Positions 1 to 64,000 of a stretch of DNA of 64,000 nt are shown in pieces. Each line of letters opens with the position of its first letter. Within the stretch, counting starts at the first letter, position 1. A program made the translations under genes and the position numbers. A model generated the notes under the pieces. The model was not told the origin of the DNA and searched no databases. It saw only the letters and a program-made list of their open reading frames with translations. The DNA is taken from positions 1 to 64,000 of the IMG/VR virus record IMGVR_UViG_3300031718_000006; one strand, written 5' to 3'. Source of the stretch: a virus.

Positions 1-98
1 CGGCATGGCTTTTCCCCGCATAGGTAAACCTGATCGGTTCCCGTAGCGAGATAGTGATTTGCCAACCGCACATACTCCGTAAACGGCTTTTCGTCCAT
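1..98 (-). CDS. Partial small protein cut by the left edge
   Basis: Only the N-terminus is in the window: MDEKPFTEYVRLANHYL, then a short stretch ending with two cysteines before the edge. The ATG (96-98) overlaps the TGA of the upstream gene as ATGA, the usual coupling in this operon, which is the main support for it being real. I do not recognise a family, and too little is visible to say more. Confidence 0.55.
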   Translation of the reverse strand, partial: MDEKPFTEYVRLANHYLATGTDQVYLCGEKPC

Positions 99-286
99 CA
101 TTCCATTCCCTTCTTTCTGGCCTCTACAAAGAACCTGTTCGAGAATTTGCGAACCTTTTTCTGCAACTTGAAGTAATCGTCAGCGGTAATGCAATTTCGC
201 TTGTACCGAGGATGAGGGTGAACCGCCCTCAACATGAAAGCCAACAATTGATCCGTAAACACATCTGCAATTTCTTGAGCTTTCAT
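98..286 (-). CDS. Small basic hypothetical protein (62 aa)
   Basis: Begins MKAQEIADVFTDQLLAFML and ends with a lysine/arginine-rich helix (KKVRKFSNRFFVEARKKG). The start at 284-286 follows an AAAGGGGTTGGG ribosome site. A longer reading starting at 373 would overlap the upstream gene by 76 bases and is unlikely. No family recognised. It lies in the leftward recombination/early operon, coupled to the gene that leaves the window. Confidence 0.6.
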   Translation of the reverse strand: MKAQEIADVFTDQLLAFMLRAVHPHPRYKRNCITADDYFKLQKKVRKFSNRFFVEARKKGME

Positions 287-297
287 CCCAACCCCTT

Positions 298-537
298 TCA
301 CTTGGCCTCTTGGCCGTTGATTGCCCAGTACCGCCGCCGTAGCTTCCAATCGACACTCAAGCACTTCTTGCACTGCCCCAGAGAAAAGTAGCTCTCACCT
401 AAATGCCTCACATCCATCCCTGGCAGAGGTGAAAAACTCGCCAAAAAGTACGCTTCTGGCACCGTGGCTCCGCAGATCGCTTCGTAGCCCCGGCCTTCTA
501 CGAGAGGATCGTCCGACTCTATGGCGTGACAGCGCAT
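298..537 (-). CDS. Hypothetical protein (79 aa)
   Basis: Starts MRCHAIESDD inside the last 19 bases of the exonuclease gene, so translation is probably coupled. It holds four cysteines (one near the N-terminus, CGAT, and CKKC near residues 55-58) that might bind a metal. The CKKC is followed by a basic aromatic tail (WKLRRRYW). No family recognised. The position directly after exonuclease and annealing protein suggests the same early operon. Confidence 0.6.
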   Translation of the reverse strand: MRCHAIESDDPLVEGRGYEAICGATVPEAYFLASFSPLPGMDVRHLGESYFSLGQCKKCLSVDWKLRRRYWAINGQEAK

Positions 538-1178
538 AATTCACCTAGTTTCTTGATTTCCTCGGCCATTTTCAGCAGGAATTCGCATACCGCCCGCTCC
601 ATTTCCTCGATGCGGGCATCGTCTCGCGGAAACCGCTTAATCCAAAGCTTCGTCTCCTTCGGAAAAAATGGGTGATAGGTAGCGAAGTCACACCACTTGC
701 GGCCCGTACAAGCTAGTTCCGCTAACATCTGCCACTCGTATTCAGGCGGAATGGTCTGCGTCCGGATGATGCTGAGATGGTTGTGCAGCGGAACCTTGAA
801 CTCCACCAGCCCATCCTCACCTACAAGGCCGTCCGGTGAAGCCCCAAAGCGCTGTATGCCATCGTGAAGCCAGAATCCGCCCGCAAGTACCTCCGAATCC
901 GTGGCGTGCTCATAAGCCGCCCTAGCGAGGTCTTCGTTCTCCTGACCGAAGTCCATGTACGGGCTGACAAAATGTTCCCAAGACTTGCCAGTCAGCGTCT
1001 CGTACATGATTTCTTCCATGTAATCGAGGCACTTCTGGGAAGGTTCGCCGGCTGCGCCGTTCTTGCTGGCCTTTTTGAGTCGGCTCATCACATCGGAAAC
1101 TCGGCTGGCAGTCACTACGCCGACTCTGGCAATGAGCCATTCCGGTGTCTGTTGGTCTACACCTTCCATTCTAGGCAT
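519..1178 (-). CDS. YqaJ-like phage recombination exonuclease
   Basis: 219 aa. This matches the YqaJ/lambda-exonuclease fold: an N-terminal TPEWLIARVGVVTASRVSDV block, then GASPDGLVGEDGLVEFKVP near residues 112-130. There the Asp and the Glu-x-Lys are the metal-binding catalytic residues of the PD-(D/E)XK nuclease core. A late YEWQMLAELACTGRKWCDF segment is also typical. In such phages the enzyme chews one strand from DNA ends to expose single strands for a partner annealing protein. That partner is the Erf-like gene directly upstream (stop TAG immediately before this ATG). Length is normal for the family. Confidence 0.9.
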   Translation of the reverse strand: MPRMEGVDQQTPEWLIARVGVVTASRVSDVMSRLKKASKNGAAGEPSQKCLDYMEEIMYETLTGKSWEHFVSPYMDFGQENEDLARAAYEHATDSEVLAGGFWLHDGIQRFGASPDGLVGEDGLVEFKVPLHNHLSIIRTQTIPPEYEWQMLAELACTGRKWCDFATYHPFFPKETKLWIKRFPRDDARIEEMERAVCEFLLKMAEEIKKLGELCAVTP

Positions 1179-1868
1179 CTAAAACTCCTTCGCTTTGTCT
1201 TTGCGGGCTTGGATAACCATCCGCAAAGCTGCTGGATTGGTTTCAAATTGCTCATAAGCCTGCTTGTAAAGTCGCTTCAACTCATCCGGACTGCTGGCGT
1301 TGGCGATCCATTCCAAGGCTTCCATCAGTTCGCCATTGGTTGCCAATTCGCCATCGTTGTCCAATTCCCCGATGGCGATGTTGAAAATGTCCTTCACCAG
1401 ATACCGCTTAGCGTAGCTGTCGGATGCCCCTGTAGCTTGCGTGGCAGTCATTACAGGCTCACCCTTCGGCCCTTTTGGGTCTACGGGCCAATCAACCTGA
1501 TAAAGCTCCTTGTGGCCCCGCAGAGCGCAACGGCAGATGACACGAATGTGGTCAGGCTTGGGACAGTCCGCATGGGTAAACGAAAGACTCATACCCTCTT
1601 TGGCGTAGATCGGCCTAATCACGCGGTCGATAGCCGCATAGGTCGCATATTTATTTGACTTTTGACCCACCATGTCCGGTGCAATCCGCTTGATTTGCTC
1701 CTGAATCCGAGTCAAAGCGTCGTTAAACTCGATTTCATCGGCCCTAGCACGCTCCCGATCCTGTAAAGCTGCCAGCCGTTCGATCACATCAATCCCGGCG
1801 CTATGGCTCAAAGCCAATCGCAAAAGGCTCATCGGCGTTGCGGGTACGAGTTCCTGTGTATCATCCAT
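1179..1868 (-). CDS. ERF-family single-strand annealing protein
   Basis: 229 aa. Residues about 50-150 carry ERF hallmarks: a helix ending FNDALTRIQEQIKRIAPD, then NKYATYAAIDRVIRPIYAKEGMS, then GHK...MTATQATGASDSYAKRYLVKDIFNIAIG. ERF proteins form rings that anneal complementary single strands during phage recombination and end repair. The gene is paired with the YqaJ-like exonuclease downstream, a standard two-component module. Start ATG overlaps the preceding stop as TAATG. The C-terminal third is variable, as usual. Confidence 0.88.
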   Translation of the reverse strand: MDDTQELVPATPMSLLRLALSHSAGIDVIERLAALQDRERARADEIEFNDALTRIQEQIKRIAPDMVGQKSNKYATYAAIDRVIRPIYAKEGMSLSFTHADCPKPDHIRVICRCALRGHKELYQVDWPVDPKGPKGEPVMTATQATGASDSYAKRYLVKDIFNIAIGELDNDGELATNGELMEALEWIANASSPDELKRLYKQAYEQFETNPAALRMVIQARKDKAKEF

Positions 1869-2047
1869 TACAAATTCACTTCCTGTCCGAATTCTTTAAG
1901 CGGTTCATGCCCAAAAGCCCTGCAAATGATTTCAAAGGCGAATCGCACGCTGTAGTGACCCTCCGCAACATCCTTCAAAGTGTTGAAAAGGTTATGCTGG
2001 AGTTGCCATTCTTTACGGCATGAATCCATGTGCGGTGTATCAGCCAT
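1868..2047 (-). CDS. Small hypothetical protein (59 aa)
   Basis: Reads MADTPHMDSCRKEWQLQHNL and ends KEFGQEVNL. Both ends overlap neighbours (ATG inside the upstream gene, TAATG into erf), and GGGGGAA precedes the start. It is mostly helical with no recognised family. It sits directly ahead of the annealing protein, so a role with recombination is possible but unproven. Confidence 0.6.
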   Translation of the reverse strand: MADTPHMDSCRKEWQLQHNLFNTLKDVAEGHYSVRFAFEIICRAFGHEPLKEFGQEVNL

Positions 2048-2306
2048 TAGATTCCCCCATGAATTCAGTCACTTGCTTCAGGACGCACTCTTGACCGCAG
2101 AGATGAAAATGTTTATCCGCCCAAACTGCACCCTTCAGGCTTTCCTCGTTCCAAGTGCGCAGTTCCAGTGCGATTTGAAAAGTCGGATTCTTGCCGCGTG
2201 TCCACAGTACCCACCAGTGGTTAACGTCGCCCTTCTGCTTACCGCAAACGTCGCACTTGTAAGTGTCGATTTTCATAGTTGTCCGCCGATTCTTGCAGAG
2301 CTTCAT
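2040..2306 (-). CDS. Putative zinc-binding protein
   Basis: 88 aa from the ATG that overlaps the previous stop (ATGA). An internal ATG at 2276 (MKIDTYKCDVCGKQKGD) is an alternative start. CDVC near residues 18-21 and the later HLCGQEC pair could form one zinc site. The middle WWVLWTRGKNPTFQIALELR looks like beta strands. This pattern of a CxxC, a strand-rich middle and a C-terminal CxxxC is common in small phage proteins of unknown role. Confidence 0.6.
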   Translation of the reverse strand: MKLCKNRRTTMKIDTYKCDVCGKQKGDVNHWWVLWTRGKNPTFQIALELRTWNEESLKGAVWADKHFHLCGQECVLKQVTEFMGESNG

Positions 2307-2620
2307 AGCTTGTCCGTCATGATTCGCGGAGGATTCGACACATTCATCAGGTCTTGTACCTGCCGCAAAGTTTCATCCCTTTGTCGCTCAAGTTCGATGC
2401 AGTAAGCGTGCGAGAACTCCACCAGTGAATTGCGGAGCATGGCCGCAAGGAAGCGTTCGATGTAGGCTTCGGCTTCTGGAATAAGAGTCAAGTCTTGAAC
2501 TCTGGCCCCGGTCTTACTGAGAACAGCGTCCACTATTGTGCCGTAAATTTCACTGGCTTTATTTACCGCGTAATTTCGAGCATAAAGCTCCAAATCGTTT
2601 CGTAGCAGTTGTGTCACCAT
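2303..2620 (-). CDS. Hypothetical helical protein (105 aa)
   Basis: The ATG at 2620 overlaps the stop of the membrane gene upstream (ATGGTGA), so I chose it over the longer reading from 2743. The product (MVTQLLRNDLELYARNYAVN...) is almost wholly helical, with a charged C-terminal segment (ELERQRDETLRQVQDLMN). No family recognised. Confidence 0.55.
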   Translation of the reverse strand: MVTQLLRNDLELYARNYAVNKASEIYGTIVDAVLSKTGARVQDLTLIPEAEAYIERFLAAMLRNSLVEFSHAYCIELERQRDETLRQVQDLMNVSNPPRIMTDKL

Positions 2621-2751
2621 GCCGCCCTCCAGAACTCCGCCCAGTCCGGCCAATCCGGCACAAACAGCAGGATGAAGATAGCCAACAAAACCGCCGCATC
2701 CGTGACTATCGTGCTCCGCCGCAGAATCTTGGTTGAGTCCCATGCCAGCAT
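2614..2751 (-). CDS. Single-span membrane peptide (45 aa)
   Basis: From ATG 2751, preceded by GGGGAG eight bases upstream. The product is MLAWDSTKILRRSTIV followed by a strong transmembrane segment (AAVLLAIFILLFV) and a short tryptophan-rich tail. A GTG at 2805 would extend it into the gene upstream and is less likely. Function unknown. Confidence 0.5.
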   Translation of the reverse strand: MLAWDSTKILRRSTIVTDAAVLLAIFILLFVPDWPDWAEFWRAAW

Positions 2752-2767
2752 CAGAGTTCTCCCCAAA

Positions 2768-2929
2768 TCAATCGTCGTTATCGCACTGACAAATTCGCGG
2801 CCCACAAGTTAAACAATAGACCGCCTCGCAGCTATCACAGATTGCCAGATCCTTTCGCCCGTGCTTGTAGCAATTAGCGGAGGCACTTAGTGCCGCTAGC
2901 AAGTAATCCAATTCGTCTTTCGTCCACAT
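2768..2929 (-). CDS. Small cysteine-rich, probably zinc-binding protein (53 aa)
   Basis: MWTKDELDYLLAALSASANC, then CDSC, CLTC and CQC motifs in the last 25 residues. These are enough cysteines for a treble-clef or ribbon zinc site. It lies directly downstream of the 73-aa helical gene. The ribosome site is weak. Several other tiny proteins of this type occur at both ends of the window. Confidence 0.5.
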   Translation of the reverse strand: MWTKDELDYLLAALSASANCYKHGRKDLAICDSCEAVYCLTCGPRICQCDNDD

Positions 2930-2934
2930 TCTGC

Positions 2935-3156
2935 TCACGGTCTATGCTCCCTTGTGACCCTCTGCGCGGCCTCGGCGCAATCTTCCCAGTACTTCAGGAT
3001 TTCGCGGAGTTGGTCGCGCATTTTGTTGTAATAGGCAAGTCCTGGCAGGTCCTCATGTGGGCATGATTCGCCATGCTTGACCGCCGCATCCCACCGCGCC
3101 AACTTCGCCCGTACTTCCTCGATGTCCTCAAAGTCCTCTGCGGCGTACATGGTCAT
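2935..3156 (-). CDS. Hypothetical helical protein (73 aa)
   Basis: Acidic N-terminus (MTMYAAEDFEDIEEVRAKL), then amphipathic helices. The start overlaps the upstream stop (ATGA-type coupling). No family recognised. Confidence 0.55.
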   Translation of the reverse strand: MTMYAAEDFEDIEEVRAKLARWDAAVKHGESCPHEDLPGLAYYNKMRDQLREILKYWEDCAEAAQRVTREHRP

Positions 3157-3449
3157 TTCCTCCGCCGCGCCCTGTCGCCAACCAAGAACGCCTGCATGTC
3201 TTTCTCGCTCGTCAAAATCCCCTCATCGAAGTCCAATTGAATCCGTTGGGCCAACTCAATACCCATTGCCAGAGCTTGCGAAAACCGCCGAACTTCATCC
3301 AGATCGTCGCATAATGTCGAACCCCAAGAAACTCGCACAAGTTTCTCCTCTCCGCGCCAACCCAGCATCGGCTTGGAAATGTTGACCATTGCACAACCAA
3401 ATCCTTCCGGCTCAATGCCCACAGTGAATTCGCGGTCGTGTAGTTTCAT
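3153..3449 (-). CDS. Hypothetical protein (98 aa)
   Basis: Start ATG at 3449 (MKLHDREFTVGIEPEGFG) overlaps the previous stop as ATGA and has GAGGGGGTGAG in front. A slightly longer start at 3467 lacks this. Mixed strands and helices with a basic tail (GDRARRRK). No family recognised. Confidence 0.6.
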   Translation of the reverse strand: MKLHDREFTVGIEPEGFGCAMVNISKPMLGWRGEEKLVRVSWGSTLCDDLDEVRRFSQALAMGIELAQRIQLDFDEGILTSEKDMQAFLVGDRARRRK

Positions 3450-3952
3450 CTCACCCCCTCGTGCCACGGATCGGTGCAGGAACCTTGAATCTGATATTTA
3501 CAAGTCGGGCAATACTCCGAGGCAGGCTTAACTTCACCCGCCCCGGTTGCGACGGGGGAGGACTTTAGCGCCTTTTCCTTCGCATCTTGCGGTATCTGCG
3601 GGGACGCATCAGGCCCACTAAGACGGTCAGCCCCAGCAGTAGAATTAACCCGGCCCACTGCATCCACATTTGCATCCTCCACTTTTGTGACCACATCCGA
3701 CATCGGGCCGAGATGCCCCGACTCAGCAGGCAACGTCACGTCCGCCATAACCAACGGAATCAGCGAGTCCTTTTTCCAGCAAGAATGTGTGTGAAAATCC
3801 GGGCCTGATTTGGTGTACCAGATATCTACGCCATAGATAGTCTCGCCGTTATCCGCCGTTACGATGCCCATGATTGTCAGTCCCTGGGGCACCCATTCGT
3901 TATTCAGGTAGAAACTCCCGACTGTGAAGTGCTGCGGTTTCATCGCGTTCAT
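3446..3952 (-). CDS. Hypothetical protein with C-terminal Cys/His cluster
   Basis: 168 aa. The N-terminal 60 residues read like a small beta-barrel (QHFTVGSFYLNNEWVPQGL, GETIYGVDIWYTKSG). The middle is low-complexity (Ala/Ser/Pro/Lys), and the end holds CPTCKYQIQGSCTDPWH, a likely zinc-binding knot. Coupled to both neighbours by ATGA-type overlaps. Function unknown. Confidence 0.6.
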   Translation of the reverse strand: MNAMKPQHFTVGSFYLNNEWVPQGLTIMGIVTADNGETIYGVDIWYTKSGPDFHTHSCWKKDSLIPLVMADVTLPAESGHLGPMSDVVTKVEDANVDAVGRVNSTAGADRLSGPDASPQIPQDAKEKALKSSPVATGAGEVKPASEYCPTCKYQIQGSCTDPWHEGVR

Positions 3953-4119
3953 TCATACCTCCCACAACTGCAACCATCCACGAGGCAATGACCCAACTCC
4001 AAGTTGAGGTCGTAGAGGTCTGACGAGTGATCGGCGCGGGCATGTCCGCAACTGCAAGATGAATCAATCGTCAGCGTGTATTCATTACCAAACAAATCAG
4101 TTACACATTCATCGCTCAT
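3949..4119 (-). CDS. Small cysteine-rich protein (56 aa)
   Basis: MSDECVTDLFGNEYTLTI, then a CSCGHARADH and a GCSCGRYE motif; two Cys-x-Cys-Gly pairs separated by about 25 residues suggest a metal site. Start and stop both overlap neighbours by four bases, which strongly supports translation. It follows the HTH regulator in the same transcript. Confidence 0.6.
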   Translation of the reverse strand: MSDECVTDLFGNEYTLTIDSSCSCGHARADHSSDLYDLNLELGHCLVDGCSCGRYE

Positions 4120-4337
4120 TGGCCTGCCTCCGCCTTCCTCGATGCCAAAACGTAGATAATCCGCTTCTCCACGCCCAGCCGATGCAAGAATGATCGCCCC
4201 GGAAACCTTCTCCCGAGGTAAATATCTGAAATGTGTTGCGGGCTTACGCCAAGTTCTTCGGCAAGCTCTTTGGCTGTCCGGTCGCCTTGACGCTTTCGCA
4301 TGAGGTCTACAATCTCTGATTCCTTAATCCGTCTCAT
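4116..4337 (-). CDS. Cro/CI-type HTH transcriptional regulator
   Basis: 73 aa from ATG 4337. The helix-turn-helix is clear: TAKELAEELGVSPQHISDIYLGRRFPG near residues 21-45, then a short helical tail. A longer reading to 4373 would start inside the -35 box. With TTGACA and TATTGT placed just upstream, the predicted transcript begins at or next to the A of the ATG, so the mRNA is probably leaderless, as with lambda cI from PRM. It heads the leftward early operon (4.3 kb to beyond the left edge) and probably represses its own or the divergent promoter. Confidence 0.75.
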   Translation of the reverse strand: MRRIKESEIVDLMRKRQGDRTAKELAEELGVSPQHISDIYLGRRFPGRSFLHRLGVEKRIIYVLASRKAEAGQ

Positions 4338-4343
4338 GTATGC

Positions 4344-4373
4344 ACAATAGCGTATAAGCTGACGTGCTGTCAA
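4344..4373 (-). promoter_or_regulatory. Sigma70-type promoter of the HTH/recombination operon
   Basis: -35 TTGACA at 4368-4373, 18-bp spacer, -10 TATTGT at 4344-4349 (minus strand). Six bases separate the -10 from the ATG at 4337, so transcription should start at the initiation codon. The spacer contains the palindrome-like GACAGCACGTC, a possible operator. Confidence 0.6.
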
Positions 4374-4405
4374 TAAAAATCCGCGAAAATAAGTATTTCC
4401 CTGTA

Positions 4406-4434
4406 TTCACCTGTTAACATTGGAGTTGTACTAT
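4406..4434 (+). promoter_or_regulatory. Weaker divergent promoter candidate
   Basis: -35 TTCACC (4406-4411), 17-bp spacer, -10 TACTAT (4429-4434). The predicted start near 4441 is just before the AGGGAGGG ribosome site of the 54-aa gene. It lies back to back with the HTH promoter, in a 114-bp gap. Confidence 0.4.
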
Positions 4435-4451
4435 TGCCAAAGGGAGGGAAA

Positions 4452-4616
4452 ATGCCTAACTACGCGGCACTGCGAACGGAGAAGATTATCGAGTGGTACG
4501 AACGTCTGCGGAGCGATGCCGACCGCACGCCCGATGACGAAAAGCTCCTGTTCGAGCTAGGCAAGCGCCTTCCCGCAGACTACCCTATCGGGGATTCAGA
4601 AGAGATTGCGGCATAA
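4452..4616 (+). CDS. Small acidic helical protein (54 aa)
   Basis: MPNYAALRTEKIIEWYERL... ending GDSEEIAA, preceded by a strong AGGGAGGG site. It is the only plus-strand gene in the left 43 kb and stands alone between a divergent promoter region and a hairpin. That layout is typical of a small regulator or host-takeover protein. No family recognised. Confidence 0.6.
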   Translation: MPNYAALRTEKIIEWYERLRSDADRTPDDEKLLFELGKRLPADYPIGDSEEIAA

Positions 4617-4620
4617 ATGA

Positions 4621-4653
4621 AATCGGGAGCCGCTGTAGTGTAGGCTCCCGATT
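4621..4653. terminator. Perfect 11-bp hairpin after the 54-aa gene
   Basis: Arms AATCGGGAGCC (4621-4631) and GGCTCCCGATT (4643-4653) with an 11-base loop, starting five bases after the stop codon. There is no T-run, so termination would rely on the stem alone or on Rho. An RNA-stabilising hairpin is the alternative. Confidence 0.5.
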
Positions 4654-4898
4654 CCGTACTGCGCTTGGCGATTGGCCTATCCTCTAGAGAACCGTCTGAG
4701 ACTTGAATTCCCGTTTCGCCTGACTCAAAGGCTACAGCCCCTTAGCGAATCAGTGTCGGCACCCTTTACTCTCAGCCGCCTCGGGTGCGAAATGTCCGTC
4801 AGTTTCCCCTCAGTCTTACAGGCCGCTCTGTTTGTGGAATATCTCTCGACGTTCCGTCGATGGAAATAATGTAACACGCTTGTCAAGTTCCGCGACCT
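4654..4898. other. Intergenic stretch without a convincing gene
   Basis: Short open frames exist on both strands (for example 4672-4869 plus and 4725-4937 minus), but none has a ribosome site or recognisable protein. A TTGACA on the minus strand (4880-4885) lacks a -10 at proper distance. Confidence 0.5.
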
Positions 4899-4935
4899 AA
4901 AAATAGGAGGAGCCGCCAGCGTGTGCCAGCGGCTC
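4899..4935 (-). terminator. Terminator of the leftward late operon
   Basis: Minus-strand stem GAGCCGC/GCGGCTC (4929-4935 with 4910-4916), followed seven bases later by TTTTT (4899-4903). It lies 45 bases past the last late gene, the right place to end the operon. Confidence 0.6.
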
Positions 4936-4979
4936 AATGAAAAGACAGCTTCTTACCCTTATTGGTGGAGTCTACACCT

Positions 4980-5447
4980 TCACTGAGGGGCTGTAAAATT
5001 AATTTTAATGCTCGAAAGCACCTGCGCTGCCGCCGTAACCGTAACCGTCTCGGTATCCTGAAGCAAAGTCCCCGCTGAATTGGTTACCTGAGCGTTCAGG
5101 TTGGCGACTCCCGCCGACACTGCGGTTACATCTTCGTTGGCTGGCACTGATCCGTCTGGGGCAATAGTAGCGAATGCGGAATTGTCAATCGCCCAAGTCG
5201 GGGTTGGGATAGCTCCCAGAAACGGCGCACCGTTCTGGTCGAAACCGTCAATGGATGCAACGGTCTTTTGTCCTACTGCGAGTGTTACTGGGCCTTCTGC
5301 CATGCAATCTCCTCTTTGAAATGCGATTTTAATGAAGCTTAGTACAGGGGTAAGTTGTTGAAGGATTTGCCGTTCAAGCGAGATTTGCTCCCGCTCGTCG
5401 GCCTCGATACGTTCTAGAATTCGGTCTTCTTCCGGCTCACGGTTCAT
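4980..5447 (-). CDS. Ig-like (BIG2-type) protein with possible internal start
   Basis: 155 aa. Residues 1-48 are a charged helix (EEDRILERIEADEREQISLE). Residues 49-155 look like one bacterial Ig-like domain: GPVTLAVGQKTVASIDGF, ATIAPDGSVPANEDVTAVS, AGVANLNAQVTNSAGTL. An internal ATG at 5303 has a much better ribosome site (AAAGAGGAG) than the first ATG, so a short Ig-only product may be made from the same frame. Ig-like domains in phage proteins usually decorate virions and bind surfaces weakly. This is the last gene of the late operon. Confidence 0.65.
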   Translation of the reverse strand: MNREPEEDRILERIEADEREQISLERQILQQLTPVLSFIKIAFQRGDCMAEGPVTLAVGQKTVASIDGFDQNGAPFLGAIPTPTWAIDNSAFATIAPDGSVPANEDVTAVSAGVANLNAQVTNSAGTLLQDTETVTVTAAAQVLSSIKINFTAPQ

Positions 5448-5451
5448 AACG

Positions 5452-5652
5452 TCATTTCTGAATCAGGAAGTGGACGGCCATCCAACCAATAATCATGCCT
5501 CGCGCCCACAATGGCAAGTAGGTGCGACAAATATAGGTGATGGTGACATAATCTTTGCCGAATACTCCCAGCATCTCGAAAGTAAACACCACGGCCATTG
5601 AGACGCAGAGCGCCACGTAATCCCAGTGCAGGAAGTGCGGAGCGGGAATCAT
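5452..5652 (-). CDS. Two-span membrane protein (66 aa)
   Basis: Hydrophobic segments YVALCVSMAVVFTFEMLGVF and RGMIIGWMAVHFLI flank a short polar loop. The start overlaps the end of the holin-like gene (ATGA). Its place in the lysis cluster suggests a second holin, antiholin or spanin-related role; the sequence does not decide. Confidence 0.6.
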   Translation of the reverse strand: MIPAPHFLHWDYVALCVSMAVVFTFEMLGVFGKDYVTITYICRTYLPLWARGMIIGWMAVHFLIQK

Positions 5653-6209
5653 ATCTTCTTCACCGCCGCCGTAGTCGCTGTAGTCGCTAGCTTGGCAATC
5701 TCAGCGCCTTTATTTTCACTGCCCCTAGTGGTTCCGTAAAAGTAGTTCGCGGCCCCAACCAGCAGAGTCCCAATGGTGCCGACCATCGTGTAGATAATGG
5801 CCTTGTTGTCTGACGGCACCGGATACCTAACCAGATAGTGAACCATGTAGGTAAACACGCCCACCAAACCGTAGAAGCCAATTTCAGGCGTGTAATCCCT
5901 GACTGCTACCTCGCGCTTTCGGGCTGAGTCCCTATCCGCCTCTGCAATGGCTTCCAAGTCTTCGGCGTTCTGGTAACCCAGTTGGGCCATTTGCGCCTGA
6001 AAGTCATCTTCGGCTTTGGTGATTGCCGCCCTCTGCTCGGGATTGGCAAAGGCATCGGAAATCGTGTCCAGCGTCTTTGTAGGGTCTAGCTTGTCAACGC
6101 CTAGGGCTTTGCCTACCGCGTTCGCTGCCATCGTTCCTAGAGGCCCCCCAAGCCCCGCAGCTACGCTTAGAAACGGGAATGCCTTCCGCAAGATGTCAGA
6201 AAAGGCCAT
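5649..6209 (-). CDS. Holin-like protein (3-TM, gene-transfer-release type)
   Basis: 186 aa from ATG 6209, which overlaps the preceding stop (TAATG); the longer frame to 6425 covers lysozyme and is a shadow. The N-terminal half is helical (FLSVAAGLGGPLGTMAANAV). After AEADRDSARKREVAVRDYTPE come GFYGLVGVFTYMVHYLV and YTMVGTIGTLLVGAANYFYG, then TTRGSENKG. This order matches the family called holin of 3TMs for gene-transfer release. Such proteins permeabilise the inner membrane so endolysin can act. It lies two genes after lysozyme. Confidence 0.65.
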   Translation of the reverse strand: MAFSDILRKAFPFLSVAAGLGGPLGTMAANAVGKALGVDKLDPTKTLDTISDAFANPEQRAAITKAEDDFQAQMAQLGYQNAEDLEAIAEADRDSARKREVAVRDYTPEIGFYGLVGVFTYMVHYLVRYPVPSDNKAIIYTMVGTIGTLLVGAANYFYGTTRGSENKGAEIAKLATTATTAAVKKI

Positions 6210-6373
6210 TAGAGTCCCTTCCCTAAATCCTTGAATGCGGTACTGATGTTTGAAGCCGCCTGCGATCCCAGAGCTTTGGCTTGGGCGAATTTGACCCCAG
6301 CCGCATGACCGACGTAGTAAAAACAGACTCCGCCTGCCGCAAAACCCCCTGCAATTGCCAGTAGATAGTTCAT
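6209..6373 (-). CDS. Small membrane protein in lysis cluster (54 aa)
   Basis: MNYLLAIAGGFAAGGVCFYY gives one glycine-rich transmembrane segment,followed by an Ala/Lys-rich amphipathic helix. The start overlaps the lysozyme stop (ATGA). One span plus a periplasmic or cytoplasmic helix fits an accessory lysis factor, but no family is recognised. Confidence 0.6.
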   Translation of the reverse strand: MNYLLAIAGGFAAGGVCFYYVGHAAGVKFAQAKALGSQAASNISTAFKDLGKGL

Positions 6374-6783
6374 TGCCACTCCCCAATGCGAATTTGAACT
6401 GCCAAACGTGAAGCTCTTGCCCCAACTTCCTTCGCCCACTTCGAGTTTTCCATCTCCGCTGCAGCGTCGTCCCATTTGCCTTGTTCTAGCGCCCCCAGCA
6501 TGTTGCGGAACTCCGCCAACCCGCCTAAGCCTAAGTTAAAGGCCATATTTTGCAATACGCCATTCCGCGCATCGTCGAGCGTTTCAGTCCACGGAAAGAA
6601 CTTCTTAAGCCCCTCGGTCACATAGGCGATATCGTTCTGTAAAAGCAGGTCAGATTCGGCCATTGTCAGACCCTTATCCGTAAGGTTTCTCCCGACGCCC
6701 ACGGTGACCTTGCCCACGGTATCCACGTAGGCCCGTAGTCTTACGCCTTCATCCCGTTTCAGTTGTTCAGCCAGATTATCCAG
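6370..6783 (-). CDS. T4-type lysozyme (GH24) with apparent CTG start
   Basis: 137 aa. The catalytic triad lines up with T4 lysozyme: Glu12 in KRDEGVRL, Asp21 in AYVDT, Thr27 in KVTVGVG (T4 numbering 11, 20, 26, same spacing). The first ATG/GTG/TTG in frame is the GTG at 6726, after the catalytic Glu, so translation from it would give a dead enzyme. In the right place stands AGGAGGG (6787-6793), then ATT and CTG. Starting at CTG 6783 gives (M)DNLAEQLKRDEG, a normal family N-terminus. It cleaves peptidoglycan during lysis and sits beside holin-like genes. No signal peptide, so it is holin-dependent. Confidence 0.85.
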   Translation of the reverse strand: MDNLAEQLKRDEGVRLRAYVDTVGKVTVGVGRNLTDKGLTMAESDLLLQNDIAYVTEGLKKFFPWTETLDDARNGVLQNMAFNLGLGGLAEFRNMLGALEQGKWDDAAAEMENSKWAKEVGARASRLAVQIRIGEWQ

Positions 6784-6791
6784 AATCCCTC

Positions 6792-6962
6792 CTAGCGATG
6801 CGGTACGATGGTCAGGGCCGTAGACCCCGGTGCGGTCAACATAAACGCCAATAGGCCAACCCAGAACATGTTACGGCCTATCTCAGCAAGCTTTGGATTC
6901 ACGCACAGCGCATACATCAAAACGCCGATCAGCGAAATTAGCAGACTCAAATAGATAATCAT
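6792..6962 (-). CDS. Two-span membrane protein (56 aa)
   Basis: Start ATG 6962 (MIIYLSLLISLIGVLMYALC) with AAAGGAG upstream. A second hydrophobic segment is NMFWVGLLAFML. Its stop TAG overlaps the ribosome site of lysozyme. The size, two spans and place directly before endolysin fit a class II holin; this is inference. Confidence 0.6.
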   Translation of the reverse strand: MIIYLSLLISLIGVLMYALCVNPKLAEIGRNMFWVGLLAFMLTAPGSTALTIVPHR

Positions 6963-6973
6963 TTTTGGCTCCT

Positions 6974-7630
6974 TTAGTCCCACGTCAATGTCAGATTGTT
7001 GATGATTTCCGCAAACTGTCCGGCCTTCTGGTTCAAATCCACCTGAATCTGGATCATGGCCCGATTAAAGTCTTTCCAGTTCGACTGCTGCGCCGCCACG
7101 TTCTGAAGGCTCGCCGGAGTCGCCCATAACACTTCATCCAACTCCACGCCAATGTTTGAAATTGTTCGCTTCGAGAAGTCGAACGTATAGTTGATTTCAA
7201 CGTGATGCACCAGGTTCGGAATATATGGCCCTGGCGCGTTTCCAGTTTCCAGCCATCCGCCCGTTGGCCCTGCCACTTCAATCATTCCGCCTTTGGAATA
7301 GTCCAATTGGACGCTGCCGTTGTATTTGTAGCCTTGCGCGTCAGTCAAAATGATGTCGGTCTCAATGGCTTGGGCAAATTGCAGAGAATTCAAATCCACC
7401 GAAATATCATAGCTAAGGCACAGCCGGGAAGCGCCTTCGGGGATCGGACGCGATAAGTAGATTTCCCCCGCCGCATATCCACCCTGAGTTTTGCATCCCT
7501 GAATGAAAAGCCCTAGAACGCTGGTCTGAGTGAGTTGAAAGACTTGCGGGAAGGCATCCCCGATCCCGCCTTGCGTGCCTAGATTCGTTCCCCAGCCCGG
7601 TAAAATCTGAATATCAGAATCCGTCGTCAC
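6974..7630 (-). CDS. Probable lectin-like virion surface protein
   Basis: 218 aa. The start is the GTG at 7628-7630, overlapping the previous TGA (GTGA) with AGAAAGGG in front; the longer frame to 7876 covers another gene. The body alternates beta strands: GGYAAGEIYLSRPIPEG, RLCLSYDISVDLN, IILTDAQGYKYNGSVQLDY, HHVEINYTFDF. This is reminiscent of concanavalin/LamG-like jelly-roll folds. No catalytic motif seen. Its location between tail genes and lysis genes suggests an adhesin. Confidence 0.5.
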   Translation of the reverse strand: MTTDSDIQILPGWGTNLGTQGGIGDAFPQVFQLTQTSVLGLFIQGCKTQGGYAAGEIYLSRPIPEGASRLCLSYDISVDLNSLQFAQAIETDIILTDAQGYKYNGSVQLDYSKGGMIEVAGPTGGWLETGNAPGPYIPNLVHHVEINYTFDFSKRTISNIGVELDEVLWATPASLQNVAAQQSNWKDFNRAMIQIQVDLNQKAGQFAEIINNLTLTWD

Positions 7631-7824
7631 AAAATCCCTTTCTGCCGTGTCGGTAAAGTCATAAGCGGCAAGCCGTGCCGTTCGCAGTAATCTGCCATCA
7701 AATATTCGTGCTCCACGCGAAATAACGTGATCTTCCGCGAGAGGCTGTAGACCATGCCCATAAGAGCGAATACGGGGACACTGACCAGTATTTGCCCTAG
7801 CGATATGTCCCCGGTGAAATGCAT
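7627..7824 (-). CDS. Membrane protein (65 aa)
   Basis: MHFTGDISLGQILVSVPVFALMGMVYSL gives one transmembrane segment, then a His/Tyr-rich cytoplasmic helix (FRVEHEYLMADYCERHG). The stop overlaps the GTG start of the next gene. Unknown function; this stretch has several one-span proteins and may all belong to host lysis or exclusion. Confidence 0.55.
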   Translation of the reverse strand: MHFTGDISLGQILVSVPVFALMGMVYSLSRKITLFRVEHEYLMADYCERHGLPLMTLPTRQKGIL

Positions 7825-8039
7825 TAGCGGTGTGGCGGCTTATCGGAATCCAGCTCCCAGTTGTTTGCACTCTCATCTTGCTGGGTCGGGGAGTAGGGAA
7901 CAGTGCCGTTAGCGGTGGTTTTGTATACCGTCCCGTTATCGTTCCACAGGTAGTCGCTGTCCGGCCATGAATCCCGATAGGCGGTTTCGTTGGGATTTTC
8001 TGAGGTTGTCAGGCCCGTCCACATGGTTGAATAGTTCAT
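7824..8039 (-). CDS. Hypothetical small hydrophilic protein (71 aa)
   Basis: Asn/Asp/Tyr-rich (SWPDSDYLWNDNGTVYKTT). Coupled at both ends (ATGA and TAATG). No family recognised. The composition resembles short repeats of tail-fibre proteins, but this is weak. Confidence 0.5.
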   Translation of the reverse strand: MNYSTMWTGLTTSENPNETAYRDSWPDSDYLWNDNGTVYKTTANGTVPYSPTQQDESANNWELDSDKPPHR

Positions 8040-8413
8040 CGTGTCTCCTTGGCGTACTGAATGGGATTGTGGTTTTCATCGCGGACTAGAATGTATCCCA
8101 GATTGTCGGGGCCAACATCCTGACACCAGTCGTAGTCCATGTATTTGAGAAGTTTAAACATTCGCCCCGCTTGCGCCTCCTCCGTCACTATGTGATCCGG
8201 GCAGGCATTAAATGAAAACTCTGCCCATTGATGGGTATCGGGGTCTTGTACGGAAAGCTCGAAAAGCGAGAGGCTGTCGCGGCGCAAGATGCGGACGTTT
8301 TCCATCCTGACCAGCGTTGCGGTTCGCTTTCTTGCCATGACCGCATAGCCGATCACCGATACGACGATGACCGCCAGCAGAAGCCCGATGCTAATCTCCC
8401 TCGGGGTAGACAT
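8036..8413 (-). CDS. Membrane-anchored protein (125 aa)
   Basis: From ATG 8413 (MSTPREISIGLLLAVIVVSV): one N-terminal transmembrane segment, then a soluble domain with alternating strands (NVRILRRDSLSLFELSV...WAEFSFNAC). The frame stays open to 8680, but that part overlaps the gene at 8391-8678, which has the better start. Function unknown. Confidence 0.5.
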   Translation of the reverse strand: MSTPREISIGLLLAVIVVSVIGYAVMARKRTATLVRMENVRILRRDSLSLFELSVQDPDTHQWAEFSFNACPDHIVTEEAQAGRMFKLLKYMDYDWCQDVGPDNLGYILVRDENHNPIQYAKETR

Positions 8414-8678
8414 TATGCGGTTCAAATCCTTCGACTTTGAGAGCATGGAGAGCCTGTCGAATTCGTTCATTAATGATTCGTTGCCGTTGCTGGTCTCGCT
8501 GATACTGGGCATGATATGGGACAAAGAGCTTCCTGACCTCAGATTTAATAACCATGCGTACGACCCAAGCACCAACAGCGTAAAGGCTAGTAAGACTAGC
8601 GACCAAAACAGCAAGCACGATGGACTCGGCGTTAGGCTCAGGCAAGGCCACCCCACTGAAAATGCCAACATATGCCAC
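8391..8678 (-). CDS. Membrane protein with coiled tail
   Basis: GTG start at 8676-8678, eight bases after AGAGG. One hydrophobic segment (SIVLAVLVASLTSLYAVGAWVV) precedes a basic, Gln/Arg-rich helix (YQRDQQRQRIINERIRQALH). The shape of one span plus a charged helix resembles holin or i-spanin proteins. It starts right after the tail-protein block. Confidence 0.5.
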   Translation of the reverse strand: MAYVGIFSGVALPEPNAESIVLAVLVASLTSLYAVGAWVVRMVIKSEVRKLFVPYHAQYQRDQQRQRIINERIRQALHALKVEGFEPHNVYPEGD

Positions 8679-8703
8679 ATTCAAGTCCTCTCTCTAGACG
8701 AAG

Positions 8704-10356
8704 TTAAGGGTACAAACTCGCAAACATGCCGATTGCTGATGCTGATGGCGAGTCAGTCGCCGACTGAAACTCATACGCGCCCTCATCCCAGCATGGCAGG
8801 CTACCCTGGGATGAACATGTACCAGAACTAGGACGGGTAACGTAGGTGCGCGTACTCCCAAGGGTAGTGTCGTTTTGTAAACTGGCGAGGTTGCCCGTCG
8901 CGACCGACCCCAGATTTACACTTTGGAGGATCACCGCCGAGCCGAGATTGGGGGCACCGTTTGTTCCGAGTCCCAACCCCGCGTCAGAGGTAGTGCGCTG
9001 GGAATGTGAATCACCTCCAGTTGTAGACTTCCACGAGGCGAATGATCCTAGGAAGGATTGGGAGCCTGTCGTACCATAGACCCAGCAATTTGATGTTCCA
9101 TTGCAGTCGTTACCGAATGCGTTGTAATCACTATTCAGCGTGCCAGTGCCTAGCCGTAGGTTCATCCCCTGCGGGCACTTATTCTCAACATTACCTTTAA
9201 AGTTATACGTCCCGGCGTTGGCCGTGTTCCCTAACGCCCATCCGACCGTGCCGCCGTCAGTCGAAGACGGGCAGAGGAGGGTATTGTTATAAACGTCCAG
9301 CACTCCGCCGACGATTCCAAACAATCCCACCCAGCCGTTAGGATTGACTCCATCCGCTTGCGATGCGTCGAAGACATTGTTCCAGACGTAGAAATTACTG
9401 CCATTCGTCTGGTTCGGTGATCCCTGCTCGATGAATAGGAATCCCGACGAGCACGCGCCTGAGAACGTTCCGGTGAACCAGTTGTTATAGATATAGACCC
9501 CGTTCATCGTGGTGCCGGAGACGCCGTAAGTGTGGAGACCGTCGAGGTGATAAACGCAGCCGGAGGTTTCCCAGTTTAAATTGCTGCCGAATTTATTCCC
9601 CGCGAGGAAGAAACACGGAGCGGCGCATCCGGTGCCGGGAGTAGCGAATAGAACTGCGTGATCCCAGTTGTAGATATAGTTCTGGTTGGCGGGAGTTGTG
9701 CCTGTCGTATCCCCTACGACGAAGTTAGTATCGCCGTTATTGTAGAGGATGTAAACGCACCAACCGCAATCGTGGATCGTATTCCCCGTCAGCGTCCAGT
9801 TCGACCCGCTCATATAAATCGCGTTCATCTGAGTCGCTGTGCCGCCGAGCGGGGAAGAGTAATTCTGGATCGCCACGTAGATATTAGCGATGGTGATATT
9901 TTTGACGGTGCAGTTGGTGCAGGTTGCACCATAGACGCCGATGGAAATGTGCTGGTTCGCAAGTCCGTCTCCGTTGGCCGTGTTCTGGATTGTGCCAGTG
10001 CCTTTGCCATCGAGGACGATGTAACTCAGTCCGTGAATATCGATGGCTCCATTAGTTCCGGACCAGTAGGGTGCCGATAAACTGGCACCAGTACAAAAGT
10101 TGATTGTGATCGGGTTACCGGACGAACCACTACCGAGAACCGTGAACAGCGTCGCTCCGGCGCTGCCTACAAAGTTATCCGCCAGCCAGATAACGTCCCC
10201 ACCGCTGTTCGTTATTCCGTTCCAAGTTGCTGGGGTGATCGCAGTTTGTCCACTACAAGACCCAAAGCCAGAAATAGTTCCGGCAGTCGAGGCTATGTAC
10301 CGTGTCGTGGCCGAACAAAAACTGCAAAGGATGAAAATTACTATTCCAGTCTTCAT
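8704..10356 (-). CDS. Secreted parallel beta-helix protein, likely tail spike or depolymerase
   Basis: 550 aa. It starts MKTGIVIFILCSFCSATTRY, a textbook signal peptide with an A-x-A-like end. The rest is Asn/Gly/Thr/Tyr-rich with recurrent strand units (SYIVLDGKGTG, CTVKNITIANIYVAIQN, NWTLTGNTIHDCG, GVYIYNNWFTG, VLDVYNNTLLC). This is the pattern of right-handed beta-helix pectate-lyase-like proteins, which in phages are often spikes that cut surface polysaccharide. Many cysteine pairs fit an exported, disulphide-stabilised protein. A signal peptide on a virion protein is odd; two neighbours have one as well. Confidence 0.65.
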   Translation of the reverse strand: MKTGIVIFILCSFCSATTRYIASTAGTISGFGSCSGQTAITPATWNGITNSGGDVIWLADNFVGSAGATLFTVLGSGSSGNPITINFCTGASLSAPYWSGTNGAIDIHGLSYIVLDGKGTGTIQNTANGDGLANQHISIGVYGATCTNCTVKNITIANIYVAIQNYSSPLGGTATQMNAIYMSGSNWTLTGNTIHDCGWCVYILYNNGDTNFVVGDTTGTTPANQNYIYNWDHAVLFATPGTGCAAPCFFLAGNKFGSNLNWETSGCVYHLDGLHTYGVSGTTMNGVYIYNNWFTGTFSGACSSGFLFIEQGSPNQTNGSNFYVWNNVFDASQADGVNPNGWVGLFGIVGGVLDVYNNTLLCPSSTDGGTVGWALGNTANAGTYNFKGNVENKCPQGMNLRLGTGTLNSDYNAFGNDCNGTSNCWVYGTTGSQSFLGSFASWKSTTGGDSHSQRTTSDAGLGLGTNGAPNLGSAVILQSVNLGSVATGNLASLQNDTTLGSTRTYVTRPSSGTCSSQGSLPCWDEGAYEFQSATDSPSASAIGMFASLYP

Positions 10357-11135
10357 GGTTTAAAGGTTATAACTGTGCCCGCATTAGGCCCGGTAGTGCC
10401 TGAAAAATTTGTCCCGAATGTGGCTGCTTGCGCTCCTGCTGTAGTTTGGGCGTAATACTCTCCAGCTAAGTTTAAATTACCGCCACCGGCCTCGACCCCT
10501 AGAGTGAACGGACTTCCGGCTGTAAACCAGCCATTAGCAAAACCGAATCCGTTGTCTAATATACCGATGGCAACATAAAACGATCCGTTTGACCCCGTTG
10601 TGATCGACCCCGGAGTTGGAACGTTCGTGTTGGCGTTTGTACCCGTATGCTTCTGGTCAAATGCTCCGGCGGTCAATTCGTATAGATCAACTGCGCCACT
10701 GGCGAAGGACGCACCGAAGGCCACGGACACCGTATTCGTTCCGGTAAACGCCTTTAGACTTGTGGTATATACGAATTCTGTGTTGCAGTTCGCAAAGTGC
10801 GTTCCTGTGATTGTTGCTAAGGTCGTAGCGTCGATAGTGTAAGTGTTGCCAGAGGTGTCAGTAACCGTTGTTATCGAAACAGGATTGCCTGTGGTACTAC
10901 ACCACGCCACTGCCACGACTCCAATATCGCCAACCGTGTTATTGGTAAATGAATCTATAAAACTAGCCGAACCTCCAGCATAAGTCCCGGAATGGTGCTG
11001 TACAAGAGTTACTGCCGAACCAGATGGCACGCCTCCTCCAATTCCAGCCTTGCCACCAATGCCAGCCTTGCCTCCGATCCCCTGAGCGAGACTGCTGGCG
11101 ACCAATACCGCGAAGATAATTAAGCGTCGGATCAT
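10353..11135 (-). CDS. Secreted surface protein with GIGGKA repeats
   Basis: 260 aa from ATG 11135 (overlaps upstream stop, ATGA). Signal peptide MIRRLIIFAVLVASSLAQG is followed by three short GIGGKA-type repeats. Then comes a strand-rich Ser/Thr/Gly domain (VGDIGVVAVAWCSTTGNPVS, SGNTYTIDATTLATITG, GSFYVAIGILDNGF). No enzyme motif seen. Probably a tail-associated adhesin; the glycine repeats may act as a flexible linker. Confidence 0.5.
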   Translation of the reverse strand: MIRRLIIFAVLVASSLAQGIGGKAGIGGKAGIGGGVPSGSAVTLVQHHSGTYAGGSASFIDSFTNNTVGDIGVVAVAWCSTTGNPVSITTVTDTSGNTYTIDATTLATITGTHFANCNTEFVYTTSLKAFTGTNTVSVAFGASFASGAVDLYELTAGAFDQKHTGTNANTNVPTPGSITTGSNGSFYVAIGILDNGFGFANGWFTAGSPFTLGVEAGGGNLNLAGEYYAQTTAGAQAATFGTNFSGTTGPNAGTVITFKP

Positions 11136-14100
11136 GGGATTGAATACTGCGCTGAGACGATAAATTGATCGAGCGTGCAAGTCCCACCCGCTGTTGAGAT
11201 ATAAATGCCGATGATGTCTCCGGCAGCGAACGTCAGAGTTTGAGCCGTGCTAGTCCCAGTTCCCTTAGTCTGTGTGGTAGAAACCGCAGTTACGGTTGAT
11301 CCAACGTTTGTCGTCCCGTCGAACACATTAAATATCGGGACAGTTGAGCACGTTCCGCCAAGCGATGTCACTACTTGTAGATTTGTAAAGTGACCCGCCG
11401 CATTTGCGACCGTCGAAGCGAGGACAGCGTTGATAGCTAGCGTTCCTAACACTCCGACACCAGAACTAAGCGTTCCGCTGGTGGGGCTAATAGTCTCCGT
11501 CATCGTGCCAGACGAGTTAGTGAATAGAGAGAATCCGGTCGCGGGTGCTCCTGCTAGCACGCGGAGTTGGGAGGTCACTGAGGTTGGAGCTTGAATACAA
11601 ATCGAGGTTGCGGCGTTGCAAGGCGCGACCGCCGAACTGGTAGTTCCTTGCGGGAAGTCGATGAATCCCGCCGTGGTGCCGTTAGAGACGTGAACCGGGC
11701 CGACGTATCCGCCAGTGTCAGTAGTGGTCACGTTGGTCGCGTTATCGGTGATTGAGGAATTAGTCGGCGCTCCACCTGCTCCGCCGCCTTTTGGCAAGAC
11801 GTTGGTGTTAAGAATCCCTGAGGATGACTCCTGCGTGGTGGAGTTGAAATAGGGGATTCCGCCAGAGGTCACAGTGCCGGATACGGTCAGCGGGAAAGCA
11901 CTCCCGCCTGCGGCGCCACGAAGGATTGCAAAGTAATTCGTATTGTCAGAATAGACGAACGCGCACTGGCCGGTGGTCAGGGCCAGCGTGGACGCGCCAC
12001 TTGTGTAGGCCGCTCCTGTTGTGTAGCTGATCGTGCTCGTGGTCGGTGTGATGGTCGCCGTGCCAGCTCCGATGTCGCATCCGACGAAAGTGAAATTGTT
12101 GGCAAAGTTGGTTGATCCGGCCTGCGGAAGAGTGACCGCGATGGAGGAGGCGTTCGAGAATGTCACGTAGGACGCTCGGTCGGTGAGCGCGATGGTGTAA
12201 GTCGTTCCCGTCTGCGCGTCGGTCGGCACGCCAGCGGGAAGGAATACCGGAGCCGCCGCTGCGCTGCCGGAGGCTGTTTCGGTGAAGAATTGCGTTACGC
12301 CGTTGAGTGTGGACGGGCCGAGTAGTCCGCTCAATGCCGTACCAGTTCCAGCTCCAGAATAATAGGGAATGGCATATTGAGTGCTGGAATTGGTCTGCCC
12401 TGTTGGACAACCGGACGCTCCGGTACAGGTGAACGTTCCACCAGAGACATTGATGCCGTTGGCAAAGTTCGGCAGGTTGCTCCCGCAATCAGAAATCTCA
12501 TATCCGTTGCTGGCATACACATACATTGCTACCTGATTACACGTCCACGATTGATTGCTTGCGCCGTTGAAGATCGTTATGGCTCCGGGCTGATTGGAAA
12601 TCGTAGAAACGTTGATGCCGCTTGTTCCCACTCCTAGGGAGTTAGGGAAGTGGGTTCCTGTATTCGTCCACGTAACACTGCCGTCTGAACAAGTTGCGCC
12701 AATGGAGTATGCGGTGCATCCGCCACCGCTCCAGTTAGGTTCCGACCCGCCACTGGTGCCGCTGATCGTCGCGAAGAAAACATAATTGCTGGCATTGTTT
12801 ACGGTGGGAAGAATCACGGTTGCGTAGGAATAAGTCTGAGTCGAACTCCAATCGTTGAGCGCGGTCAGTGCGGGCCGATGCGACCCACCGAGGAGAATAT
12901 TCGCTAACGGGGGATTGTTGGCGTTCGAGTCGATCTGTCGGATGTTTACGCCAGACGCTCCAGCCTGCATCCCCACGCAGATGTTGCCTAAGTTCGACCC
13001 TGCCTGATAATGAATACCCTGGATGGCGTTGACCGCGTTGTACCCGACCGCTATTCCGCCTGTCGCTTCTACGTCAATTCCGCACTGGGTATTTTCGTTG
13101 ATGGTGAAATCTTCAAGCGTGCCGTGGCTCCAAGTGTCCCACAGCAGCATTCCGACGTGAAACGCTCCGTATTTAGCGGTGCCATCGTTCACGCAATTGC
13201 CCTTGCTCTGGTTGCAGTAGTCCTCGCCGTGCTTGAAGGAGTCGTTATTTTGCGGCACGCTCGTCCAGATGTGATAGGTGGCCGAAGAAATCCGATAGAT
13301 CGCGTGTGAGCCTGAATTGTCGATGAGGCATTGTTCTTCACAGGCGGAATTGTCGTAACCAAGCATCCCGTAGCCGAAGGCATGGACTTCGCCAACGTTC
13401 AAAAGTTTCGCGCCGAAGATGCCGCAGTTATTTGCATTGGGAGTGCCACTGAGGGCTATACACTCTTGCCCACCACTAGCGCCGCCGAGAAGATCGAATG
13501 CACGCGGCCCTTGATACCAAAGCGCCGTAGGGCCAGCGACAGTAGCGCTCGATCCGCACGCAGTTGGATTGGCGCATGACACCGCATCGGGTGCCCATAT
13601 CCAGAATGTTTCTGTTCCCGCCCCGCTGTTGGTGCTCGGCCCCGGATTACCCGGACAGTCGGAATCGGCGGCGGGCATGACACGGAATTTTCCGTTGTTC
13701 GCAGGGGCGGTGAAGTTGGAATTGTCGATAAATTCCCCACCGCGCAACTCAGCAGTGGTTCCGGCGGTTGAGTTGACCCAAGGAATCGTGACCGCCGCGC
13801 AACTGGCATTACCGCCGCTCTGGGGAACAATGGAAAGCGTCGAAATGCTGGAGTTGCCACAGAAATTATCCGTTCCGCCCGTCCCACCTGAACCTGCCGT
13901 CCAGCAGCGGGTACCCGAGATCGCATAGAACTGCGAAGCGATGGTGACATTGACTCCGCCGAAGTCAATTACCGACGTATTGGCCTGTATCCACGGAGTT
14001 TGCGGATTCAGCGTGCATTTACTCGCAACAGTCCCAACGCAACTGAAAAAGATGCGGCCAAAGAAGGGGGGGTTTACGCTGATGGGCGTAGTCGCAAATG

Positions 14101-14608
14101 CCCCTGTCGGATCAACCGAACAAGGGTTGCTTCCAAGAGTCAGCACTGCGGAGATATCGGAATGCGGATTCGCCGCTGCCGCCGCTGCTACCTGTACGCA
14201 AATGTCGGCCCCTGAGTAGAGATATGCGGGAATGGGGCCAGTGAAGCCAGCCAAGTAAGTCTGACCTGATCCAGTTGCAGATATCCCCTGCCCCAAGGCT
14301 GTGGCCGATGGAACTTGAGCCGTATTGGTTAGCGTCACGCTGCCACTTGTTCCGCCTCCAGATAAACCACTCCCAGCCGTTACCCCGGTAATCGTCCCTG
14401 ACCCTCCACCCCCGCCGCAACTTGAGCCATTCGGCAACACGCAAACGAGTTGGTTCGCAGAGTTAAGGTATTGATACGCCTGATTGATGGCAGGATTCTG
14501 CGGAGCCTTAGTCTGCTTATTGAAAAGCATGACTTGAACGTTCGGAGCGATAACAGACTGCGCCATCGCCATAACAGAGAGAAACAGGATTGAGAGTAAG
14601 CGTTTCAT
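11132..14608 (-). CDS. Large tail fibre-like protein with signal peptide
   Basis: 1158 aa from ATG 14608, two bases after the previous stop; the longer frame to 14740 overlaps another gene. The N-terminus MKRLLSILFLSVMAMAQS is a signal peptide. Residues about 35-100 contain the glycine-rich strand motif (GSGTITGVTAGSGLSGGG) common in phage tail fibres. The middle is beta-rich with many Asn-Gly turns and repeated ADxxxPTDAQTGTTYTIALTD-like units. The C-terminus is TNVGSTVTAVS and threonine repeats. Most likely a host-recognition fibre. Confidence 0.6.
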   Translation of the reverse strand: MKRLLSILFLSVMAMAQSVIAPNVQVMLFNKQTKAPQNPAINQAYQYLNSANQLVCVLPNGSSCGGGGGSGTITGVTAGSGLSGGGTSGSVTLTNTAQVPSATALGQGISATGSGQTYLAGFTGPIPAYLYSGADICVQVAAAAAANPHSDISAVLTLGSNPCSVDPTGAFATTPISVNPPFFGRIFFSCVGTVASKCTLNPQTPWIQANTSVIDFGGVNVTIASQFYAISGTRCWTAGSGGTGGTDNFCGNSSISTLSIVPQSGGNASCAAVTIPWVNSTAGTTAELRGGEFIDNSNFTAPANNGKFRVMPAADSDCPGNPGPSTNSGAGTETFWIWAPDAVSCANPTACGSSATVAGPTALWYQGPRAFDLLGGASGGQECIALSGTPNANNCGIFGAKLLNVGEVHAFGYGMLGYDNSACEEQCLIDNSGSHAIYRISSATYHIWTSVPQNNDSFKHGEDYCNQSKGNCVNDGTAKYGAFHVGMLLWDTWSHGTLEDFTINENTQCGIDVEATGGIAVGYNAVNAIQGIHYQAGSNLGNICVGMQAGASGVNIRQIDSNANNPPLANILLGGSHRPALTALNDWSSTQTYSYATVILPTVNNASNYVFFATISGTSGGSEPNWSGGGCTAYSIGATCSDGSVTWTNTGTHFPNSLGVGTSGINVSTISNQPGAITIFNGASNQSWTCNQVAMYVYASNGYEISDCGSNLPNFANGINVSGGTFTCTGASGCPTGQTNSSTQYAIPYYSGAGTGTALSGLLGPSTLNGVTQFFTETASGSAAAAPVFLPAGVPTDAQTGTTYTIALTDRASYVTFSNASSIAVTLPQAGSTNFANNFTFVGCDIGAGTATITPTTSTISYTTGAAYTSGASTLALTTGQCAFVYSDNTNYFAILRGAAGGSAFPLTVSGTVTSGGIPYFNSTTQESSSGILNTNVLPKGGGAGGAPTNSSITDNATNVTTTDTGGYVGPVHVSNGTTAGFIDFPQGTTSSAVAPCNAATSICIQAPTSVTSQLRVLAGAPATGFSLFTNSSGTMTETISPTSGTLSSGVGVLGTLAINAVLASTVANAAGHFTNLQVVTSLGGTCSTVPIFNVFDGTTNVGSTVTAVSTTQTKGTGTSTAQTLTFAAGDIIGIYISTAGGTCTLDQFIVSAQYSIP

Positions 14609-14609
14609 G

Positions 14610-15302
14610 CTAGACCAGTATTTTCCCGATGATTTTCGAGCTTCCCGGTGCGGCAATTCCAGAGACAAAGAACCGCAAGAAGTTTGCCCGCACTCCGACG
14701 ATAATGACTCCCTGAGTCCCCGAAGGCGCTCCGCCAGCAATTGCTGCCACGCCAGAAATCTGCTGATATTCGCTGTCTACGTCAATCGCTGCGCCTTGCA
14801 GAACAACCGTTGCCGCTCCGGGGAGAGGAGTAAATGAAACATCGGCGCGAACCGTCTGCCCGTTGTCTGGGCCAACATTAGCTTGCAGTCCGACCGCGAT
14901 TGATGCGCCAGCAAACAAAGTCTCGCCAAGTTCGATCTGCGGAGCCGTTGCAAGGCCCGGAGAAACCGTGGTGCCGATATTCGAGTTTGCCAACGTAAAC
15001 TGAATTGTCCCTACGCCGTTTTCCGGGGTGTTGGTGAATGAAACTGCCGAAATGGTCGCATTGGTGACGTTGAAGTAGGCAGGCACCGCACCAGTGATTG
15101 AGACTAATTGCCCCGCAACCGGGAGTTGGCCTTCTTTAACAATCACGCCAATCGTGGCAGTGGTTCCGGAAAGTGCAACCGAAGTGATTGTCATGTAAGT
15201 CGGTGCAACGATTCGGTTTAAACTACCAAGAAGATAGGTCGGCAAACCTGGAGTCGCCTGCAAAACACTGCGGTTGGCAATATTGATTTGATACGCTGGC
15301 AT
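14610..15302 (-). CDS. Beta-rich structural protein (230 aa)
   Basis: MPAYQINIANRSVLQATPGL, then many short strands with Val/Thr/Gly (SVALSGTTATIGVIV, GQLVSITGAV). It resembles baseplate or tail-decorating beta-sandwich proteins. GGAG precedes the ATG. No specific family recognised. It lies inside the tail gene block. Confidence 0.5.
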   Translation of the reverse strand: MPAYQINIANRSVLQATPGLPTYLLGSLNRIVAPTYMTITSVALSGTTATIGVIVKEGQLPVAGQLVSITGAVPAYFNVTNATISAVSFTNTPENGVGTIQFTLANSNIGTTVSPGLATAPQIELGETLFAGASIAVGLQANVGPDNGQTVRADVSFTPLPGAATVVLQGAAIDVDSEYQQISGVAAIAGGAPSGTQGVIIVGVRANFLRFFVSGIAAPGSSKIIGKILV

Positions 15303-15334
15303 GAAGTGCTCCCTCAGTAAGTGATCGGGAAACC

Positions 15335-16798
15335 TTAAAAATCTGCCTCTTTGGGGATGTAGATGATCGGCTTCCCTAGTTGCTGGAGTTGTTTACCTGC
15401 TCCGGGTTTACGGCTTCGTGCCAAGTCATGCAATTCTTCGCGGGGCACAGATGCCATGTAGCCTTCATTTTCTCCGCCGAAGCCGGGGCGTGGCTCAGGA
15501 ATGAAGGTTGGGGAATCGGGTACCGACTTGCCGATTGGCCGCGTTTCCCTAGTGCCTATTTTCCCAAGTGCGCTAGGCGTGGATTTCTCAAAATTTTTCA
15601 TCTGCACTAAGCGATCTGCTGGGAGCGGACGGTATTGTAGTTCGCTTGCTTGCGGAGGCGCTTCTGGCCCTTGAGCAAGGCCGCTGGCAGCATCAATTGC
15701 CTGAGCGGGTGGAGTTGGGATTGACCCCAATGCACTTGGGTTGGATTTCAGGCTGGCATTCATGCGCCCGAGTGCGGTTGGAGATTCAGCAGGCGTGCCA
15801 ATGGTTCCTAATGCGCTCGGATTAGAACGCAGAGAGCGATTCATCGTTTCCGTCGCTGCAACTTCGGCGGGGTCGGCTGGCAACGGAGTGCTCACGCGAG
15901 TCCGAATCTTGGAAGCGCGGCCTTCGGATACCGCTTGCGATAGTGGGCTTGGTGCGGCTCTTTCCGGTGGGATGCGTACCGGAATCGGCGCAGCACGGCG
16001 CTCCTTGATGGCCTGCGCGACTGGATCAATTGGAGCTTGGTCAGTAACGCGAGTCGGCAACGGAGCAGCCCTCCCTTCCGCCACAGCCTCATTCGTTCTA
16101 GAAATCATGCGGCCTAACGGAGAAGATTCGCGCCAGTATTTCGGAGCATCCTTAACTAAACTGAATGGCTTGGTGATGTCAGTGTTGAGCACCATGTTAC
16201 CCGCAGTTCGCAGGACGCGGCCTACCGGAACATCCTTTGCCGCCCGCGTTACTGGCCCTATGGCTTCAAGCGGAGCTACCGTGCCCGCTGCATTTGCCAC
16301 TGCACCACCTACATCACCAGTTCCAGCCTGTTCCCCGAGCTTTGCAGCCCACGGCCCAACTAGCGGAACCGCCGATGCTAGAACATGACCATAGCCCGAC
16401 ATTTTGTTCCCAGAAGAGAAGTCTTTCCCGGCTTTTCGCACTTCTTCTTCGGCGGGTTGAATTGCGAACTTGTTCAGCGTCGAATCTTTGCCCGTAAACC
16501 AATTGGGATTGTTTACTAAATCCTCTCCGACTCCATATGCGCCTTTAACTAGTCCCTTTACTCCTTCTCCGAAATTGGAGAGCATATTTCCCGGAGTGAA
16601 TCCGTAGTTCTTCGGCAGTTCCTTTGGCTGATCGGCCATCGGCGCTTTAGTTACATGCGCTAAGAAGTTCGCTTGATCTTCTGGATTCAGTCCTGAAAAT
16701 GCCGGACTGTGCGCCTGCAAAAAACGGGTCTGGTCATTGGGATTGAGACCCAAGAATGCTTTGCTGTTTTGCAGATCATTGGCGGAGAGGTCAGCCAT
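15335..16798 (-). CDS. Probable internal virion protein (487 aa)
   Basis: N-terminal repeats LSANDLQNSKAFLGLNPNDQ / FSGLNPEDQANFLAHVT look like a short duplicated motif. A Gly/Ala-rich, partly hydrophobic region follows (GHVLASAVPLVGPWAAKLGEQ) and then a long disordered Arg/Pro/Ala stretch with repeats such as RAAPIPVR and SNPSALG. In short-tailed phages, genes in this place encode ejected internal proteins. The function is inferred from position and composition only. Confidence 0.5.
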   Translation of the reverse strand: MADLSANDLQNSKAFLGLNPNDQTRFLQAHSPAFSGLNPEDQANFLAHVTKAPMADQPKELPKNYGFTPGNMLSNFGEGVKGLVKGAYGVGEDLVNNPNWFTGKDSTLNKFAIQPAEEEVRKAGKDFSSGNKMSGYGHVLASAVPLVGPWAAKLGEQAGTGDVGGAVANAAGTVAPLEAIGPVTRAAKDVPVGRVLRTAGNMVLNTDITKPFSLVKDAPKYWRESSPLGRMISRTNEAVAEGRAAPLPTRVTDQAPIDPVAQAIKERRAAPIPVRIPPERAAPSPLSQAVSEGRASKIRTRVSTPLPADPAEVAATETMNRSLRSNPSALGTIGTPAESPTALGRMNASLKSNPSALGSIPTPPAQAIDAASGLAQGPEAPPQASELQYRPLPADRLVQMKNFEKSTPSALGKIGTRETRPIGKSVPDSPTFIPEPRPGFGGENEGYMASVPREELHDLARSRKPGAGKQLQQLGKPIIYIPKEADF

Positions 16799-18435
16799 TA
16801 GTGTTTAACCTGAGAGTTTTTCCATTTGTTTACCAGATCATCGAGGCTTCCGCCAGATGGAGTGTTCGCGGGTGCCCCACCCCCTCCCGGCTCGTTGCCC
16901 ATCGCTCCCATACGCTCCATCCACGGTTTGATGTGGTTGATTGTGGCAATCAAGTTCTCAGGAGTCTGCTTTGGCGCATTGATGGCGCGGTCAAATTCTT
17001 CGCGGAGATTTTCCGGCAATCGGCCTCGCGCATGAGCCAAGGCAACCGCCGCAGAAAGCATCATCAAGTCAGCACGAAGCCCGGCGAATTGCGGGTTGTC
17101 CATACCGATCTTGCCCTGCATAAAGTCATTCCACCGTCCCGCTACAGGGCCGAGGCTATCTTTTAGCGTAGTAATTTCATTGATGACATCCGGGATGCCC
17201 TGTGCTGCGACTTGCGCCTGTGCTGCCACGTTCCTCATCTGGGTTGTCGGCCTGCCCTCAGTGGCGAAGCCTGACACGGTTTGCGTGCCGGGTGCCAACT
17301 GCGTTCCGGGGCGGGCTACTTCCGCCTGTCCGCTAGGTGTGATGACCATGACTTGCGGCGGTCGCTGCGGAGCTTGTTCAGCCTTGGCCCATTCTGCCCT
17401 CGCCAGCGCACGATTATGCGAGGTATCTGGGTAATGGTTATCTTTTAGCCAACTAGAATAGAATTGCTCGAAATCGTTGGCAGTCTTCGGTTGAGATTCT
17501 TTTTGGAGGCTCGTGATCGTATCCGCAAGCTGCTTTACCTTGGGGTCTTGATTAGGATCGACTCCGCGCTTCACCGCATCTTGAACTGCGGCGGAATACT
17601 GATCTTGAACCGTCTTTAGTTGTGGGTTTTCCAGATTCTTGGTTTCCTGTTTAGTCTTTTCGGTAGTGGCTTCGCGCTCTGGAACTTCAGCCTCAGTCGC
17701 GGCGGTAGTAGTGGCTTCCTGTCCAAGCTTAGTGCCTTGTTCTTCTTCCTTTGCACCACCCGCTGCCTTAGCGTTTAGATTCGCTTGTGTGCCGGGAATG
17801 TCATGCATCAAGTTAGGGACTAGCGCATCACCTGCAACGTTGCCGATCTCTCCGAAGGCATGACCTATTTTGCCAAAGACTCCGGGGTGATTGCCTATTG
17901 TTCCCCACGGTGTAGATTGCAAATAATGCGCCTTTTGTTCGCGCAACACTCCTTCTGCGGTGCTGAGCGCCCCGATTTTCTTCGTATAATCCGGGTCGCG
18001 CCAATCCAAGCCGACCATTGAACCCCGTAATGCAGCCTCTTTCTCTCCAAAATTACGCAGCGTATTCTGTCTATCTTGGTGTGCCCTAAACTCTTCTTCC
18101 GCCTTCGGGTTTTCAGCAAGATGCTCCGCCTGTCCCATCTTTTGAGTGGGAATCTCCTGTCCGGGAGGTACCTCGGTTCCAAGCACGGAACCGGGGAGAG
18201 CAGGAGCGGCAGCAGGCGGAGGCGTCTCGGGGCCAACGGCAACGTCGGGGGGAATGGCTTCAGGTTCACGACTCGTTCGCAAATCAGTAAGAGCGGTTTT
18301 GTCTCCGGGGGCTTCGGCGGCGACACGCATCCCTTTTGCTGGTTTGCCTGTATCCATGCGGACAAGTCCCGGCTCTACCGCAGAGGGCAGTTTAGGGTAG
18401 CCTTCGTCGTCTTTCTTTTTGTCGTCGTCTGTCAT
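16798..18435 (-). CDS. Probable internal virion protein, helical (545 aa)
   Basis: Highly charged N-terminus (MTDDDKKKDDEGYPKLP), a proline-rich stretch, then long helices rich in Ala/Glu/Lys/Gln (TTTAATEAEVPEREATTEKT, KTVQDQYSAAVQDAVKRG). The C-terminal part (KDSLGPVAGRWNDFMQGK, LMMLSAAVALAHARG) looks like globular helices. The pattern suits an ejection protein that crosses the tail. Start and stop couple with neighbours. Confidence 0.5.
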   Translation of the reverse strand: MTDDDKKKDDEGYPKLPSAVEPGLVRMDTGKPAKGMRVAAEAPGDKTALTDLRTSREPEAIPPDVAVGPETPPPAAAPALPGSVLGTEVPPGQEIPTQKMGQAEHLAENPKAEEEFRAHQDRQNTLRNFGEKEAALRGSMVGLDWRDPDYTKKIGALSTAEGVLREQKAHYLQSTPWGTIGNHPGVFGKIGHAFGEIGNVAGDALVPNLMHDIPGTQANLNAKAAGGAKEEEQGTKLGQEATTTAATEAEVPEREATTEKTKQETKNLENPQLKTVQDQYSAAVQDAVKRGVDPNQDPKVKQLADTITSLQKESQPKTANDFEQFYSSWLKDNHYPDTSHNRALARAEWAKAEQAPQRPPQVMVITPSGQAEVARPGTQLAPGTQTVSGFATEGRPTTQMRNVAAQAQVAAQGIPDVINEITTLKDSLGPVAGRWNDFMQGKIGMDNPQFAGLRADLMMLSAAVALAHARGRLPENLREEFDRAINAPKQTPENLIATINHIKPWMERMGAMGNEPGGGGAPANTPSGGSLDDLVNKWKNSQVKH

Positions 18436-18443
18436 CTGTCCAT

Positions 18444-19085
18444 CTACTGTTTGGGCTGGAAAGCCTTGACCAAATTCGCTCCTGTATCAACCGCACCAAG
18501 AAGATTCTGAAACCATCCTGATTTACCAGCCTGAATCTGGTCGTTGATGTCCTGACTTTGAATGCCCATCGCTTTCAGTTGAGCGCCAGTATCGACTCCA
18601 TAAAGCCCTGCCATCCCTTCAGCGCCTTCCTGATTCAAAGCCTTTGCGCCCATGATGTCTTCGTTGCCGACTCCAAGGTTTGCTCGGCTCATCGTGGCGG
18701 CGCGGTCTCTTGCATTCTGATCGAGCGCAGAAGAAAATCCTGAAGTGTTGCGCGTTCTTGCGTCCTGAGAAGCCGCCTCACCCATTGCTGAGGCACCTGT
18801 ACCGCCAGTGGCGCTTCCTGCGTAATTCAGCATCTCGCCCAACTGCGAGGGGTCGAAGGTGTGCTTCGCGTTCATCTCCGACTTGTAGAACGGAGTTAAT
18901 TGAGAGCGTTCATTGGCTGCGTTAGAGCCTTCTTGCGATGCCACTCCGCCAGCGGTACTCTCGGCATTTTGGGCTTCTGAAGTGGCAGAGCGGTCACAGA
19001 GTTCCAGAGGGCCAGAATAATCATGCCATTCATGTTCTAAAACGTTGCCTTCAATATCCCATACAATCCGTGTCGTTACCCGCAT
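18444..19085 (-). CDS. Probable internal virion protein (213 aa)
   Basis: Low-complexity Ala/Ser/Gly/Asn-rich protein (ATGGTGASAMGEAASQDART, RAATMSRANLGVG) ending in a short helix. The ATG overlaps the last codons of the GNAT-like gene. Similar small Ala/Gly-rich proteins precede ejection proteins in podoviruses. No motif decides the role. Confidence 0.45.
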   Translation of the reverse strand: MRVTTRIVWDIEGNVLEHEWHDYSGPLELCDRSATSEAQNAESTAGGVASQEGSNAANERSQLTPFYKSEMNAKHTFDPSQLGEMLNYAGSATGGTGASAMGEAASQDARTRNTSGFSSALDQNARDRAATMSRANLGVGNEDIMGAKALNQEGAEGMAGLYGVDTGAQLKAMGIQSQDINDQIQAGKSGWFQNLLGAVDTGANLVKAFQPKQ

Positions 19086-19504
19086 TCAGCAGGCTCCTTC
19101 GTCATGCGTGACCAACTGTGAAACCCATCCCGATCCCTGCTGAATCCCAGCGACTTGAGGCGCTTTGCGAAACTCTTTTCGATCACGACTGGCACCCAAC
19201 AAACGCACTGATCCACACCTTTTTCCCAGTACGCTTCTTCCATGAACGCCTCGTTTAATTGCTGTACGGCAGCCCATCGCTGCTCGGGATTCGCGTTGTC
19301 GTGTGATACCCATAGATACAGTTCGGTCTCGATTTTTCCCGCTACGATAGCCACAACTTCGCCATCAACTTCGACGACTTTCTTGATAATGAAAAGCGGA
19401 GAGAAGAGGTCTGGGAACTTGAAATTAAAATGATTGGCCTCATGTATCTCCTTTGCTTTCTCTATGTCAGAGGAAGCAAAATCCCTTACGTGGACGTTTT
19501 CCAT
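19076..19504 (-). CDS. GNAT-like protein in virion operon
   Basis: 142 aa from ATG 19504 with AGGAGTCTC directly before it. An N-terminal VRDFASSDIEKAKEIHEAN helix, central strands (FIIKKVVEVDGEVVAIVAGK, TELYLWVSH) and a late RLKSLGFSRDRDGF fit a degenerate GNAT fold. This kind of protein is common next to podovirus internal-protein genes; its substrate is unknown. A weak copy of the GTTTTAC late element lies just upstream (19512-19530). Confidence 0.55.
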   Translation of the reverse strand: MENVHVRDFASSDIEKAKEIHEANHFNFKFPDLFSPLFIIKKVVEVDGEVVAIVAGKIETELYLWVSHDNANPEQRWAAVQQLNEAFMEEAYWEKGVDQCVCWVPVVIEKSFAKRLKSLGFSRDRDGFHSWSRMTKEPAECG

Positions 19505-19529
19505 GAGACTCCTGACATTGCTTGTAAAA

Positions 19530-20153
19530 CTAAACAGTCCTTTTCGGGCCTCCGACCGCGCCTCTTGACTGCACCAACCCAATTCCCTGCCCACCTTGCC
19601 CCGGCTTGGCCGTACCCGCCGCCTGCGAAGGTAAAAGCGTCATTGCGGTTAGTCCACTAAGCACAATCTTGGTTGGCCCTTGCGATCCGCCAAATACCGT
19701 TGGCTCCGAAGGGAGGCTTCCGTGATACTGCACGATCCCACGAAGATAATAAGTAACCGGAAGCGGGGTTGAATCATTTGTCGGCAGAGTCACAAATCCG
19801 GAACGGCTTGCACCCGTATCGACGGGATGCGGTGCCGAGAAATTAGGGTCATTGGCCGAGATTTCCGTGATGTACTGAACCCCCCTTTGGAGAGGGACAT
19901 TATGGGTATGCACAAAATGAACTATTTCGCCCGGAACTGTGAGCGTATTGGTTGCGGAATCGTAAGCTCCCGCCACTTGGGTGTTATTTATCGGCGGCGG
20001 GGCAGGGATGCTCCCAAACACCCCCACAGCCGCGCTCTGTGCCACCCTGTTGATGCCGTTGACCATCCGCCGCAGTAATGAGCCTAGAAGTGGCTGATCC
20101 TGCTCCACCATCGCTAGTTCGCGGCTTCCGTCGATGTAGTTGCCTTGGGGAAT
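19530..20153 (-). CDS. Structural protein with apparent ATT start (207 aa)
   Basis: The body is beta-rich (NNTQVAGAYDSATNTLTVPG, PVTYYLRGIVQYHG) with a Gly/Pro tail. The first ATG (20111) has no ribosome site. Forty-two bases upstream in frame lies ATT 20153. A perfect AGGAGGTGA, six bases before it, also forms the end of the previous gene (stop TGA 20157-20159). Starting at ATT gives (M)PQGNYIDGSRELAMVEQ, which reads as protein. An in-frame TGA just ahead excludes any longer reading. Role probably baseplate or tail. Confidence 0.6.
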   Translation of the reverse strand: MPQGNYIDGSRELAMVEQDQPLLGSLLRRMVNGINRVAQSAAVGVFGSIPAPPPINNTQVAGAYDSATNTLTVPGEIVHFVHTHNVPLQRGVQYITEISANDPNFSAPHPVDTGASRSGFVTLPTNDSTPLPVTYYLRGIVQYHGSLPSEPTVFGGSQGPTKIVLSGLTAMTLLPSQAAGTAKPGQGGQGIGLVQSRGAVGGPKRTV

Positions 20154-20156
20154 AAA

Positions 20157-20585
20157 TCACCTCCTTGAAGCGTGCGCGAATTTATTGGGCGGAGCGTCGT
20201 AAATGCCGTTGGCCGCGTCATCGTGGTACTGTTGGCCGTAAACGTCGGCGTCGTCCGGATTGGCGAATTTTCCCATGTGTTGCCCAGTTGACATGTAATG
20301 CCGCCACGCCTGATCGCTGGAATGTAGTTGGCCATTGTAGATTCGCGGATATAAAACTTCCATTCCGCTAGGGTCTTCGCGGCTCTCCGAATAAACTGTC
20401 CCGTAACTTCCGGGTGCGCCTACGCGGGAACTATTCCATGTGGACATATCCTTGCCGCCAACGGGAACGCGAGGCCGACCATACAACTCAATCGTTGGCG
20501 GAACGACTGGCCCTCCCATGCGAGGAGAGCGCGATTGCGCCGAGGTTCCGATACGGCCAAACCCTAAATCATCGTCAAGTGGCAT
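20157..20585 (-). CDS. Hypothetical virion protein (142 aa)
   Basis: Hydrophilic, Gly/Tyr/Arg-rich (MPLDDDLGFGRIGTSAQSR, RVGAPGSYGTVYSESREDP). Ends in a His/Asp/Tyr-rich helix (GQHMGKFANPDDADVYG). It ends exactly in the ribosome site of the next gene. No family recognised. Confidence 0.5.
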   Translation of the reverse strand: MPLDDDLGFGRIGTSAQSRSPRMGGPVVPPTIELYGRPRVPVGGKDMSTWNSSRVGAPGSYGTVYSESREDPSGMEVLYPRIYNGQLHSSDQAWRHYMSTGQHMGKFANPDDADVYGQQYHDDAANGIYDAPPNKFAHASRR

Positions 20586-20588
20586 AGG

Positions 20589-23500
20589 TTACCCCGCATT
20601 CGGATTAAGCGCATTCAGTTGATCCGCCGCACCGACCAGAATCAGCTTGCTGAGATTGAATGCCGCCCCGAGTGCAAACGTTGAATACACGACAAAGACT
20701 CTATTCCCGGCAATGTTCAGCGGGCGGATAATATCGTCAATCGGAGTCTGCTGAAGCGTGATCCCGCCGGGAACCGTCCACGCGCTTGTATTAAACGCCA
20801 GACTCTTGGGATTCAGGATGAAGTTCGGGTAAACCTTGACATTGCAAAGTCCTGATCCTGAGACCAATTGCTGCAACAGCGAATACCGCTTTCGGTGGAA
20901 ACCTAACAACGGGTTTTGCGATGCTTTCGCGGAATTCACGAACCCGAACGTTGAATAAACGCTGTCAATCGGCGTGCCATCATCCCCGAGGGACGACGCG
21001 CTCATTTGGTAGATTTTGCCACTGCCGTTTCCGTTACAGAACGTTAATTGCTCAGAAATATAGTCGATGTCGGTAATCAGTCCAGCATAGGGAGATGCGA
21101 TGTTCCACAAACTGCATTTCAGCCTCATGTCTGTGGACATCAACGTCCCGAACATGGTGGTATGGACTGCCCGCCCGCTAATCAGTTCTTGGAAGTCATC
21201 CAATCCTTGATAATTCCACATGATGACTACGTTAGGGGTAGTCGGCGCGGCGTTCACTGGAGCCAGCGGTAGCCATTTATTCGGCGTAGGTAAAGGAATT
21301 CCGCAGACTAGGCGGCGATTGGCTAAGTCGTTTCTTAACCAAATGCTGTGCCCAGCATTCCAGTTGATTGATTCCCAGATTTCTTTCTGCTGAAAGTCAA
21401 TCCTGATCGGCTGACCGCCATTGAACCCAAACACTCCATTCCGGCAGGCGGTGACAACCCATTCCTCGCCGTAATCGTAGGAATGGATGCCAACTGCCCC
21501 GACGCGGTTAGAGACCTCACGCAGCGACCATCCTCCGCCAGGGCCGCTAGGTTCAACTCCGGGAATGTCTTGAGTGACCTGCATCGAAGACGATTGCAAG
21601 AAGTAAAGCTGGTCATGCAGTTCAAACGCTCCAAAAGCAGTCTGGGTATTATGCGAAGCCAGCCCAAGATTTCCCGTTACTCCGTCGAAGGCTTCAAAAT
21701 TATCCGCATACGAGACTCGGATGTTGGTCGAAAGCACAGGTTGTGCGGTCGGGAAAATCTCGATGCGATCTATTTCAACATCGTTTGAGTAGCCGATATT
21801 CTGCGCCCACAAGCGAAGCAACAGGCCTACCGGAACCCCTTGCGTGAATGGGCTTGTCAGCAATGTTCCTGTATAGGTCATCATCGTTTGCGTCATTGAG
21901 GCAAACGGCAGCACGAATGACCCGTAAGTCGCTCCGTATCCGGAGACTGTTCCTGTACCTGAAATCAATCCTGTATTGAATTCGGTGAGATCGACAATGA
22001 GAGACCCTACGGCTCCGCCGCTGGGAACTCTGGCTGTAACCCTCACTGAGTACAAAACGTTCGGGAGGATGATGGGAACGTTATAAGCGTCCTGATAGGC
22101 GTTCTGCACGATCATCCCAAGACTCGCCTGAGTAGCCCCTAGCAGGTTTTGGATGTAGTACGAATTGCCAAATACGGGCGAGATCAGCAAAGTCGCGCCA
22201 ATATTGATCGGGGTTGCAATTCCGGAATCAGACGTATTGCCTTGATTGGCATGGGTAAAGCTTGTGCAGACAGCCTGAAACGATGATGTTCCTGCCACGG
22301 TGATGGTAAAGACCAGACCATCGAGCAATAAGCCAGTCGTCGTGCCCAGTCCGGAGATTGCTACCTGCTGGCCTTTGACAAAAACGTTTGTTGCGACAAA
22401 CGTAACAATCGAGACCCCGGCGACGTTAGTTATCGAAAATGCGGTGATCGAAACTGGATTCCCGGCATTGATGTTTGAGGCTGCGTCAATCCCCCACCCT
22501 AGCGGGGCCAGATTGCTGCCAGCGTTGGGTATGTATCCGCCATCAAAAGTCAGGTTATTGAAGTTGTTGATTTTGTTCAGTTCTCCGCCATAAAACATGC
22601 GGTCGGCGTAGGGGATGCACCATGCCACTTCGCCAAGCTCGATCTGGTTGAAAAGATCGTTGCCCTGAACGTCAATTTCCTCTCCCGATAAAAGAACCGC
22701 ATCCGTGAAGGTGAACTTCGCGCTGGTGGTTATGTTGTCGTCTACATAGGTTGCCGAGTACAGGTAGTTTTGATTTAAGACCTGAAACGATACCGGAGTG
22801 TCGATGGTGTAGAAAAACGGCCCCGGAATTCCGTTTGGCCCAGCCCCGGTGAAAGCAATCCATCGCCTGATTACGTCGGGCGGCCCAATCGGAATATTGG
22901 AAGCGTAAATGTAGGTCGATACTCCGGTAGTGGTGAAAGTTACGGGCGCAGAGCAGGCAGTCTTGAAACCATTGCGAGTCTCAAAGAATACAACCGCTTG
23001 CCGGGTTCCGGGAGCGATAGAAGTGAAAGCGCCAGCGATAGTGACCAAGCCTGTGCCGCCATCGTTTCCAAAGATAGGATTAGAGCCTGGATTCCCAAAA
23101 GAAACCGCGCCGGGATCAAAAGTGAATACCAACCCACTGGTCTGGGCCTGCCCGTTTTCACTGGAATCGAGCGCGATATTTTGATTTGTCTGCCCCAGCG
23201 CATCAATCGTGAAAGTACCCGATGTATTAGTGCCGGAAACGTTTGCAATCGACGCATCGACGACATTGAAGATTCCGTTGCCGTTAAGGGTCTGAATGAC
23301 GGTTACCAGATCGCCAATCTGCGGGATGATGGCTCGACCTTGACCGCTCCATGTATAGCCGTAAATCGCGTTACCGTTTGTCATCTGGGTTGAACTGATT
23401 TCATATACCCCAGACAGTAATGCGTCTGTGACAGCCCAATTTGAATTCCATCCAGCAGGCGTTGCTCCCGTAATGGTTACCTGATCTCCGGTCTCAAGAT

Positions 23501-24638
23501 TCGGGATTGGGTCTTTCAGCACCGCAGTAGCTAGGGTCTGTTGATAGAACCCCGGTGCGTTGTCAGGGCCGCCGTAGAAATAGTAAGCAGATGCCGCTGC
23601 CTGAAATGTGAAGTAGTAAAAACTCTCTCCACCTGAGCCGGGAGCGTGCCCAAATCCCACAGAGGTCAATAACTGCGTGCCATATCCAAACGGAGCGTTG
23701 GTGATGTAAACGTACAGACTGCCTAGCGTGTTGAAGGCAGTCACTAGAGCCTGATCTACGATGGTCGAATAGTAAACCGTGATTACGTTGCCGGGAGTCT
23801 GCGAGTTTGGCCCCGATGACCACAGCAATGCCGCAAAGTGTCCGGGGTCGTTTGGATCGGACATCTGCGCGGGTTGAGAGATGGAAGCAAGCGGGTAAGT
23901 ATATTGCGGAGTGGCGATTCCACTATCGGACGGCCCTGAATAGCCAGTAAATGCGATCTGGAACTGAGTTCCCGATAATCCCGTCCCTAAGACGTTAAAC
24001 GCCTTGCCGTTGAAAAATGTGGATACGGCGAATCCTGACAGCACCACAATCTCGCCAGCAGTTAGGGCGTTATTCCCCTGAAAGGTAACAATTGAACCCG
24101 AGCCAACCCAGCTTGCGATTGTGACCTGCGTTGCGGATGAAGACACCGACCCCGTAAACGATGGCGGAGCGCCGGGACCGACCTGAGACACCCGATCAAG
24201 CGTGTACTGGCCGATGGCAGGCTGGGGATTATATTGTCGGGGAATATCGACTCCCTTGACCTGATCGCTGAAGCACATGTACTCCACATCGTCCATTGTC
24301 TGTGAGTCCATGAACGAGCCGGGAGCAACAGTAGGAGCCAAAGGTTCCAAGATGTGCGGTAGACCGATAACCTGTTCGCTCCAGATTGTTCCTCCCGCAT
24401 CGAGAGCGACTGTGTAGAGAGTCCCGCTATCCAGTGGGAAGGATTTAATGAAGTTGAAATTGAAAGTCTGGGTAGGAGGAATGCAGAGACCGACCAGCGA
24501 CTCCCGGACTAACTGAACTGCTCTAGCGTGTGTAACCTGATTGATTTGGGATTCGCGGAGAAGTTGGTCTACCCTTGCGTTGGTAGTTTGCTTGATCGGG
24601 GCTTCACGAACGAGTTGGTCTGTTCGGGCATTCGACAT
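20589..24638 (-). CDS. Very large beta-rich tail protein (1349 aa)
   Basis: The first 50 residues hold three tandem units of about 17 residues (NARTDQLVREAPIKQTT, NARVDQLLRESQINQVT, HARAVQLVRESLVG), a repeat style seen in phage structural proteins. The rest is strand-rich with Ser/Thr/Gly/Asn turns and two near-identical blocks built on SDSGIATP. The end has NRVFVVYSTFALGAAFNLSK. Such a giant protein without coiled-coil is unlike a tape measure and fits a tail needle/hub or side protein of a short-tailed phage. Confidence 0.55.
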   Translation of the reverse strand: MSNARTDQLVREAPIKQTTNARVDQLLRESQINQVTHARAVQLVRESLVGLCIPPTQTFNFNFIKSFPLDSGTLYTVALDAGGTIWSEQVIGLPHILEPLAPTVAPGSFMDSQTMDDVEYMCFSDQVKGVDIPRQYNPQPAIGQYTLDRVSQVGPGAPPSFTGSVSSSATQVTIASWVGSGSIVTFQGNNALTAGEIVVLSGFAVSTFFNGKAFNVLGTGLSGTQFQIAFTGYSGPSDSGIATPQYTYPLASISQPAQMSDPNDPGHFAALLWSSGPNSQTPGNVITVYYSTIVDQALVTAFNTLGSLYVYITNAPFGYGTQLLTSVGFGHAPGSGGESFYYFTFQAAASAYYFYGGPDNAPGFYQQTLATAVLKDPIPNLETGDQVTITGATPAGWNSNWAVTDALLSGVYEISSTQMTNGNAIYGYTWSGQGRAIIPQIGDLVTVIQTLNGNGIFNVVDASIANVSGTNTSGTFTIDALGQTNQNIALDSSENGQAQTSGLVFTFDPGAVSFGNPGSNPIFGNDGGTGLVTIAGAFTSIAPGTRQAVVFFETRNGFKTACSAPVTFTTTGVSTYIYASNIPIGPPDVIRRWIAFTGAGPNGIPGPFFYTIDTPVSFQVLNQNYLYSATYVDDNITTSAKFTFTDAVLLSGEEIDVQGNDLFNQIELGEVAWCIPYADRMFYGGELNKINNFNNLTFDGGYIPNAGSNLAPLGWGIDAASNINAGNPVSITAFSITNVAGVSIVTFVATNVFVKGQQVAISGLGTTTGLLLDGLVFTITVAGTSSFQAVCTSFTHANQGNTSDSGIATPINIGATLLISPVFGNSYYIQNLLGATQASLGMIVQNAYQDAYNVPIILPNVLYSVRVTARVPSGGAVGSLIVDLTEFNTGLISGTGTVSGYGATYGSFVLPFASMTQTMMTYTGTLLTSPFTQGVPVGLLLRLWAQNIGYSNDVEIDRIEIFPTAQPVLSTNIRVSYADNFEAFDGVTGNLGLASHNTQTAFGAFELHDQLYFLQSSSMQVTQDIPGVEPSGPGGGWSLREVSNRVGAVGIHSYDYGEEWVVTACRNGVFGFNGGQPIRIDFQQKEIWESINWNAGHSIWLRNDLANRRLVCGIPLPTPNKWLPLAPVNAAPTTPNVVIMWNYQGLDDFQELISGRAVHTTMFGTLMSTDMRLKCSLWNIASPYAGLITDIDYISEQLTFCNGNGSGKIYQMSASSLGDDGTPIDSVYSTFGFVNSAKASQNPLLGFHRKRYSLLQQLVSGSGLCNVKVYPNFILNPKSLAFNTSAWTVPGGITLQQTPIDDIIRPLNIAGNRVFVVYSTFALGAAFNLSKLILVGAADQLNALNPNAG

Positions 24639-24641
24639 TGG

Positions 24642-25712
24642 CTAGACATTCACGGATAGTCCGATTTCACAGCCTCCAGCGACAGAAGCGGGTTCAGTGA
24701 CCCACATGGCTCCAGTGTTTGGGTCGATAGTCGAGACTTGGTTGTAATAGGCGTAGGACTGCGAGAGATTGACGCTGTTGCCGCCGACCTGATCGACGTT
24801 GTTGTTGCGATAGATAGCCACAATCCCGCGAGTTCCAGCCGCGTCTTCCTCCGCCATAAACCACGTATTCAATGCAAAACATTGAGTTGCACTGAGAGTT
24901 GGGAACGTCAGGGACATTCTGGCGTTGAGTGTGGCTGAAGAATTGTAATCTGCTGTGTTCGGCCCGATGTTAGCGCAGTTGCCGTAATCTGTCCCTTGCG
25001 GAGTGGTAAATGCCCAAGCATTCAATCCGCCCGTCGCAGAGTCGCCTGTCGGTACATCGGTCTGGATGCGCGTGTTTCCAAGAAAAGCATTCAGCGGTGC
25101 CGCACCCGTCAAATCAAGCATGTAGAAATCGTCGAAGTAAACGCTGATATTAGTGTTTTGGCTCCCGATGTAGACTTGGTTGACTGACGCAAAAGACGAA
25201 TTAACGGTCAGGATGACATTCGTATTCAGTCGAACGATCACCTGTGTCGCAGAGAAAGAAATCTCATACAGATTGTAAGTCGATGGCACAACGGTGTTCT
25301 GGGCCGTCAGACTGCCTATCTGACTGCTGGCGTTTCCGTTCAGCAACCCCCCTGCGGCATAAGCTCCCAACTGCCCCAAATTGTTGTAGCCGAGCGTGAG
25401 AATCGTTGAAGTAGACGAAGCTAGCGTAAGGAAACTCTGAATATTGGTCGAGCTTGGCAATGTCGGCGTCCAGAATGCAAACGCAACGATCATCGAAGAA
25501 AGGTTTGTGCCTAGCGTTCTGCCAAGGTAGGCGTTCTGGGAGCAGTTCAGCCCCTTACCAGTGAATCTCGCCCAAGAAGGATTTGCTGAGATTCCAAACC
25601 CGCCACCGTTAAACTGATCCCACATACCAGCAATTGAGCCGGAGGTTAAATTCCCGGTTGCCAGCATGTCGAAGCCGCAAGTCCAGAGGCCGTTTTGGAA
25701 GACTGACGCCAT
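24642..25712 (-). CDS. Lectin-like (LamG/concanavalin-type) tail protein
   Basis: 356 aa. It alternates strands and turns in jelly-roll fashion (NLSSMIVAFAFWTPTLPS, YNLYEISFSATQVIVRLNTN, YIGSQNTNISVYFDDFYML). The DDFYMLD motif near the end of a strand is frequent in phage LamG-like proteins, and the C-terminal EPASVAGGCEIGLSV is also typical. Probably a particle surface protein that touches cell polysaccharide. It follows directly on the small gene at 25716. Confidence 0.6.
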   Translation of the reverse strand: MASVFQNGLWTCGFDMLATGNLTSGSIAGMWDQFNGGGFGISANPSWARFTGKGLNCSQNAYLGRTLGTNLSSMIVAFAFWTPTLPSSTNIQSFLTLASSTSTILTLGYNNLGQLGAYAAGGLLNGNASSQIGSLTAQNTVVPSTYNLYEISFSATQVIVRLNTNVILTVNSSFASVNQVYIGSQNTNISVYFDDFYMLDLTGAAPLNAFLGNTRIQTDVPTGDSATGGLNAWAFTTPQGTDYGNCANIGPNTADYNSSATLNARMSLTFPTLSATQCFALNTWFMAEEDAAGTRGIVAIYRNNNVDQVGGNSVNLSQSYAYYNQVSTIDPNTGAMWVTEPASVAGGCEIGLSVNV

Positions 25713-25715
25713 AGT

Positions 25716-25907
25716 TTACAAATCCGATCCGCAGAGCGCGTAAGCAGAAACCAATCCCGCCCGCGTGAAAACCGATCCAATGATGAAATCGCAGTCCTGA
25801 CACCACGGAGATGAGCCTTCGGGCAGGCTTTCGGGGTCTGCCTGAGTTATCAGACCCCCAAAAGCATCGAGAAAGACGCTCTGTTTTGCCTGTACCGTGT
25901 GCGACAT
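25716..25907 (-). CDS. Small virion-operon protein (63 aa)
   Basis: MSHTVQAKQSVFLDAFGGLI... with CQDC near residue 36. The start overlaps the previous stop (TAATG). The segment FLDAFGGLITQADPESLPEG recalls the N-terminus of larger phage tail proteins, so it may be a split-off piece. Unknown function. Confidence 0.5.
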   Translation of the reverse strand: MSHTVQAKQSVFLDAFGGLITQADPESLPEGSSPWCQDCDFIIGSVFTRAGLVSAYALCGSDL

Positions 25908-26338
25908 TAGTTATTCTTTGTGAACCACGCTTCAAATTGGATCACGTCGTTGATGATGTACTGCGGGATGACGGCTCCGCCGTATTCAATCAGCGGCCCG
26001 GATGAGTTCGAGGAAGCATCCGCAGAGATATAGGCGTGCAGATTCCCGAACACGTTGTCCCAGATGTAGACGATTCCAGACGGAGGCGATGCGGCAGAGT
26101 GAACGTCAACGTTGATTGGAGTAATACTTCCTGTCGATGACGGCGTGGTGCTTCCGGGAGGGATGGCCTTGAGTCCTTCGATGTTCGCCCAGCTAAGCGG
26201 CCAGCCAGTCCCATTCGGCCCCGAAGGATAATGCCCTTGGGTAACGCTGATGGTGCCACGCAAAACCTCGCAACGTTGAGTGTTATCTACGCCTTTCGGG
26301 TAGGGAAATACGGTGATTGTCGCGGTAGAATCGGCCAT
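25907..26338 (-). CDS. Structural protein (143 aa)
   Basis: MADSTATITVFPYPKGVDNT... strand-rich, ends IQFEAWFTKNN. Preceded by GAGGAGG and, further up, a weak copy of the GTTT element. The size and place between capsid and tail genes fit a head decoration or tail component. No family recognised. Confidence 0.5.
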   Translation of the reverse strand: MADSTATITVFPYPKGVDNTQRCEVLRGTISVTQGHYPSGPNGTGWPLSWANIEGLKAIPPGSTTPSSTGSITPINVDVHSAASPPSGIVYIWDNVFGNLHAYISADASSNSSGPLIEYGGAVIPQYIINDVIQFEAWFTKNN

Positions 26339-26412
26339 TTTGGATACGCCTCCTCAGCGTAATCGTTAAGGGTTCCCGTCTTCTCGGCGGGTTACATTGA
26401 TTGTTGAAAAAC

Positions 26413-33790: not shown

Positions 33791-35158
33791 CTAGATGACC
33801 GGCTGTGTTGCATTAGAAATATAAATCCCAGACCGGGGGGCACTATCAACTAAGTTCCACGATGATACATAAGCGAACATGTGAGAACTTAGGTAACTGT
33901 TACTCCCAGAAGGAGATACAGGGATATCGGGTACGGGCACCACGATCTGGCCTCCACCGAAATCGTACAATTCCAGCGGAGCGAGTTCGCCCATGTACCA
34001 GTTGTCCATGACGAGGCCGTCGATGCGACCGGGGGTAGCAGTCCAAGAGATGTGGAGTTTGCGACCGCCGAACTCATCCTGAAAGTTTTTGTAGGCCATG
34101 TCCTGCGTGGCTTCGCCTTTGACGTTTTCGCGGAGGGCGAATTGCACGTTGTACTGGAGGTTAGCCATTGAGTAGCCTTGATCTGGCCCGGTGTACCAGA
34201 TCATGGACTTCTCGGCTTCGGAATCTGGCCCGAGAGCGCGACCCAAAAGGGTTCTAGCGCGGGGGGCAAGTCCGGGGGTTACAGGGGCGTTGAGGTTGAT
34301 GGTAGGGGTGCTCAAACGTCCGGGGTAAGTGGCGCGGTTCAATCCGCCAATGGTTCCGGTGTTTGAGTTAACCTGCCAAGCCTTAATGCCTAAGATTGAA
34401 GCAGATGCGGCGGCGTTGGTGGTATTGGAGTTGTAAATGAACAGGTAATCGCCAGTCTGAGTTGCTCCGCCGGATGAAGGCAGTACAGTGGAGGAGTAAA
34501 TCGTCTGCGATACCGGATCAATGTAGCTGATGGTGAACGATCCGCGAGGCGAGGCGGAGGTTTCTGATGGGTAAACGGTAACGTTCTGCTGATCGGAGAA
34601 CGCAGCCGCAATATTCAGGCCGACAATGGACGAAAATGAAGGCCCAGCCGCTCCGGTTCCGCTGTTGACGGTTGCGGTCGAAGGAATCTGGTCAATCATG
34701 CCGGAACCGTCGGAATTTACTAAACCCTCAAGTCCCTGCATGGCGGAGTCCAGAGAGTTCTTCATTTCCTGCGCTTTGACTTCAAGCAGGCCGCGTTCTT
34801 TGCCATTAGTCGCCTGCTGTGCCAGCCATGAGATTTCGCAGACCGAGTAAGTGAATACCGGCGCGACGGCGAACGATGCCCACTGAGAACCACTGCCGCG
34901 ACCCAAAGAATCGGCGTTGCCAGTTCCTTGGTTCAGGGCCGCACCGCTCTGCACGCGGAACGGTACACGGAACGGAGCACGCGCCGTTCCGCCAGCCGAT
35001 GTCTCGTTGGCGATCTTGACGCTATGCGCCATCTTTTTGAACAACGAATAACCCGTTGTTCCCTTCCAGATTAAGTCTGGGATTTTCTCACTGAAGCTTT
35101 CAATTTCTACGGATTCTACTGCCGATTCCAAAAGTGGGTTCGCTGAAGCGATAGCCAT
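33791..35158 (-). CDS. Major capsid protein
   Basis: 455 aa, by size, position and composition. An N-terminal helix (LLESAVESVEIESFSEKIPD) is followed by VFTYSVCEISWLAQQATNGK and a long helix (GLLEVKAQEMKNSLDSAMQG), the HK97-fold spine. Ser/Thr/Gly-rich loops and VMDNWYMGELAPLELYDF near the end complete it. It follows the scaffold-like gene across the tRNA block and has its own upstream late element and downstream terminator, giving a one-gene unit for heavy expression. The start has AAAGGAATCTCT in front. I cannot name the exact family. Confidence 0.75.
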   Translation of the reverse strand: MAIASANPLLESAVESVEIESFSEKIPDLIWKGTTGYSLFKKMAHSVKIANETSAGGTARAPFRVPFRVQSGAALNQGTGNADSLGRGSGSQWASFAVAPVFTYSVCEISWLAQQATNGKERGLLEVKAQEMKNSLDSAMQGLEGLVNSDGSGMIDQIPSTATVNSGTGAAGPSFSSIVGLNIAAAFSDQQNVTVYPSETSASPRGSFTISYIDPVSQTIYSSTVLPSSGGATQTGDYLFIYNSNTTNAAASASILGIKAWQVNSNTGTIGGLNRATYPGRLSTPTINLNAPVTPGLAPRARTLLGRALGPDSEAEKSMIWYTGPDQGYSMANLQYNVQFALRENVKGEATQDMAYKNFQDEFGGRKLHISWTATPGRIDGLVMDNWYMGELAPLELYDFGGGQIVVPVPDIPVSPSGSNSYLSSHMFAYVSSWNLVDSAPRSGIYISNATQPVI

Positions 35159-35293
35159 AGAGATTCCTTTGATTTCGAGCTAGGCTTCGATTGTGAGACG
35201 CAACCGACCCTGCGTGGAGACCCCTGTTACTTCAAAGGAACCGTTTCAAAGGCGCTTAGTTTTTAGGAGGCTCGACTCCCATCTACTTTGGTT

Positions 35294-35313
35294 CTATATA
35301 GGAATTGAGAAAC
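35294..35313 (-). promoter_or_regulatory. GTTTYWCRA late element ahead of the capsid gene
   Basis: Minus strand GTTTCTCAA plus 11 bases ending in TATATAG. It begins at the base next to the 3' end of tRNA-Ser. The capsid start lies 136 bases downstream, giving a long leader. Confidence 0.5.
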
Positions 35314-35398
35314 TGGCGGAGAGTGAAGGAATCGAACCCTCATCCTTGCGGGAGCGGCGGTTTTCAAGACCGTTTGCCAACCTTTGGCCGCACTCTCC
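35314..35398 (-). tRNA. tRNA-Ser (anticodon TGA)
   Basis: 85 bases, acceptor GGAGAGT pairs with ACTCTCC, followed by encoded GCCA. Anticodon loop CTTGAAA (anticodon TGA, reads UCA/UCG-type serine codons), long variable arm as expected for serine, T-loop TTCGATT. Last of four tRNAs in the cluster. Confidence 0.93.
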
Positions 35399-35404
35399 GA
35401 AATC

Positions 35405-35480
35405 TGGTCGGGATGGCAGGAGTTGAACCTGCGTGGACATGTTCCCAAGACATGTGGGTGGCCGCTACCCTACATCCCGA
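35405..35480 (-). tRNA. tRNA-Pro (anticodon TGG)
   Basis: 76 bases; acceptor TCGGGAT pairs with ATCCCGA, CCA encoded. Anticodon loop CTTGGGA in a six-pair stem ACATGT. T-loop TTCAACT. Confidence 0.93.
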
Positions 35481-35483
35481 CTC

Positions 35484-35559
35484 TGGTGGACACAGAGAGA
35501 ATCGAACTCTCAACTCTCGGGTGCAAACCGAGCGTTTTCCCGTTAGAACTACGCGCCCA
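35484..35559 (-). tRNA. tRNA-Ala (anticodon TGC)
   Basis: 76 bases; acceptor TGGGCGC pairs with GTGTCCA (two G-U), CCA encoded. Anticodon loop TTTGCAC in stem CTCGG/CCGAG. T-loop TTCGATT. The usual alanine G3-U70 pair cannot be assumed; the acceptor has G-U pairs at other places. Confidence 0.88.
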
Positions 35560-35564
35560 AAACT

Positions 35565-35640
35565 TGGAGCCAGCGGAGATAATCGAAACCCCACGCGTCC
35601 GCTTACAGGGCGGTTGCTCTTCCACTTGAGCTACGCTGGC
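35565..35640 (-). tRNA. tRNA-Thr (anticodon TGT) with unusual C33
   Basis: 76 bases; acceptor GCCAGCG pairs perfectly with CGCTGGC, then TCCA. Anticodon arm ACCGC-CCTGTAA-GCGGA: the position before the anticodon is C where nearly all tRNAs have U33. Shifting the loop to read Tyr (GTA) breaks the stem, so Thr is preferred. T-stem has two G-U pairs. Confidence 0.82.
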
Positions 35641-35643
35641 AAT

Positions 35644-35670
35644 AAAAAAGCCCCCGATTTCTCGGAGGCT
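35644..35670 (-). terminator. Strong terminator between scaffold-like gene and tRNA cluster
   Basis: Minus strand AGCCTCCGA-GAAA-TCGGGGGCT followed by TTTTTT: nine pairs with one G-U, a GNRA-type tetraloop. It starts before the tRNAs, so these need readthrough or a separate promoter. Confidence 0.85.
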
Positions 35671-35812
35671 GTCTTGTGTCTGCTAAACAAGCTTACACGG
35701 ACATACCCCCGCCTGTCGCTGGCGTTGAGGATGTCGGTGTCGATGAAAGATGAATCATTGGCGCGGCCACTCGGAAAGTCTACTCGCTTAGAATAACATC
35801 GCTGTCAAGCCC
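35671..35812. other. Short untranslated gap before the tRNA terminator
   Basis: A 21-codon frame (MIHLSSTPTSSTPATGGG) on the minus strand lacks a ribosome site. TTGACA on the minus strand near 35802 has no fitting -10. Nothing firm is seen. Confidence 0.4.
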
Positions 35813-35884
35813 TCACCGCAGCGCCCGCGCAAGCAACTGGATGAAGACGAAAAGCAGCAGGATTTTCAATACCGCGCAGATCAA
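35813..35884 (-). CDS. Possible 23-aa membrane peptide
   Basis: TTG start overlaps the previous stop as TTGA, the same kind of coupling as ATGA elsewhere. The peptide MICAVLKILLLFVFIQLLA plus four residues is one transmembrane span. Small hydrophobic peptides like this exist in phage operons, but there is no ribosome site apart from the coupling. Confidence 0.35.
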   Translation of the reverse strand: MICAVLKILLLFVFIQLLARALR

Positions 35885-37206
35885 CGAGGCTTGTTACCCC
35901 ACGAAACATAGCGCCCGTTTCTGAGGTAGGCTCGGCCTGCAATGAACTCGGTATCGCTGGTCTTCTGCCAGTCGATTTCGTTGCGGTCAGGCTTTGAACT
36001 CGTGTATTGCGGCTTCACTCCGGCAGGTGCGGGTGCTCCCGGCTTTGGTGCTCCGGGTTTCGGCGTAGGTTTTGCTCCGCCCTTGAGGTAATTCGGGTAG
36101 CGTGTCTCGATCATGGATTTCACGATCCGAGCGGCCATCGTTTTGACCTTCGAGGCGTGATATTGCTGGATTTTGTTCTTGTCGGGGTTCTTTACCGCAA
36201 AGAAGGCATCCATTTGCGACTGATAGCTCTTGTCGGCTTCCAACTCAGAGAAAAGACGGCTCTTAATCCCCCTAGCGAGGTCTTGTTTGCCTTCAAGTGA
36301 GAGTTGATTGAAAAAAGTCTTGTAATTTTTGAAGTATTTGCCGAGTTCTGTACCCAGTTCGCGGTTGTTATCGCCTTCGCAAGCTGTTGCTATGCCAGTT
36401 TGGAACTCTTTCTGCTTGGTAGTCTGGAATTCTGTGCGTTCTTTTTCGAAAGCCTGCCGCTCAGGGTCGAGTTTGTCCTTGTCCGATGACTTGACGCTGT
36501 TTTCCAGGTTGCCGAACCAGTCCGTCATCTCCTGAAGTAAGGCTTTTGCAGTATCAAGATCAGGCTTTTCGCCGCTAAGTGACTTCGCAAGCGCCCCTAA
36601 GACTTTCGGCAGCCCGACTTCCACCATGCCTTGGTAGAAATGCGGCTTCATGGTCTCGTAATAGGCTTTTTGGTCAACCTCGCGCAGGTCTTCAAGATAG
36701 GGGCCAGCCAACTTAGCAAAAGCTTCTGGATGGCCATTCGATTTCATGTCCTCATAAAGACTTCTCAGGACGCTGCGGTCGCCCGCATAGAGAGCATTAT
36801 CGGTTTCGTTGACTGATTTGATTGTGGATTGAAGCTGGGATAGCCCTTCTGCCCCTCCCACAGCCTCTAGGAGCGCCTTGCTCTCCCTAGCTGCCGCTAC
36901 GGTAGGGAATTCGGCCTTGTACGCCGTATAGCGCCCGTATGCGTTGTTTAACTCCCTTGCGATTGGAGCATTCTTAGGGTCTGAATCGCGGAAATTCTTG
37001 AGTGCGGAGCGGATCGCGGCGGGATTCGTCCGTCCATCGACAGGTTTATCGCCGGGAGTTTCAGTTTCCGGTTCCGCAGCAGGTTCGTCAAGTTCCGTAG
37101 GACTTTCGGTGACTTCTTCCGCCGGAGTTTCAACAGGGGTTTCAGTTGGGGTTTCAGTAACCGGAGCAGCAATATCCATCAATGCAGAAACATCACCAGC
37201 GGCCAT
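35881..37206 (-). CDS. Probable scaffolding protein
   Basis: 441 aa. Acidic Thr/Pro/Glu-rich N-terminus (TETPTETPVETPAEEVTESP), then long charged helices (SDKDKLDPERQAFEKERTEF), a Pro/Gly-rich hinge (GAPKPGAPAPAGVKP) and a short basic C-terminal domain ending WGNKPR. The composition and the place between portal and capsid fit a scaffold with a capsid-binding tail. Preceded by a GTTTTACGA late element and GGAGTCTCA leader. Confidence 0.65.
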   Translation of the reverse strand: MAAGDVSALMDIAAPVTETPTETPVETPAEEVTESPTELDEPAAEPETETPGDKPVDGRTNPAAIRSALKNFRDSDPKNAPIARELNNAYGRYTAYKAEFPTVAAARESKALLEAVGGAEGLSQLQSTIKSVNETDNALYAGDRSVLRSLYEDMKSNGHPEAFAKLAGPYLEDLREVDQKAYYETMKPHFYQGMVEVGLPKVLGALAKSLSGEKPDLDTAKALLQEMTDWFGNLENSVKSSDKDKLDPERQAFEKERTEFQTTKQKEFQTGIATACEGDNNRELGTELGKYFKNYKTFFNQLSLEGKQDLARGIKSRLFSELEADKSYQSQMDAFFAVKNPDKNKIQQYHASKVKTMAARIVKSMIETRYPNYLKGGAKPTPKPGAPKPGAPAPAGVKPQYTSSKPDRNEIDWQKTSDTEFIAGRAYLRNGRYVSWGNKPR

Positions 37207-37251
37207 CAGTGAGACTCCTAACGGGCAAGCCCGTGAATTAGCGATACCCTG

Positions 37252-37271
37252 CTAATAGAGAGTCGTAAAAC
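37252..37271 (-). promoter_or_regulatory. GTTTYWCRA late element ahead of the scaffold-like gene
   Basis: Minus strand GTTTTACGA (identical to the terminase copy) plus 11 bases ending CTATTAG. It overlaps the end of the portal gap and lies 46 bases upstream of the start codon; a small CUUG hairpin (ACGGG/CCCGT) stands between. Confidence 0.5.
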
Positions 37272-39911
37272 TCACTGAGGCTTCTTATCGTGAAGCTGTT
37301 GCGCCCAGATCGAATCAGGTATGACTTTTTTAGCCACGTCAGAATTTAGCGTCTTGGTGGCGTGTTCCTCGAAGTCCTGCGGATTCGCAGGCACCCCGCC
37401 AGCCGTGACTATCGCCGCTTGCTCTGGAGCAGGCATTTTGTCAGCCGGGACACTAAAGCTGACCTTGGGCGGAGGCGGTGGAGGAGCGGCTGCCGCAGCC
37501 AGCTTTTTGGCCGAAGCGTCATGCTCTTTCCAGTGCAATAGAACGTTCTGAAACGCTGCTTTCTGTTCAGGGCTTCCATATTCAAACTTGCGGCCATCCG
37601 CTGAGTTCAGCCACTTAAAGCAAATCTTTGCCTCAACCTGATCGTTCTCCGACCCATCTCCACGTACCGGAACCGTCGAAATCTGGTCAGGCATCTGCGC
37701 CATTTTCTGCTGGAGCGCCTGTAACATTGCCGGAGCCTGTTGAACCTGTTGCTGAGTCTGCGGGTCTGGCTCCTGTCCGATTTGTAAGGACTGTTGAATA
37801 ACCCCCTTCATACCTTCCTGCGCCTGTTCAATCGTTGCCTGTAATTTCAATTTCTGCGGGTTATCCTGCGGGCCGGAGCGCAGTAGTATCTCAAACTCCG
37901 CTCTCTGCTTTTCGACCGAATCCGCTCCATCAATCGTGAAGTCGTTCAACCGGATGGCCGATTTAATCGCAGCCAGATTTTCAGGATCAAGAACCATTTC
38001 AGAGAACTTGCTTCCCGGCGCGGCCATCGCCTTATCGACCACCGACATGACACGGTTTTCTTTCTGCGCCCAACTCTCGGGGAATTCAGGGTTTGATTCA
38101 GGGAAGCACAGGACATTTCCTTTCAGGCTGTTCAGTTTGATCGAAACCCGACCTTTGCCGGGGATTACGTCGTTGATGTCTTTGCTGGCGCACTTAGCGG
38201 TCAGCATTGCCGCCTGTCTTGCCGCCAGAGCGAACAGTGATTGCAGGGAATTCCACGGGCATCCCTGCCGCTGCATCGCCTGATCTCTTTGTACCGCAAC
38301 GCCTTCGGAACCGACTTGCCCGGTAATCTGAGCGCCGAACAGGGACGGCAAAGCGCCAGAAATCTGCTCCGACAAAGACGTTATGCACCACTGAATGAAT
38401 GTGATAAGCCACGGCTGCGGAGTGGGGGTCGGCTCAATGAAGATCAGTTGATCGACCGGGATACCTGGCTGTCGCTGAAACGGCCCAATCGAGCCGGGGA
38501 TATTGGTCTGGTTCTTTAACGCTTCAACATTGAAAGCGTCCGCGTCCATCCACTTTTTAGAAACCGTCCGCTTGGCGAAATCCAAGGCCAAAGCTACCAG
38601 TTCATTGATGTAATCCTGAATCGGAAGCAAAGACTCTAGAAGTGCTCTGCGGTTCTGTCCTGATCCGGGGAATGGATGTCCGATAGCGCAGTGATCGTCC
38701 ATGCCTTCGTTTCTGGCAAAAGCAAACTCCGGCCCTGCTTTGACCAGCAAAGCCCCGTCAGGGAACTTTTCCAGCAATTCCTTACGCGCTTTGGGTTTAA
38801 CGCAATCGTCGAAGAACATTGCCCTGCGGATGTAGGTGTGCTTTTTGACACAATGGCGGTTGATAGCATCCCCGGTAACGTACTGCCCCGGAACCGCCTG
38901 ACTCACGTTCTCTCGGGCGATGCGGTCTAATTCGGTTTCCCCGGTAGCGTCTCCGCCGCCCTGAATCTTTTGTTTCATCCAAGGGAACTGCGCCTTGAGC
39001 ATGGCAACGTCTTTGTCTTCAAGGATTGAAATGCAGCCCATTTGATACTGCCCGTCTACAAAGATTGGGACTTTGTGGTAGAGCTTGCCCATCGCAGTAG
39101 TGCGGACGCGGCCACGCGGACGCCTGACCGAAGACTGATCGAGCGGCGATTCGTTGGCGTCTTGATACTCAGTGCTTCCCTCAGTGTTGGTAGGTTCGCT
39201 TGGAGGATTGTCTTCATTTTCGGGGACGACTGGTTCTTCCTCTTCCTCGTAGCCATATTCTTCTCCATTCAGCTCATAGCGCGTCCAAAATAACGCTCGA
39301 TCATCGGTGCAGAATATCGACGCCGCATCCTGAAGAATCTTTTGCAGATCGTTGTTTTTGGCCCAGATGTCTTTCAGATCACCTGCCACTGAAGCTAAAG
39401 TCTGGTCAGGGCCATGTTCCGGGTTTGCCGGAAAGAACTCTACGCGGGGCACTTCACGCGACAGCGCAGCAATGATGATTTCGCCCTTCTCGCCATAAAC
39501 ATCTGTGCGGTAAACCTTACTGAGAAGCTGTTGATTGCCTGCCGAAAATGGCGTTCCGCTGCCGGGAAGTGTCCAGCCGCCGCCGTTGGGCTTGTAGAGA
39601 AGAAATTGATATCCGCGCTTGTAATGATTTGCTTTCCAGGACTGCTCAATTTCTATTCTACGTGGCGCTACGTCGGATTTTGAGAAGATTGAATCAATTT
39701 CTAGCAGAGCTGACTTAGCATCTTCAGAGAGCGGAGAAGTGTCTCGCGTGCCGTCATCGTCGAACTGTTCAGGAACCCAAACTTTGCCAGTTGATAAATA
39801 GTGCGGTTCTGGCACAAAATCGAAAGCGGCGTACATGCCGATTTCGTCAATGCCATCGTCTTTCTGGTCGTCCGTATTGACTTCTTGGGTGCGTGCTTCA
39901 AGGTCGGCCAT
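37272..39911 (-). CDS. Portal protein (large, podovirus-type)
   Basis: 879 aa. Residue blocks RRIEIEQSWKANHYKRGYQF, AALSREVPRVEFFPANPE, IQDYINELVALALDFAKRTV and GAQITGQVGSEGVAVQRDQA are typical of portals. A long Gln/Pro-rich helical barrel-like C-terminal half follows (TQQQVQQAPAMLQALQQKMA) and then eight prolines (APPPPPPKVSF). Size, acidic Glu-run near residue 225 and location directly after terminase support the call. It forms the DNA gate in the capsid and docks the terminase motor. Confidence 0.85.
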   Translation of the reverse strand: MADLEARTQEVNTDDQKDDGIDEIGMYAAFDFVPEPHYLSTGKVWVPEQFDDDGTRDTSPLSEDAKSALLEIDSIFSKSDVAPRRIEIEQSWKANHYKRGYQFLLYKPNGGGWTLPGSGTPFSAGNQQLLSKVYRTDVYGEKGEIIIAALSREVPRVEFFPANPEHGPDQTLASVAGDLKDIWAKNNDLQKILQDAASIFCTDDRALFWTRYELNGEEYGYEEEEEPVVPENEDNPPSEPTNTEGSTEYQDANESPLDQSSVRRPRGRVRTTAMGKLYHKVPIFVDGQYQMGCISILEDKDVAMLKAQFPWMKQKIQGGGDATGETELDRIARENVSQAVPGQYVTGDAINRHCVKKHTYIRRAMFFDDCVKPKARKELLEKFPDGALLVKAGPEFAFARNEGMDDHCAIGHPFPGSGQNRRALLESLLPIQDYINELVALALDFAKRTVSKKWMDADAFNVEALKNQTNIPGSIGPFQRQPGIPVDQLIFIEPTPTPQPWLITFIQWCITSLSEQISGALPSLFGAQITGQVGSEGVAVQRDQAMQRQGCPWNSLQSLFALAARQAAMLTAKCASKDINDVIPGKGRVSIKLNSLKGNVLCFPESNPEFPESWAQKENRVMSVVDKAMAAPGSKFSEMVLDPENLAAIKSAIRLNDFTIDGADSVEKQRAEFEILLRSGPQDNPQKLKLQATIEQAQEGMKGVIQQSLQIGQEPDPQTQQQVQQAPAMLQALQQKMAQMPDQISTVPVRGDGSENDQVEAKICFKWLNSADGRKFEYGSPEQKAAFQNVLLHWKEHDASAKKLAAAAAPPPPPPKVSFSVPADKMPAPEQAAIVTAGGVPANPQDFEEHATKTLNSDVAKKVIPDSIWAQQLHDKKPQ

Positions 39912-39917
39912 GAGAGG

Positions 39918-40109
39918 TTAGTGCCAACTTTTCATTGCTTTCGCGGAAGCGATCATGCGACCCAAATGACCGTGATGATGTCCCGCCAGCTTCGACTCGG
40001 GTATTTTCTCGCCTTCGGGAACGTGCAAAGCGCGATGCAGCGCACCGGGGCGTTCCTTAAACGAACCCTTTGACCAGAGATCGACCGTCTTAGTTGCGTG
40101 CTTAAACAC
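39918..40109 (-). CDS. Small conserved phage protein (63 aa)
   Basis: GTG start with GGAGGAAGCC in front. Reads KHATKTVDLWSKGSFKER, GALHRALHVPEGEKIPESKL, and a His-rich AGHHHGHLGRM. The middle motif is one I associate with small phage proteins of unknown function next to portal genes. Probably structural or assembly related. Confidence 0.65.
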   Translation of the reverse strand: MFKHATKTVDLWSKGSFKERPGALHRALHVPEGEKIPESKLAGHHHGHLGRMIASAKAMKSWH

Positions 40110-40269
40110 GGCTTCCTCCAGCGTGTTGGAACTTCTTTTCTTTGCGCTCCGGCAAGTCTTTCGGGGAACCTGTTGCGCCTATCCACTCATCGACACCTGC
40201 CGAGCCTAATTTCTTCTCTGCATCGTCAGTGTGCAGCCACCGGAATTGAGCCTTGCTTTCCGCAGGCAT
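40102..40269 (-). CDS. Small DUF3008-like phage protein (55 aa)
   Basis: MPAESKAQFRWLHTDDAEKK ... ends KKFQHAGGSRV; the opening MPAxSKAQFRxL is typical of tiny phage proteins in terminase/portal neighbourhoods. Its end overlaps the next GTG start (GTGTTTAA). Function unknown. Confidence 0.6.
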   Translation of the reverse strand: MPAESKAQFRWLHTDDAEKKLGSAGVDEWIGATGSPKDLPERKEKKFQHAGGSRV

Positions 40270-40272
40270 AAC

Positions 40273-40569
40273 TTAGTCCAGTTTGTCGGTGTAAGTCACC
40301 GTCGCCTTGGCGAACTTGGTTTTGTCCGTCACGCTGGTAGCGTGAATGGTCGATTTTCCAAGTCCATTGTCAAGCGGAGGATGGAAAGCGCCTTCAGGCG
40401 TGATGACTCCCCCGCCCTGCTCGATAGACCAGATGACCCCGGCATTGGCAGGATCGTTTTTCACCTCTGCCGAGAACTGTTGAGTGTTTCGCGGCGTACT
40501 CGCCTTCTGAATGTAGGGCTGCTTGATTGGCCCAGCTACTTCGGGCGTGATAGTGACTGAAATGTCCAT
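40273..40569 (-). CDS. Small Ig-like protein (98 aa)
   Basis: One BIG2-style domain: DISVTITPEVAGPIKQPYIQ, then GVIWSIEQGGGVITPEGAF and TIHATSVTDKTKFAKATVTY. The W...G-x-I-x-P-E-G-x-F pattern is the hallmark. AAGGAGCC before the ATG. Likely a capsid decoration protein; compare the Ig-like gene at 4980. Confidence 0.65.
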   Translation of the reverse strand: MDISVTITPEVAGPIKQPYIQKASTPRNTQQFSAEVKNDPANAGVIWSIEQGGGVITPEGAFHPPLDNGLGKSTIHATSVTDKTKFAKATVTYTDKLD

Positions 40570-40578
40570 GATGGCTCC

Positions 40579-41019
40579 TTAGTCGAGTGGCTCGGCCTCG
40601 TAATCTTCCTCGGGTTCCGGCTCTTTTTCGTGTTTGGGCTTGTGTTCCTTCATCCTTGGTTCTTTTTCCTCTTCCATGCCGTCCATCTGAATCCCAGCGG
40701 CGTGCGCTGCGTGCATGTGGGCCTCATCCGCACTCGCATGGTCGGAATGATGTTCCATCCCATCAGCATGAACCGAGTGAACGTGATGCATCCCGCCTTC
40801 ATGGTCATGGGTAATATGGACTTCCTGTGCAGGGCCATGCTCTGCCGCCATCTGTTTCACTTCGTCGTGGATTCCCGGATGGACCTCCTCTTCCATGCGT
40901 TCTTCTTCGGGCTGGTTGATTTCATGGGCTTCGGCACGCGGGCCTTCGTCGGCGTGGGCCTTATCGTATCGCTTCATGCGAAATGAGGAATTGAAATGCT
41001 TACCTTCCGCGTTTTTCAT
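40579..41019 (-). CDS. His- and Glu-rich hydrophilic protein (146 aa)
   Basis: About one residue in six is His (HDHEGGMHHVHSVHADGMEH, HASADEAHMHAAHAAG) amid Glu/Met/Lys; ends in an acidic tail. No fold is evident. The composition could bind Ni/Zn/Cu or act as a disordered linker or packaging aid. It lies between terminase and portal genes. A start ATG overlaps the previous gene (ATGA). Confidence 0.55.
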   Translation of the reverse strand: MKNAEGKHFNSSFRMKRYDKAHADEGPRAEAHEINQPEEERMEEEVHPGIHDEVKQMAAEHGPAQEVHITHDHEGGMHHVHSVHADGMEHHSDHASADEAHMHAAHAAGIQMDGMEEEKEPRMKEHKPKHEKEPEPEEDYEAEPLD

Positions 41020-41381
41020 TGGTTTTTATCGGCCTCCGCCTGCGCTTCCTGCTCTGCGTAATGTTTTGCCTGAATTGCGGCCCATGAATCTTCAGATTCT
41101 ATGGATGATTGAAAAACCGGAGCCGGAGTGTCGGGACGCTTGCCGAAAATCCCACCGCGCTGAAGCGGAATCAGGATCATGGTGTATTCTTCGATCTTTC
41201 CCCGCAATTGCTGGATTTCTTCTTTTAAATCCGCAATATAGACCTCGCGATCGTGGATTCTGGTCTGGTAATCGTTCCGCAGTGACAAAATCTCCTCTTC
41301 GAGATGCTGCGACATGCGGGAACCGAATAATTGCCGGAAAAACCGCCGGATTCTCTCGCCTACATCAATTTCGTTTGCCAG
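41016..41381 (-). CDS. Coiled-coil protein with apparent CTG start (121 aa)
   Basis: From the first ATG (41315) the protein is 99 aa: a coiled coil (SQHLEEEILSLRNDYQTR, DLKEEIQQLRGKIEEY), then IPLQRGGIFGKRPD and a tail. The same frame continues upstream and reads GERIRRFFRQLFGSR, a natural basic N-terminus. A CTG at 41381 has GAGGT six bases before it, and a TGA blocks any longer reading. ATG 41315 has no ribosome site. It overlaps the end of the terminase gene. Typical small coiled-coil proteins occur here in phages; function unknown. Confidence 0.6.
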   Translation of the reverse strand: MANEIDVGERIRRFFRQLFGSRMSQHLEEEILSLRNDYQTRIHDREVYIADLKEEIQQLRGKIEEYTMILIPLQRGGIFGKRPDTPAPVFQSSIESEDSWAAIQAKHYAEQEAQAEADKNQ

Positions 41382-43048
41382 AAGGGTACCTCATTTTGTT
41401 TGAATTGGTCTTTGCTGTGCTGCTCCTGATAGCGGGCCTTCATCGCAGCGAAATGCGCTGCAAAGGGAGTCATGCCTTTGGTCTTTTGCTTCAAAATCTC
41501 ACTATCTGGAGTAGCGCGATCCTTGAATTCTCCATAAATCCCTAACCTGAAGGCATCATAGCGGTCATCGGCCTTGGTATTGACCTTCAGAACGTCGTCA
41601 AGGCTCTTTTGATTGCGTTCAAGTGATGGCAGGGCTTGAATAATTCCCGGACAGGTCTTCAAAATGACCAATTTCCCGGTTTTTAGCAGGTTATAGAGAT
41701 ACCCTGCCGATCCAATACGATCCATCGTGCCTCTTGAGACCGGAGGCAGACCCCTAGCCCTGAGAAGTTTCGTGTATTCATCCGCCGGGGAGTGCGCCTC
41801 CATGACGCGGGAGAACTTTTCGTGCGAAAAGTAGATGGCTGAGACCTTACATCGCTTTCCTGAGATTTCATTGAATTGTTTCGACCACTGCGGGAGTTTC
41901 GGATAGTAGGCACTGGCCGAAATCATGTCCGCAAAGTCGATATTCGAGTGCCCTACGCTCTCCGGCGCAACTTCCTTAAAACAAACAATCTTGCTTACGA
42001 AATCATCCGCCCCATCTGCGTTCTTCAGCGGCTTTTTTACTAAGGCTTTGGTGAACAGATAGAAGGCGTTCCAGTGTCCCATGCCCCAGTCTTGACCGCC
42101 CCACACCGCTTGCCAGTCTTGCCAGATAATGGCTTCCGGATCTTGCCGCAAATCTATAGTGTGGTACTCCTCGCTGAAACAATCGAAGAACTGACCCTGT
42201 ACGCCATCCATTTTGCCAAGCAGGAATTTCTCCATCTTGGCCTTCGGCATGGCCTTCAGGCGGGCGATGATGCCAGGATCGCGCTTTCGATACGGAGCGT
42301 TGTCGAGAACTGTTGTGTGGTTGAAGGAATAATCTTTTGGGTCATAGACGCAGCGCCAGCCGTCTGCCGCAGGTACCCAAAATTTGCCGGACTTCTCTTT
42401 GCGGATTCCTTCTTCTCGCTCCCACGGCTCTTGCTTAACGAAAATCGTGTGGTAATACTCCCAGAAAGCACCAATAGGGTTAGTACATCCCGCCATCTGC
42501 GGGATAGGAAGATTGCCGAACTTGTCCGCTTCGCACGATGCGTTTACGAGATTTCTCATGCGGAGCCGCTGCCACATTTCGGGACTGAATTGGGCGCATT
42601 CGTCAACGAGAATGTAGGTGAAAGCTTGGCCTAGATATTTTTCTATGTCCCTCTCAGAATTTGTAGAACATCCTGCAAACACAACCTTTGAGCCATTGTG
42701 TTTGAACGTAGCTAAGCGCGTAGTTTTATTGAAGTTGTACAATTCTTCTGGAACGAAGTTTTTGAAGTCTTGAATCGCGCCTTGATCCAGCTCAGGAATG
42801 GTTCGGCGAAGAACCAGGATGTCGCATCCTGCCCACCCAAGACAGAAGTTCATTACTCCGTACATGAGCTTTCCCAGAGTTTTTCCGCCCCGCTGGCCGC
42901 CGCACTCTAATACCTGATCGGTTACCTGCTGCCAATAGGTTCCCCCGTTGCGCTCGACGTAGCGATACATCCGCGACTGCGCTTCAGTGAACTCAAAATC
43001 AATATGGATTTTGCCCTGTGGGGTTCTAGGCTTGAGGGGCGGTGCCAT
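41360..43048 (-). CDS. terL: Terminase large subunit
   Basis: 562 aa from ATG 43048 (AAGG six bases upstream); a TTG at 43075 is less likely. Walker A CGGQRGGKTLGK, LRRTIPELDQGAIQ, Walker B TYILVDECAQFSPEMW, an R/N motif region, and the RNase H-like nuclease half opening AVWGGQDWGMGHWNAF with later Asp residues (NTKADDRYDAFR). It pumps DNA into the portal and cuts it. It lies directly after TerS-like and a short helical gene, with overlapping stops. Confidence 0.95.
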   Translation of the reverse strand: MAPPLKPRTPQGKIHIDFEFTEAQSRMYRYVERNGGTYWQQVTDQVLECGGQRGGKTLGKLMYGVMNFCLGWAGCDILVLRRTIPELDQGAIQDFKNFVPEELYNFNKTTRLATFKHNGSKVVFAGCSTNSERDIEKYLGQAFTYILVDECAQFSPEMWQRLRMRNLVNASCEADKFGNLPIPQMAGCTNPIGAFWEYYHTIFVKQEPWEREEGIRKEKSGKFWVPAADGWRCVYDPKDYSFNHTTVLDNAPYRKRDPGIIARLKAMPKAKMEKFLLGKMDGVQGQFFDCFSEEYHTIDLRQDPEAIIWQDWQAVWGGQDWGMGHWNAFYLFTKALVKKPLKNADGADDFVSKIVCFKEVAPESVGHSNIDFADMISASAYYPKLPQWSKQFNEISGKRCKVSAIYFSHEKFSRVMEAHSPADEYTKLLRARGLPPVSRGTMDRIGSAGYLYNLLKTGKLVILKTCPGIIQALPSLERNQKSLDDVLKVNTKADDRYDAFRLGIYGEFKDRATPDSEILKQKTKGMTPFAAHFAAMKARYQEQHSKDQFKQNEVPFWQTKLM

Positions 43049-43289
43049 GTTCGGCCTTGGCCCTTTCTTCGGCAATCAACTGTTCGGCGGCTTCTTTGAA
43101 TTCGTTCGTTGCCTGTTCAAGCATCGGCGCGGGCACGAATTTCGCAAGGATGAAACGGTGCAGGGTGAGCACCTGTCCGTGGTTGTTGAGCATCGCTCGC
43201 AGCATGTTCAGTTCTTTTTCGATGTCATGGCAAACTTCTGCAAGCTCATCCCGCGACACCATGTAGTTGCTTTTGCCGTTAGTTCCCAT
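43026..43289 (-). CDS. Small helical protein between terminase subunits (87 aa)
   Basis: ATG 43289 overlaps the end of the TerS-like gene and has CGGAGG three bases away. Two long helices (DELAEVCHDIEKELNMLRAM, LEQATNEFKEAAEQLIAEER). No family recognised; it may assist terminase. Confidence 0.55.
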   Translation of the reverse strand: MGTNGKSNYMVSRDELAEVCHDIEKELNMLRAMLNNHGQVLTLHRFILAKFVPAPMLEQATNEFKEAAEQLIAEERAKAEHGTAPQA

Positions 43290-43830
43290 AATCCTCCGAG
43301 TAATGTTTTTCTTCGACAAAATCAGGGGCCTCGACAGTCTCGGTTTTCACTTCTTCCGTCGCTTCCAGTTTCGGGCGGTTGACCGTGACCTGCGGCGGTT
43401 CTTCTCCCATCGCCTTTTTGAAGGCTTCTGGATCAAACGATTCCAACAGCAATCGGGCCGCCGCGACCGCCGTAGAATGGTTCTTGCTTTGCGTGGCGAT
43501 CTTGGTCATATTGTCAATGATGCGGACAAATTTTGTCTTGGCATCTTTGATTGACGATTGCTCAAAAAGCCTCTGCCGGATGATCTCTTTATCATCGCCG
43601 ATCTTCGGTCTTGCACCTGAATAATTCGGCGATCCTACTGTCCGGTTTTCGGTGTTTCCGGCCTGGGGTCGTACTCGCCCAACCCACGCAACCTTCGCCA
43701 GCAGCGCGGGGCAAGGCAGCATCTCATAGAGAGCGTCCTTGGGGGTCATAAATTTTGGCATGGGGCGCTTGCGGGCGAGATTTTTTTCCTCTCTGTCCGC
43801 ATGGACAGCGAGATTTGCCGATTCTTCCAT
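43279..43830 (-). CDS. Probable terminase small subunit
   Basis: 183 aa, first gene of the late operon, just upstream of TerL. The centre KEIIRQRLFEQSSIKDAKTK and FVRIIDNMTKIATQSKNHST is helical like TerS oligomerisation parts; the C-terminus is acidic. The identification rests mainly on position and size. Its start carries the AAGGAGTCTC leader and a GTTTTACGA late element upstream. Confidence 0.6.
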   Translation of the reverse strand: MEESANLAVHADREEKNLARKRPMPKFMTPKDALYEMLPCPALLAKVAWVGRVRPQAGNTENRTVGSPNYSGARPKIGDDKEIIRQRLFEQSSIKDAKTKFVRIIDNMTKIATQSKNHSTAVAAARLLLESFDPEAFKKAMGEEPPQVTVNRPKLEATEEVKTETVEAPDFVEEKHYSEDYGN

Positions 43831-43876
43831 GAGACTCCTTCTATACTATGATCGTAAAACTACAAAAAGGAGTCTC
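43831..43876. promoter_or_regulatory. Divergent start region with late element and inverted leaders
   Basis: GAGACTCCTT (43831-43840) and AAGGAGTCTC (43867-43876) are perfect inverted copies: both divergent genes use the same ribosome leader. Between them lies the minus-strand late element GTTTTACGATCATAGTATAG (43841-43860). No good sigma70 -35/-10 pair is seen for either side. Confidence 0.55.
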
Positions 43877-43878
43877 GT

Positions 43879-44550
43879 GTGAAGAAACCAGTCACCCTTC
43901 CAGAAGGAACTCGCAAGGGGAGTCTTCTGTTGCTGCGGCCAATCGGTAAAAAGAAAGGCTTTAGGACATTATGGTTATGCATTTGCGATTGCGGCAAAGA
44001 ACATAGAACGCTGCAAAAAAATTTCTCCAAGAAGGTCAAACCGCCAAGGCGGTGCAATTCGTGCAAGCATAAGAAATATGGTTCATTTTCAGCCGCAAAC
44101 GGAGTTCCAAGCCCCGAGTATCATGCTTATGTAGAGGCGCGGAAACGATGTAACGATCCAAGGCATACTAGCTTCAAAATCTACGGAGGTCGCGGAATAA
44201 AGTTCAGATTTGACTCATTTGATGAATTTATTGCGGAAGTCGGGCCGCGCCCTACGGGAGCAAAAAGAACCATCTCAATCGACCGTATCAACAACGAGGG
44301 CAACTATGAGCCGGGTAACGTGCGATGGGCGACAGCAACGCAGCAATGTCATCGCAGAAGAGGATGGAGCAAAAACACCGAATACCGTGGGCTTAACCCA
44401 AGCGGCAGTAGATGGAATGCTGTAATTAGAAAAGACCGCCAAATATACAAACTAGGAATTTTTGACAGCGAAATTGAAGCAGCCCAAGCCTACGATGCGA
44501 AAGCCGTAGAACTCTATGGTGCAGATGCGATGCTTAACTTTCCCAGATAA
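43879..44550 (+). CDS. HNH homing-type endonuclease with AP2 domain
   Basis: 223 aa, GTG start. N-terminal zinc knot (CICDCGKEH...RCNSC), a central HNH-like region (KIYGGRGIKF, ISIDRINNEGNYEPGNVRWA), and a C-terminal AP2 DNA-binding domain (WNAVIRKDRQIYKLGIFD, EIEAAQAYDAKAVELYGADA, NFPR). This mix is typical of free-standing selfish endonucleases in phages. It lies in the opposite orientation between the late operon and the glycosyltransferase operon and overlaps the latter's last gene tail to tail by 37 bases. Confidence 0.85.
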   Translation: MKKPVTLPEGTRKGSLLLLRPIGKKKGFRTLWLCICDCGKEHRTLQKNFSKKVKPPRRCNSCKHKKYGSFSAANGVPSPEYHAYVEARKRCNDPRHTSFKIYGGRGIKFRFDSFDEFIAEVGPRPTGAKRTISIDRINNEGNYEPGNVRWATATQQCHRRRGWSKNTEYRGLNPSGSRWNAVIRKDRQIYKLGIFDSEIEAAQAYDAKAVELYGADAMLNFPR

Positions 44551-45431
44551 TAATGCGAACTTGAGGTCACTGGTAAATCAGGGTGTTCGGCATGGAAACA
44601 CTGCACACAGACCGCTCGATATGTCTTGTTCTCAGTCAATAGAGCTTTGTTGCACCGTTCGCATCTTGCCATGTTTGGAGCCGGAGCGCCGTTCATTAAA
44701 GCCTTCAGCGTCGATGGGTTAGCCAACGCCAGTTTGATGATTTCGATTTGCTCATCGAGTGTTCCTTCAAGCGCTTGTCCTCCCGCATGGTAACCGTGAA
44801 ATCCGATATGGACTGCCCTGGGTTTGCGCGGCCAGATACAGCGTTTTGATTCCGACTCACAGACCCGCAGAGTCAATCCATCCTGCTCGTAGTGCATTGA
44901 ACGTCTGCGGTGCGATTGCGGATAAGCGCGGTCGAGATACCCTTGCATGTCGGAGTAGTATTCAGGACGGGCGTGCTGCACGATACCGTAAAGCGATTTT
45001 CTTGGGATGCAGGCGCAGACCGACAGATACCACGGAATCACCAAGTCTGGGCCTTCGCTGACAACTGCATTGGGGGAATACTGCCATCCACATGCTGCAA
45101 AGACTTCCGGATGGGCCTCTAGCGCCTGACGGCACCACGAAAAGAACGTTGGATCGACCATCGCATCATCTTCAACGATGAATACCCTATCGGCCTGTTC
45201 CAGATAGCCGAACTTCAACGCCTCCATGACGTTTAAACTGTTTCCGTGGAATTCGTGCTTGATGGTCTTGCACTGCGTGACTCCAAAGCGTTCACAGACA
45301 TCCGATTCATCGCTATTGCGGTCGGCAAAGACGTAGACTCGCATCTCTGGATCGGCGGCCTTGATATGTTCGAGGCAGCAGGCAAGCAAGGCGCTGCGCT
45401 GGAATGTCGGGACGATACAAAGTTCCCTCAT
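44514..45431 (-). CDS. Family 2-type glycosyltransferase with zinc tail
   Basis: 305 aa. GT-A start RELCIVPTFQRSALLACCLE, then VFADRNSDESD and the metal-binding VFIVEDDAMVDPTFF near residue 85. The C-terminus holds CERCNKALL and CVQCFHAEHP, a likely zinc ribbon added to the enzyme. It transfers a sugar from a nucleotide-sugar donor; acceptor unknown. Last of five transferase genes; start overlaps the previous stop (ATGA). Confidence 0.8.
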   Translation of the reverse strand: MRELCIVPTFQRSALLACCLEHIKAADPEMRVYVFADRNSDESDVCERFGVTQCKTIKHEFHGNSLNVMEALKFGYLEQADRVFIVEDDAMVDPTFFSWCRQALEAHPEVFAACGWQYSPNAVVSEGPDLVIPWYLSVCACIPRKSLYGIVQHARPEYYSDMQGYLDRAYPQSHRRRSMHYEQDGLTLRVCESESKRCIWPRKPRAVHIGFHGYHAGGQALEGTLDEQIEIIKLALANPSTLKALMNGAPAPNMARCERCNKALLTENKTYRAVCVQCFHAEHPDLPVTSSSHYYLGKLSIASAP

Positions 45432-46042
45432 TTCCACTTCTCCTCAAACAGACGATTATTGACGTTGCACAGTTCTTCCATGCTGGTTCCCTTTTCCCTC
45501 GCCACACGAAGAAACGAAGTCCCGCCAGAGTGCTTTGCTTTCACCGCTTCCGTTGGTTGAGTGCGGTAGCCGAGGGCTTCCATCCGCCTACACCAATCCA
45601 TGTCATCCTGCCCGTACCCCTCAAAACGTTCGTCCATCGGCCCTACAGCTTCAATCACTGACCGCTTGAAATACCCGCAGACAAATGGCGACTGCCCCCA
45701 GAGTTGCACCGTAGCAATCCCGATTGAGTCATCTGAATACGCTAGTTCCTGCAAAGTCTTAACGAATGGCCCTTCAAAGCGAATATCGTCTCCGCATAGA
45801 ACTACGTCGCCTTTCGCCACTTGCCATCCGAAGTTAACGTTTGCAGCGTACACAAAAGGTTCCTCGCCATCTACGACCGTCCACAGTGTGCCGGGATAGT
45901 AGTCGGGATAAAGTGACACGGGAATCAAGTTGCCATCCCGCACTAGAATCTTCGGCACATCCGGTTCGTACTGCTCGACGTTGGCGCGGAAACCTTCTAA
46001 CAGATCAGGGAACCGACTCAGCACCACAACTTGCGGATTCAT
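45428..46042 (-). CDS. Family 2-like glycosyltransferase
   Basis: 204 aa. QVVVLSRFPDLLEGFRANVE, then FGWQVAKGDVVLCGDDIRF (metal-binding Asp pair) and a late GPMDERFEGYGQDDMDWCRR, which matches the catalytic ED/DD block of GT2 enzymes. Short for the family, so possibly a minimal domain. Coupled to both neighbours. Confidence 0.75.
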   Translation of the reverse strand: MNPQVVVLSRFPDLLEGFRANVEQYEPDVPKILVRDGNLIPVSLYPDYYPGTLWTVVDGEEPFVYAANVNFGWQVAKGDVVLCGDDIRFEGPFVKTLQELAYSDDSIGIATVQLWGQSPFVCGYFKRSVIEAVGPMDERFEGYGQDDMDWCRRMEALGYRTQPTEAVKAKHSGGTSFLRVAREKGTSMEELCNVNNRLFEEKWK

Positions 46043-46695
46043 GGCTGGTCTCCGTCGAGATGGTGAATGCGGATCATGTCCCCGTGAACGGGATTATAGA
46101 TACCCAGTTTCATGCTTTCATTTGAGACCCCGGCAAGAATGTTCTCAATATAGTCGCATGTTCCGGCAAGATACTTCTCATTGATCTCACGGTAGAATGC
46201 CGTGGATGCTAGGTGCGGGTTCTGGCTCCATTGCACCGTGCGTATTAAATGCGTTTTCTCGCCGTTGTACATCACCCGCTCTCGCATCATGCGCTCATGC
46301 AGAGGGTGGATTCGCGGGGCGGCGTGGAACTTGATGTAATTGAATTCACCAGAGAGGATCAGCACCCCCAGTTCGTCCCACTCTATGTCAGGATAGAATT
46401 CCCAATCGTCTTCGACGTAAAGAATCAGCGGAGTAGTGACCCGCTCAAGAGTGAACCCAATCATCCCGGATTGGTGCTTATGCTCTCCGAATAGTTCGCC
46501 CCGCGTGACTCTTGGCCGAACCGCATCAATAAATTCCACATATTCCTTCGGAAGAGGATTGGCCCCATCGCACATGAGATGTATCGGCGCTTCCGGTAAG
46601 TGCGACCGCACACTGGCAATCGTCTGATCAATGATCCGCGTGCTCGGATGCGAAGGGCGGGGCGAAGTTGAGATGAGAACTGTAACGTCAATCAT
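46039..46695 (-). CDS. GT-A type glycosyltransferase
   Basis: 218 aa. Opens IDVTVLISTSPRPSHPSTR. The DxD-like motif is LILYVEDDWEFYPDIEWDEL; later HAAPRIHPLHERMM and a His-rich end (VHGDMIRIHHLDGD). The fold and place argue for sugar transfer. Coupled by ATGA overlaps. Confidence 0.7.
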   Translation of the reverse strand: MIDVTVLISTSPRPSHPSTRIIDQTIASVRSHLPEAPIHLMCDGANPLPKEYVEFIDAVRPRVTRGELFGEHKHQSGMIGFTLERVTTPLILYVEDDWEFYPDIEWDELGVLILSGEFNYIKFHAAPRIHPLHERMMRERVMYNGEKTHLIRTVQWSQNPHLASTAFYREINEKYLAGTCDYIENILAGVSNESMKLGIYNPVHGDMIRIHHLDGDQP

Positions 46696-47282
46696 GGGTA
46701 GATGCTCGGCTGCTTGCGGGCAATTACCAGCCCTCTGGGAGTATCGAAATACAAGTACTGTAGCCCTAGTTCGCGCAACAAAGGAGGCATGTACTTTTCT
46801 CTCAAAAATCCATGAATGCCGTGATCGTGTACTGCGATGACTCCACCCTCCGTCATCTTCGGCAGAATCGCCCGTAATTCGTAGCAGCGGTTCTCGTCCG
46901 GCCCTGAATCAAGGAAAGCCAAACCGATGCCATCAGGAACCGTGGCAATCAACTCCAGGCCCGTGCATTGCTTGATGCTGACTGCGTTCAGGTCATGCTC
47001 CGCCATGCGTGCCCATGTGCGGGTAATGGAATCGTGGGCAACGTCGCACGTATACACCACCCCGAATCCGTTGTCCTTACATCCGCGTGCCAACCGCTCT
47101 GTGCCGAATCCGTGGTAGCAGCCTGTTTCGACCACGCGCTGAGGTTTAAGCATGACCACGAGAGCATAGAGAAAATCCAAAACTTCGACTTCGGTAGCTT
47201 GTTCGTCATAGCATTTCCATAGTTGCGGGAATGGGCAGACTGAGGTTGCAATACAGACTTCCGGCTTAGTTGGTTCGTTCAT
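46692..47282 (-). CDS. Class I SAM-dependent methyltransferase
   Basis: 196 aa from ATG 47282. Motif I is RVVETGCYHGFGTERLARG; motif II VVYTCDVAHDS; motif IV LAFLDSGPDENR. The AVHDHGIHG segment resembles sugar- or macrocin-O-methyltransferase-like enzymes. It likely methylates a sugar made or attached by neighbouring transferases. Confidence 0.75.
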   Translation of the reverse strand: MNEPTKPEVCIATSVCPFPQLWKCYDEQATEVEVLDFLYALVVMLKPQRVVETGCYHGFGTERLARGCKDNGFGVVYTCDVAHDSITRTWARMAEHDLNAVSIKQCTGLELIATVPDGIGLAFLDSGPDENRCYELRAILPKMTEGGVIAVHDHGIHGFLREKYMPPLLRELGLQYLYFDTPRGLVIARKQPSIYP

Positions 47283-47863
47283 CGTGACCTCCACATCACA
47301 ATCAGGCGGTCATCAGAGCGCGGCGGAGCAACAGACGACTTCGGCTCAATGACCTTGCATGGCATCTTCAATCCATCCGCAATTTCATCCGCAGTGCCTT
47401 CTTGAACGTCCTCAATGACATAAATCCCTTCAGTTGCCAGATGCGCTCTCAGGAAGTTGGCGGCGGCGATCTGGTCTTTTACCAGATGCGATCCATCGTC
47501 GATTATCAAATCAAACAGATGGCATCGTTTACGGACGAACCCCTGCAAGGCTTTGGCGTTCCCTGCATCGCATTCCTCCAATTCGACGCGCTTTGTATCG
47601 AACTTGGTTTCTGCAATGACCTCCGGAACGATGTCGATGCCGTAGATTTGCGCCTCGGGAAAGTATTCTTCCCACATCCGCAGAGACGCTCCTGTGCAGA
47701 CTCCGATTTCAAGGATGCGGCGAATCAATCTGCCGGAAAGAACCCGCGAATAGAACGGCGTGTAGGGATGTCCAGTACAACCTCGCCAATAGGGAGATTT
47801 ATCGGTATCGTGCTTCAACCCTAGAGCGCAGAGTTGCGTCATCGGAATAGCGAAGTCATTCAT
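47279..47863 (-). CDS. SAM-dependent methyltransferase, MycE/TylF-like
   Basis: 194 aa. LKHDTDKSPYWRGCTGHPYTPFYS start, then ILEIGVCTGASLRMWEEYFP and IYGIDIVPE, and LFDLIIDDGSHLVKDQI. The HxTDK...YTPFY opening and IDDGSH are typical of sugar O-methyltransferases from antibiotic clusters. Second methyltransferase in the cassette. Confidence 0.8.
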   Translation of the reverse strand: MNDFAIPMTQLCALGLKHDTDKSPYWRGCTGHPYTPFYSRVLSGRLIRRILEIGVCTGASLRMWEEYFPEAQIYGIDIVPEVIAETKFDTKRVELEECDAGNAKALQGFVRKRCHLFDLIIDDGSHLVKDQIAAANFLRAHLATEGIYVIEDVQEGTADEIADGLKMPCKVIEPKSSVAPPRSDDRLIVMWRSR

Positions 47864-48050
47864 GCAGGCTGTTCTCCAGATCGTTTAAGTAGAAATCCTT
47901 TTGCGCGGCGGAAAGTCTGTGCAGTTCCCAGCAGGCGGGACAAAGCGAATGTGGCCGACCGCATATTGAACAGAAAGCGTTCATTAGAGGGCAGGATTTG
48001 TAGATTTCCTTGCAGTCTTCACAAAGAAATTCCCATGTCGCGTAGTTCAT
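47856..48050 (-). CDS. Small zinc-ribbon protein (64 aa)
   Basis: MNYATWEFLCEDCKEIYKSC, CSICGRPHSLCPACWELHRL. Four Cys pairs for two zinc sites. The ATG overlaps the previous stop. It stands within the transferase cassette; unknown role. Confidence 0.6.
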   Translation of the reverse strand: MNYATWEFLCEDCKEIYKSCPLMNAFCSICGRPHSLCPACWELHRLSAAQKDFYLNDLENSLHE

Positions 48051-48925
48051 AACGCCCCCAAGTCGATCAGGTCGCGTGCCAGCCAAGTCGAGCGGAACTT
48101 GATCTTGTAATTCCTCCACCAGTAGTTGGCCTCCCGCTGTCGGCGCTCAAAGTCTCCGAGAATTTCCGCCATCACCTGCGGCAACGTGCTCCAGTCCTCG
48201 ATCACAGAAAAAGGATGTTTGCCTAAAACCAAGTCCCAGTATCCGGGCACATGGTCGGGACTGTAGGCATCGAGAATCGGCACACAACCCGCCTCAAGAG
48301 CTTCAGCAAAGCGGAAAGAGTCAGGCGTGGCAGGCCCGGAAGGACACGGCACCACTTTAGCCTGCCGCATATAGCGATAATAGTCCTCATGCGCGAATCC
48401 ACTCCCGAAGGTATCAGTGGCCAGAAAGATATTTTTGTAATCGACCGGAACCGAACTGAGAGCGTGGACAAATTCCTTTCGTCTTGAATGTGTCACTTGC
48501 CCAGCAAACATCCAATCGAGAGGTCGCCCATTCTCCGCAGGCAATTTCTGATGAATCCCTGCTGGATAGCCTTCGATCATGTATCTGGAGGCTTCGGCTT
48601 TTCCCGGCTTCGGGGTTTGCAGCCACAGTCTATGATTCGGATGGTAGAGAAGGTGATAAGGAAATTCGCAAGCCTCGTCTCCAACGCTGATGAAAATTAC
48701 CCAAGACAGAGGCGCGGCGTACTTGTTCAGCCTTTCCGCAACGTTTGCCCCTTGCGAACAACTGCTCTGATTCTGCCCATGAAATACGATGACCGCACCG
48801 TTGGCCTCTAGCGGAAGTGTCGGCATGACGCAGTGCTCGACTTCCACGCTATCGAGCATTTCGTTGAGCATGGCGGCGGCGCTGCACGATATTCTCTCGG
48901 GGAACCAGACTACGGGTATATTCAC
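48047..48925 (-). CDS. Exostosin-like (GT47-type) glycosyltransferase
   Basis: 292 aa. The diagnostic part is VVPCPSGPATPDSFRFAEAL followed by EAGCVPILDAYSPDHVPGYW, the conserved region of exostosin-family enzymes. Upstream DWMFAGQVTHSRRKEFVHAL is typical too. Probably transfers a sugar to a glycan. Coupled to the large two-domain transferase before it. Confidence 0.75.
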   Translation of the reverse strand: MNIPVVWFPERISCSAAAMLNEMLDSVEVEHCVMPTLPLEANGAVIVFHGQNQSSCSQGANVAERLNKYAAPLSWVIFISVGDEACEFPYHLLYHPNHRLWLQTPKPGKAEASRYMIEGYPAGIHQKLPAENGRPLDWMFAGQVTHSRRKEFVHALSSVPVDYKNIFLATDTFGSGFAHEDYYRYMRQAKVVPCPSGPATPDSFRFAEALEAGCVPILDAYSPDHVPGYWDLVLGKHPFSVIEDWSTLPQVMAEILGDFERRQREANYWWRNYKIKFRSTWLARDLIDLGAL

Positions 48926-50781
48926 CTGACCTCCATAGTGCGTAACAGGGTTTCCATGCGATTGTGATAGGTTTCGTTAGACTTGACCCAATTCATTCCA
49001 GCTTCGCGGCAGAAATCACGCGCTTTATCATTTTCGAGAAGGAATTCGATGCGATCCTGAAGATGTCTCAGGTCTCCAGCGGGAAAAGTAATCAGCCCTG
49101 CATAGTCGAGCCCCTTGGAGGCTGGATGAACGAGAACTCCGCCGCGCCCCATTGTTTCCGGCACTCGATCACTCCAGTAGTAGTCCGACCCACCGAAGCA
49201 GGAATCTCCAACGACAACATTGATGGATGCATACAGGTCATTGAGGCTATCTCCTCTAATGCCTGTAAATATACGAAAACGTTCGCCATAAGCGCCTCGC
49301 AAAAACTCGATTAACTCGCCCCGAAATTTGTACTCTGGATGGTATCCTTCCGCGCCGACGAATCCGACATCGACCTTCCACTCATCTCGCGGAGTTCCGA
49401 TGAAGCAGTGACGTTTGGCGACTCCAGGTGGAAGCCATACGTGCTTAACGCCTTTCTCTTTGAAGCCCTCTTGATTTCCACCATCAGCAGTAAAAACTTT
49501 GTCAGTTCTCCAGAAAGGATGCTGTCCGATCTTCGCTTCCCGCTGGTCAAGAATGTTCAGACCCCAGTAGCGGTCTAGATGGAATGAACAGGTTTTAACC
49601 CGCTTGACTGCGAGTTTCTTCCAGAGATCATCGAGCGGCATCTTTCCGGGTGTAATCCATCCATGCGTGCTCACAAAAATCAGCAACGATACGTCACGGC
49701 ATCCGGTGTAGATTTCTTCGGTCGAGTCTTCGTTTTCCTGAAACGTAACGACCGGATGCCCCATGTCTCTCAACGTCCATGCAAGTTCGTTTTCGGTTGA
49801 GTGTTCGGCGCTGAAGTTCCCTAGAATTGCAATGGTCGGTTTGGTCATAACCTCGATTCTTGGCTTCAGGAACTCACCAAACAGCTTCTTGAACTCCGCA
49901 TTGCCTTTCTCAAACTTCGATCTCGCTTCACACTGCATTTTCGCAATGACGTGTGAAGGCTGCGCCAGCATCTTTGGCACCATTTCCCGAATATCCTTGG
50001 CGCTGACATCGTGTAAAGTCCCCATGTTCTTTTTGGTCTGCCGAATCGAAGGCACTTCAAACGGGGCTTTGATTTCAGCCATTGGGCCTGCGCCCGTTGT
50101 CAAAATCACCGCCCCAACCGACAAAGCTTCATGCAGAGCGTGCCCAAAACCTTCATAAGCAGAAGGCAGGACGTGGTAGAGATGGGAATTTTGCAATTCG
50201 ATAATCTGCTCATCCGTGGCGCGTTTGATAAAAGTGACTCCGGGCGTCTGTTCAAACGTCACAGTGGTGCTATTAGAGACCACGGTAAGCGGCGCGTCGG
50301 GTGCATCGAGTCCGTTCCAGTAGCGATACGATCTCCACGCCTCAATGACTGCGGGAGTATTACGGTAGCCGCTGTTTCCGCCGATATGCAGGAAGCGTTT
50401 CTGGCGTTTTACTTTCGTATCACGTTTGTCTTTGGTCAGGAATCCTACATACTCAACGCGAGGAAAGACCCCCCGGAGGGTCGATGCTGCCTCTCGGGTT
50501 TTGGCAAACACAATCTCGAAGTGGCGTTGAATCGGTCGAACATTTTCAGGGCGGAGCCATTCGCAATTCGCTAAGTACCAGCGTCGGGGAGCTAGGCCTA
50601 TCAGGACTTGATTAACGACCTCGAAGAAAATAGCGACATCGAAGTCCTTGCGCCCTTCCCACGGCAGATCGAATTGAATCAGTTCAACCTCATGGGATAG
50701 AGAAACCAAATAGTCGCGCAGAAGTTCCGCTTCGACCTGTAACCCGATGCCATTGAGATTTGAAATGATGGCGAAGTTCAT
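48922..50781 (-). CDS. Two-domain GT-B glycosyltransferase fusion
   Basis: 619 aa. Domain 1 (1-310): FLHIGGNSGYRNTPAVIEAW, then HVLPSAYEGFGHALHEALSV, a GT4 donor-binding motif (E..G...EA). Domain 2 (310-619) starts TKPTIAILGNFSAEHSTENEL and ends with SDRVPETMGRGGVLVHPASK, as in CgeB/GT4-like proteins. The fusion could make a disaccharide. First of the cassette. Confidence 0.8.
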   Translation of the reverse strand: MNFAIISNLNGIGLQVEAELLRDYLVSLSHEVELIQFDLPWEGRKDFDVAIFFEVVNQVLIGLAPRRWYLANCEWLRPENVRPIQRHFEIVFAKTREAASTLRGVFPRVEYVGFLTKDKRDTKVKRQKRFLHIGGNSGYRNTPAVIEAWRSYRYWNGLDAPDAPLTVVSNSTTVTFEQTPGVTFIKRATDEQIIELQNSHLYHVLPSAYEGFGHALHEALSVGAVILTTGAGPMAEIKAPFEVPSIRQTKKNMGTLHDVSAKDIREMVPKMLAQPSHVIAKMQCEARSKFEKGNAEFKKLFGEFLKPRIEVMTKPTIAILGNFSAEHSTENELAWTLRDMGHPVVTFQENEDSTEEIYTGCRDVSLLIFVSTHGWITPGKMPLDDLWKKLAVKRVKTCSFHLDRYWGLNILDQREAKIGQHPFWRTDKVFTADGGNQEGFKEKGVKHVWLPPGVAKRHCFIGTPRDEWKVDVGFVGAEGYHPEYKFRGELIEFLRGAYGERFRIFTGIRGDSLNDLYASINVVVGDSCFGGSDYYWSDRVPETMGRGGVLVHPASKGLDYAGLITFPAGDLRHLQDRIEFLLENDKARDFCREAGMNWVKSNETYHNRMETLLRTMEVR

Positions 50782-51350
50782 TTTGGCAAGTAGAAGTATT
50801 CCCGCTCATCCTTGGGAACATTCCCCAGATTCAAAAGCGCCCTAACAGGTATTCGGACTTTAAGCTTTCTGGTTCGCAGCACAACCAGAACCTCCGCGAC
50901 CTTACCCTTGATCTTGATTACCTCTCCGCAGAGCATATGTTCGGGGCCAAACAGAATCCTGACAAACGAAGTCTCCTGTATCCCAGCGGACCACTTCTCA
51001 GCTTCGGCCTCGGCTTGAACCTTGACGTTTCGCGCAAACTCATCCTCAATGGGCAAAATCTTGCCCTTAGCATCTGAGAGCGGCCCGACCACGCCGTAGA
51101 TACTGCCTAAACCTTTCAGGTCTTCGAGTTTCCGTGACCTTGCCAGTAGATATGGGGAAATCAGTTCTACCCCGGAAAGGTCTTTGGATTTAACGGGAAA
51201 TAGTAACTGGAAAGGTTCGCCGGAGAGTCTAGACTTGGCCCAGCGTGAAATATGCAGGGTAACTTCTTCGATTCGCGCTTCTGATACCAATTCAACAGCA
51301 ACCCAAGGCAGATTCGTAAGTAGAGACACTCTGCCCTGTTGAATCAGCAT
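50778..51350 (-). CDS. Possible NusG-like protein (NGN plus KOW)
   Basis: 190 aa, close to NusG length. A start ending VELISPYLLARSRKLEDL and LKGLGSIYGVVGP resembles the NGN-domain PGYxLV...xxVxGVxGF region. The C-terminal third SFVRILFGPEHMLCGEVIKI and LVVLRTRKLKVRIPVRALLN resembles a KOW domain (G-P at the turn, VxI end). Neither is a perfect match. Phage NusG-like factors alter termination. The upstream gene may be sigma-like, suggesting a transcription-switch pair. Confidence 0.45.
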   Translation of the reverse strand: MLIQQGRVSLLTNLPWVAVELVSEARIEEVTLHISRWAKSRLSGEPFQLLFPVKSKDLSGVELISPYLLARSRKLEDLKGLGSIYGVVGPLSDAKGKILPIEDEFARNVKVQAEAEAEKWSAGIQETSFVRILFGPEHMLCGEVIKIKGKVAEVLVVLRTRKLKVRIPVRALLNLGNVPKDEREYFYLPK

Positions 51351-51889
51351 CCTTTTCCTATCGGCCCGTCAGTAGTCATGGGGGCAAAGCACTGCTCGAA
51401 TTCTTCATGGGTAATCGAAATTGAAAACGATCCGAGAATTTCCGGTTCTTTGATTGTCAGGGGTTTTGGGTGGTCACGGTTGGCGGCAAACTTAAGCATC
51501 TTCTGGTAAGCGTCGGAGGCTATGGCGGCATCGCCGTTAGCCAGAATTTCGCAGATAGCTTCAGTACCCAGCGAAATTCCTTCCCAGAATGACCCATTCC
51601 ACCCTCCCATCAGCCGTGCAATCTGCTTGTAGGTTCTGCCGAGAAGGTAATACTGGAAGAAGATGTCCTGAATTGAATGTGGAAGATAGCTGACGAGTTC
51701 TAAAAACCTTGCCGGATTCTCGACTGCTAGGTTTGCAATCGCCAAAGACCTGTCGAGAGTAGCGTCGGTTTCAAACGAAAGCAGGCTTCGTCCCGCCAGG
51801 GACGCTTCGGGATCGCGGGCAAACAGTTCTACCGCCCGTGATTCAGAGTTCATTTCGTATGCCGATTGTGGTTTTTGAATATCGTCCAT
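51344..51889 (-). CDS. Possible sigma-70 region-4-like protein
   Basis: 181 aa. The segment LPHSIQDIFFQYYLLGRTYK, QIARLMGGWN resembles sigma region 4 (LPxxxxxxFxLYYLxGxSYxEIAxxLG). No clear region 2. Predicted transcription starts at its ATG (7 bases after an extended -10), so the mRNA is probably leaderless. It overlaps the NusG-like gene (ATGCTGA). Might direct late transcription; HTH protein of other kind is the alternative. Confidence 0.45.
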   Translation of the reverse strand: MDDIQKPQSAYEMNSESRAVELFARDPEASLAGRSLLSFETDATLDRSLAIANLAVENPARFLELVSYLPHSIQDIFFQYYLLGRTYKQIARLMGGWNGSFWEGISLGTEAICEILANGDAAIASDAYQKMLKFAANRDHPKPLTIKEPEILGSFSISITHEEFEQCFAPMTTDGPIGKGC

Positions 51890-51896
51890 ACGGCGG

Positions 51897-51905
51897 AGTC
51901 TAGCA
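51897..51905 (-). promoter_or_regulatory. Extended -10 promoter for the sigma-like gene
   Basis: TGC plus TAGACT (minus strand), then CCGCCGT and the ATG at 51889. TTGACG lies 13 bp upstream, too near for a normal -35. It would produce a leaderless transcript reading toward the glycosyltransferases. Confidence 0.5.
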
Positions 51906-51929
51906 CTTTAGTTACCGTCAAATCTAGAA

Positions 51930-51962
51930 AGACCCGACGCGGAGGTAATCTCGGTCGGGTCT
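51930..51962. terminator. Nine-bp hairpin terminator
   Basis: AGACCCGAC (51930-51938) and GTCGGGTCT (51954-51962), loop 15. On the minus strand it is followed by TTTC. It is six bases past the stop of the Acb2-like gene and separates it from the sigma-like gene's promoter. Confidence 0.65.
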
Positions 51963-51967
51963 TTACC

Positions 51968-52324
51968 TTACAAGCCGCGTCCGTTAAGCGCGATCCCAGC
52001 ATTCGCCCACATCACCGCCGCACGCACGAAGCTGAGAGCCGTCCGTTTGTCATCTCCCCACGGTGCATGACGGTCGATTACCCGAGCGAACGTTTTGGCT
52101 GCTTCGCGGATTTCCACATAGTGTGGAATTGCCGCAGGGTCATTGTGGTAGGTGAAAACGTCGTCAATCGGGTCGCGCGGATTGAGTATGTTATCTCCCG
52201 GCATCGCTGTTTGGATTGGCGCGTAGGCTTTCTCTTGGCACGCTTGACCCACTCCGCCCCTCAGTTGATCCGCCTCATAATCGAGAGCGGATATTTGCTT
52301 TTCTATTTGCTGCAAACGGCTCAT
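51968..52324 (-). CDS. Acb2-like anti-CBASS cyclic nucleotide sponge
   Basis: 118 aa from ATG 52324 (AAAGGGGAAC). After a coiled N-terminal part (LQQIEKQISALDYEADQLRG) comes the family block: DDVFTYHNDPAAIPHYVEIR, AAKTFARVIDRHAPWGDDKR, AAVMWANAGIALNG. The FTYH...YxxIRxxAKxxAxxI...AVMxANAxIA pattern is that of Acb2/Vs.4 (DUF7681-type) proteins, which bind the cyclic oligonucleotides made by CBASS defence. The Tyr in FTYH and the Lys of AAK correspond to ligand-binding positions as I recall. The N-terminal extension is about 45 residues. Confidence 0.7.
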   Translation of the reverse strand: MSRLQQIEKQISALDYEADQLRGGVGQACQEKAYAPIQTAMPGDNILNPRDPIDDVFTYHNDPAAIPHYVEIREAAKTFARVIDRHAPWGDDKRTALSFVRAAVMWANAGIALNGRGL

Positions 52325-52335
52325 TTGTTCCCCTT

Positions 52336-52542
52336 TCAATTTGGCTCTGACTTTGAAATAAACTCCCGCATCATGTTGCACACATCCTGACGTTGGCAGT
52401 TCGCCGTGTAAAACATGCTCCCCGCTTCCCCAAACTCCGCGATCAGCAATGCGAATCCAAAACCATCCGGCATCGTTTCGCGTAAGCGGTCGCCAATATC
52501 CTTCAGCCTTTTCTCCACTTCAGGATTGCGAACTTCAAACAT
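52336..52542 (-). CDS. Small phage protein (68 aa)
   Basis: MFEVRNPEVEKRLKDIGDRL, a helix followed by strands FGFALLIAEFGEAGSMFYTA and NCQRQDVCNMMREFI. This pattern (F-x-LLxxEFG...FYxAN..R..) is common in small phage proteins near Acb2-like genes. The ATG overlaps the previous stop. Function unknown. Confidence 0.6.
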   Translation of the reverse strand: MFEVRNPEVEKRLKDIGDRLRETMPDGFGFALLIAEFGEAGSMFYTANCQRQDVCNMMREFISKSEPN

Positions 52543-53095
52543 TGATTGCGTCCTTTCCGCCTGGAGTAGCTTCTGGCTTCGGCTTTTCAGCCCACATCAA
52601 CCTGTAGCCTTCAAGCATGACCGGATTGAAATCGTCCTTATCGGTAATGTCCCAAAGCTCCCCATTCTTCATGCGGAAGATGACTTTAACCCCTTGCAGC
52701 ATGGTATGGAGATTTTTGACCCACTGCTCAAGGTTTATCGGGTAAGGGATAATATCGAGTTTCTGCGGGTCGCGGCCTGCATTTCTGGCAATCGAAGGCA
52801 CGTTGAAAACCAACCGTTGCAGCCATGCTTCCATCCTGCGGTTGGCAAAATACCTGCGGTAGTTCTCATAATCCCACGCGCTCAGAACCTCAGCCGCGTC
52901 GAACTTGCTCCCTAGCCGGATGTTCTGCTCAAACAGTTCGGGCACAGGGATCATCAGGTTGGTCAGGATTCCATTGTCCAGACTCTTTAGGTTGATGCGG
53001 ATGTAGGTCTTAAATTCTCCCCGCACGATTACCACGTCGATGATCTGCCCGAAATGCGCTTCCGGATTATGCTCCGGCTTAGGCTTGATGAACAT
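52535..53095 (-). CDS. Hypothetical protein (186 aa)
   Basis: MFIKPKPEHNPEAHFGQIID, strands (VVIVRGEFKTYIRINLKSLD) and helical middle (YENYRRYFANRRMEAWLQRL), end rich in Pro/Lys. Start overlaps the previous stop (TGATG). No family recognised. Confidence 0.55.
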   Translation of the reverse strand: MFIKPKPEHNPEAHFGQIIDVVIVRGEFKTYIRINLKSLDNGILTNLMIPVPELFEQNIRLGSKFDAAEVLSAWDYENYRRYFANRRMEAWLQRLVFNVPSIARNAGRDPQKLDIIPYPINLEQWVKNLHTMLQGVKVIFRMKNGELWDITDKDDFNPVMLEGYRLMWAEKPKPEATPGGKDAINV

Positions 53096-53463
53096 CAAAT
53101 CCCCCGACTCGCATCTTTGAACCCTGTGGCTTTACAAAGCTGGCACCCGTAGATTGTGCAGGTCTTGAAACGGTGGGCGGCCCCCACGCTCGGAGCGTTC
53201 ACAACTTCTCGAACCTCATAGCATTCAGGCACTCTGAACTCTCTTTTGGTCTCCGCCGCCTCCGCGATCTGCTCAATCGTTACCGGCTCGTCCGGCTCCT
53301 CGACCTGCTTTTTCTCCCACACCCGATCCCAAACCGCCGCCCGCAACGCCAAGGAAACAAACTCCTTCTGACTCAACTTCTCCGCCGCACACTTCTTCTG
53401 CACCAAATGCAATAGCTTCGGCGTCACCACTACGTTAATGTTCGGCCCCTTGTGTTTTGCCAA
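53095..53463 (-). CDS. RHH-like protein with Cys/His tail (122 aa)
   Basis: TTG start with GGAGGGAG in front. N-terminal MAKHKGPNINVVVTPKLLHL, QKKCAAEKLSQKEFVSLALR looks like a ribbon-helix-helix; then acidic middle and C-terminal CTIYGCQLCK that may bind zinc. Could be a repressor of its own operon, which starts about 400 bases upstream. No firm family. Confidence 0.5.
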   Translation of the reverse strand: MAKHKGPNINVVVTPKLLHLVQKKCAAEKLSQKEFVSLALRAAVWDRVWEKKQVEEPDEPVTIEQIAEAAETKREFRVPECYEVREVVNAPSVGAAHRFKTCTIYGCQLCKATGFKDASRGI

Positions 53464-53464
53464 A

Positions 53465-53635
53465 CTACTCCCTCCAAATAAGCAGCATCGAACAGATTGC
53501 GGCCACTCCTACGCAGGTCAAAAATCCGACCGCGCATATATAAAACCACACGCCTTGGGGCTGTCCGGTTAGCAACAATAGGACAATAAAGGCCAAAACT
53601 CCAGAACTTGCCAATACGCGGTCGCTGGTTCTCAT
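53465..53635 (-). CDS. Two-span membrane protein (56 aa)
   Basis: SSGVLAFIVLLLLTG and FYICAVGFLTCVGVAAIC are hydrophobic segments on either side of a short QPQGVW turn. ATG follows the previous TAG directly. Unknown function. Confidence 0.55.
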   Translation of the reverse strand: MRTSDRVLASSGVLAFIVLLLLTGQPQGVWFYICAVGFLTCVGVAAICSMLLIWRE

Positions 53636-53815
53636 CTACTTCGGCTCCCGCTTCGTCAAACACGCCGTCGGAAACTGACACGAATGCGGACTCCCGTCAT
53701 GCACCCAAGTCGTCACTACCCAACCCAAATGACCAAGCCGCTCTACCGTCATCCTCGGACTCCCACTCTTCAACCACACCACATCACCAACCTCAAACCC
53801 TTTTTCCTTCGCCAT
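53636..53815 (-). CDS. DUF2158-like (YodC-type) protein (59 aa)
   Basis: FEVGDVVWLKSGSPRMTVER ... WVHDGSPHSCQFPTACLTK. The VGDVVxLKSGSPxMTV opening is diagnostic of the DUF2158 beta-barrel family, often carried by phages; role unknown. First gene after the promoter at 53859. Confidence 0.8.
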   Translation of the reverse strand: MAKEKGFEVGDVVWLKSGSPRMTVERLGHLGWVVTTWVHDGSPHSCQFPTACLTKREPK

Positions 53816-53858
53816 TCGTATAACTACCGCCTTTTCAATACTTCACAGACTCCCACGT

Positions 53859-53887
53859 AATCTATACCGCTTAGCACACTTAGTCAA
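53859..53887 (-). promoter_or_regulatory. Sigma70-type promoter for the 53.8 kb operon
   Basis: -35 TTGACT (53882-53887), spacer 17 bp, -10 TAGATT (53859-53864), minus strand. The predicted leader is about 35 bases, with AAGGCGG before the DUF2158 gene. The gap 53888-54080 holds no gene that I can see. Confidence 0.65.
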
Positions 53888-54080
53888 GCTGTTTTCGGGA
53901 CGTATCACAGATGGGTGCGCGCAGGAGTCCCAGCGTCTCTATCAAAGGGAATACCCGTATCCGGTCGAGCTTCTAGCCTGAAGATATTCCGCGCCCAAGG
54001 GGCCGTAGTGAGGCTGCAGGAGTTGCGGAAGGGTCTGAGGCTGGGTAAGTTACACTGATGCGCTGTAGGACAATGTAGCT

Positions 54081-54473
54081 CTATAGCCAGCCCTTTAGTC
54101 TGCGGTCAGTGCGAGTGAAAGCTAGATTGCAGTCATTGCAGCCCCAGCCATCTTTGTGTCGGACTAGGATGTGCTCCTGGCAAGCTGGACATAATGGTCC
54201 GCCTGGTTCGGGATCGTTCGCCGGATCGATTGGAGTTTCCCGGTCGGAGTCTAAATCAATTCCTGCTGCGATGCGTTCAAGCTTCTCCCGAATTTCTCCC
54301 GCCGAAGGTTCTGGTAGTTTTGGCTGAGCTGCCGGCTTGTTAACTTTGCCGGAGTTCCATTGCCGGCTTCTACATCCTCTTTTGGGACAAGACTCCGGTT
54401 CCTCTGGAGTTCGCTGAATCCATCGCCAGCCGCATTGGTCACACTCGTTAACTTCGCATTGAATCTTCGTCAT
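54081..54473 (-). CDS. Double zinc-ribbon protein (130 aa)
   Basis: ATG 54473 touches the first of four palindromes. Zinc site 1: CDQCGWRWIQRTPEEPESCP plus RGC; site 2: CPACQEHI and CNDCNLAF. The middle is Pro/Glu rich. Two ribbons and the operator repeats at its start make it a candidate for an autoregulated DNA-binding or replication-initiation factor, though no HTH is visible. Confidence 0.6.
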   Translation of the reverse strand: MTKIQCEVNECDQCGWRWIQRTPEEPESCPKRGCRSRQWNSGKVNKPAAQPKLPEPSAGEIREKLERIAAGIDLDSDRETPIDPANDPEPGGPLCPACQEHILVRHKDGWGCNDCNLAFTRTDRRLKGWL

Positions 54474-54555
54474 GTGTGCAGTGTACACAGACAGCGTGTG
54501 CAGAGTACACAGGATTCGTGTACCGAGTACACATAAAGATGTGTGCAGAGTACAC
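54474..54555. repeat. Four phased 15-bp palindromes
   Basis: 54474-54488, 54496-54510, 54518-54532 and 54541-54555. Consensus GTGTRC-NNN-GTACAC; copy 3 (GTGTAC CGA GTACAC) is a perfect palindrome, the others differ by one base. Starts are 22, 22 and 23 bp apart, about two helical turns. It directly abuts the ATG at 54473. Either multimeric operators or replication iterons. Confidence 0.8.
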
Positions 54556-54834
54556 ACTTGGTCCTAACGGTACCACTTGGCCGCCATGCAACTCGCTCCG
54601 TTCACGCCCAACCATCCGCCAGTTTTCGGCCGCTTACAGCAAGCTTTCAGGCGATTGAAACAGGGCGATGCTATTTAGATTCAACGTTTTGCGTTTAGTG
54701 AGTTAGATTTCAGGCTTGAACTGACTGTAAATCGAGAGTCTGAATTGAAGGGAAAAGCCTTTTGAAGCTGAGAATCTAGTGATTGCTGATAACAAAGGGT
54801 TTTGAGTCTATAAAAGCTTAGTGACCTGCAAGGG
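54556..54834. other. AT-rich gap without a clear gene
   Basis: Between the palindromes and a terminator. A 30-codon plus-strand frame (MQLAPFTPNHPPVFGRLQQA) at about 54586 has no ribosome site. The right half is AT-rich with several AAAA/TTTT tracts, which would suit a DNA-unwinding element if the palindromes are iterons. Confidence 0.4.
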
Positions 54835-54866
54835 AAAGAAAAGCCCTACGATGTTCTGTAGGGCTT
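54835..54866 (-). terminator. Rho-independent terminator
   Basis: Minus strand AAGCCCTAC/GTAGGGCTT (nine pairs, loop of eight) followed by TTTCTTTC. It ends the unit of the metalloprotease-like gene and its two followers. Confidence 0.8.
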
Positions 54867-54886
54867 GAGGTTTAGATTGTGCGAGG

Positions 54887-55066
54887 TTATAGGTTTTGGT
54901 CTCCGAAGAACGTACCGATATCTGGGTCGCTTTCGTTGTCTTCGGAGACGATATAGAACCGTTCTTCAACGTGATCTGCGGGCTTTAGGGCCTTGTTTGC
55001 TTCGTCCCTGACCGTTTGGGCTGCTTTGCGTGCATCGGTCTCTGGGAGGGCGATTACCGTGCACGT
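54887..55066 (-). CDS. 59-aa protein without a normal start codon
   Basis: The frame reads CTVIALPETDARKAAQTVRD, EANKALKPADHVEERFYIV, and ends SDPDIGTFFGDQNL: clearly protein-like. Upstream the frame has no ATG, GTG or TTG before a TGA. An ACG (55064-55066) has AGGGGG six bases before it and overlaps the previous TAA. Alternatively the GGGGG run just before the TAA of the membrane gene allows a -1 slip that would fuse this part to that protein. Confidence 0.5.
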   Translation of the reverse strand, partial: TCTVIALPETDARKAAQTVRDEANKALKPADHVEERFYIVSEDNESDPDIGTFFGDQNL

Positions 55067-55302
55067 TAGTCGCCCCCTAGAGAAGATGGGAACAACCGAT
55101 CAGCGCAAACGTCACAGAACAATTCTGTAAACTTGTACGCTATTGCAACCATACCTAACCGTCCTTCATGCCAAACAACGATTAAGCAGATAATCGCTAG
55201 CAATACCGCGATGTGGACCACTACCCGATGACGTTTGACCGCTTTCGCGATTGGCTGAACTATGGGAATAACCTTGGGAGCAAGCTTTGCGGTAATGTTC
55301 AT
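55066..55302 (-). CDS. Membrane protein (78 aa)
   Basis: MNITAKLAPKVIPIVQPIAK, basic stretch AVKRHR, then a span VHIAVLLAIICLIVV; C-terminus with CDVC and SSLGGD. The last codons (CTA GGG GGC GAC TAA) hold a GGGGG run suitable for slippage. ATG overlaps the HEXXH gene (ATGA). Unknown role. Confidence 0.6.
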   Translation of the reverse strand: MNITAKLAPKVIPIVQPIAKAVKRHRVVVHIAVLLAIICLIVVWHEGRLGMVAIAYKFTELFCDVCADRLFPSSLGGD

Positions 55303-56264
55303 CGGAGAACCTCCACGAAAGATTGCAGTTCAGCCCATCCTGTAATCGCAGCAATGACCGCGATAACCATCAATTCGACCGTGAGCCGCAAGCCCGCACG
55401 TCTGATTAGCAATGGTTCCTCCGGTTCGTCGGTATCTTCGTCCGGTTCAGGTAATGCCCAGCAATAACCTCCGTCATCTTCCCAGCGGTTCAGGTCTTTT
55501 TCTGAAGGTTCGCAGAAAAGCCGCGAAATCGCTTCGCTGTAACCTAGCTGATCTTTGATTGGCAGTAGTTCGCCGTAAAGCTCATCCGTAGTCATAGTCC
55601 AGCAATGGGAAGGCCCAGAGCCTAAACCGTGGAACTGCTGTACACTCGCTTGCTCCCACAGGGACAATTCCGTCCAAGGTCTAGTCTGGCATGGCTGAAG
55701 ACCTAACAGGAGTGCATACCAACCGCGTTCCCTGATCGTTAGGCCGTCCCACCATTCGCCACTTGTGGGAGGTTCTGCTTTGTACAAACGCGCCCAATGA
55801 TGTTCAAGTGTCGGTACCGGAGGAAGTAACCCAGCAAGCGGAGATTCGCCTAACATGTAACCTTTCAGGGCTGAATCCCTGATTTTCTTGTCCAAGTCTG
55901 GGTTAACCTTTTCAGCCAAGTACCATGCGTCTTGCTCTGCTGGTAGCCTTACTCCAGCTTGCGCTAAAAGTGGGTTATGGCTGGGAATCCTGAACAATCG
56001 GCAAAGATAGTGCCCAATTTCATGAGCAACTATCGTTAGGCCGTCATTGATAGTCATCGTATGCCCCAGAATCTTCGAATCCACATCGGGAGCTAGGATA
56101 ATGCGGTTTTCCCCTTGGAAATTGTCGGTACGGCTAGGCATTGTCCCGCCGGTAGTGTCCAGATAAAAACTAACTTCTCCGATTTTCTTCATTTTACTGC
56201 TAGGTACTGGGTTCTCCGCATCATGCTTTGAGACTTCTACCGATACCGCTTTAACTTTTGACAT
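55299..56264 (-). CDS. Membrane-anchored HEXXH zinc-metalloprotease-like protein
   Basis: 321 aa. TIVAHEIGHYLCRLF near residue 80 is an HEXXH zinc motif; about 35 residues later EQDAWYLAEKV provides an E-x-x-A-type third ligand, as in ImmA/IrrE-type peptidases. The C-terminus is LTVELMVIAVIAAITGW, a transmembrane anchor, after an acidic DEDTDEPEEP stretch. AAAGG precedes the start. Cleavage target unknown. It could cut host membrane or regulatory proteins, or a phage repressor. Confidence 0.65.
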   Translation of the reverse strand: MSKVKAVSVEVSKHDAENPVPSSKMKKIGEVSFYLDTTGGTMPSRTDNFQGENRIILAPDVDSKILGHTMTINDGLTIVAHEIGHYLCRLFRIPSHNPLLAQAGVRLPAEQDAWYLAEKVNPDLDKKIRDSALKGYMLGESPLAGLLPPVPTLEHHWARLYKAEPPTSGEWWDGLTIRERGWYALLLGLQPCQTRPWTELSLWEQASVQQFHGLGSGPSHCWTMTTDELYGELLPIKDQLGYSEAISRLFCEPSEKDLNRWEDDGGYCWALPEPDEDTDEPEEPLLIRRAGLRLTVELMVIAVIAAITGWAELQSFVEVLR

Positions 56265-56691
56265 TGTGTAAGCCTTTGCAGTCCCGAATCAACTCATCCA
56301 ACCGTCCCGAACTGTCAAGGCCACATTACTATCTGTCAATAGATGATTGCAAGTAGCAATCTAGCAACACTAGAAGATATATTTCCACAGTTTCCACAGA
56401 TTGGCGCTAAAGTATGGTATTGTAATTGCTGTGAGGATAAATTCTACCCCTGCGTGCTCTATCGGATTCCCATTCGGTATGAATATTTTACACTTTGTGA
56501 ATCCTCGTGACTTATCGCGTCATCTTATCTCGTGACGCCAAAAAGTAGGAACGAAGGTAAAAACGAAAACCAAAGATAATTACGGGACTCCTAACGTAAA
56601 ACACGTCAGTAGGCTGACTGGCTCAGAAGGCTGGATTTTAGAGTCGCACAGCGCCGTTAGGAGGGTCGCGCAGCAATTTTAGGGAGGGTTT
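56265..56691. promoter_or_regulatory. 427-bp divergent control region
   Basis: No gene. It has two TTGACAG copies 21 bp apart (minus, 56312-56339), a tandem TTTCCACAG repeat (56382-56390 and 56391-56399) resembling DnaA boxes, AT-rich stretches (56371-56500), a GCGTCA/TGACGC inverted repeat near 56520, and two copies of a leader GTCGCRCAGC before the plus-strand operon. No promoter fits well on either strand. Confidence 0.45.
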
Positions 56692-56901
56692 ATGAGCAAG
56701 AAACATTTTATTGAATTGGCCAACACTATGCGGGAAACGCGGCCAATCGCTTCAGAAGATTCAGACAGGTTCAAGCAATGGATGAAGGATGTAATTGCCT
56801 TGGCTGATTTCTGCGCCCGCCAAAACTCGAATTTCAAAAGAGACCGCTGGCTAGGCTTTATCAATGGCCAGAACGGCCCAAACGGAGGAACAACAAAGTG
56901 A
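56692..56901 (+). CDS. Conserved small phage protein (69 aa)
   Basis: GGGAGGGTTT before ATG. MSKKHFIELANTMRETRPIA, ... ALADFCARQNSNFKRDRWLG and NGPNGG. The LADFCxxQNxxFxRxRWLGxIxGxxGPNGG block is frequent in phages of many hosts; function unknown. First gene of a rightward early-type operon. Confidence 0.75.
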   Translation: MSKKHFIELANTMRETRPIASEDSDRFKQWMKDVIALADFCARQNSNFKRDRWLGFINGQNGPNGGTTK

Positions 56902-57281
56902 AAGACAAACTAGGCTTTGCGGTCGGGTATCTATTCCGAACCGTCGAAGAATCTATCAGCCGACTGGCTGGTATCGAGGGACTCAAGGAAAGCGATCTCA
57001 CTAGCGAATTAGCGGAGATGCTTTCTAGGTCTCTACCACCTAAACCCGCGAAGCGGAAGCTTGAGACCGCAGACCCTTTTCCTGTGAAACGCACAGCGAA
57101 AAAGGCAAAGATCAAGCGTGGCCCAATCGTGCAAGCGGTCTGCCGTAAGTGCGGATTCACTGCACCAAATCGTGCGGAGATAACGCGGCACTATAACCTT
57201 GAACACCGAACCTATCCCAAGGGTGGATGGGGTTTGGGTAAGAAAGGCGCAACCAAGAAACGTATCCAATTAGTTGCGTAA
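56898..57281 (+). CDS. C2H2-type zinc finger protein (127 aa)
   Basis: GTG start overlaps the previous stop (GTGA). Helical N-terminus (GYLFRTVEESISRLAG), basic middle (KRTAKKAKIKRG), then CRKCGFTAPNRAEITRHYNLEH, a classic C2H2 finger, and a Lys/Gly tail. Basic and finger-bearing, so likely to bind nucleic acid, for example a Ros/MucR-like regulator. Confidence 0.65.
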   Translation: MKDKLGFAVGYLFRTVEESISRLAGIEGLKESDLTSELAEMLSRSLPPKPAKRKLETADPFPVKRTAKKAKIKRGPIVQAVCRKCGFTAPNRAEITRHYNLEHRTYPKGGWGLGKKGATKKRIQLVA

Positions 57282-57315
57282 GACCAATTCCAAAATTGAG
57301 AAGGAGTCTAAAAAC

Positions 57316-57768
57316 ATGCCAACATCACTGAGTATCGTGAAGAAGTTTTTCCCAAATGTTTCATCTGTGGCAGACGCTAAAAAGCCCGTCCATGTCGAAG
57401 TGACCAAGAAAGATTCTTCGTCTTCGACAGTCAAGAATCACAAAGGCTGTGCAATGGCCGTAGCCTGCAAACGCACATTCAAGCTCGATGGCGTGATTAT
57501 CTCAGTCAATCGAGCCTATCTCGTGCAAGGCGACAAAGCGGTCAGGTACTCATTGCCGGAATCTGTTTCAAGGGAAGTGGTTTCCTTTGACCGTCAGGCA
57601 GGCTTTGCCGAGGGTGAATACGCTTTAGTCGTTCCGCCCAAGAGTAGGCCGTCAACGAAACGGCCCAAAGACATGAAGCGGCACGGCGAATCGGAGGGTT
57701 ATGAGCCTACCTTCCACCATCACACCGATGGAATCCGCGCCGCGATAGGTAGCAAAAATGCCGTCTAG
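57316..57768 (+). CDS. Hypothetical basic protein (150 aa)
   Basis: ATG 57316 with GAAGGAGTCTAA in front, near-identical to the late leader. MPTSLSIVKKFFPNVSSVAD, a beta-rich middle (FKLDGVIISVNRAYLVQGDK) and a basic tail (KRPKDMKRHGESEGYEP) ending in HHH. No family recognised. Confidence 0.6.
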   Translation: MPTSLSIVKKFFPNVSSVADAKKPVHVEVTKKDSSSSTVKNHKGCAMAVACKRTFKLDGVIISVNRAYLVQGDKAVRYSLPESVSREVVSFDRQAGFAEGEYALVVPPKSRPSTKRPKDMKRHGESEGYEPTFHHHTDGIRAAIGSKNAV

Positions 57769-57934
57769 CGAGTGGTACTGCCCGAAGTGTGGGGAGGAAT
57801 TAGTCGAGGTTCGTCTCGATGAAGGCGATTTTCCGTCTTACCTGTCTTGTGCGATCCGCTACACAATCCACGGGACAGGCGCGGATGGCTCATTGTTTGT
57901 CATGGGCGCAGAAACATTGAAGATTACATTTTGA
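57758..57934 (+). CDS. Small zinc-binding protein (58 aa)
   Basis: ATG lies inside the end of the previous gene. MPSSEWYCPKCGEELVEVRL ... LSCAIRYTIHGTGADG. One CPKCG pair and a later Cys/His might bind zinc. Not reported in the longer open frames because it is short. Confidence 0.5.
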   Translation: MPSSEWYCPKCGEELVEVRLDEGDFPSYLSCAIRYTIHGTGADGSLFVMGAETLKITF

Positions 57935-57948
57935 AAGGACGGGAAAAC

Positions 57949-58200
57949 ATGAAACAAGAACAGACATTAGGCCGCGCTATTGCCACCTTACGTGCAAGCA
58001 AAGGTATTAGACAGCAAGACTTGGCTAAAAAGATCGGCGCTGGGGCTTCGCATATCTCACTCATTGAAGCGGGGAAACGTGAGCCATCTTTGGCGCTATT
58101 GCGGAAACTCGCTCATGCACTTGAAACCCCATTGGATGAACTCTTGGGACTATCCCAAAAGCTTGCCAGTGGGCAAAGAATCACAAATGGCAGGCATTAA
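57949..58200 (+). CDS. XRE-type HTH regulator (83 aa)
   Basis: ATG 57949, AAAGGACGGG before it. LGRAIATLRASKGIRQQDLA, KKIGAGASHISLIEAGKREP, LALLRKLAHALETPLDELLG: a complete Cro/CI-type HTH. A longer frame to 57847 overlaps the previous gene and is wrong. Probably the repressor of this rightward cluster. Confidence 0.85.
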   Translation: MKQEQTLGRAIATLRASKGIRQQDLAKKIGAGASHISLIEAGKREPSLALLRKLAHALETPLDELLGLSQKLASGQRITNGRH

Positions 58201-58252
58201 GGTCAGACGAGAGAGTCGCACAGCAACTTAACGGGTTGGGAGGCCCGAAAAC

Positions 58253-58495
58253 ATGAAACTCAGGGGAGAATTACGTTCAAATCCGACCATGCGCGAGATT
58301 CAGGTTATCGCCTTGGTTGCGCTGGGGTTTGAGAGCGTTGGAATCGCACAGCGGTTAGGCATCACCCTCAAAACCGTGGAAACTCACCGCACTAACGTCT
58401 ACCGCCGCATGAACTTTAAATCAGTTGTCGATATTGCCCATTGGGCGCTGGCAAAAGGAATCGTTGAAAACAAGTACCAGGGAGGCCTACTGTGA
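58253..58495 (+). CDS. LuxR/GerE-type HTH protein (80 aa)
   Basis: LRSNPTMREIQVIALVALGF, ESVGIAQRLGITLKTVETHR, TNVYRRMNFKSVVDIAHWAL. This is a stand-alone LuxR DNA-binding domain with no sensor part. GGGAGG precedes the ATG. A GAGTCGCACAGC leader copy stands 28 bases upstream. Confidence 0.85.
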   Translation: MKLRGELRSNPTMREIQVIALVALGFESVGIAQRLGITLKTVETHRTNVYRRMNFKSVVDIAHWALAKGIVENKYQGGLL

Positions 58496-58731
58496 CCAGA
58501 GGCAAAATGCTTAAATTGCGCTTGAATGATCTCTCTAAATACCCCGCTGGCTTGCCTAGGAGCGCCTCTGACGAGTTCCTGCGCTCCCGCTGGGTCTTTA
58601 CCCCTACCGAATCGCTAGAATCGAAACCTGGCGTGTTTCGCTCATGGAAAATCCCCGCCCTGATCGTCGGCGGGGTCATCTTCTGGTTCCTAGTCAGTTA
58701 CCTAAGCCACCATCTGCTCTGGTTGGGATGA
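58492..58731 (+). CDS. Membrane protein (79 aa)
   Basis: GTG start overlaps the previous stop (GTGA). Basic N-terminal half (GKMLKLRLNDLSKYPAGL), then one span (IPALIVGGVIFWFLVSYL). Last gene of the rightward group; overlaps a minus-strand HTH gene tail to tail. Confidence 0.55.
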   Translation: MTRGKMLKLRLNDLSKYPAGLPRSASDEFLRSRWVFTPTESLESKPGVFRSWKIPALIVGGVIFWFLVSYLSHHLLWLG

Positions 58732-58834
58732 TTTCGCGGAGTTCGTTCAAGATATGCGATACGTGAGAACTACTCACTCCAAACCTGATTGCAATGCGGT
58801 TGGCTTTCACGCCTTTGCGGGCTAACTCCAGCAT
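58694..58834 (-). CDS. Resolvase-type HTH protein, start unclear (46 aa from ATG)
   Basis: MLELARKGVKANRIAIRFGV, SSSHVSHILNELREIIPTRA: a Hin-like helix-turn-helix. Upstream in frame is SPGRPSTSADKLK, a GRP minor-groove arm as in resolvases, so the real product likely starts further up, yet the frame has only GTA codons before its stop. Either a non-standard start, a -1 shift from the gene at 58876, or a remnant. Confidence 0.5.
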   Translation of the reverse strand: MLELARKGVKANRIAIRFGVSSSHVSHILNELREIIPTRADGGLGN

Positions 58835-58875
58835 TTTCAGCTTGTCAGCCGAAGTAGAAGGCCGCCCCGGTGAAT

Positions 58876-59079
58876 CTACGGATCGGCGGGATGGGCGCGG
58901 TTGTACTCGGCTTGCAGCTCTGCGGCCTTCGCGTGTGCTTTAGAGCAGCCGAGAATTCCTGACTCGATGACCGTCTCCGAAGTTTCGTCTTTGTTCCGCC
59001 GCGAGCGCACAATGCGATACGTCCACGATTCCGGGATGGCGCGGTAGCGGGCGAGAGTGGCGTCGAGATCGTCGCTCAT
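58876..59079 (-). CDS. Small hypothetical protein (67 aa)
   Basis: ATG 59079: MSDDLDATLARYRAIPESWT ... TVIESGILGCSKAHAKAAEL. Helix, strand, helix. Follows the 76-aa gene by nine bases. No family recognised. Confidence 0.55.
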   Translation of the reverse strand: MSDDLDATLARYRAIPESWTYRIVRSRRNKDETSETVIESGILGCSKAHAKAAELQAEYNRAHPADP

Positions 59080-59087
59080 ACGAGTTT

Positions 59088-59318
59088 TTAGCCGCCTAAC
59101 TCCTGAAAGATGTACCGGACGCGTTCCCAATAAGGCAGAGAGCGGTGATCTTCGGAGAGGTTGGGATTGTATGCGAGTCTTTGCGCTTCAGCCCATTTGC
59201 CGGGATAGGCTGCAATGTTCAGCCCTTCTTTCGCGGCAGATTCTCGTCCCGCTTCCCTTCGTGCTTGACAGCGATCACAAGTGCAACCCGGATCGTGCGG
59301 CCCAATTCCTAGTGACAT
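59088..59318 (-). CDS. Small Cys-containing phage protein (76 aa)
   Basis: MSLGIGPHDPGCTCDRCQAR ... LPYWERVRYIFQELGG. CTCDRC may form a zinc site. AAGGAGAAGG precedes the ATG. Unknown function. Confidence 0.55.
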   Translation of the reverse strand: MSLGIGPHDPGCTCDRCQARREAGRESAAKEGLNIAAYPGKWAEAQRLAYNPNLSEDHRSLPYWERVRYIFQELGG

Positions 59319-59503
59319 AGCCTTCTCCTTAGCCCTTGATTCCGTTGGCAGACCCAGTGACTAGCGCCGTTCCAAGGTTCGCCGTCTCGCTCGATTCGGT
59401 CATCCCGCCACGCTGCTCCCATTCCTCTACGGCGTTGATGCTCAAAGGTGGCATTCCCCAAGGCCAGCGGCTTCCCGCAGAGGCAGCAGCGCCTGTCCTT
59501 CAT
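59309..59503 (-). CDS. HNH-like conserved phage protein (64 aa)
   Basis: ATG 59503 overlaps the previous stop (ATGA). RRCCLCGKPLALGNATFEHQ, RDDRIERDGEPWNGASHWVC, QRNQG. The CxxC...EH...DDRI...H..C arrangement resembles short HNH or zinc-knot proteins of phages; catalytic status unclear. Confidence 0.6.
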   Translation of the reverse strand: MKDRRCCLCGKPLALGNATFEHQRRRGMGAAWRDDRIERDGEPWNGASHWVCQRNQGLRRRLCH

Positions 59504-59910
59504 TTCGCGCTGTACCCTTCCCACTCAAAATTCGCCCACAATCGCCCGTCTGCCCTCCGGCCATAGTCGTTGACGTAAATCACCAGCGAGTTGCCGCCGA
59601 TCGTCACAGGCTCAAGCCAGCCGAGGCGGAGGTCTACGTAGGCGAAGGTTTGACCGCTGCCCGTCATCACCGCTACCACCAGGCGATGGATTCCCTTGTT
59701 CCAGTCATCCTCATTGCCATAAAATGTCATCGCCCATTTTGGCTGCTGGCTCTTAAGAGTCAAGCAATAGTCAGTATGGCCTTGCGCGGTTGCAGGATCG
59801 GCCCAGAGATGGCGACGGTGAGTTAGCGATCCGCAGGTTGGAGTGGGCACGCTGGACTGTGCATAGGCCGTTGAGATGGCCAGTAGGATGAGCGCCAAGT
59901 ATTTAGTCAT
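59500..59910 (-). CDS. Exported protein with signal peptide (136 aa)
   Basis: ATG 59910 with TCGGAG before it. MTKYLALILLAISTAYAQSS is a signal peptide (AYA-Q). The mature part has two Cys, strands (WAMTFYGNEDDWNKGIHRLV, AYVDLRLGWLEPVTIGG, LVIYVNDYGRRADGRLWANF). No enzyme motif. A secreted or periplasmic protein from an early region is unusual; superinfection exclusion is one thought. Confidence 0.55.
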   Translation of the reverse strand: MTKYLALILLAISTAYAQSSVPTPTCGSLTHRRHLWADPATAQGHTDYCLTLKSQQPKWAMTFYGNEDDWNKGIHRLVVAVMTGSGQTFAYVDLRLGWLEPVTIGGNSLVIYVNDYGRRADGRLWANFEWEGYSAK

Positions 59911-60077
59911 GGTTTCTCCGATTGATACTTTGCGGTTAGCGCCGCATCGCATATAGCTATTTCCGCGCGCGAATGACTCATGCAGGGCTTGCCGCAAATC
60001 TCACACGGAACATAATCCCAATCGGTTTCCTGCATCGACTGCAATAATTCTTGAGCATCTTTGGCGGTCAATCGCAT
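59907..60077 (-). CDS. Small Cys-rich protein (56 aa)
   Basis: MRLTAKDAQELLQSMQETDW, then VPCEICGKPCMSHSRAEIAI. Start ATG 60077 is favoured over 60083 by the spacing to AGGGG. Ends in an overlap with the exported protein gene. Confidence 0.5.
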   Translation of the reverse strand: MRLTAKDAQELLQSMQETDWDYVPCEICGKPCMSHSRAEIAICDAALTAKYQSEKP

Positions 60078-60121
60078 CTGCATACCCCTGCGAGAATGAG
60101 CGATAGCAGTAGAGTCTTCAT
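60068..60121 (-). CDS. 17-aa hydrophobic leader-like peptide
   Basis: MKTLLLSLILAGVCRCD. It overlaps the previous stop (ATGA) and the next gene's start. The shape is that of a signal sequence cut short; no lipobox. Could be a leader peptide or small membrane toxin-like peptide. Confidence 0.35.
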   Translation of the reverse strand: MKTLLLSLILAGVCRCD

Positions 60122-60312
60122 ATCTTTGCGAGTTTTTCCTTCATGCGTTTATCGAGATCGGTTTTAGCCGTGTGCGCCAGTCGAAATTGCATACAGCCGT
60201 CCCACGGAGCTTTAGAATCGCCGCAAACTCGGCACTTACCGTCCTTTGCGTGTCGCTTGCGCCAGTCCCCGCATTCGCAAACATCGTCGGGCGACAGTAG
60301 GGTCTTAATCAT
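60118..60312 (-). CDS. Small zinc-binding protein (64 aa)
   Basis: MIKTLLSPDDVCECGDWRKR, CRVCGDSKAPWDGC. Two CxxC-type pairs and a final Cys. The start overlaps the preceding stop. Unknown function. Confidence 0.55.
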   Translation of the reverse strand: MIKTLLSPDDVCECGDWRKRHAKDGKCRVCGDSKAPWDGCMQFRLAHTAKTDLDKRMKEKLAKI

Positions 60313-60530
60313 GGTTTCCTCGCCAAAATTTGCGCCGCTTCTTCACATGCGGAGCACGCGTCGGGGTTGAAGTCGTGATTCCGTAACGCCTGATGACGCA
60401 ACGCTTTAACCGCCGCGCATGGAAAACACAGCGAAGAATCTATGCACGCCTTGTTTTCGCAATCAGAAGTGTCACAATTCGGCCATTCGTCGATATACAC
60501 TCTGTCGAAATGCAATCCGTTTGCGCTCAT
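60309..60530 (-). CDS. Cys-rich hypothetical protein (73 aa)
   Basis: ATG 60530 with AAAGGAGCC. NCDTSDCENKACIDSSLCFP, then CSACEEAAQ near the end: nine cysteines. May bind metal or form a disulphide-rich fold. No family recognised. Confidence 0.5.
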   Translation of the reverse strand: MSANGLHFDRVYIDEWPNCDTSDCENKACIDSSLCFPCAAVKALRHQALRNHDFNPDACSACEEAAQILARKP

Positions 60531-60640
60531 CTCGGCTCCTTTGTCTCCGCCCAAAATTCGCACTCGTTAAATTCAGTCCGCTCGGTGCGCCCCCGGACTA
60601 GATCAGACCTGATGGTGGATATGTCTCTGACATTGGGCAT
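60527..60640 (-). CDS. 37-aa hypothetical protein
   Basis: MPNVRDISTIRSDLVRGRTE ... CEFWAETKEPR. ATG overlaps the previous stop (TGATG) with AAAGGCAGG in front, and its own stop overlaps the next start (ATGA). No family recognised. Confidence 0.5.
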   Translation of the reverse strand: MPNVRDISTIRSDLVRGRTERTEFNECEFWAETKEPR

Positions 60641-60978
60641 CACCTGCCTTTCGTCTCCGCCTTCCCTATCTCCGTAGCACGCAACTCGTTGATTCTGTAT
60701 GAGATTTTGTCGCGCAAGTCGATTAACGCTTCGAGAGACAAGGCGTTCAATGCGGGCTGCACGGTATTCTCGAAATTGTGCTCCGCCCCGCCTCCGGCTG
60801 CTTCCTCTCGCTCCGGCAGGCTCACCGCTGGGGATGCGGCCTCGGCTGGCTCGGCTACCAATTTCGTACAGACCGCCGACCATCTTCCGCCGCCTAAGTC
60901 GTGCATCCACTTCAACGGGATCGCCGCGATAGGTTGTGCAATCGGTTCACCGCAATGTTTACACCGCGTCTCAGCCAT
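60640..60978 (-). CDS. Hypothetical protein with N-terminal zinc pair
   Basis: 112 aa from ATG 60978 (MAETRCKHCGEPIAQPIAAI); an in-frame ATG at 61059 has a nearly identical leader (GGGGGCGGGG). The two starts share a duplicated ribosome site. End is helical (NALSLEALIDLRDKISYRIN). No family recognised. Confidence 0.5.
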   Translation of the reverse strand: MAETRCKHCGEPIAQPIAAIPLKWMHDLGGGRWSAVCTKLVAEPAEAASPAVSLPEREEAAGGGAEHNFENTVQPALNALSLEALIDLRDKISYRINELRATEIGKAETKGR

Positions 60979-61089
60979 CTTCCCCGCCCCCTCAAAAGTC
61001 GTTGATCGTGGATCGTCGCAAGGTATCCCGCAATCCGCTGGTAGGTTCGTTATCGCCATCGCCCCGCCCCCTTGGTATCGCCGCTCATC

Positions 61090-61188
61090 TCAGTTCCCGC
61101 CTTTCTCCTGAACTTCTTTAAGAGTTACATCGTCGGCTTCAACCCATTCAACTGGTTGAGTTGTCGGACGATTTCGGATGTTGCTCAA
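61090..61188 (-). CDS. Possible 32-aa protein inside gene overlap
   Basis: TTG start, reads MSNIRNRPTTQPVEWVEADD, then VTLKEVQEKGGN. Its first half overlaps the end of the gene at 61148. No ribosome site. Coding is suggested by the natural-looking product only. Confidence 0.3.
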   Translation of the reverse strand: MSNIRNRPTTQPVEWVEADDVTLKEVQEKGGN

Positions 61189-61426
61189 TCAGGTATCTAA
61201 ATTTCTTAACATCGGCGCTGTGCAGACCTAGTTTGTCCCAAAGCACTTCCAATTCAATCTTCAGCTCTACTCGCGTAACCTCTATCGCCAGTCGGATTCC
61301 GCGCTCAATCGACTCCTTCACGGCTTTATCTGTCCATTTTGTTTCCGCGAAAATGCGTTCCGCCACTTCCCGTATCCCGTCAGCCGTTGGACTGTCCCCC
61401 CTTCTGCGTGGCCCGTTTATGTCCAT
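61148..61426 (-). CDS. Hypothetical helical protein (92 aa)
   Basis: Helical: IREVAERIFAETKWTDKAVK, GIRLAIEVTRVELKIELEVL. From ATG 61426 it overlaps the membrane gene by 47 bases; a GTG at 61363 would avoid that. No family recognised. Confidence 0.5.
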   Translation of the reverse strand: MDINGPRRRGDSPTADGIREVAERIFAETKWTDKAVKESIERGIRLAIEVTRVELKIELEVLWDKLGLHSADVKKFRYLIEQHPKSSDNSTS

Positions 61427-61589
61427 CGCGTAGGTAAATCAATGCCACGCCAACGCTAACTGGTAGCCCTAATCCAATCGACATCCACTCGGCCATTGAC
61501 TGCTTTACCCAAAATTCAAGCCAGAGCGATCCGATGTATAAGCCGAATGGAATGCAAACAACAATAATCGCAGCGTTAAGGAATTTCAT
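61380..61589 (-). CDS. Two-span membrane protein (69 aa)
   Basis: AAIIVVCIPFGLYIGSLWLE and IGLGLPVSVGVALIYL spans, basic tail (GHKRATQKGG). ATG overlaps the previous stop (ATGA). Unknown role. Confidence 0.6.
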   Translation of the reverse strand: MKFLNAAIIVVCIPFGLYIGSLWLEFWVKQSMAEWMSIGLGLPVSVGVALIYLRDGHKRATQKGGQSNG

Positions 61590-62530
61590 ACCGCCCCCTT
61601 CTGCTCAGGTGCCGCCGCTTTCTGCCTCCCCGGATTGAAGGTTTGTTTATCGCCGTGGAAGTAACAATAATGCTCCCGAGGAGTCCTTCCGCAATTGGCG
61701 CAGGCATGGCCACTAGCCCGCAAAGCGTCGTTAATCAGGTCGAAAGAATCTCTCGGCTCCCATCCGCCCATCACAAAACGGTCGTAAAGTTCACGTGCAA
61801 GATAGACAACTACATCTTCGCTTTCGAGCGAAATGTTTCTCACCTCTTTCCCTTTTTCAGACGCTGGAGGTGCAGGGAGTGGCATCCAGTGAGTGACCGT
61901 GTGCAATGTCTCTGTCTCGCTGTCGATTCCATAAGAACGAACAGTTGCCCAAGATTGATTATCGGTGAAGAAATCGGCGGTAGAAACTCCGTCCTCATCC
62001 ACAATCAAATATTCATCGTTGGAATTGGGTAACTGCTCCTCCACGCGGACCCACCCTGTCTCTCGCGGGGCCGTGCGCCGGATCGCTCCTAAGACCGCAG
62101 GCATAATCGCGTGCGTAATGATCGATTCAAACTCGCCAGCGTTTAAGTCCTTCGACAGCCGCAAAAGAACCTTCTCAACTTCTTCGTAGGCCGCTCCCGG
62201 ACTCTGAGGAGACACGCCAGCATACTCGAAGCATTTGTCATATGTTCGCCCGCAGTCTGGACATTCCTGTTGGGGCACGGATTCAGGTTTGATAATCGCG
62301 CTGTGGTAGGCCGCGCCCAATTCCTCTTTGCTGGCATTCGGATCGGCAAGTACCATTTGAGCCTCGGCGGGATAAGCGACTGAAACCTGAGGCGGTTTTA
62401 CAATTTCATCGACTGCCCTAGCTGCCGTCGCCATACGTTTCCGAAGTTCCGCGTTTTCCTTGCGGAGTTCTTCGACAGTCGGCGGATTATAAGGCACCCA
62501 ACTTCCCGGTTGCTGCGCTTCCTTGCTCAT
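61586..62530 (-). CDS. DUF551-containing protein with zinc ends
   Basis: 314 aa. N-terminal helix (EELRKENAELRKRMATAA), a CPDCGRTYDKC site, the DUF551 core (GWVRVEEQLPNSNDEYLIVD ... VTHWMPLPAPP) and a C-terminal CANCGRTPREHYCYFHG zinc finger. DUF551 domains are common in phages with unknown function; three modules fused make this one long. Confidence 0.75.
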   Translation of the reverse strand: MSKEAQQPGSWVPYNPPTVEELRKENAELRKRMATAARAVDEIVKPPQVSVAYPAEAQMVLADPNASKEELGAAYHSAIIKPESVPQQECPDCGRTYDKCFEYAGVSPQSPGAAYEEVEKVLLRLSKDLNAGEFESIITHAIMPAVLGAIRRTAPRETGWVRVEEQLPNSNDEYLIVDEDGVSTADFFTDNQSWATVRSYGIDSETETLHTVTHWMPLPAPPASEKGKEVRNISLESEDVVVYLARELYDRFVMGGWEPRDSFDLINDALRASGHACANCGRTPREHYCYFHGDKQTFNPGRQKAAAPEQKGAV

Positions 62531-62754
62531 CACTTTGCCTCCGCCAAAGGTTCAAAATTCGCCTCAAAGTAGGCTTGTGCGACCAACCAGCGATCATCAT
62601 GATTCGCCGGGTTGCGTGCGATCTTGTCGCCGAGTTTAGGTGAACCGTTTGACTGATCCGCTGCACTGATAGAAACGCTGTGCATGTCGAATCCCGGCTC
62701 CCAATCGGCCATTTCTGCTATCTGCGTGCGGCGATATTTCTGATACTTGCTCAT
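62530..62754 (-). CDS. Conserved phage protein (74 aa)
   Basis: ATG 62754 with GGGAGGAGAG. KYQKYRRTQIAEMADWEPGF, VSISAADQSNGSPKLGDKIA, RNPANHDDRWLVAQAYFEAN. The xxYRRTQIAEMR...VSISxADxxxGSPxxGDMIARNPxNHxDxWLVA pattern is widespread in phages; function unknown. Confidence 0.75.
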   Translation of the reverse strand: MSKYQKYRRTQIAEMADWEPGFDMHSVSISAADQSNGSPKLGDKIARNPANHDDRWLVAQAYFEANFEPLAEAK

Positions 62755-62795
62755 TGCTCTCCTCCCAGCCCCATCGAATAAAAATCGTTTTCGTT

Positions 62796-63377
62796 TCACA
62801 ATCCCTCGCCCGAAATAGAGGCTTCTGGGTCCCTACCCTCAATCTGCTTGCTCGTGGCAAGATTGGAGAAAAATAGCTTAGGGGCATCGGTGTACGGCTC
62901 TCTGACAGGATGCGCTGGATTTCCCTTTTTGGTTTCACGAATGCAGAATATGTCGCGGAAGTACAGACTGCCGATGACTTCCAGTGCGCGCCCCGGACAC
63001 AATTCAGCGCCGTCACCCCACGCGCATACAATCGTATTGGCGGCTCGGGCTTCGCGGTCTACGTGCAACCCGTTGTCTTCCCCAAGGGCCAAGGCGTAGT
63101 CAGTTTCCAATAGCTTCGCAAGGTCTTTCGGCTGCGTAGCGCGATAGGCGAACAGGTTGGTCACCACAAGTCCTGAGAATCCCCATCGCTTTGCGAATCC
63201 CACGCACCGCCGAATCGTGGCATCGTCGAATACGTCATCCGCCGTGGACGGGTTGAGCATGATGAAATTAACCACGCCGCCATCGCCCATCCAACTTCGC
63301 CGCAAAACGTACCGATGATTCCCCCATCTTGCCCCTCCCTTGCTACCTATGCGCCCCCGCTGCTCAATACGTATCAT
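62796..63377 (-). CDS. DUF1643 protein
   Basis: 193 aa. HRYVLRRSWMGDGGVVNFIM, LNPSTADDVFDDATIRRCVG, GLVVTNLFAYRATQPKDLAK, IVCAWGDGAE. The YRYxLxRxW...FIMLNPSTAD...VNLFAxRATxP order is diagnostic of DUF1643, a family found in phages and near DNA-modification genes. Start ATG 63377 lacks a good ribosome site; no better one exists. Confidence 0.8.
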   Translation of the reverse strand: MIRIEQRGRIGSKGGARWGNHRYVLRRSWMGDGGVVNFIMLNPSTADDVFDDATIRRCVGFAKRWGFSGLVVTNLFAYRATQPKDLAKLLETDYALALGEDNGLHVDREARAANTIVCAWGDGAELCPGRALEVIGSLYFRDIFCIRETKKGNPAHPVREPYTDAPKLFFSNLATSKQIEGRDPEASISGEGL

Positions 63378-63510
63378 CCAGTACGGATTGAATCGTATTG
63401 GCAACCTTCGTGGTTACATCATCGTCGTCATCTATTAGCCCCGCCGCAACAAGACGACTCACGATCAGGTCTATTTGTGCCTCAATCAACTGACGTTTTT
63501 CTCGCATCAT
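63364..63510 (-). CDS. Small helical protein (48 aa)
   Basis: GGGAGAAGGTG before two ATGs. REKRQLIEAQIDLIVSRLVA, then a five-Asp turn and VTTKVANTIQSVLDD. It ends inside the next gene's start. No family recognised. Confidence 0.5.
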   Translation of the reverse strand: MMREKRQLIEAQIDLIVSRLVAAGLIDDDDDVTTKVANTIQSVLDDTY

Positions 63511-63557
63511 AATTCACCTTCTCCCTTCAACTCGCTGCTACCTATGCGCTCCACTAG

Positions 63558-64000: not shown

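What the first reader, a model, noticed from the sequence alone, without database searches (positions are those of the whole stretch)
54474..54555. Four palindromic sites at 22-22-23 bp spacing
GTGTRC-NNN-GTACAC occurs four times with two-turn phasing, next to a gene for a double zinc-ribbon protein. Beyond it lies an AT-rich, gene-poor stretch. The 22-bp spacing is typical for iterons of replication origins, while the palindromic sites are typical for dimeric repressors. It could be either the phage origin or a strong cooperative operator.
Basis: partly seen in the sequence, partly recalled or inferred. Interest (0 to 1): 0.75.

Follow-up and report, generated by a model that had tools for sequence, protein, structure and literature searches.

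The report
Phage zinc-ribbon gene with palindromic operators
The four repeated palindromes are almost certainly the on/off switch sitting on the promoter of a small phage zinc-binding protein, which probably shuts off its own gene by binding them; they are not a replication origin, and the same switch recurs, with its DNA code changing, in many uncultured phages.

Summary
Four 15-bp dyads GTGTRC-NNN-GTACAC (54474, 54496, 54518, 54541; spacing 22, 22, 23) occur nowhere else in the 67.5-kb virus record. The origin reading is not supported. Site 1 abuts the ATG (54473, minus strand) of the double zinc-ribbon gene and contains a -10 box (TACACT) with T at -12, the layout of leaderless promoters. 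A terminator at 54841-54866 separates the gene from upstream genes.

Homologous zinc-ribbon genes from uncultured phages, found by protein profile, carry a dyad at exactly -15..-1 in 18 of 21 distinct cases. A TANNNT box is inside nearly every one, and a second copy 19-23 bp upstream is common. The dyad changes symmetrically between subfamilies: GTGTAC/GTACAC, GGGTAC/GTACCC, GAGTAC/GTACTC, and once GTGTAT/ATACAC. The zinc-ribbon gene is the only gene found in common in the six phage records compared. No TetR gene was found in the records scanned, although bacterial tandem copies of this dyad sit beside TetR genes in 20 of 25 loci.

Best reading: a cooperative operator over a leaderless promoter, probably bound by the zinc-ribbon protein itself (autorepression). 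The binder is inferred, not shown. A host TetR-type repressor is the main rival.

The parts
54474..54488 (-). Operator site 1 (gene strand GTGTAC-ACT-GCACAC), positions -15..-1 of the zinc-ribbon gene; contains the -10 box
54480..54485 (-). Predicted -10 box TACACT, first T at -12 from ATG (leaderless layout TANNNT-N6-ATG)
   Evidence: sequence; homologues carry TACAAT, TATAAT, TACGAT, TACCAT or TATGAT at the same place; spacing as in PMC3160421
54496..54510 (-). Operator site 2, 22 bp upstream of site 1
54518..54532 (-). Operator site 3 (perfect dyad GTGTAC-TCG-GTACAC on the gene strand)
54541..54555 (-). Operator site 4, 23 bp from site 3
54081..54473 (-). Zinc-ribbon gene, 130 aa; ribbon 1 ECDQCGWRW..ESCPKRGCRSRQW (residues 10-39), ribbon 2 CPAC..CNDC (residues 95-115). 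The longer mechanical ORF (GTG at 54557) only reads through the operators
54841..54866 (-). Terminator-like hairpin followed by T-rich tail, upstream of the operators; would insulate the zinc-ribbon promoter from minus-strand genes at 55-56 kb

Best explanation
The array is the promoter-operator of the zinc-ribbon gene 54081-54473. A leaderless sigma-70-type promoter has its -10 box inside the ATG-proximal palindrome. Dimers of a sequence-specific protein bind the palindromes on one face of the helix (about two turns apart), cooperatively, and exclude RNA polymerase. The most likely protein is the zinc-ribbon protein itself, giving negative autoregulation: expressed when its level is low, shut off when it accumulates. 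Four sites would make this switch tighter than in relatives with one or two. Shown: the sites, their uniqueness, the -10 and ATG layout, their recurrence at homologous genes, and symmetric change of the half-sites. Inferred: that the promoter is active and leaderless, that the binder is the zinc-ribbon protein, that binding represses, and that it is cooperative.
For: (1) Site 1 occupies exactly -15..-1 of the ATG, with TACACT at -12..-7. (2) A protein-profile search gave 41 viral loci. With the window and L053 added there are 23 distinct site/ribbon combinations, of which 20 have a dyad of at least 4/6 pairs at exactly -15..-1; among the 21 from the protein search alone it is 18. Control: among 1691 other ORF starts in the same set of loci, 57 have at least 4 pairs and 14 have at least 5. 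(3) 13 of 14 distinct proximal sites have TANNNT at -12, against 1.8% of other starts. (4) Half-sites change on both arms together: GTGTAC/GTACAC; (T/G)GGTAC/GTACCC; GAGTAC/GTACTC; GTGTAT/ATACAC. Shuffling right arms among sites: 74 of 84 paired against 66.4 (sd 2.0), p 3.5e-4, not corrected for relatedness. (5) 14 of 20 have a second, weaker copy 19-23 bp upstream. (6) In the records scanned, the exact dyad occurs only at this gene. (7) Among G000, G001, G300, G301, G309 and G310 the zinc-ribbon gene is the only gene all share by BLASTP; G301, G309 and G310 are close kin, yet their operator shifts from GTG to GAG. (8) No TetR_N gene over the cut-off in any record scanned; an XRE repressor over the cut-off only in G000 among seven scanned.
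Against: No binding or expression data. No member of the family has a known function or a significant match in Pfam, NCBIfam, PHROGs or PDB. A repressor whose only site in a phage is its own promoter is unusual unless the protein has another job. The same dyad is a TetR-type operator in bacteria. Three family members lack the dyad at the start codon: L098 has GGGTAC-AAA-GTACCC about 200 bp upstream; L123 and L124 have none. Several of the profile's seed sequences were first found through the site, so the GTGTAC class is partly circular; the GGG and GAG classes are not. Several compared records are fragments.
Confidence: 0.6

Rival explanations
1. The array is an operator on the same leaderless promoter, but the binder is a host-encoded TetR-family (or other) dimeric regulator whose site the phage has copied, tying the phage gene to a host signal.
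For: A scan of 84,980 bacterial and archaeal genomes for tandem copies gave 25 loci, mostly Actinobacteria plus two Rhizobiales; 20 of 25 have a TetR gene adjacent. TetR_N + TetR_C_33 genes in L015, L016 and L033 have the same dyad directly abutting their ATG, and the Rhizobiales copies share the GTGTGC variant. The phages compared carry no TetR, and the exact dyad is single-locus in each.
Against: Needs hosts with three different operator specificities but an identical layout. Related phages G301, G309 and G310 differ in operator class although they share most genes. The layout is exceedingly rare in bacteria outside such loci: 1 of 296 genomes in one phylum, the one that was already known.
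Confidence: 0.25
2. The zinc-ribbon protein or another phage protein binds the sites as a transcription activator (like P2 Ogr), the upstream copies substituting for the missing -35 box.
For: No TTGACA-like hexamer stands 16-18 bp before TACACT; upstream copies sit at two-turn steps.
Against: The proximal dyad, the one always present, overlaps the -10 box and the probable transcription start, which fits occlusion better. Leaderless -10-only promoters exist without a -35 (PMC12340547). Relatives with one site have no upstream site (L053, L116).
Confidence: 0.09
3. The palindromes act as RNA hairpins in a transcript that runs through them, controlling translation or termination of the zinc-ribbon gene.
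For: Each site could form a 6-bp stem with a 3-base loop; one relative shows a compensated change (L106 GTGTAT/ATACAC); the terminator scan also lists the hairpin at 54541-54557.
Against: In three of four window sites the gene strand has an A.C mismatch at pair 5/11. A terminator separates the gene from upstream transcription. A leaderless transcript would not contain the hairpins.
Confidence: 0.04
4. The array is a set of replication iterons (phage origin), or a packaging (pac) site.
For: 22-bp spacing and a moderately AT-rich 300-bp stretch beside it. In G001 the gene lies between the small and large terminase genes.
Against: No initiator recognised among the neighbours; the skew change at 54.5 kb does not persist; copy number varies from 1 to 4 while the exact start-codon registration is kept; in the window the gene is 11 kb from the terminase.
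Confidence: 0.02

Closest known systems
TetR-family autoregulated genes (TetR_N + TetR_C_33, e.g. L015, L016, L033)
   Same: Same 15-bp dyad GTGTRC-NNN-GTACAC, tandem at about two helical turns, abutting the ATG.
   Different: The phage gene encodes a zinc ribbon, not TetR; no TetR in the phage; the phage has four sites.
P2 Ogr / P4 Delta and Mu Com: small phage zinc-finger regulators (from own knowledge, not tested here)
   Same: Small phage-encoded Cys4-type zinc proteins of about 60-80 aa that control gene expression at short symmetric or structured sites.
   Different: Ogr and Delta activate late promoters from upstream sites and Com acts on mRNA; here the sites overlap the gene's own -10 box. 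No significant sequence match to any named family.
Leaderless genes with a TANNNT box about 12 bp before the start codon (PMC3160421, PMC12340547)
   Same: The -10 position matches exactly (T at -12), with no Shine-Dalgarno sequence.
   Different: Here the box is embedded in a palindrome that changes symmetrically between relatives.
Lambda-type OR/OL operator clusters (from own knowledge)
   Same: Several phased palindromes for a dimeric regulator over a promoter.
   Different: One gene, one direction, no divergent switch at the sites; the window's XRE gene at 57943-58200 is elsewhere and lacks these sites.

Membership tests
Autoregulatory promoter-operator (general kind) | Palindromic sites overlap the core promoter of the gene | tested here: met
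   Site 1 contains TACACT at -12 and abuts the ATG
Autoregulatory promoter-operator (general kind) | Arrangement conserved at homologous genes beyond chance | tested here: met
   18 of 21 distinct homologues found by protein search; 57 of 1691 control starts
Autoregulatory promoter-operator (general kind) | The gene product binds the sites | not testable with these tools
   Only indirect: zinc ribbon is the sole shared gene; half-sites shift between subfamilies
TetR-regulated operon | TetR_N gene encoded in the element | tested here: not met
   none over the cut-off in any record scanned; control genomes positive
TetR-regulated operon | Operator sequence of the same class | tested here: met
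Iteron-type replication origin | Initiator gene adjacent | tested here: not met
   No initiator among the flanking proteins scanned; these phages are divergent, so a novel initiator could be missed
Iteron-type replication origin | Lasting GC-skew inflection at the site | tested here: not met
   cumulative skew flattens at 54-59 kb and then falls again
Leaderless gene | TANNNT about 12 bp upstream and no Shine-Dalgarno sequence | tested here: met
Ogr/Delta (phage zinc-finger activator) | Sequence membership in the family | tested here: not met
   no Pfam, PHROGs or NCBIfam match to it

The most novel reading that the evidence does not exclude
A previously undescribed family of phage zinc-ribbon DNA-binding regulators, found so far only in uncultured phages, whose dyad specificity evolves together with the protein (GTG, GGG, GAG classes) and which sits on leaderless promoters. 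In several lineages the gene also carries a tRNA gene nested in frame inside its coding sequence, so that one transcript would serve as both mRNA and tRNA precursor.
Probability: 0.45. Interest if true: 0.7.

Novelty: new variant of a known kind. Interest (0 to 1): 0.52.

Why it matters
If the zinc ribbon is the binder, this is a minimal regulator (as small as 63-66 aa in L090 and L053) with a natural set of matched protein/operator pairs in three specificity classes, which makes zinc-ribbon DNA recognition directly testable. It also gives a DNA signature that locates an unnamed gene family in uncultured phages, and a well-supported example of a regulated leaderless phage promoter.

Tried and rejected
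Origin and pac site: see rivals. Collagen-like repeat proteins gave 4 of 5 hits in the first viral scan (27-bp period coding repeats) and were discarded. Nucleotide similarity of the array to 50,697 phage records: none. Zinc-ribbon protein against phage records: none; against plasmids: none. Close relatives of the neighbouring genes 55299-56264 and 52535-53098: none. AlphaFold models: whole protein pLDDT 65, pTM 0.28; first ribbon pLDDT 76, pTM 0.50; Foldseek best E 0.48 to MCM zinc fingers and rubrerythrin, uninformative. Paper searches for the TetR motif and for zinc-ribbon phage autoregulators: nothing relevant. The host of the phage could not be identified; the terminase is distantly related to Arthrobacter phage terminases (22-24% identity), which is too weak to name a host. 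The window's XRE protein as the binder was considered: no XRE over the cut-off in the six other records, though several are fragments.

Full report
Observation. The four dyads are at the stated coordinates with 22, 22 and 23 bp spacing. They are the only exact copies in the 67,493-bp virus record that contains the window. Resampling gives 0.013 such sites per 64 kb and no close pairs. Site 3 is a perfect 6+6 dyad; sites 1, 2 and 4 read GTGTGC on one arm.

Anatomy. On the minus strand site 1 ends directly at the ATG (54473) of a 130-aa protein with two Cys4 zinc ribbons. The mechanical ORF extends back to 54557 only because the repeats happen to be open in that frame; the homologues align from the ATG. 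The site contains TACACT with its first T at -12. Bacterial leaderless genes carry TANNNT at about 12 bp before the start codon (PMC3160421), and -10-only leaderless promoters without a -35 are established in Deinococcus (PMC12340547). There is no Shine-Dalgarno sequence. A terminator-like hairpin at 54866-54841 lies between the upstream minus-strand genes and the array, so the gene would need its own promoter.

Relatives. A scan of viral contigs for tandem dyads gave one true second case, L009. It has two sites 20 bp apart, the proximal one abutting the ATG of a homologous zinc-ribbon gene (31% identity over the alignment, BLASTP E 1e-9). Scanning for GTGTACNNTGTACACATG gave 22 stretches, of which most are followed by this gene family; many are near-duplicates. 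In the other direction, a profile of the first ribbon alone found 41 loci. After removing duplicates and adding the window and L053 there are 23 distinct site/ribbon combinations, and 20 carry a dyad at exactly -15..-1. Of 1691 other ORF starts in the same set of loci, 57 have 4 or more of 6 pairs and 14 have 5 or more; three of those 14 are the same GTGTAC-type motif. The profile was seeded partly with sequences first found through the site (L009, L053, L059), so the GTG class is partly circular; the GGG and GAG classes were found by protein only.

Symmetric change. Proximal sites fall into GTGTAC/GTACAC (window, L084 which is the same gene as L059, L053, L104, L105, L116; with GCACAC in the window and L100), TGGTAC/GTACCC with GGG in the distal copies (L085, L086, L088, L097, L110), GAGTAC/GTACTC (L103; L090, L111 and L122 with one mismatch), and GTGTAT/ATACAC (L106). 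Pair 2/14 is T-A in 8, A-T in 4 and G-C in 1 of 14 distinct sites. Exchanging right arms at random lowers pairing from 74 to 66.4 of 84 (p 3.5e-4, not corrected for relatedness). The embedded -10 box is TANNNT in 13 of 14. A second, weaker copy stands 19-23 bp upstream in 14 of 20; L096 and L111 have three copies and the window has four.

Which protein binds. The zinc ribbon is the only gene common by BLASTP to G000, G001, G300, G301, G309 and G310. G301, G309 and G310 are kin (93-131 ORFs with matches) yet differ in operator class. XRE is over the cut-off only in G000 among seven records scanned, and TetR is absent from the records scanned. The exact dyad occurs once per record, or twice in L009's, always at this gene in the zinc-ribbon phages. 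This favours the zinc-ribbon protein as its own regulator, but no binding is shown and the protein matches no named family.

The TetR rival. In 84,980 bacterial and archaeal genomes the tandem dyad gives 25 loci, 20 with an adjacent TetR gene. TetR_C_33-type genes in L015, L016 and L033 have the dyad directly at the start codon. So the same DNA code is used by TetR proteins, and a host TetR acting on the phage cannot be excluded. Convergence is plausible, because GTG-TACNNT-GTACAC-ATG is a natural way to build a palindrome around a leaderless -10 box (inference).

Origin. No initiator was recognised among the flanking proteins scanned; the skew change near 54.5 kb is local; the number of sites is variable while registration to the ATG is fixed. 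I reject the origin reading, with the caveat that these phages are so divergent that most replication genes were not recognised.

Nested tRNA (side finding). In one branch the coding sequence continues through a tRNA gene on the same strand (Met, Thr, Arg, Trp and an unusual four-base anticodon loop), always starting at codon phase 0 after CRSRKW(D/N)(S/N/G) in the cases read. The tail after the tRNA is conserved in frame despite different tRNA lengths, and it shows coding-type substitutions (codon positions 1/2/3: 71, 38, 195, summed over pairs of 8 distinct tails). The window gene has no tRNA there.

Noticed in passing
L092:1501-1779, L097, L099, L104-L108, L112, L116 (relatives of the window gene): tRNA genes (Trp, Thr, Arg, Met, one with a four-base anticodon loop) lie in frame inside the zinc-ribbon coding sequence on the same strand; the protein tail beyond shows codon-type conservation.
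   Followed up: partly
window 51968-52381 (-): 137-aa protein with an Acb2/Tad1 hairpin domain (Pfam PF24729, 39.5 bits, cut-off 27), possibly an anti-CBASS/anti-Thoeris sponge relative.
   Followed up: no
window 29080-30771 (-) and 31247-32584 (-): Phage-encoded GroEL-like chaperonin and a protein of the PHROG 'RNA-binding protein' family 850.
   Followed up: no
window 57943-58200 (+) and 58253-58495 (+): XRE-type repressor and a GerE/LuxR-type HTH protein, side by side on the plus strand; hint of a lysogeny or early control region.
   Followed up: no
window 35314-35640 (-): Cluster of four tRNA genes: Ser(tga), Pro(tgg), Ala(tgc), Thr(tgt).
   Followed up: no
L082:2645-2662 (+) and L081, start of the large terminase gene: Two other phage genes with GTGTACNNTGTACAC directly at the ATG: a HAD-like 170-aa protein with TTGACA-N17-TACAAT, and a large terminase.
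   Followed up: partly
L079 (record G300): Ribbon-helix-helix-like gene MSVTKQSDPKVRIPRKLYDELV.. with GTATAC-ACT-GCATAC abutting its ATG: a similar leaderless operator for another likely DNA-binding protein.
   Followed up: no
L014, L018, L021, L026, L027, L036: In Micromonosporaceae the tandem dyad lies between a TetR_C_1 regulator and a zinc-type alcohol dehydrogenase (MKAIVQDRYG..), and overlaps a TTGACA-N17 promoter.
   Followed up: partly
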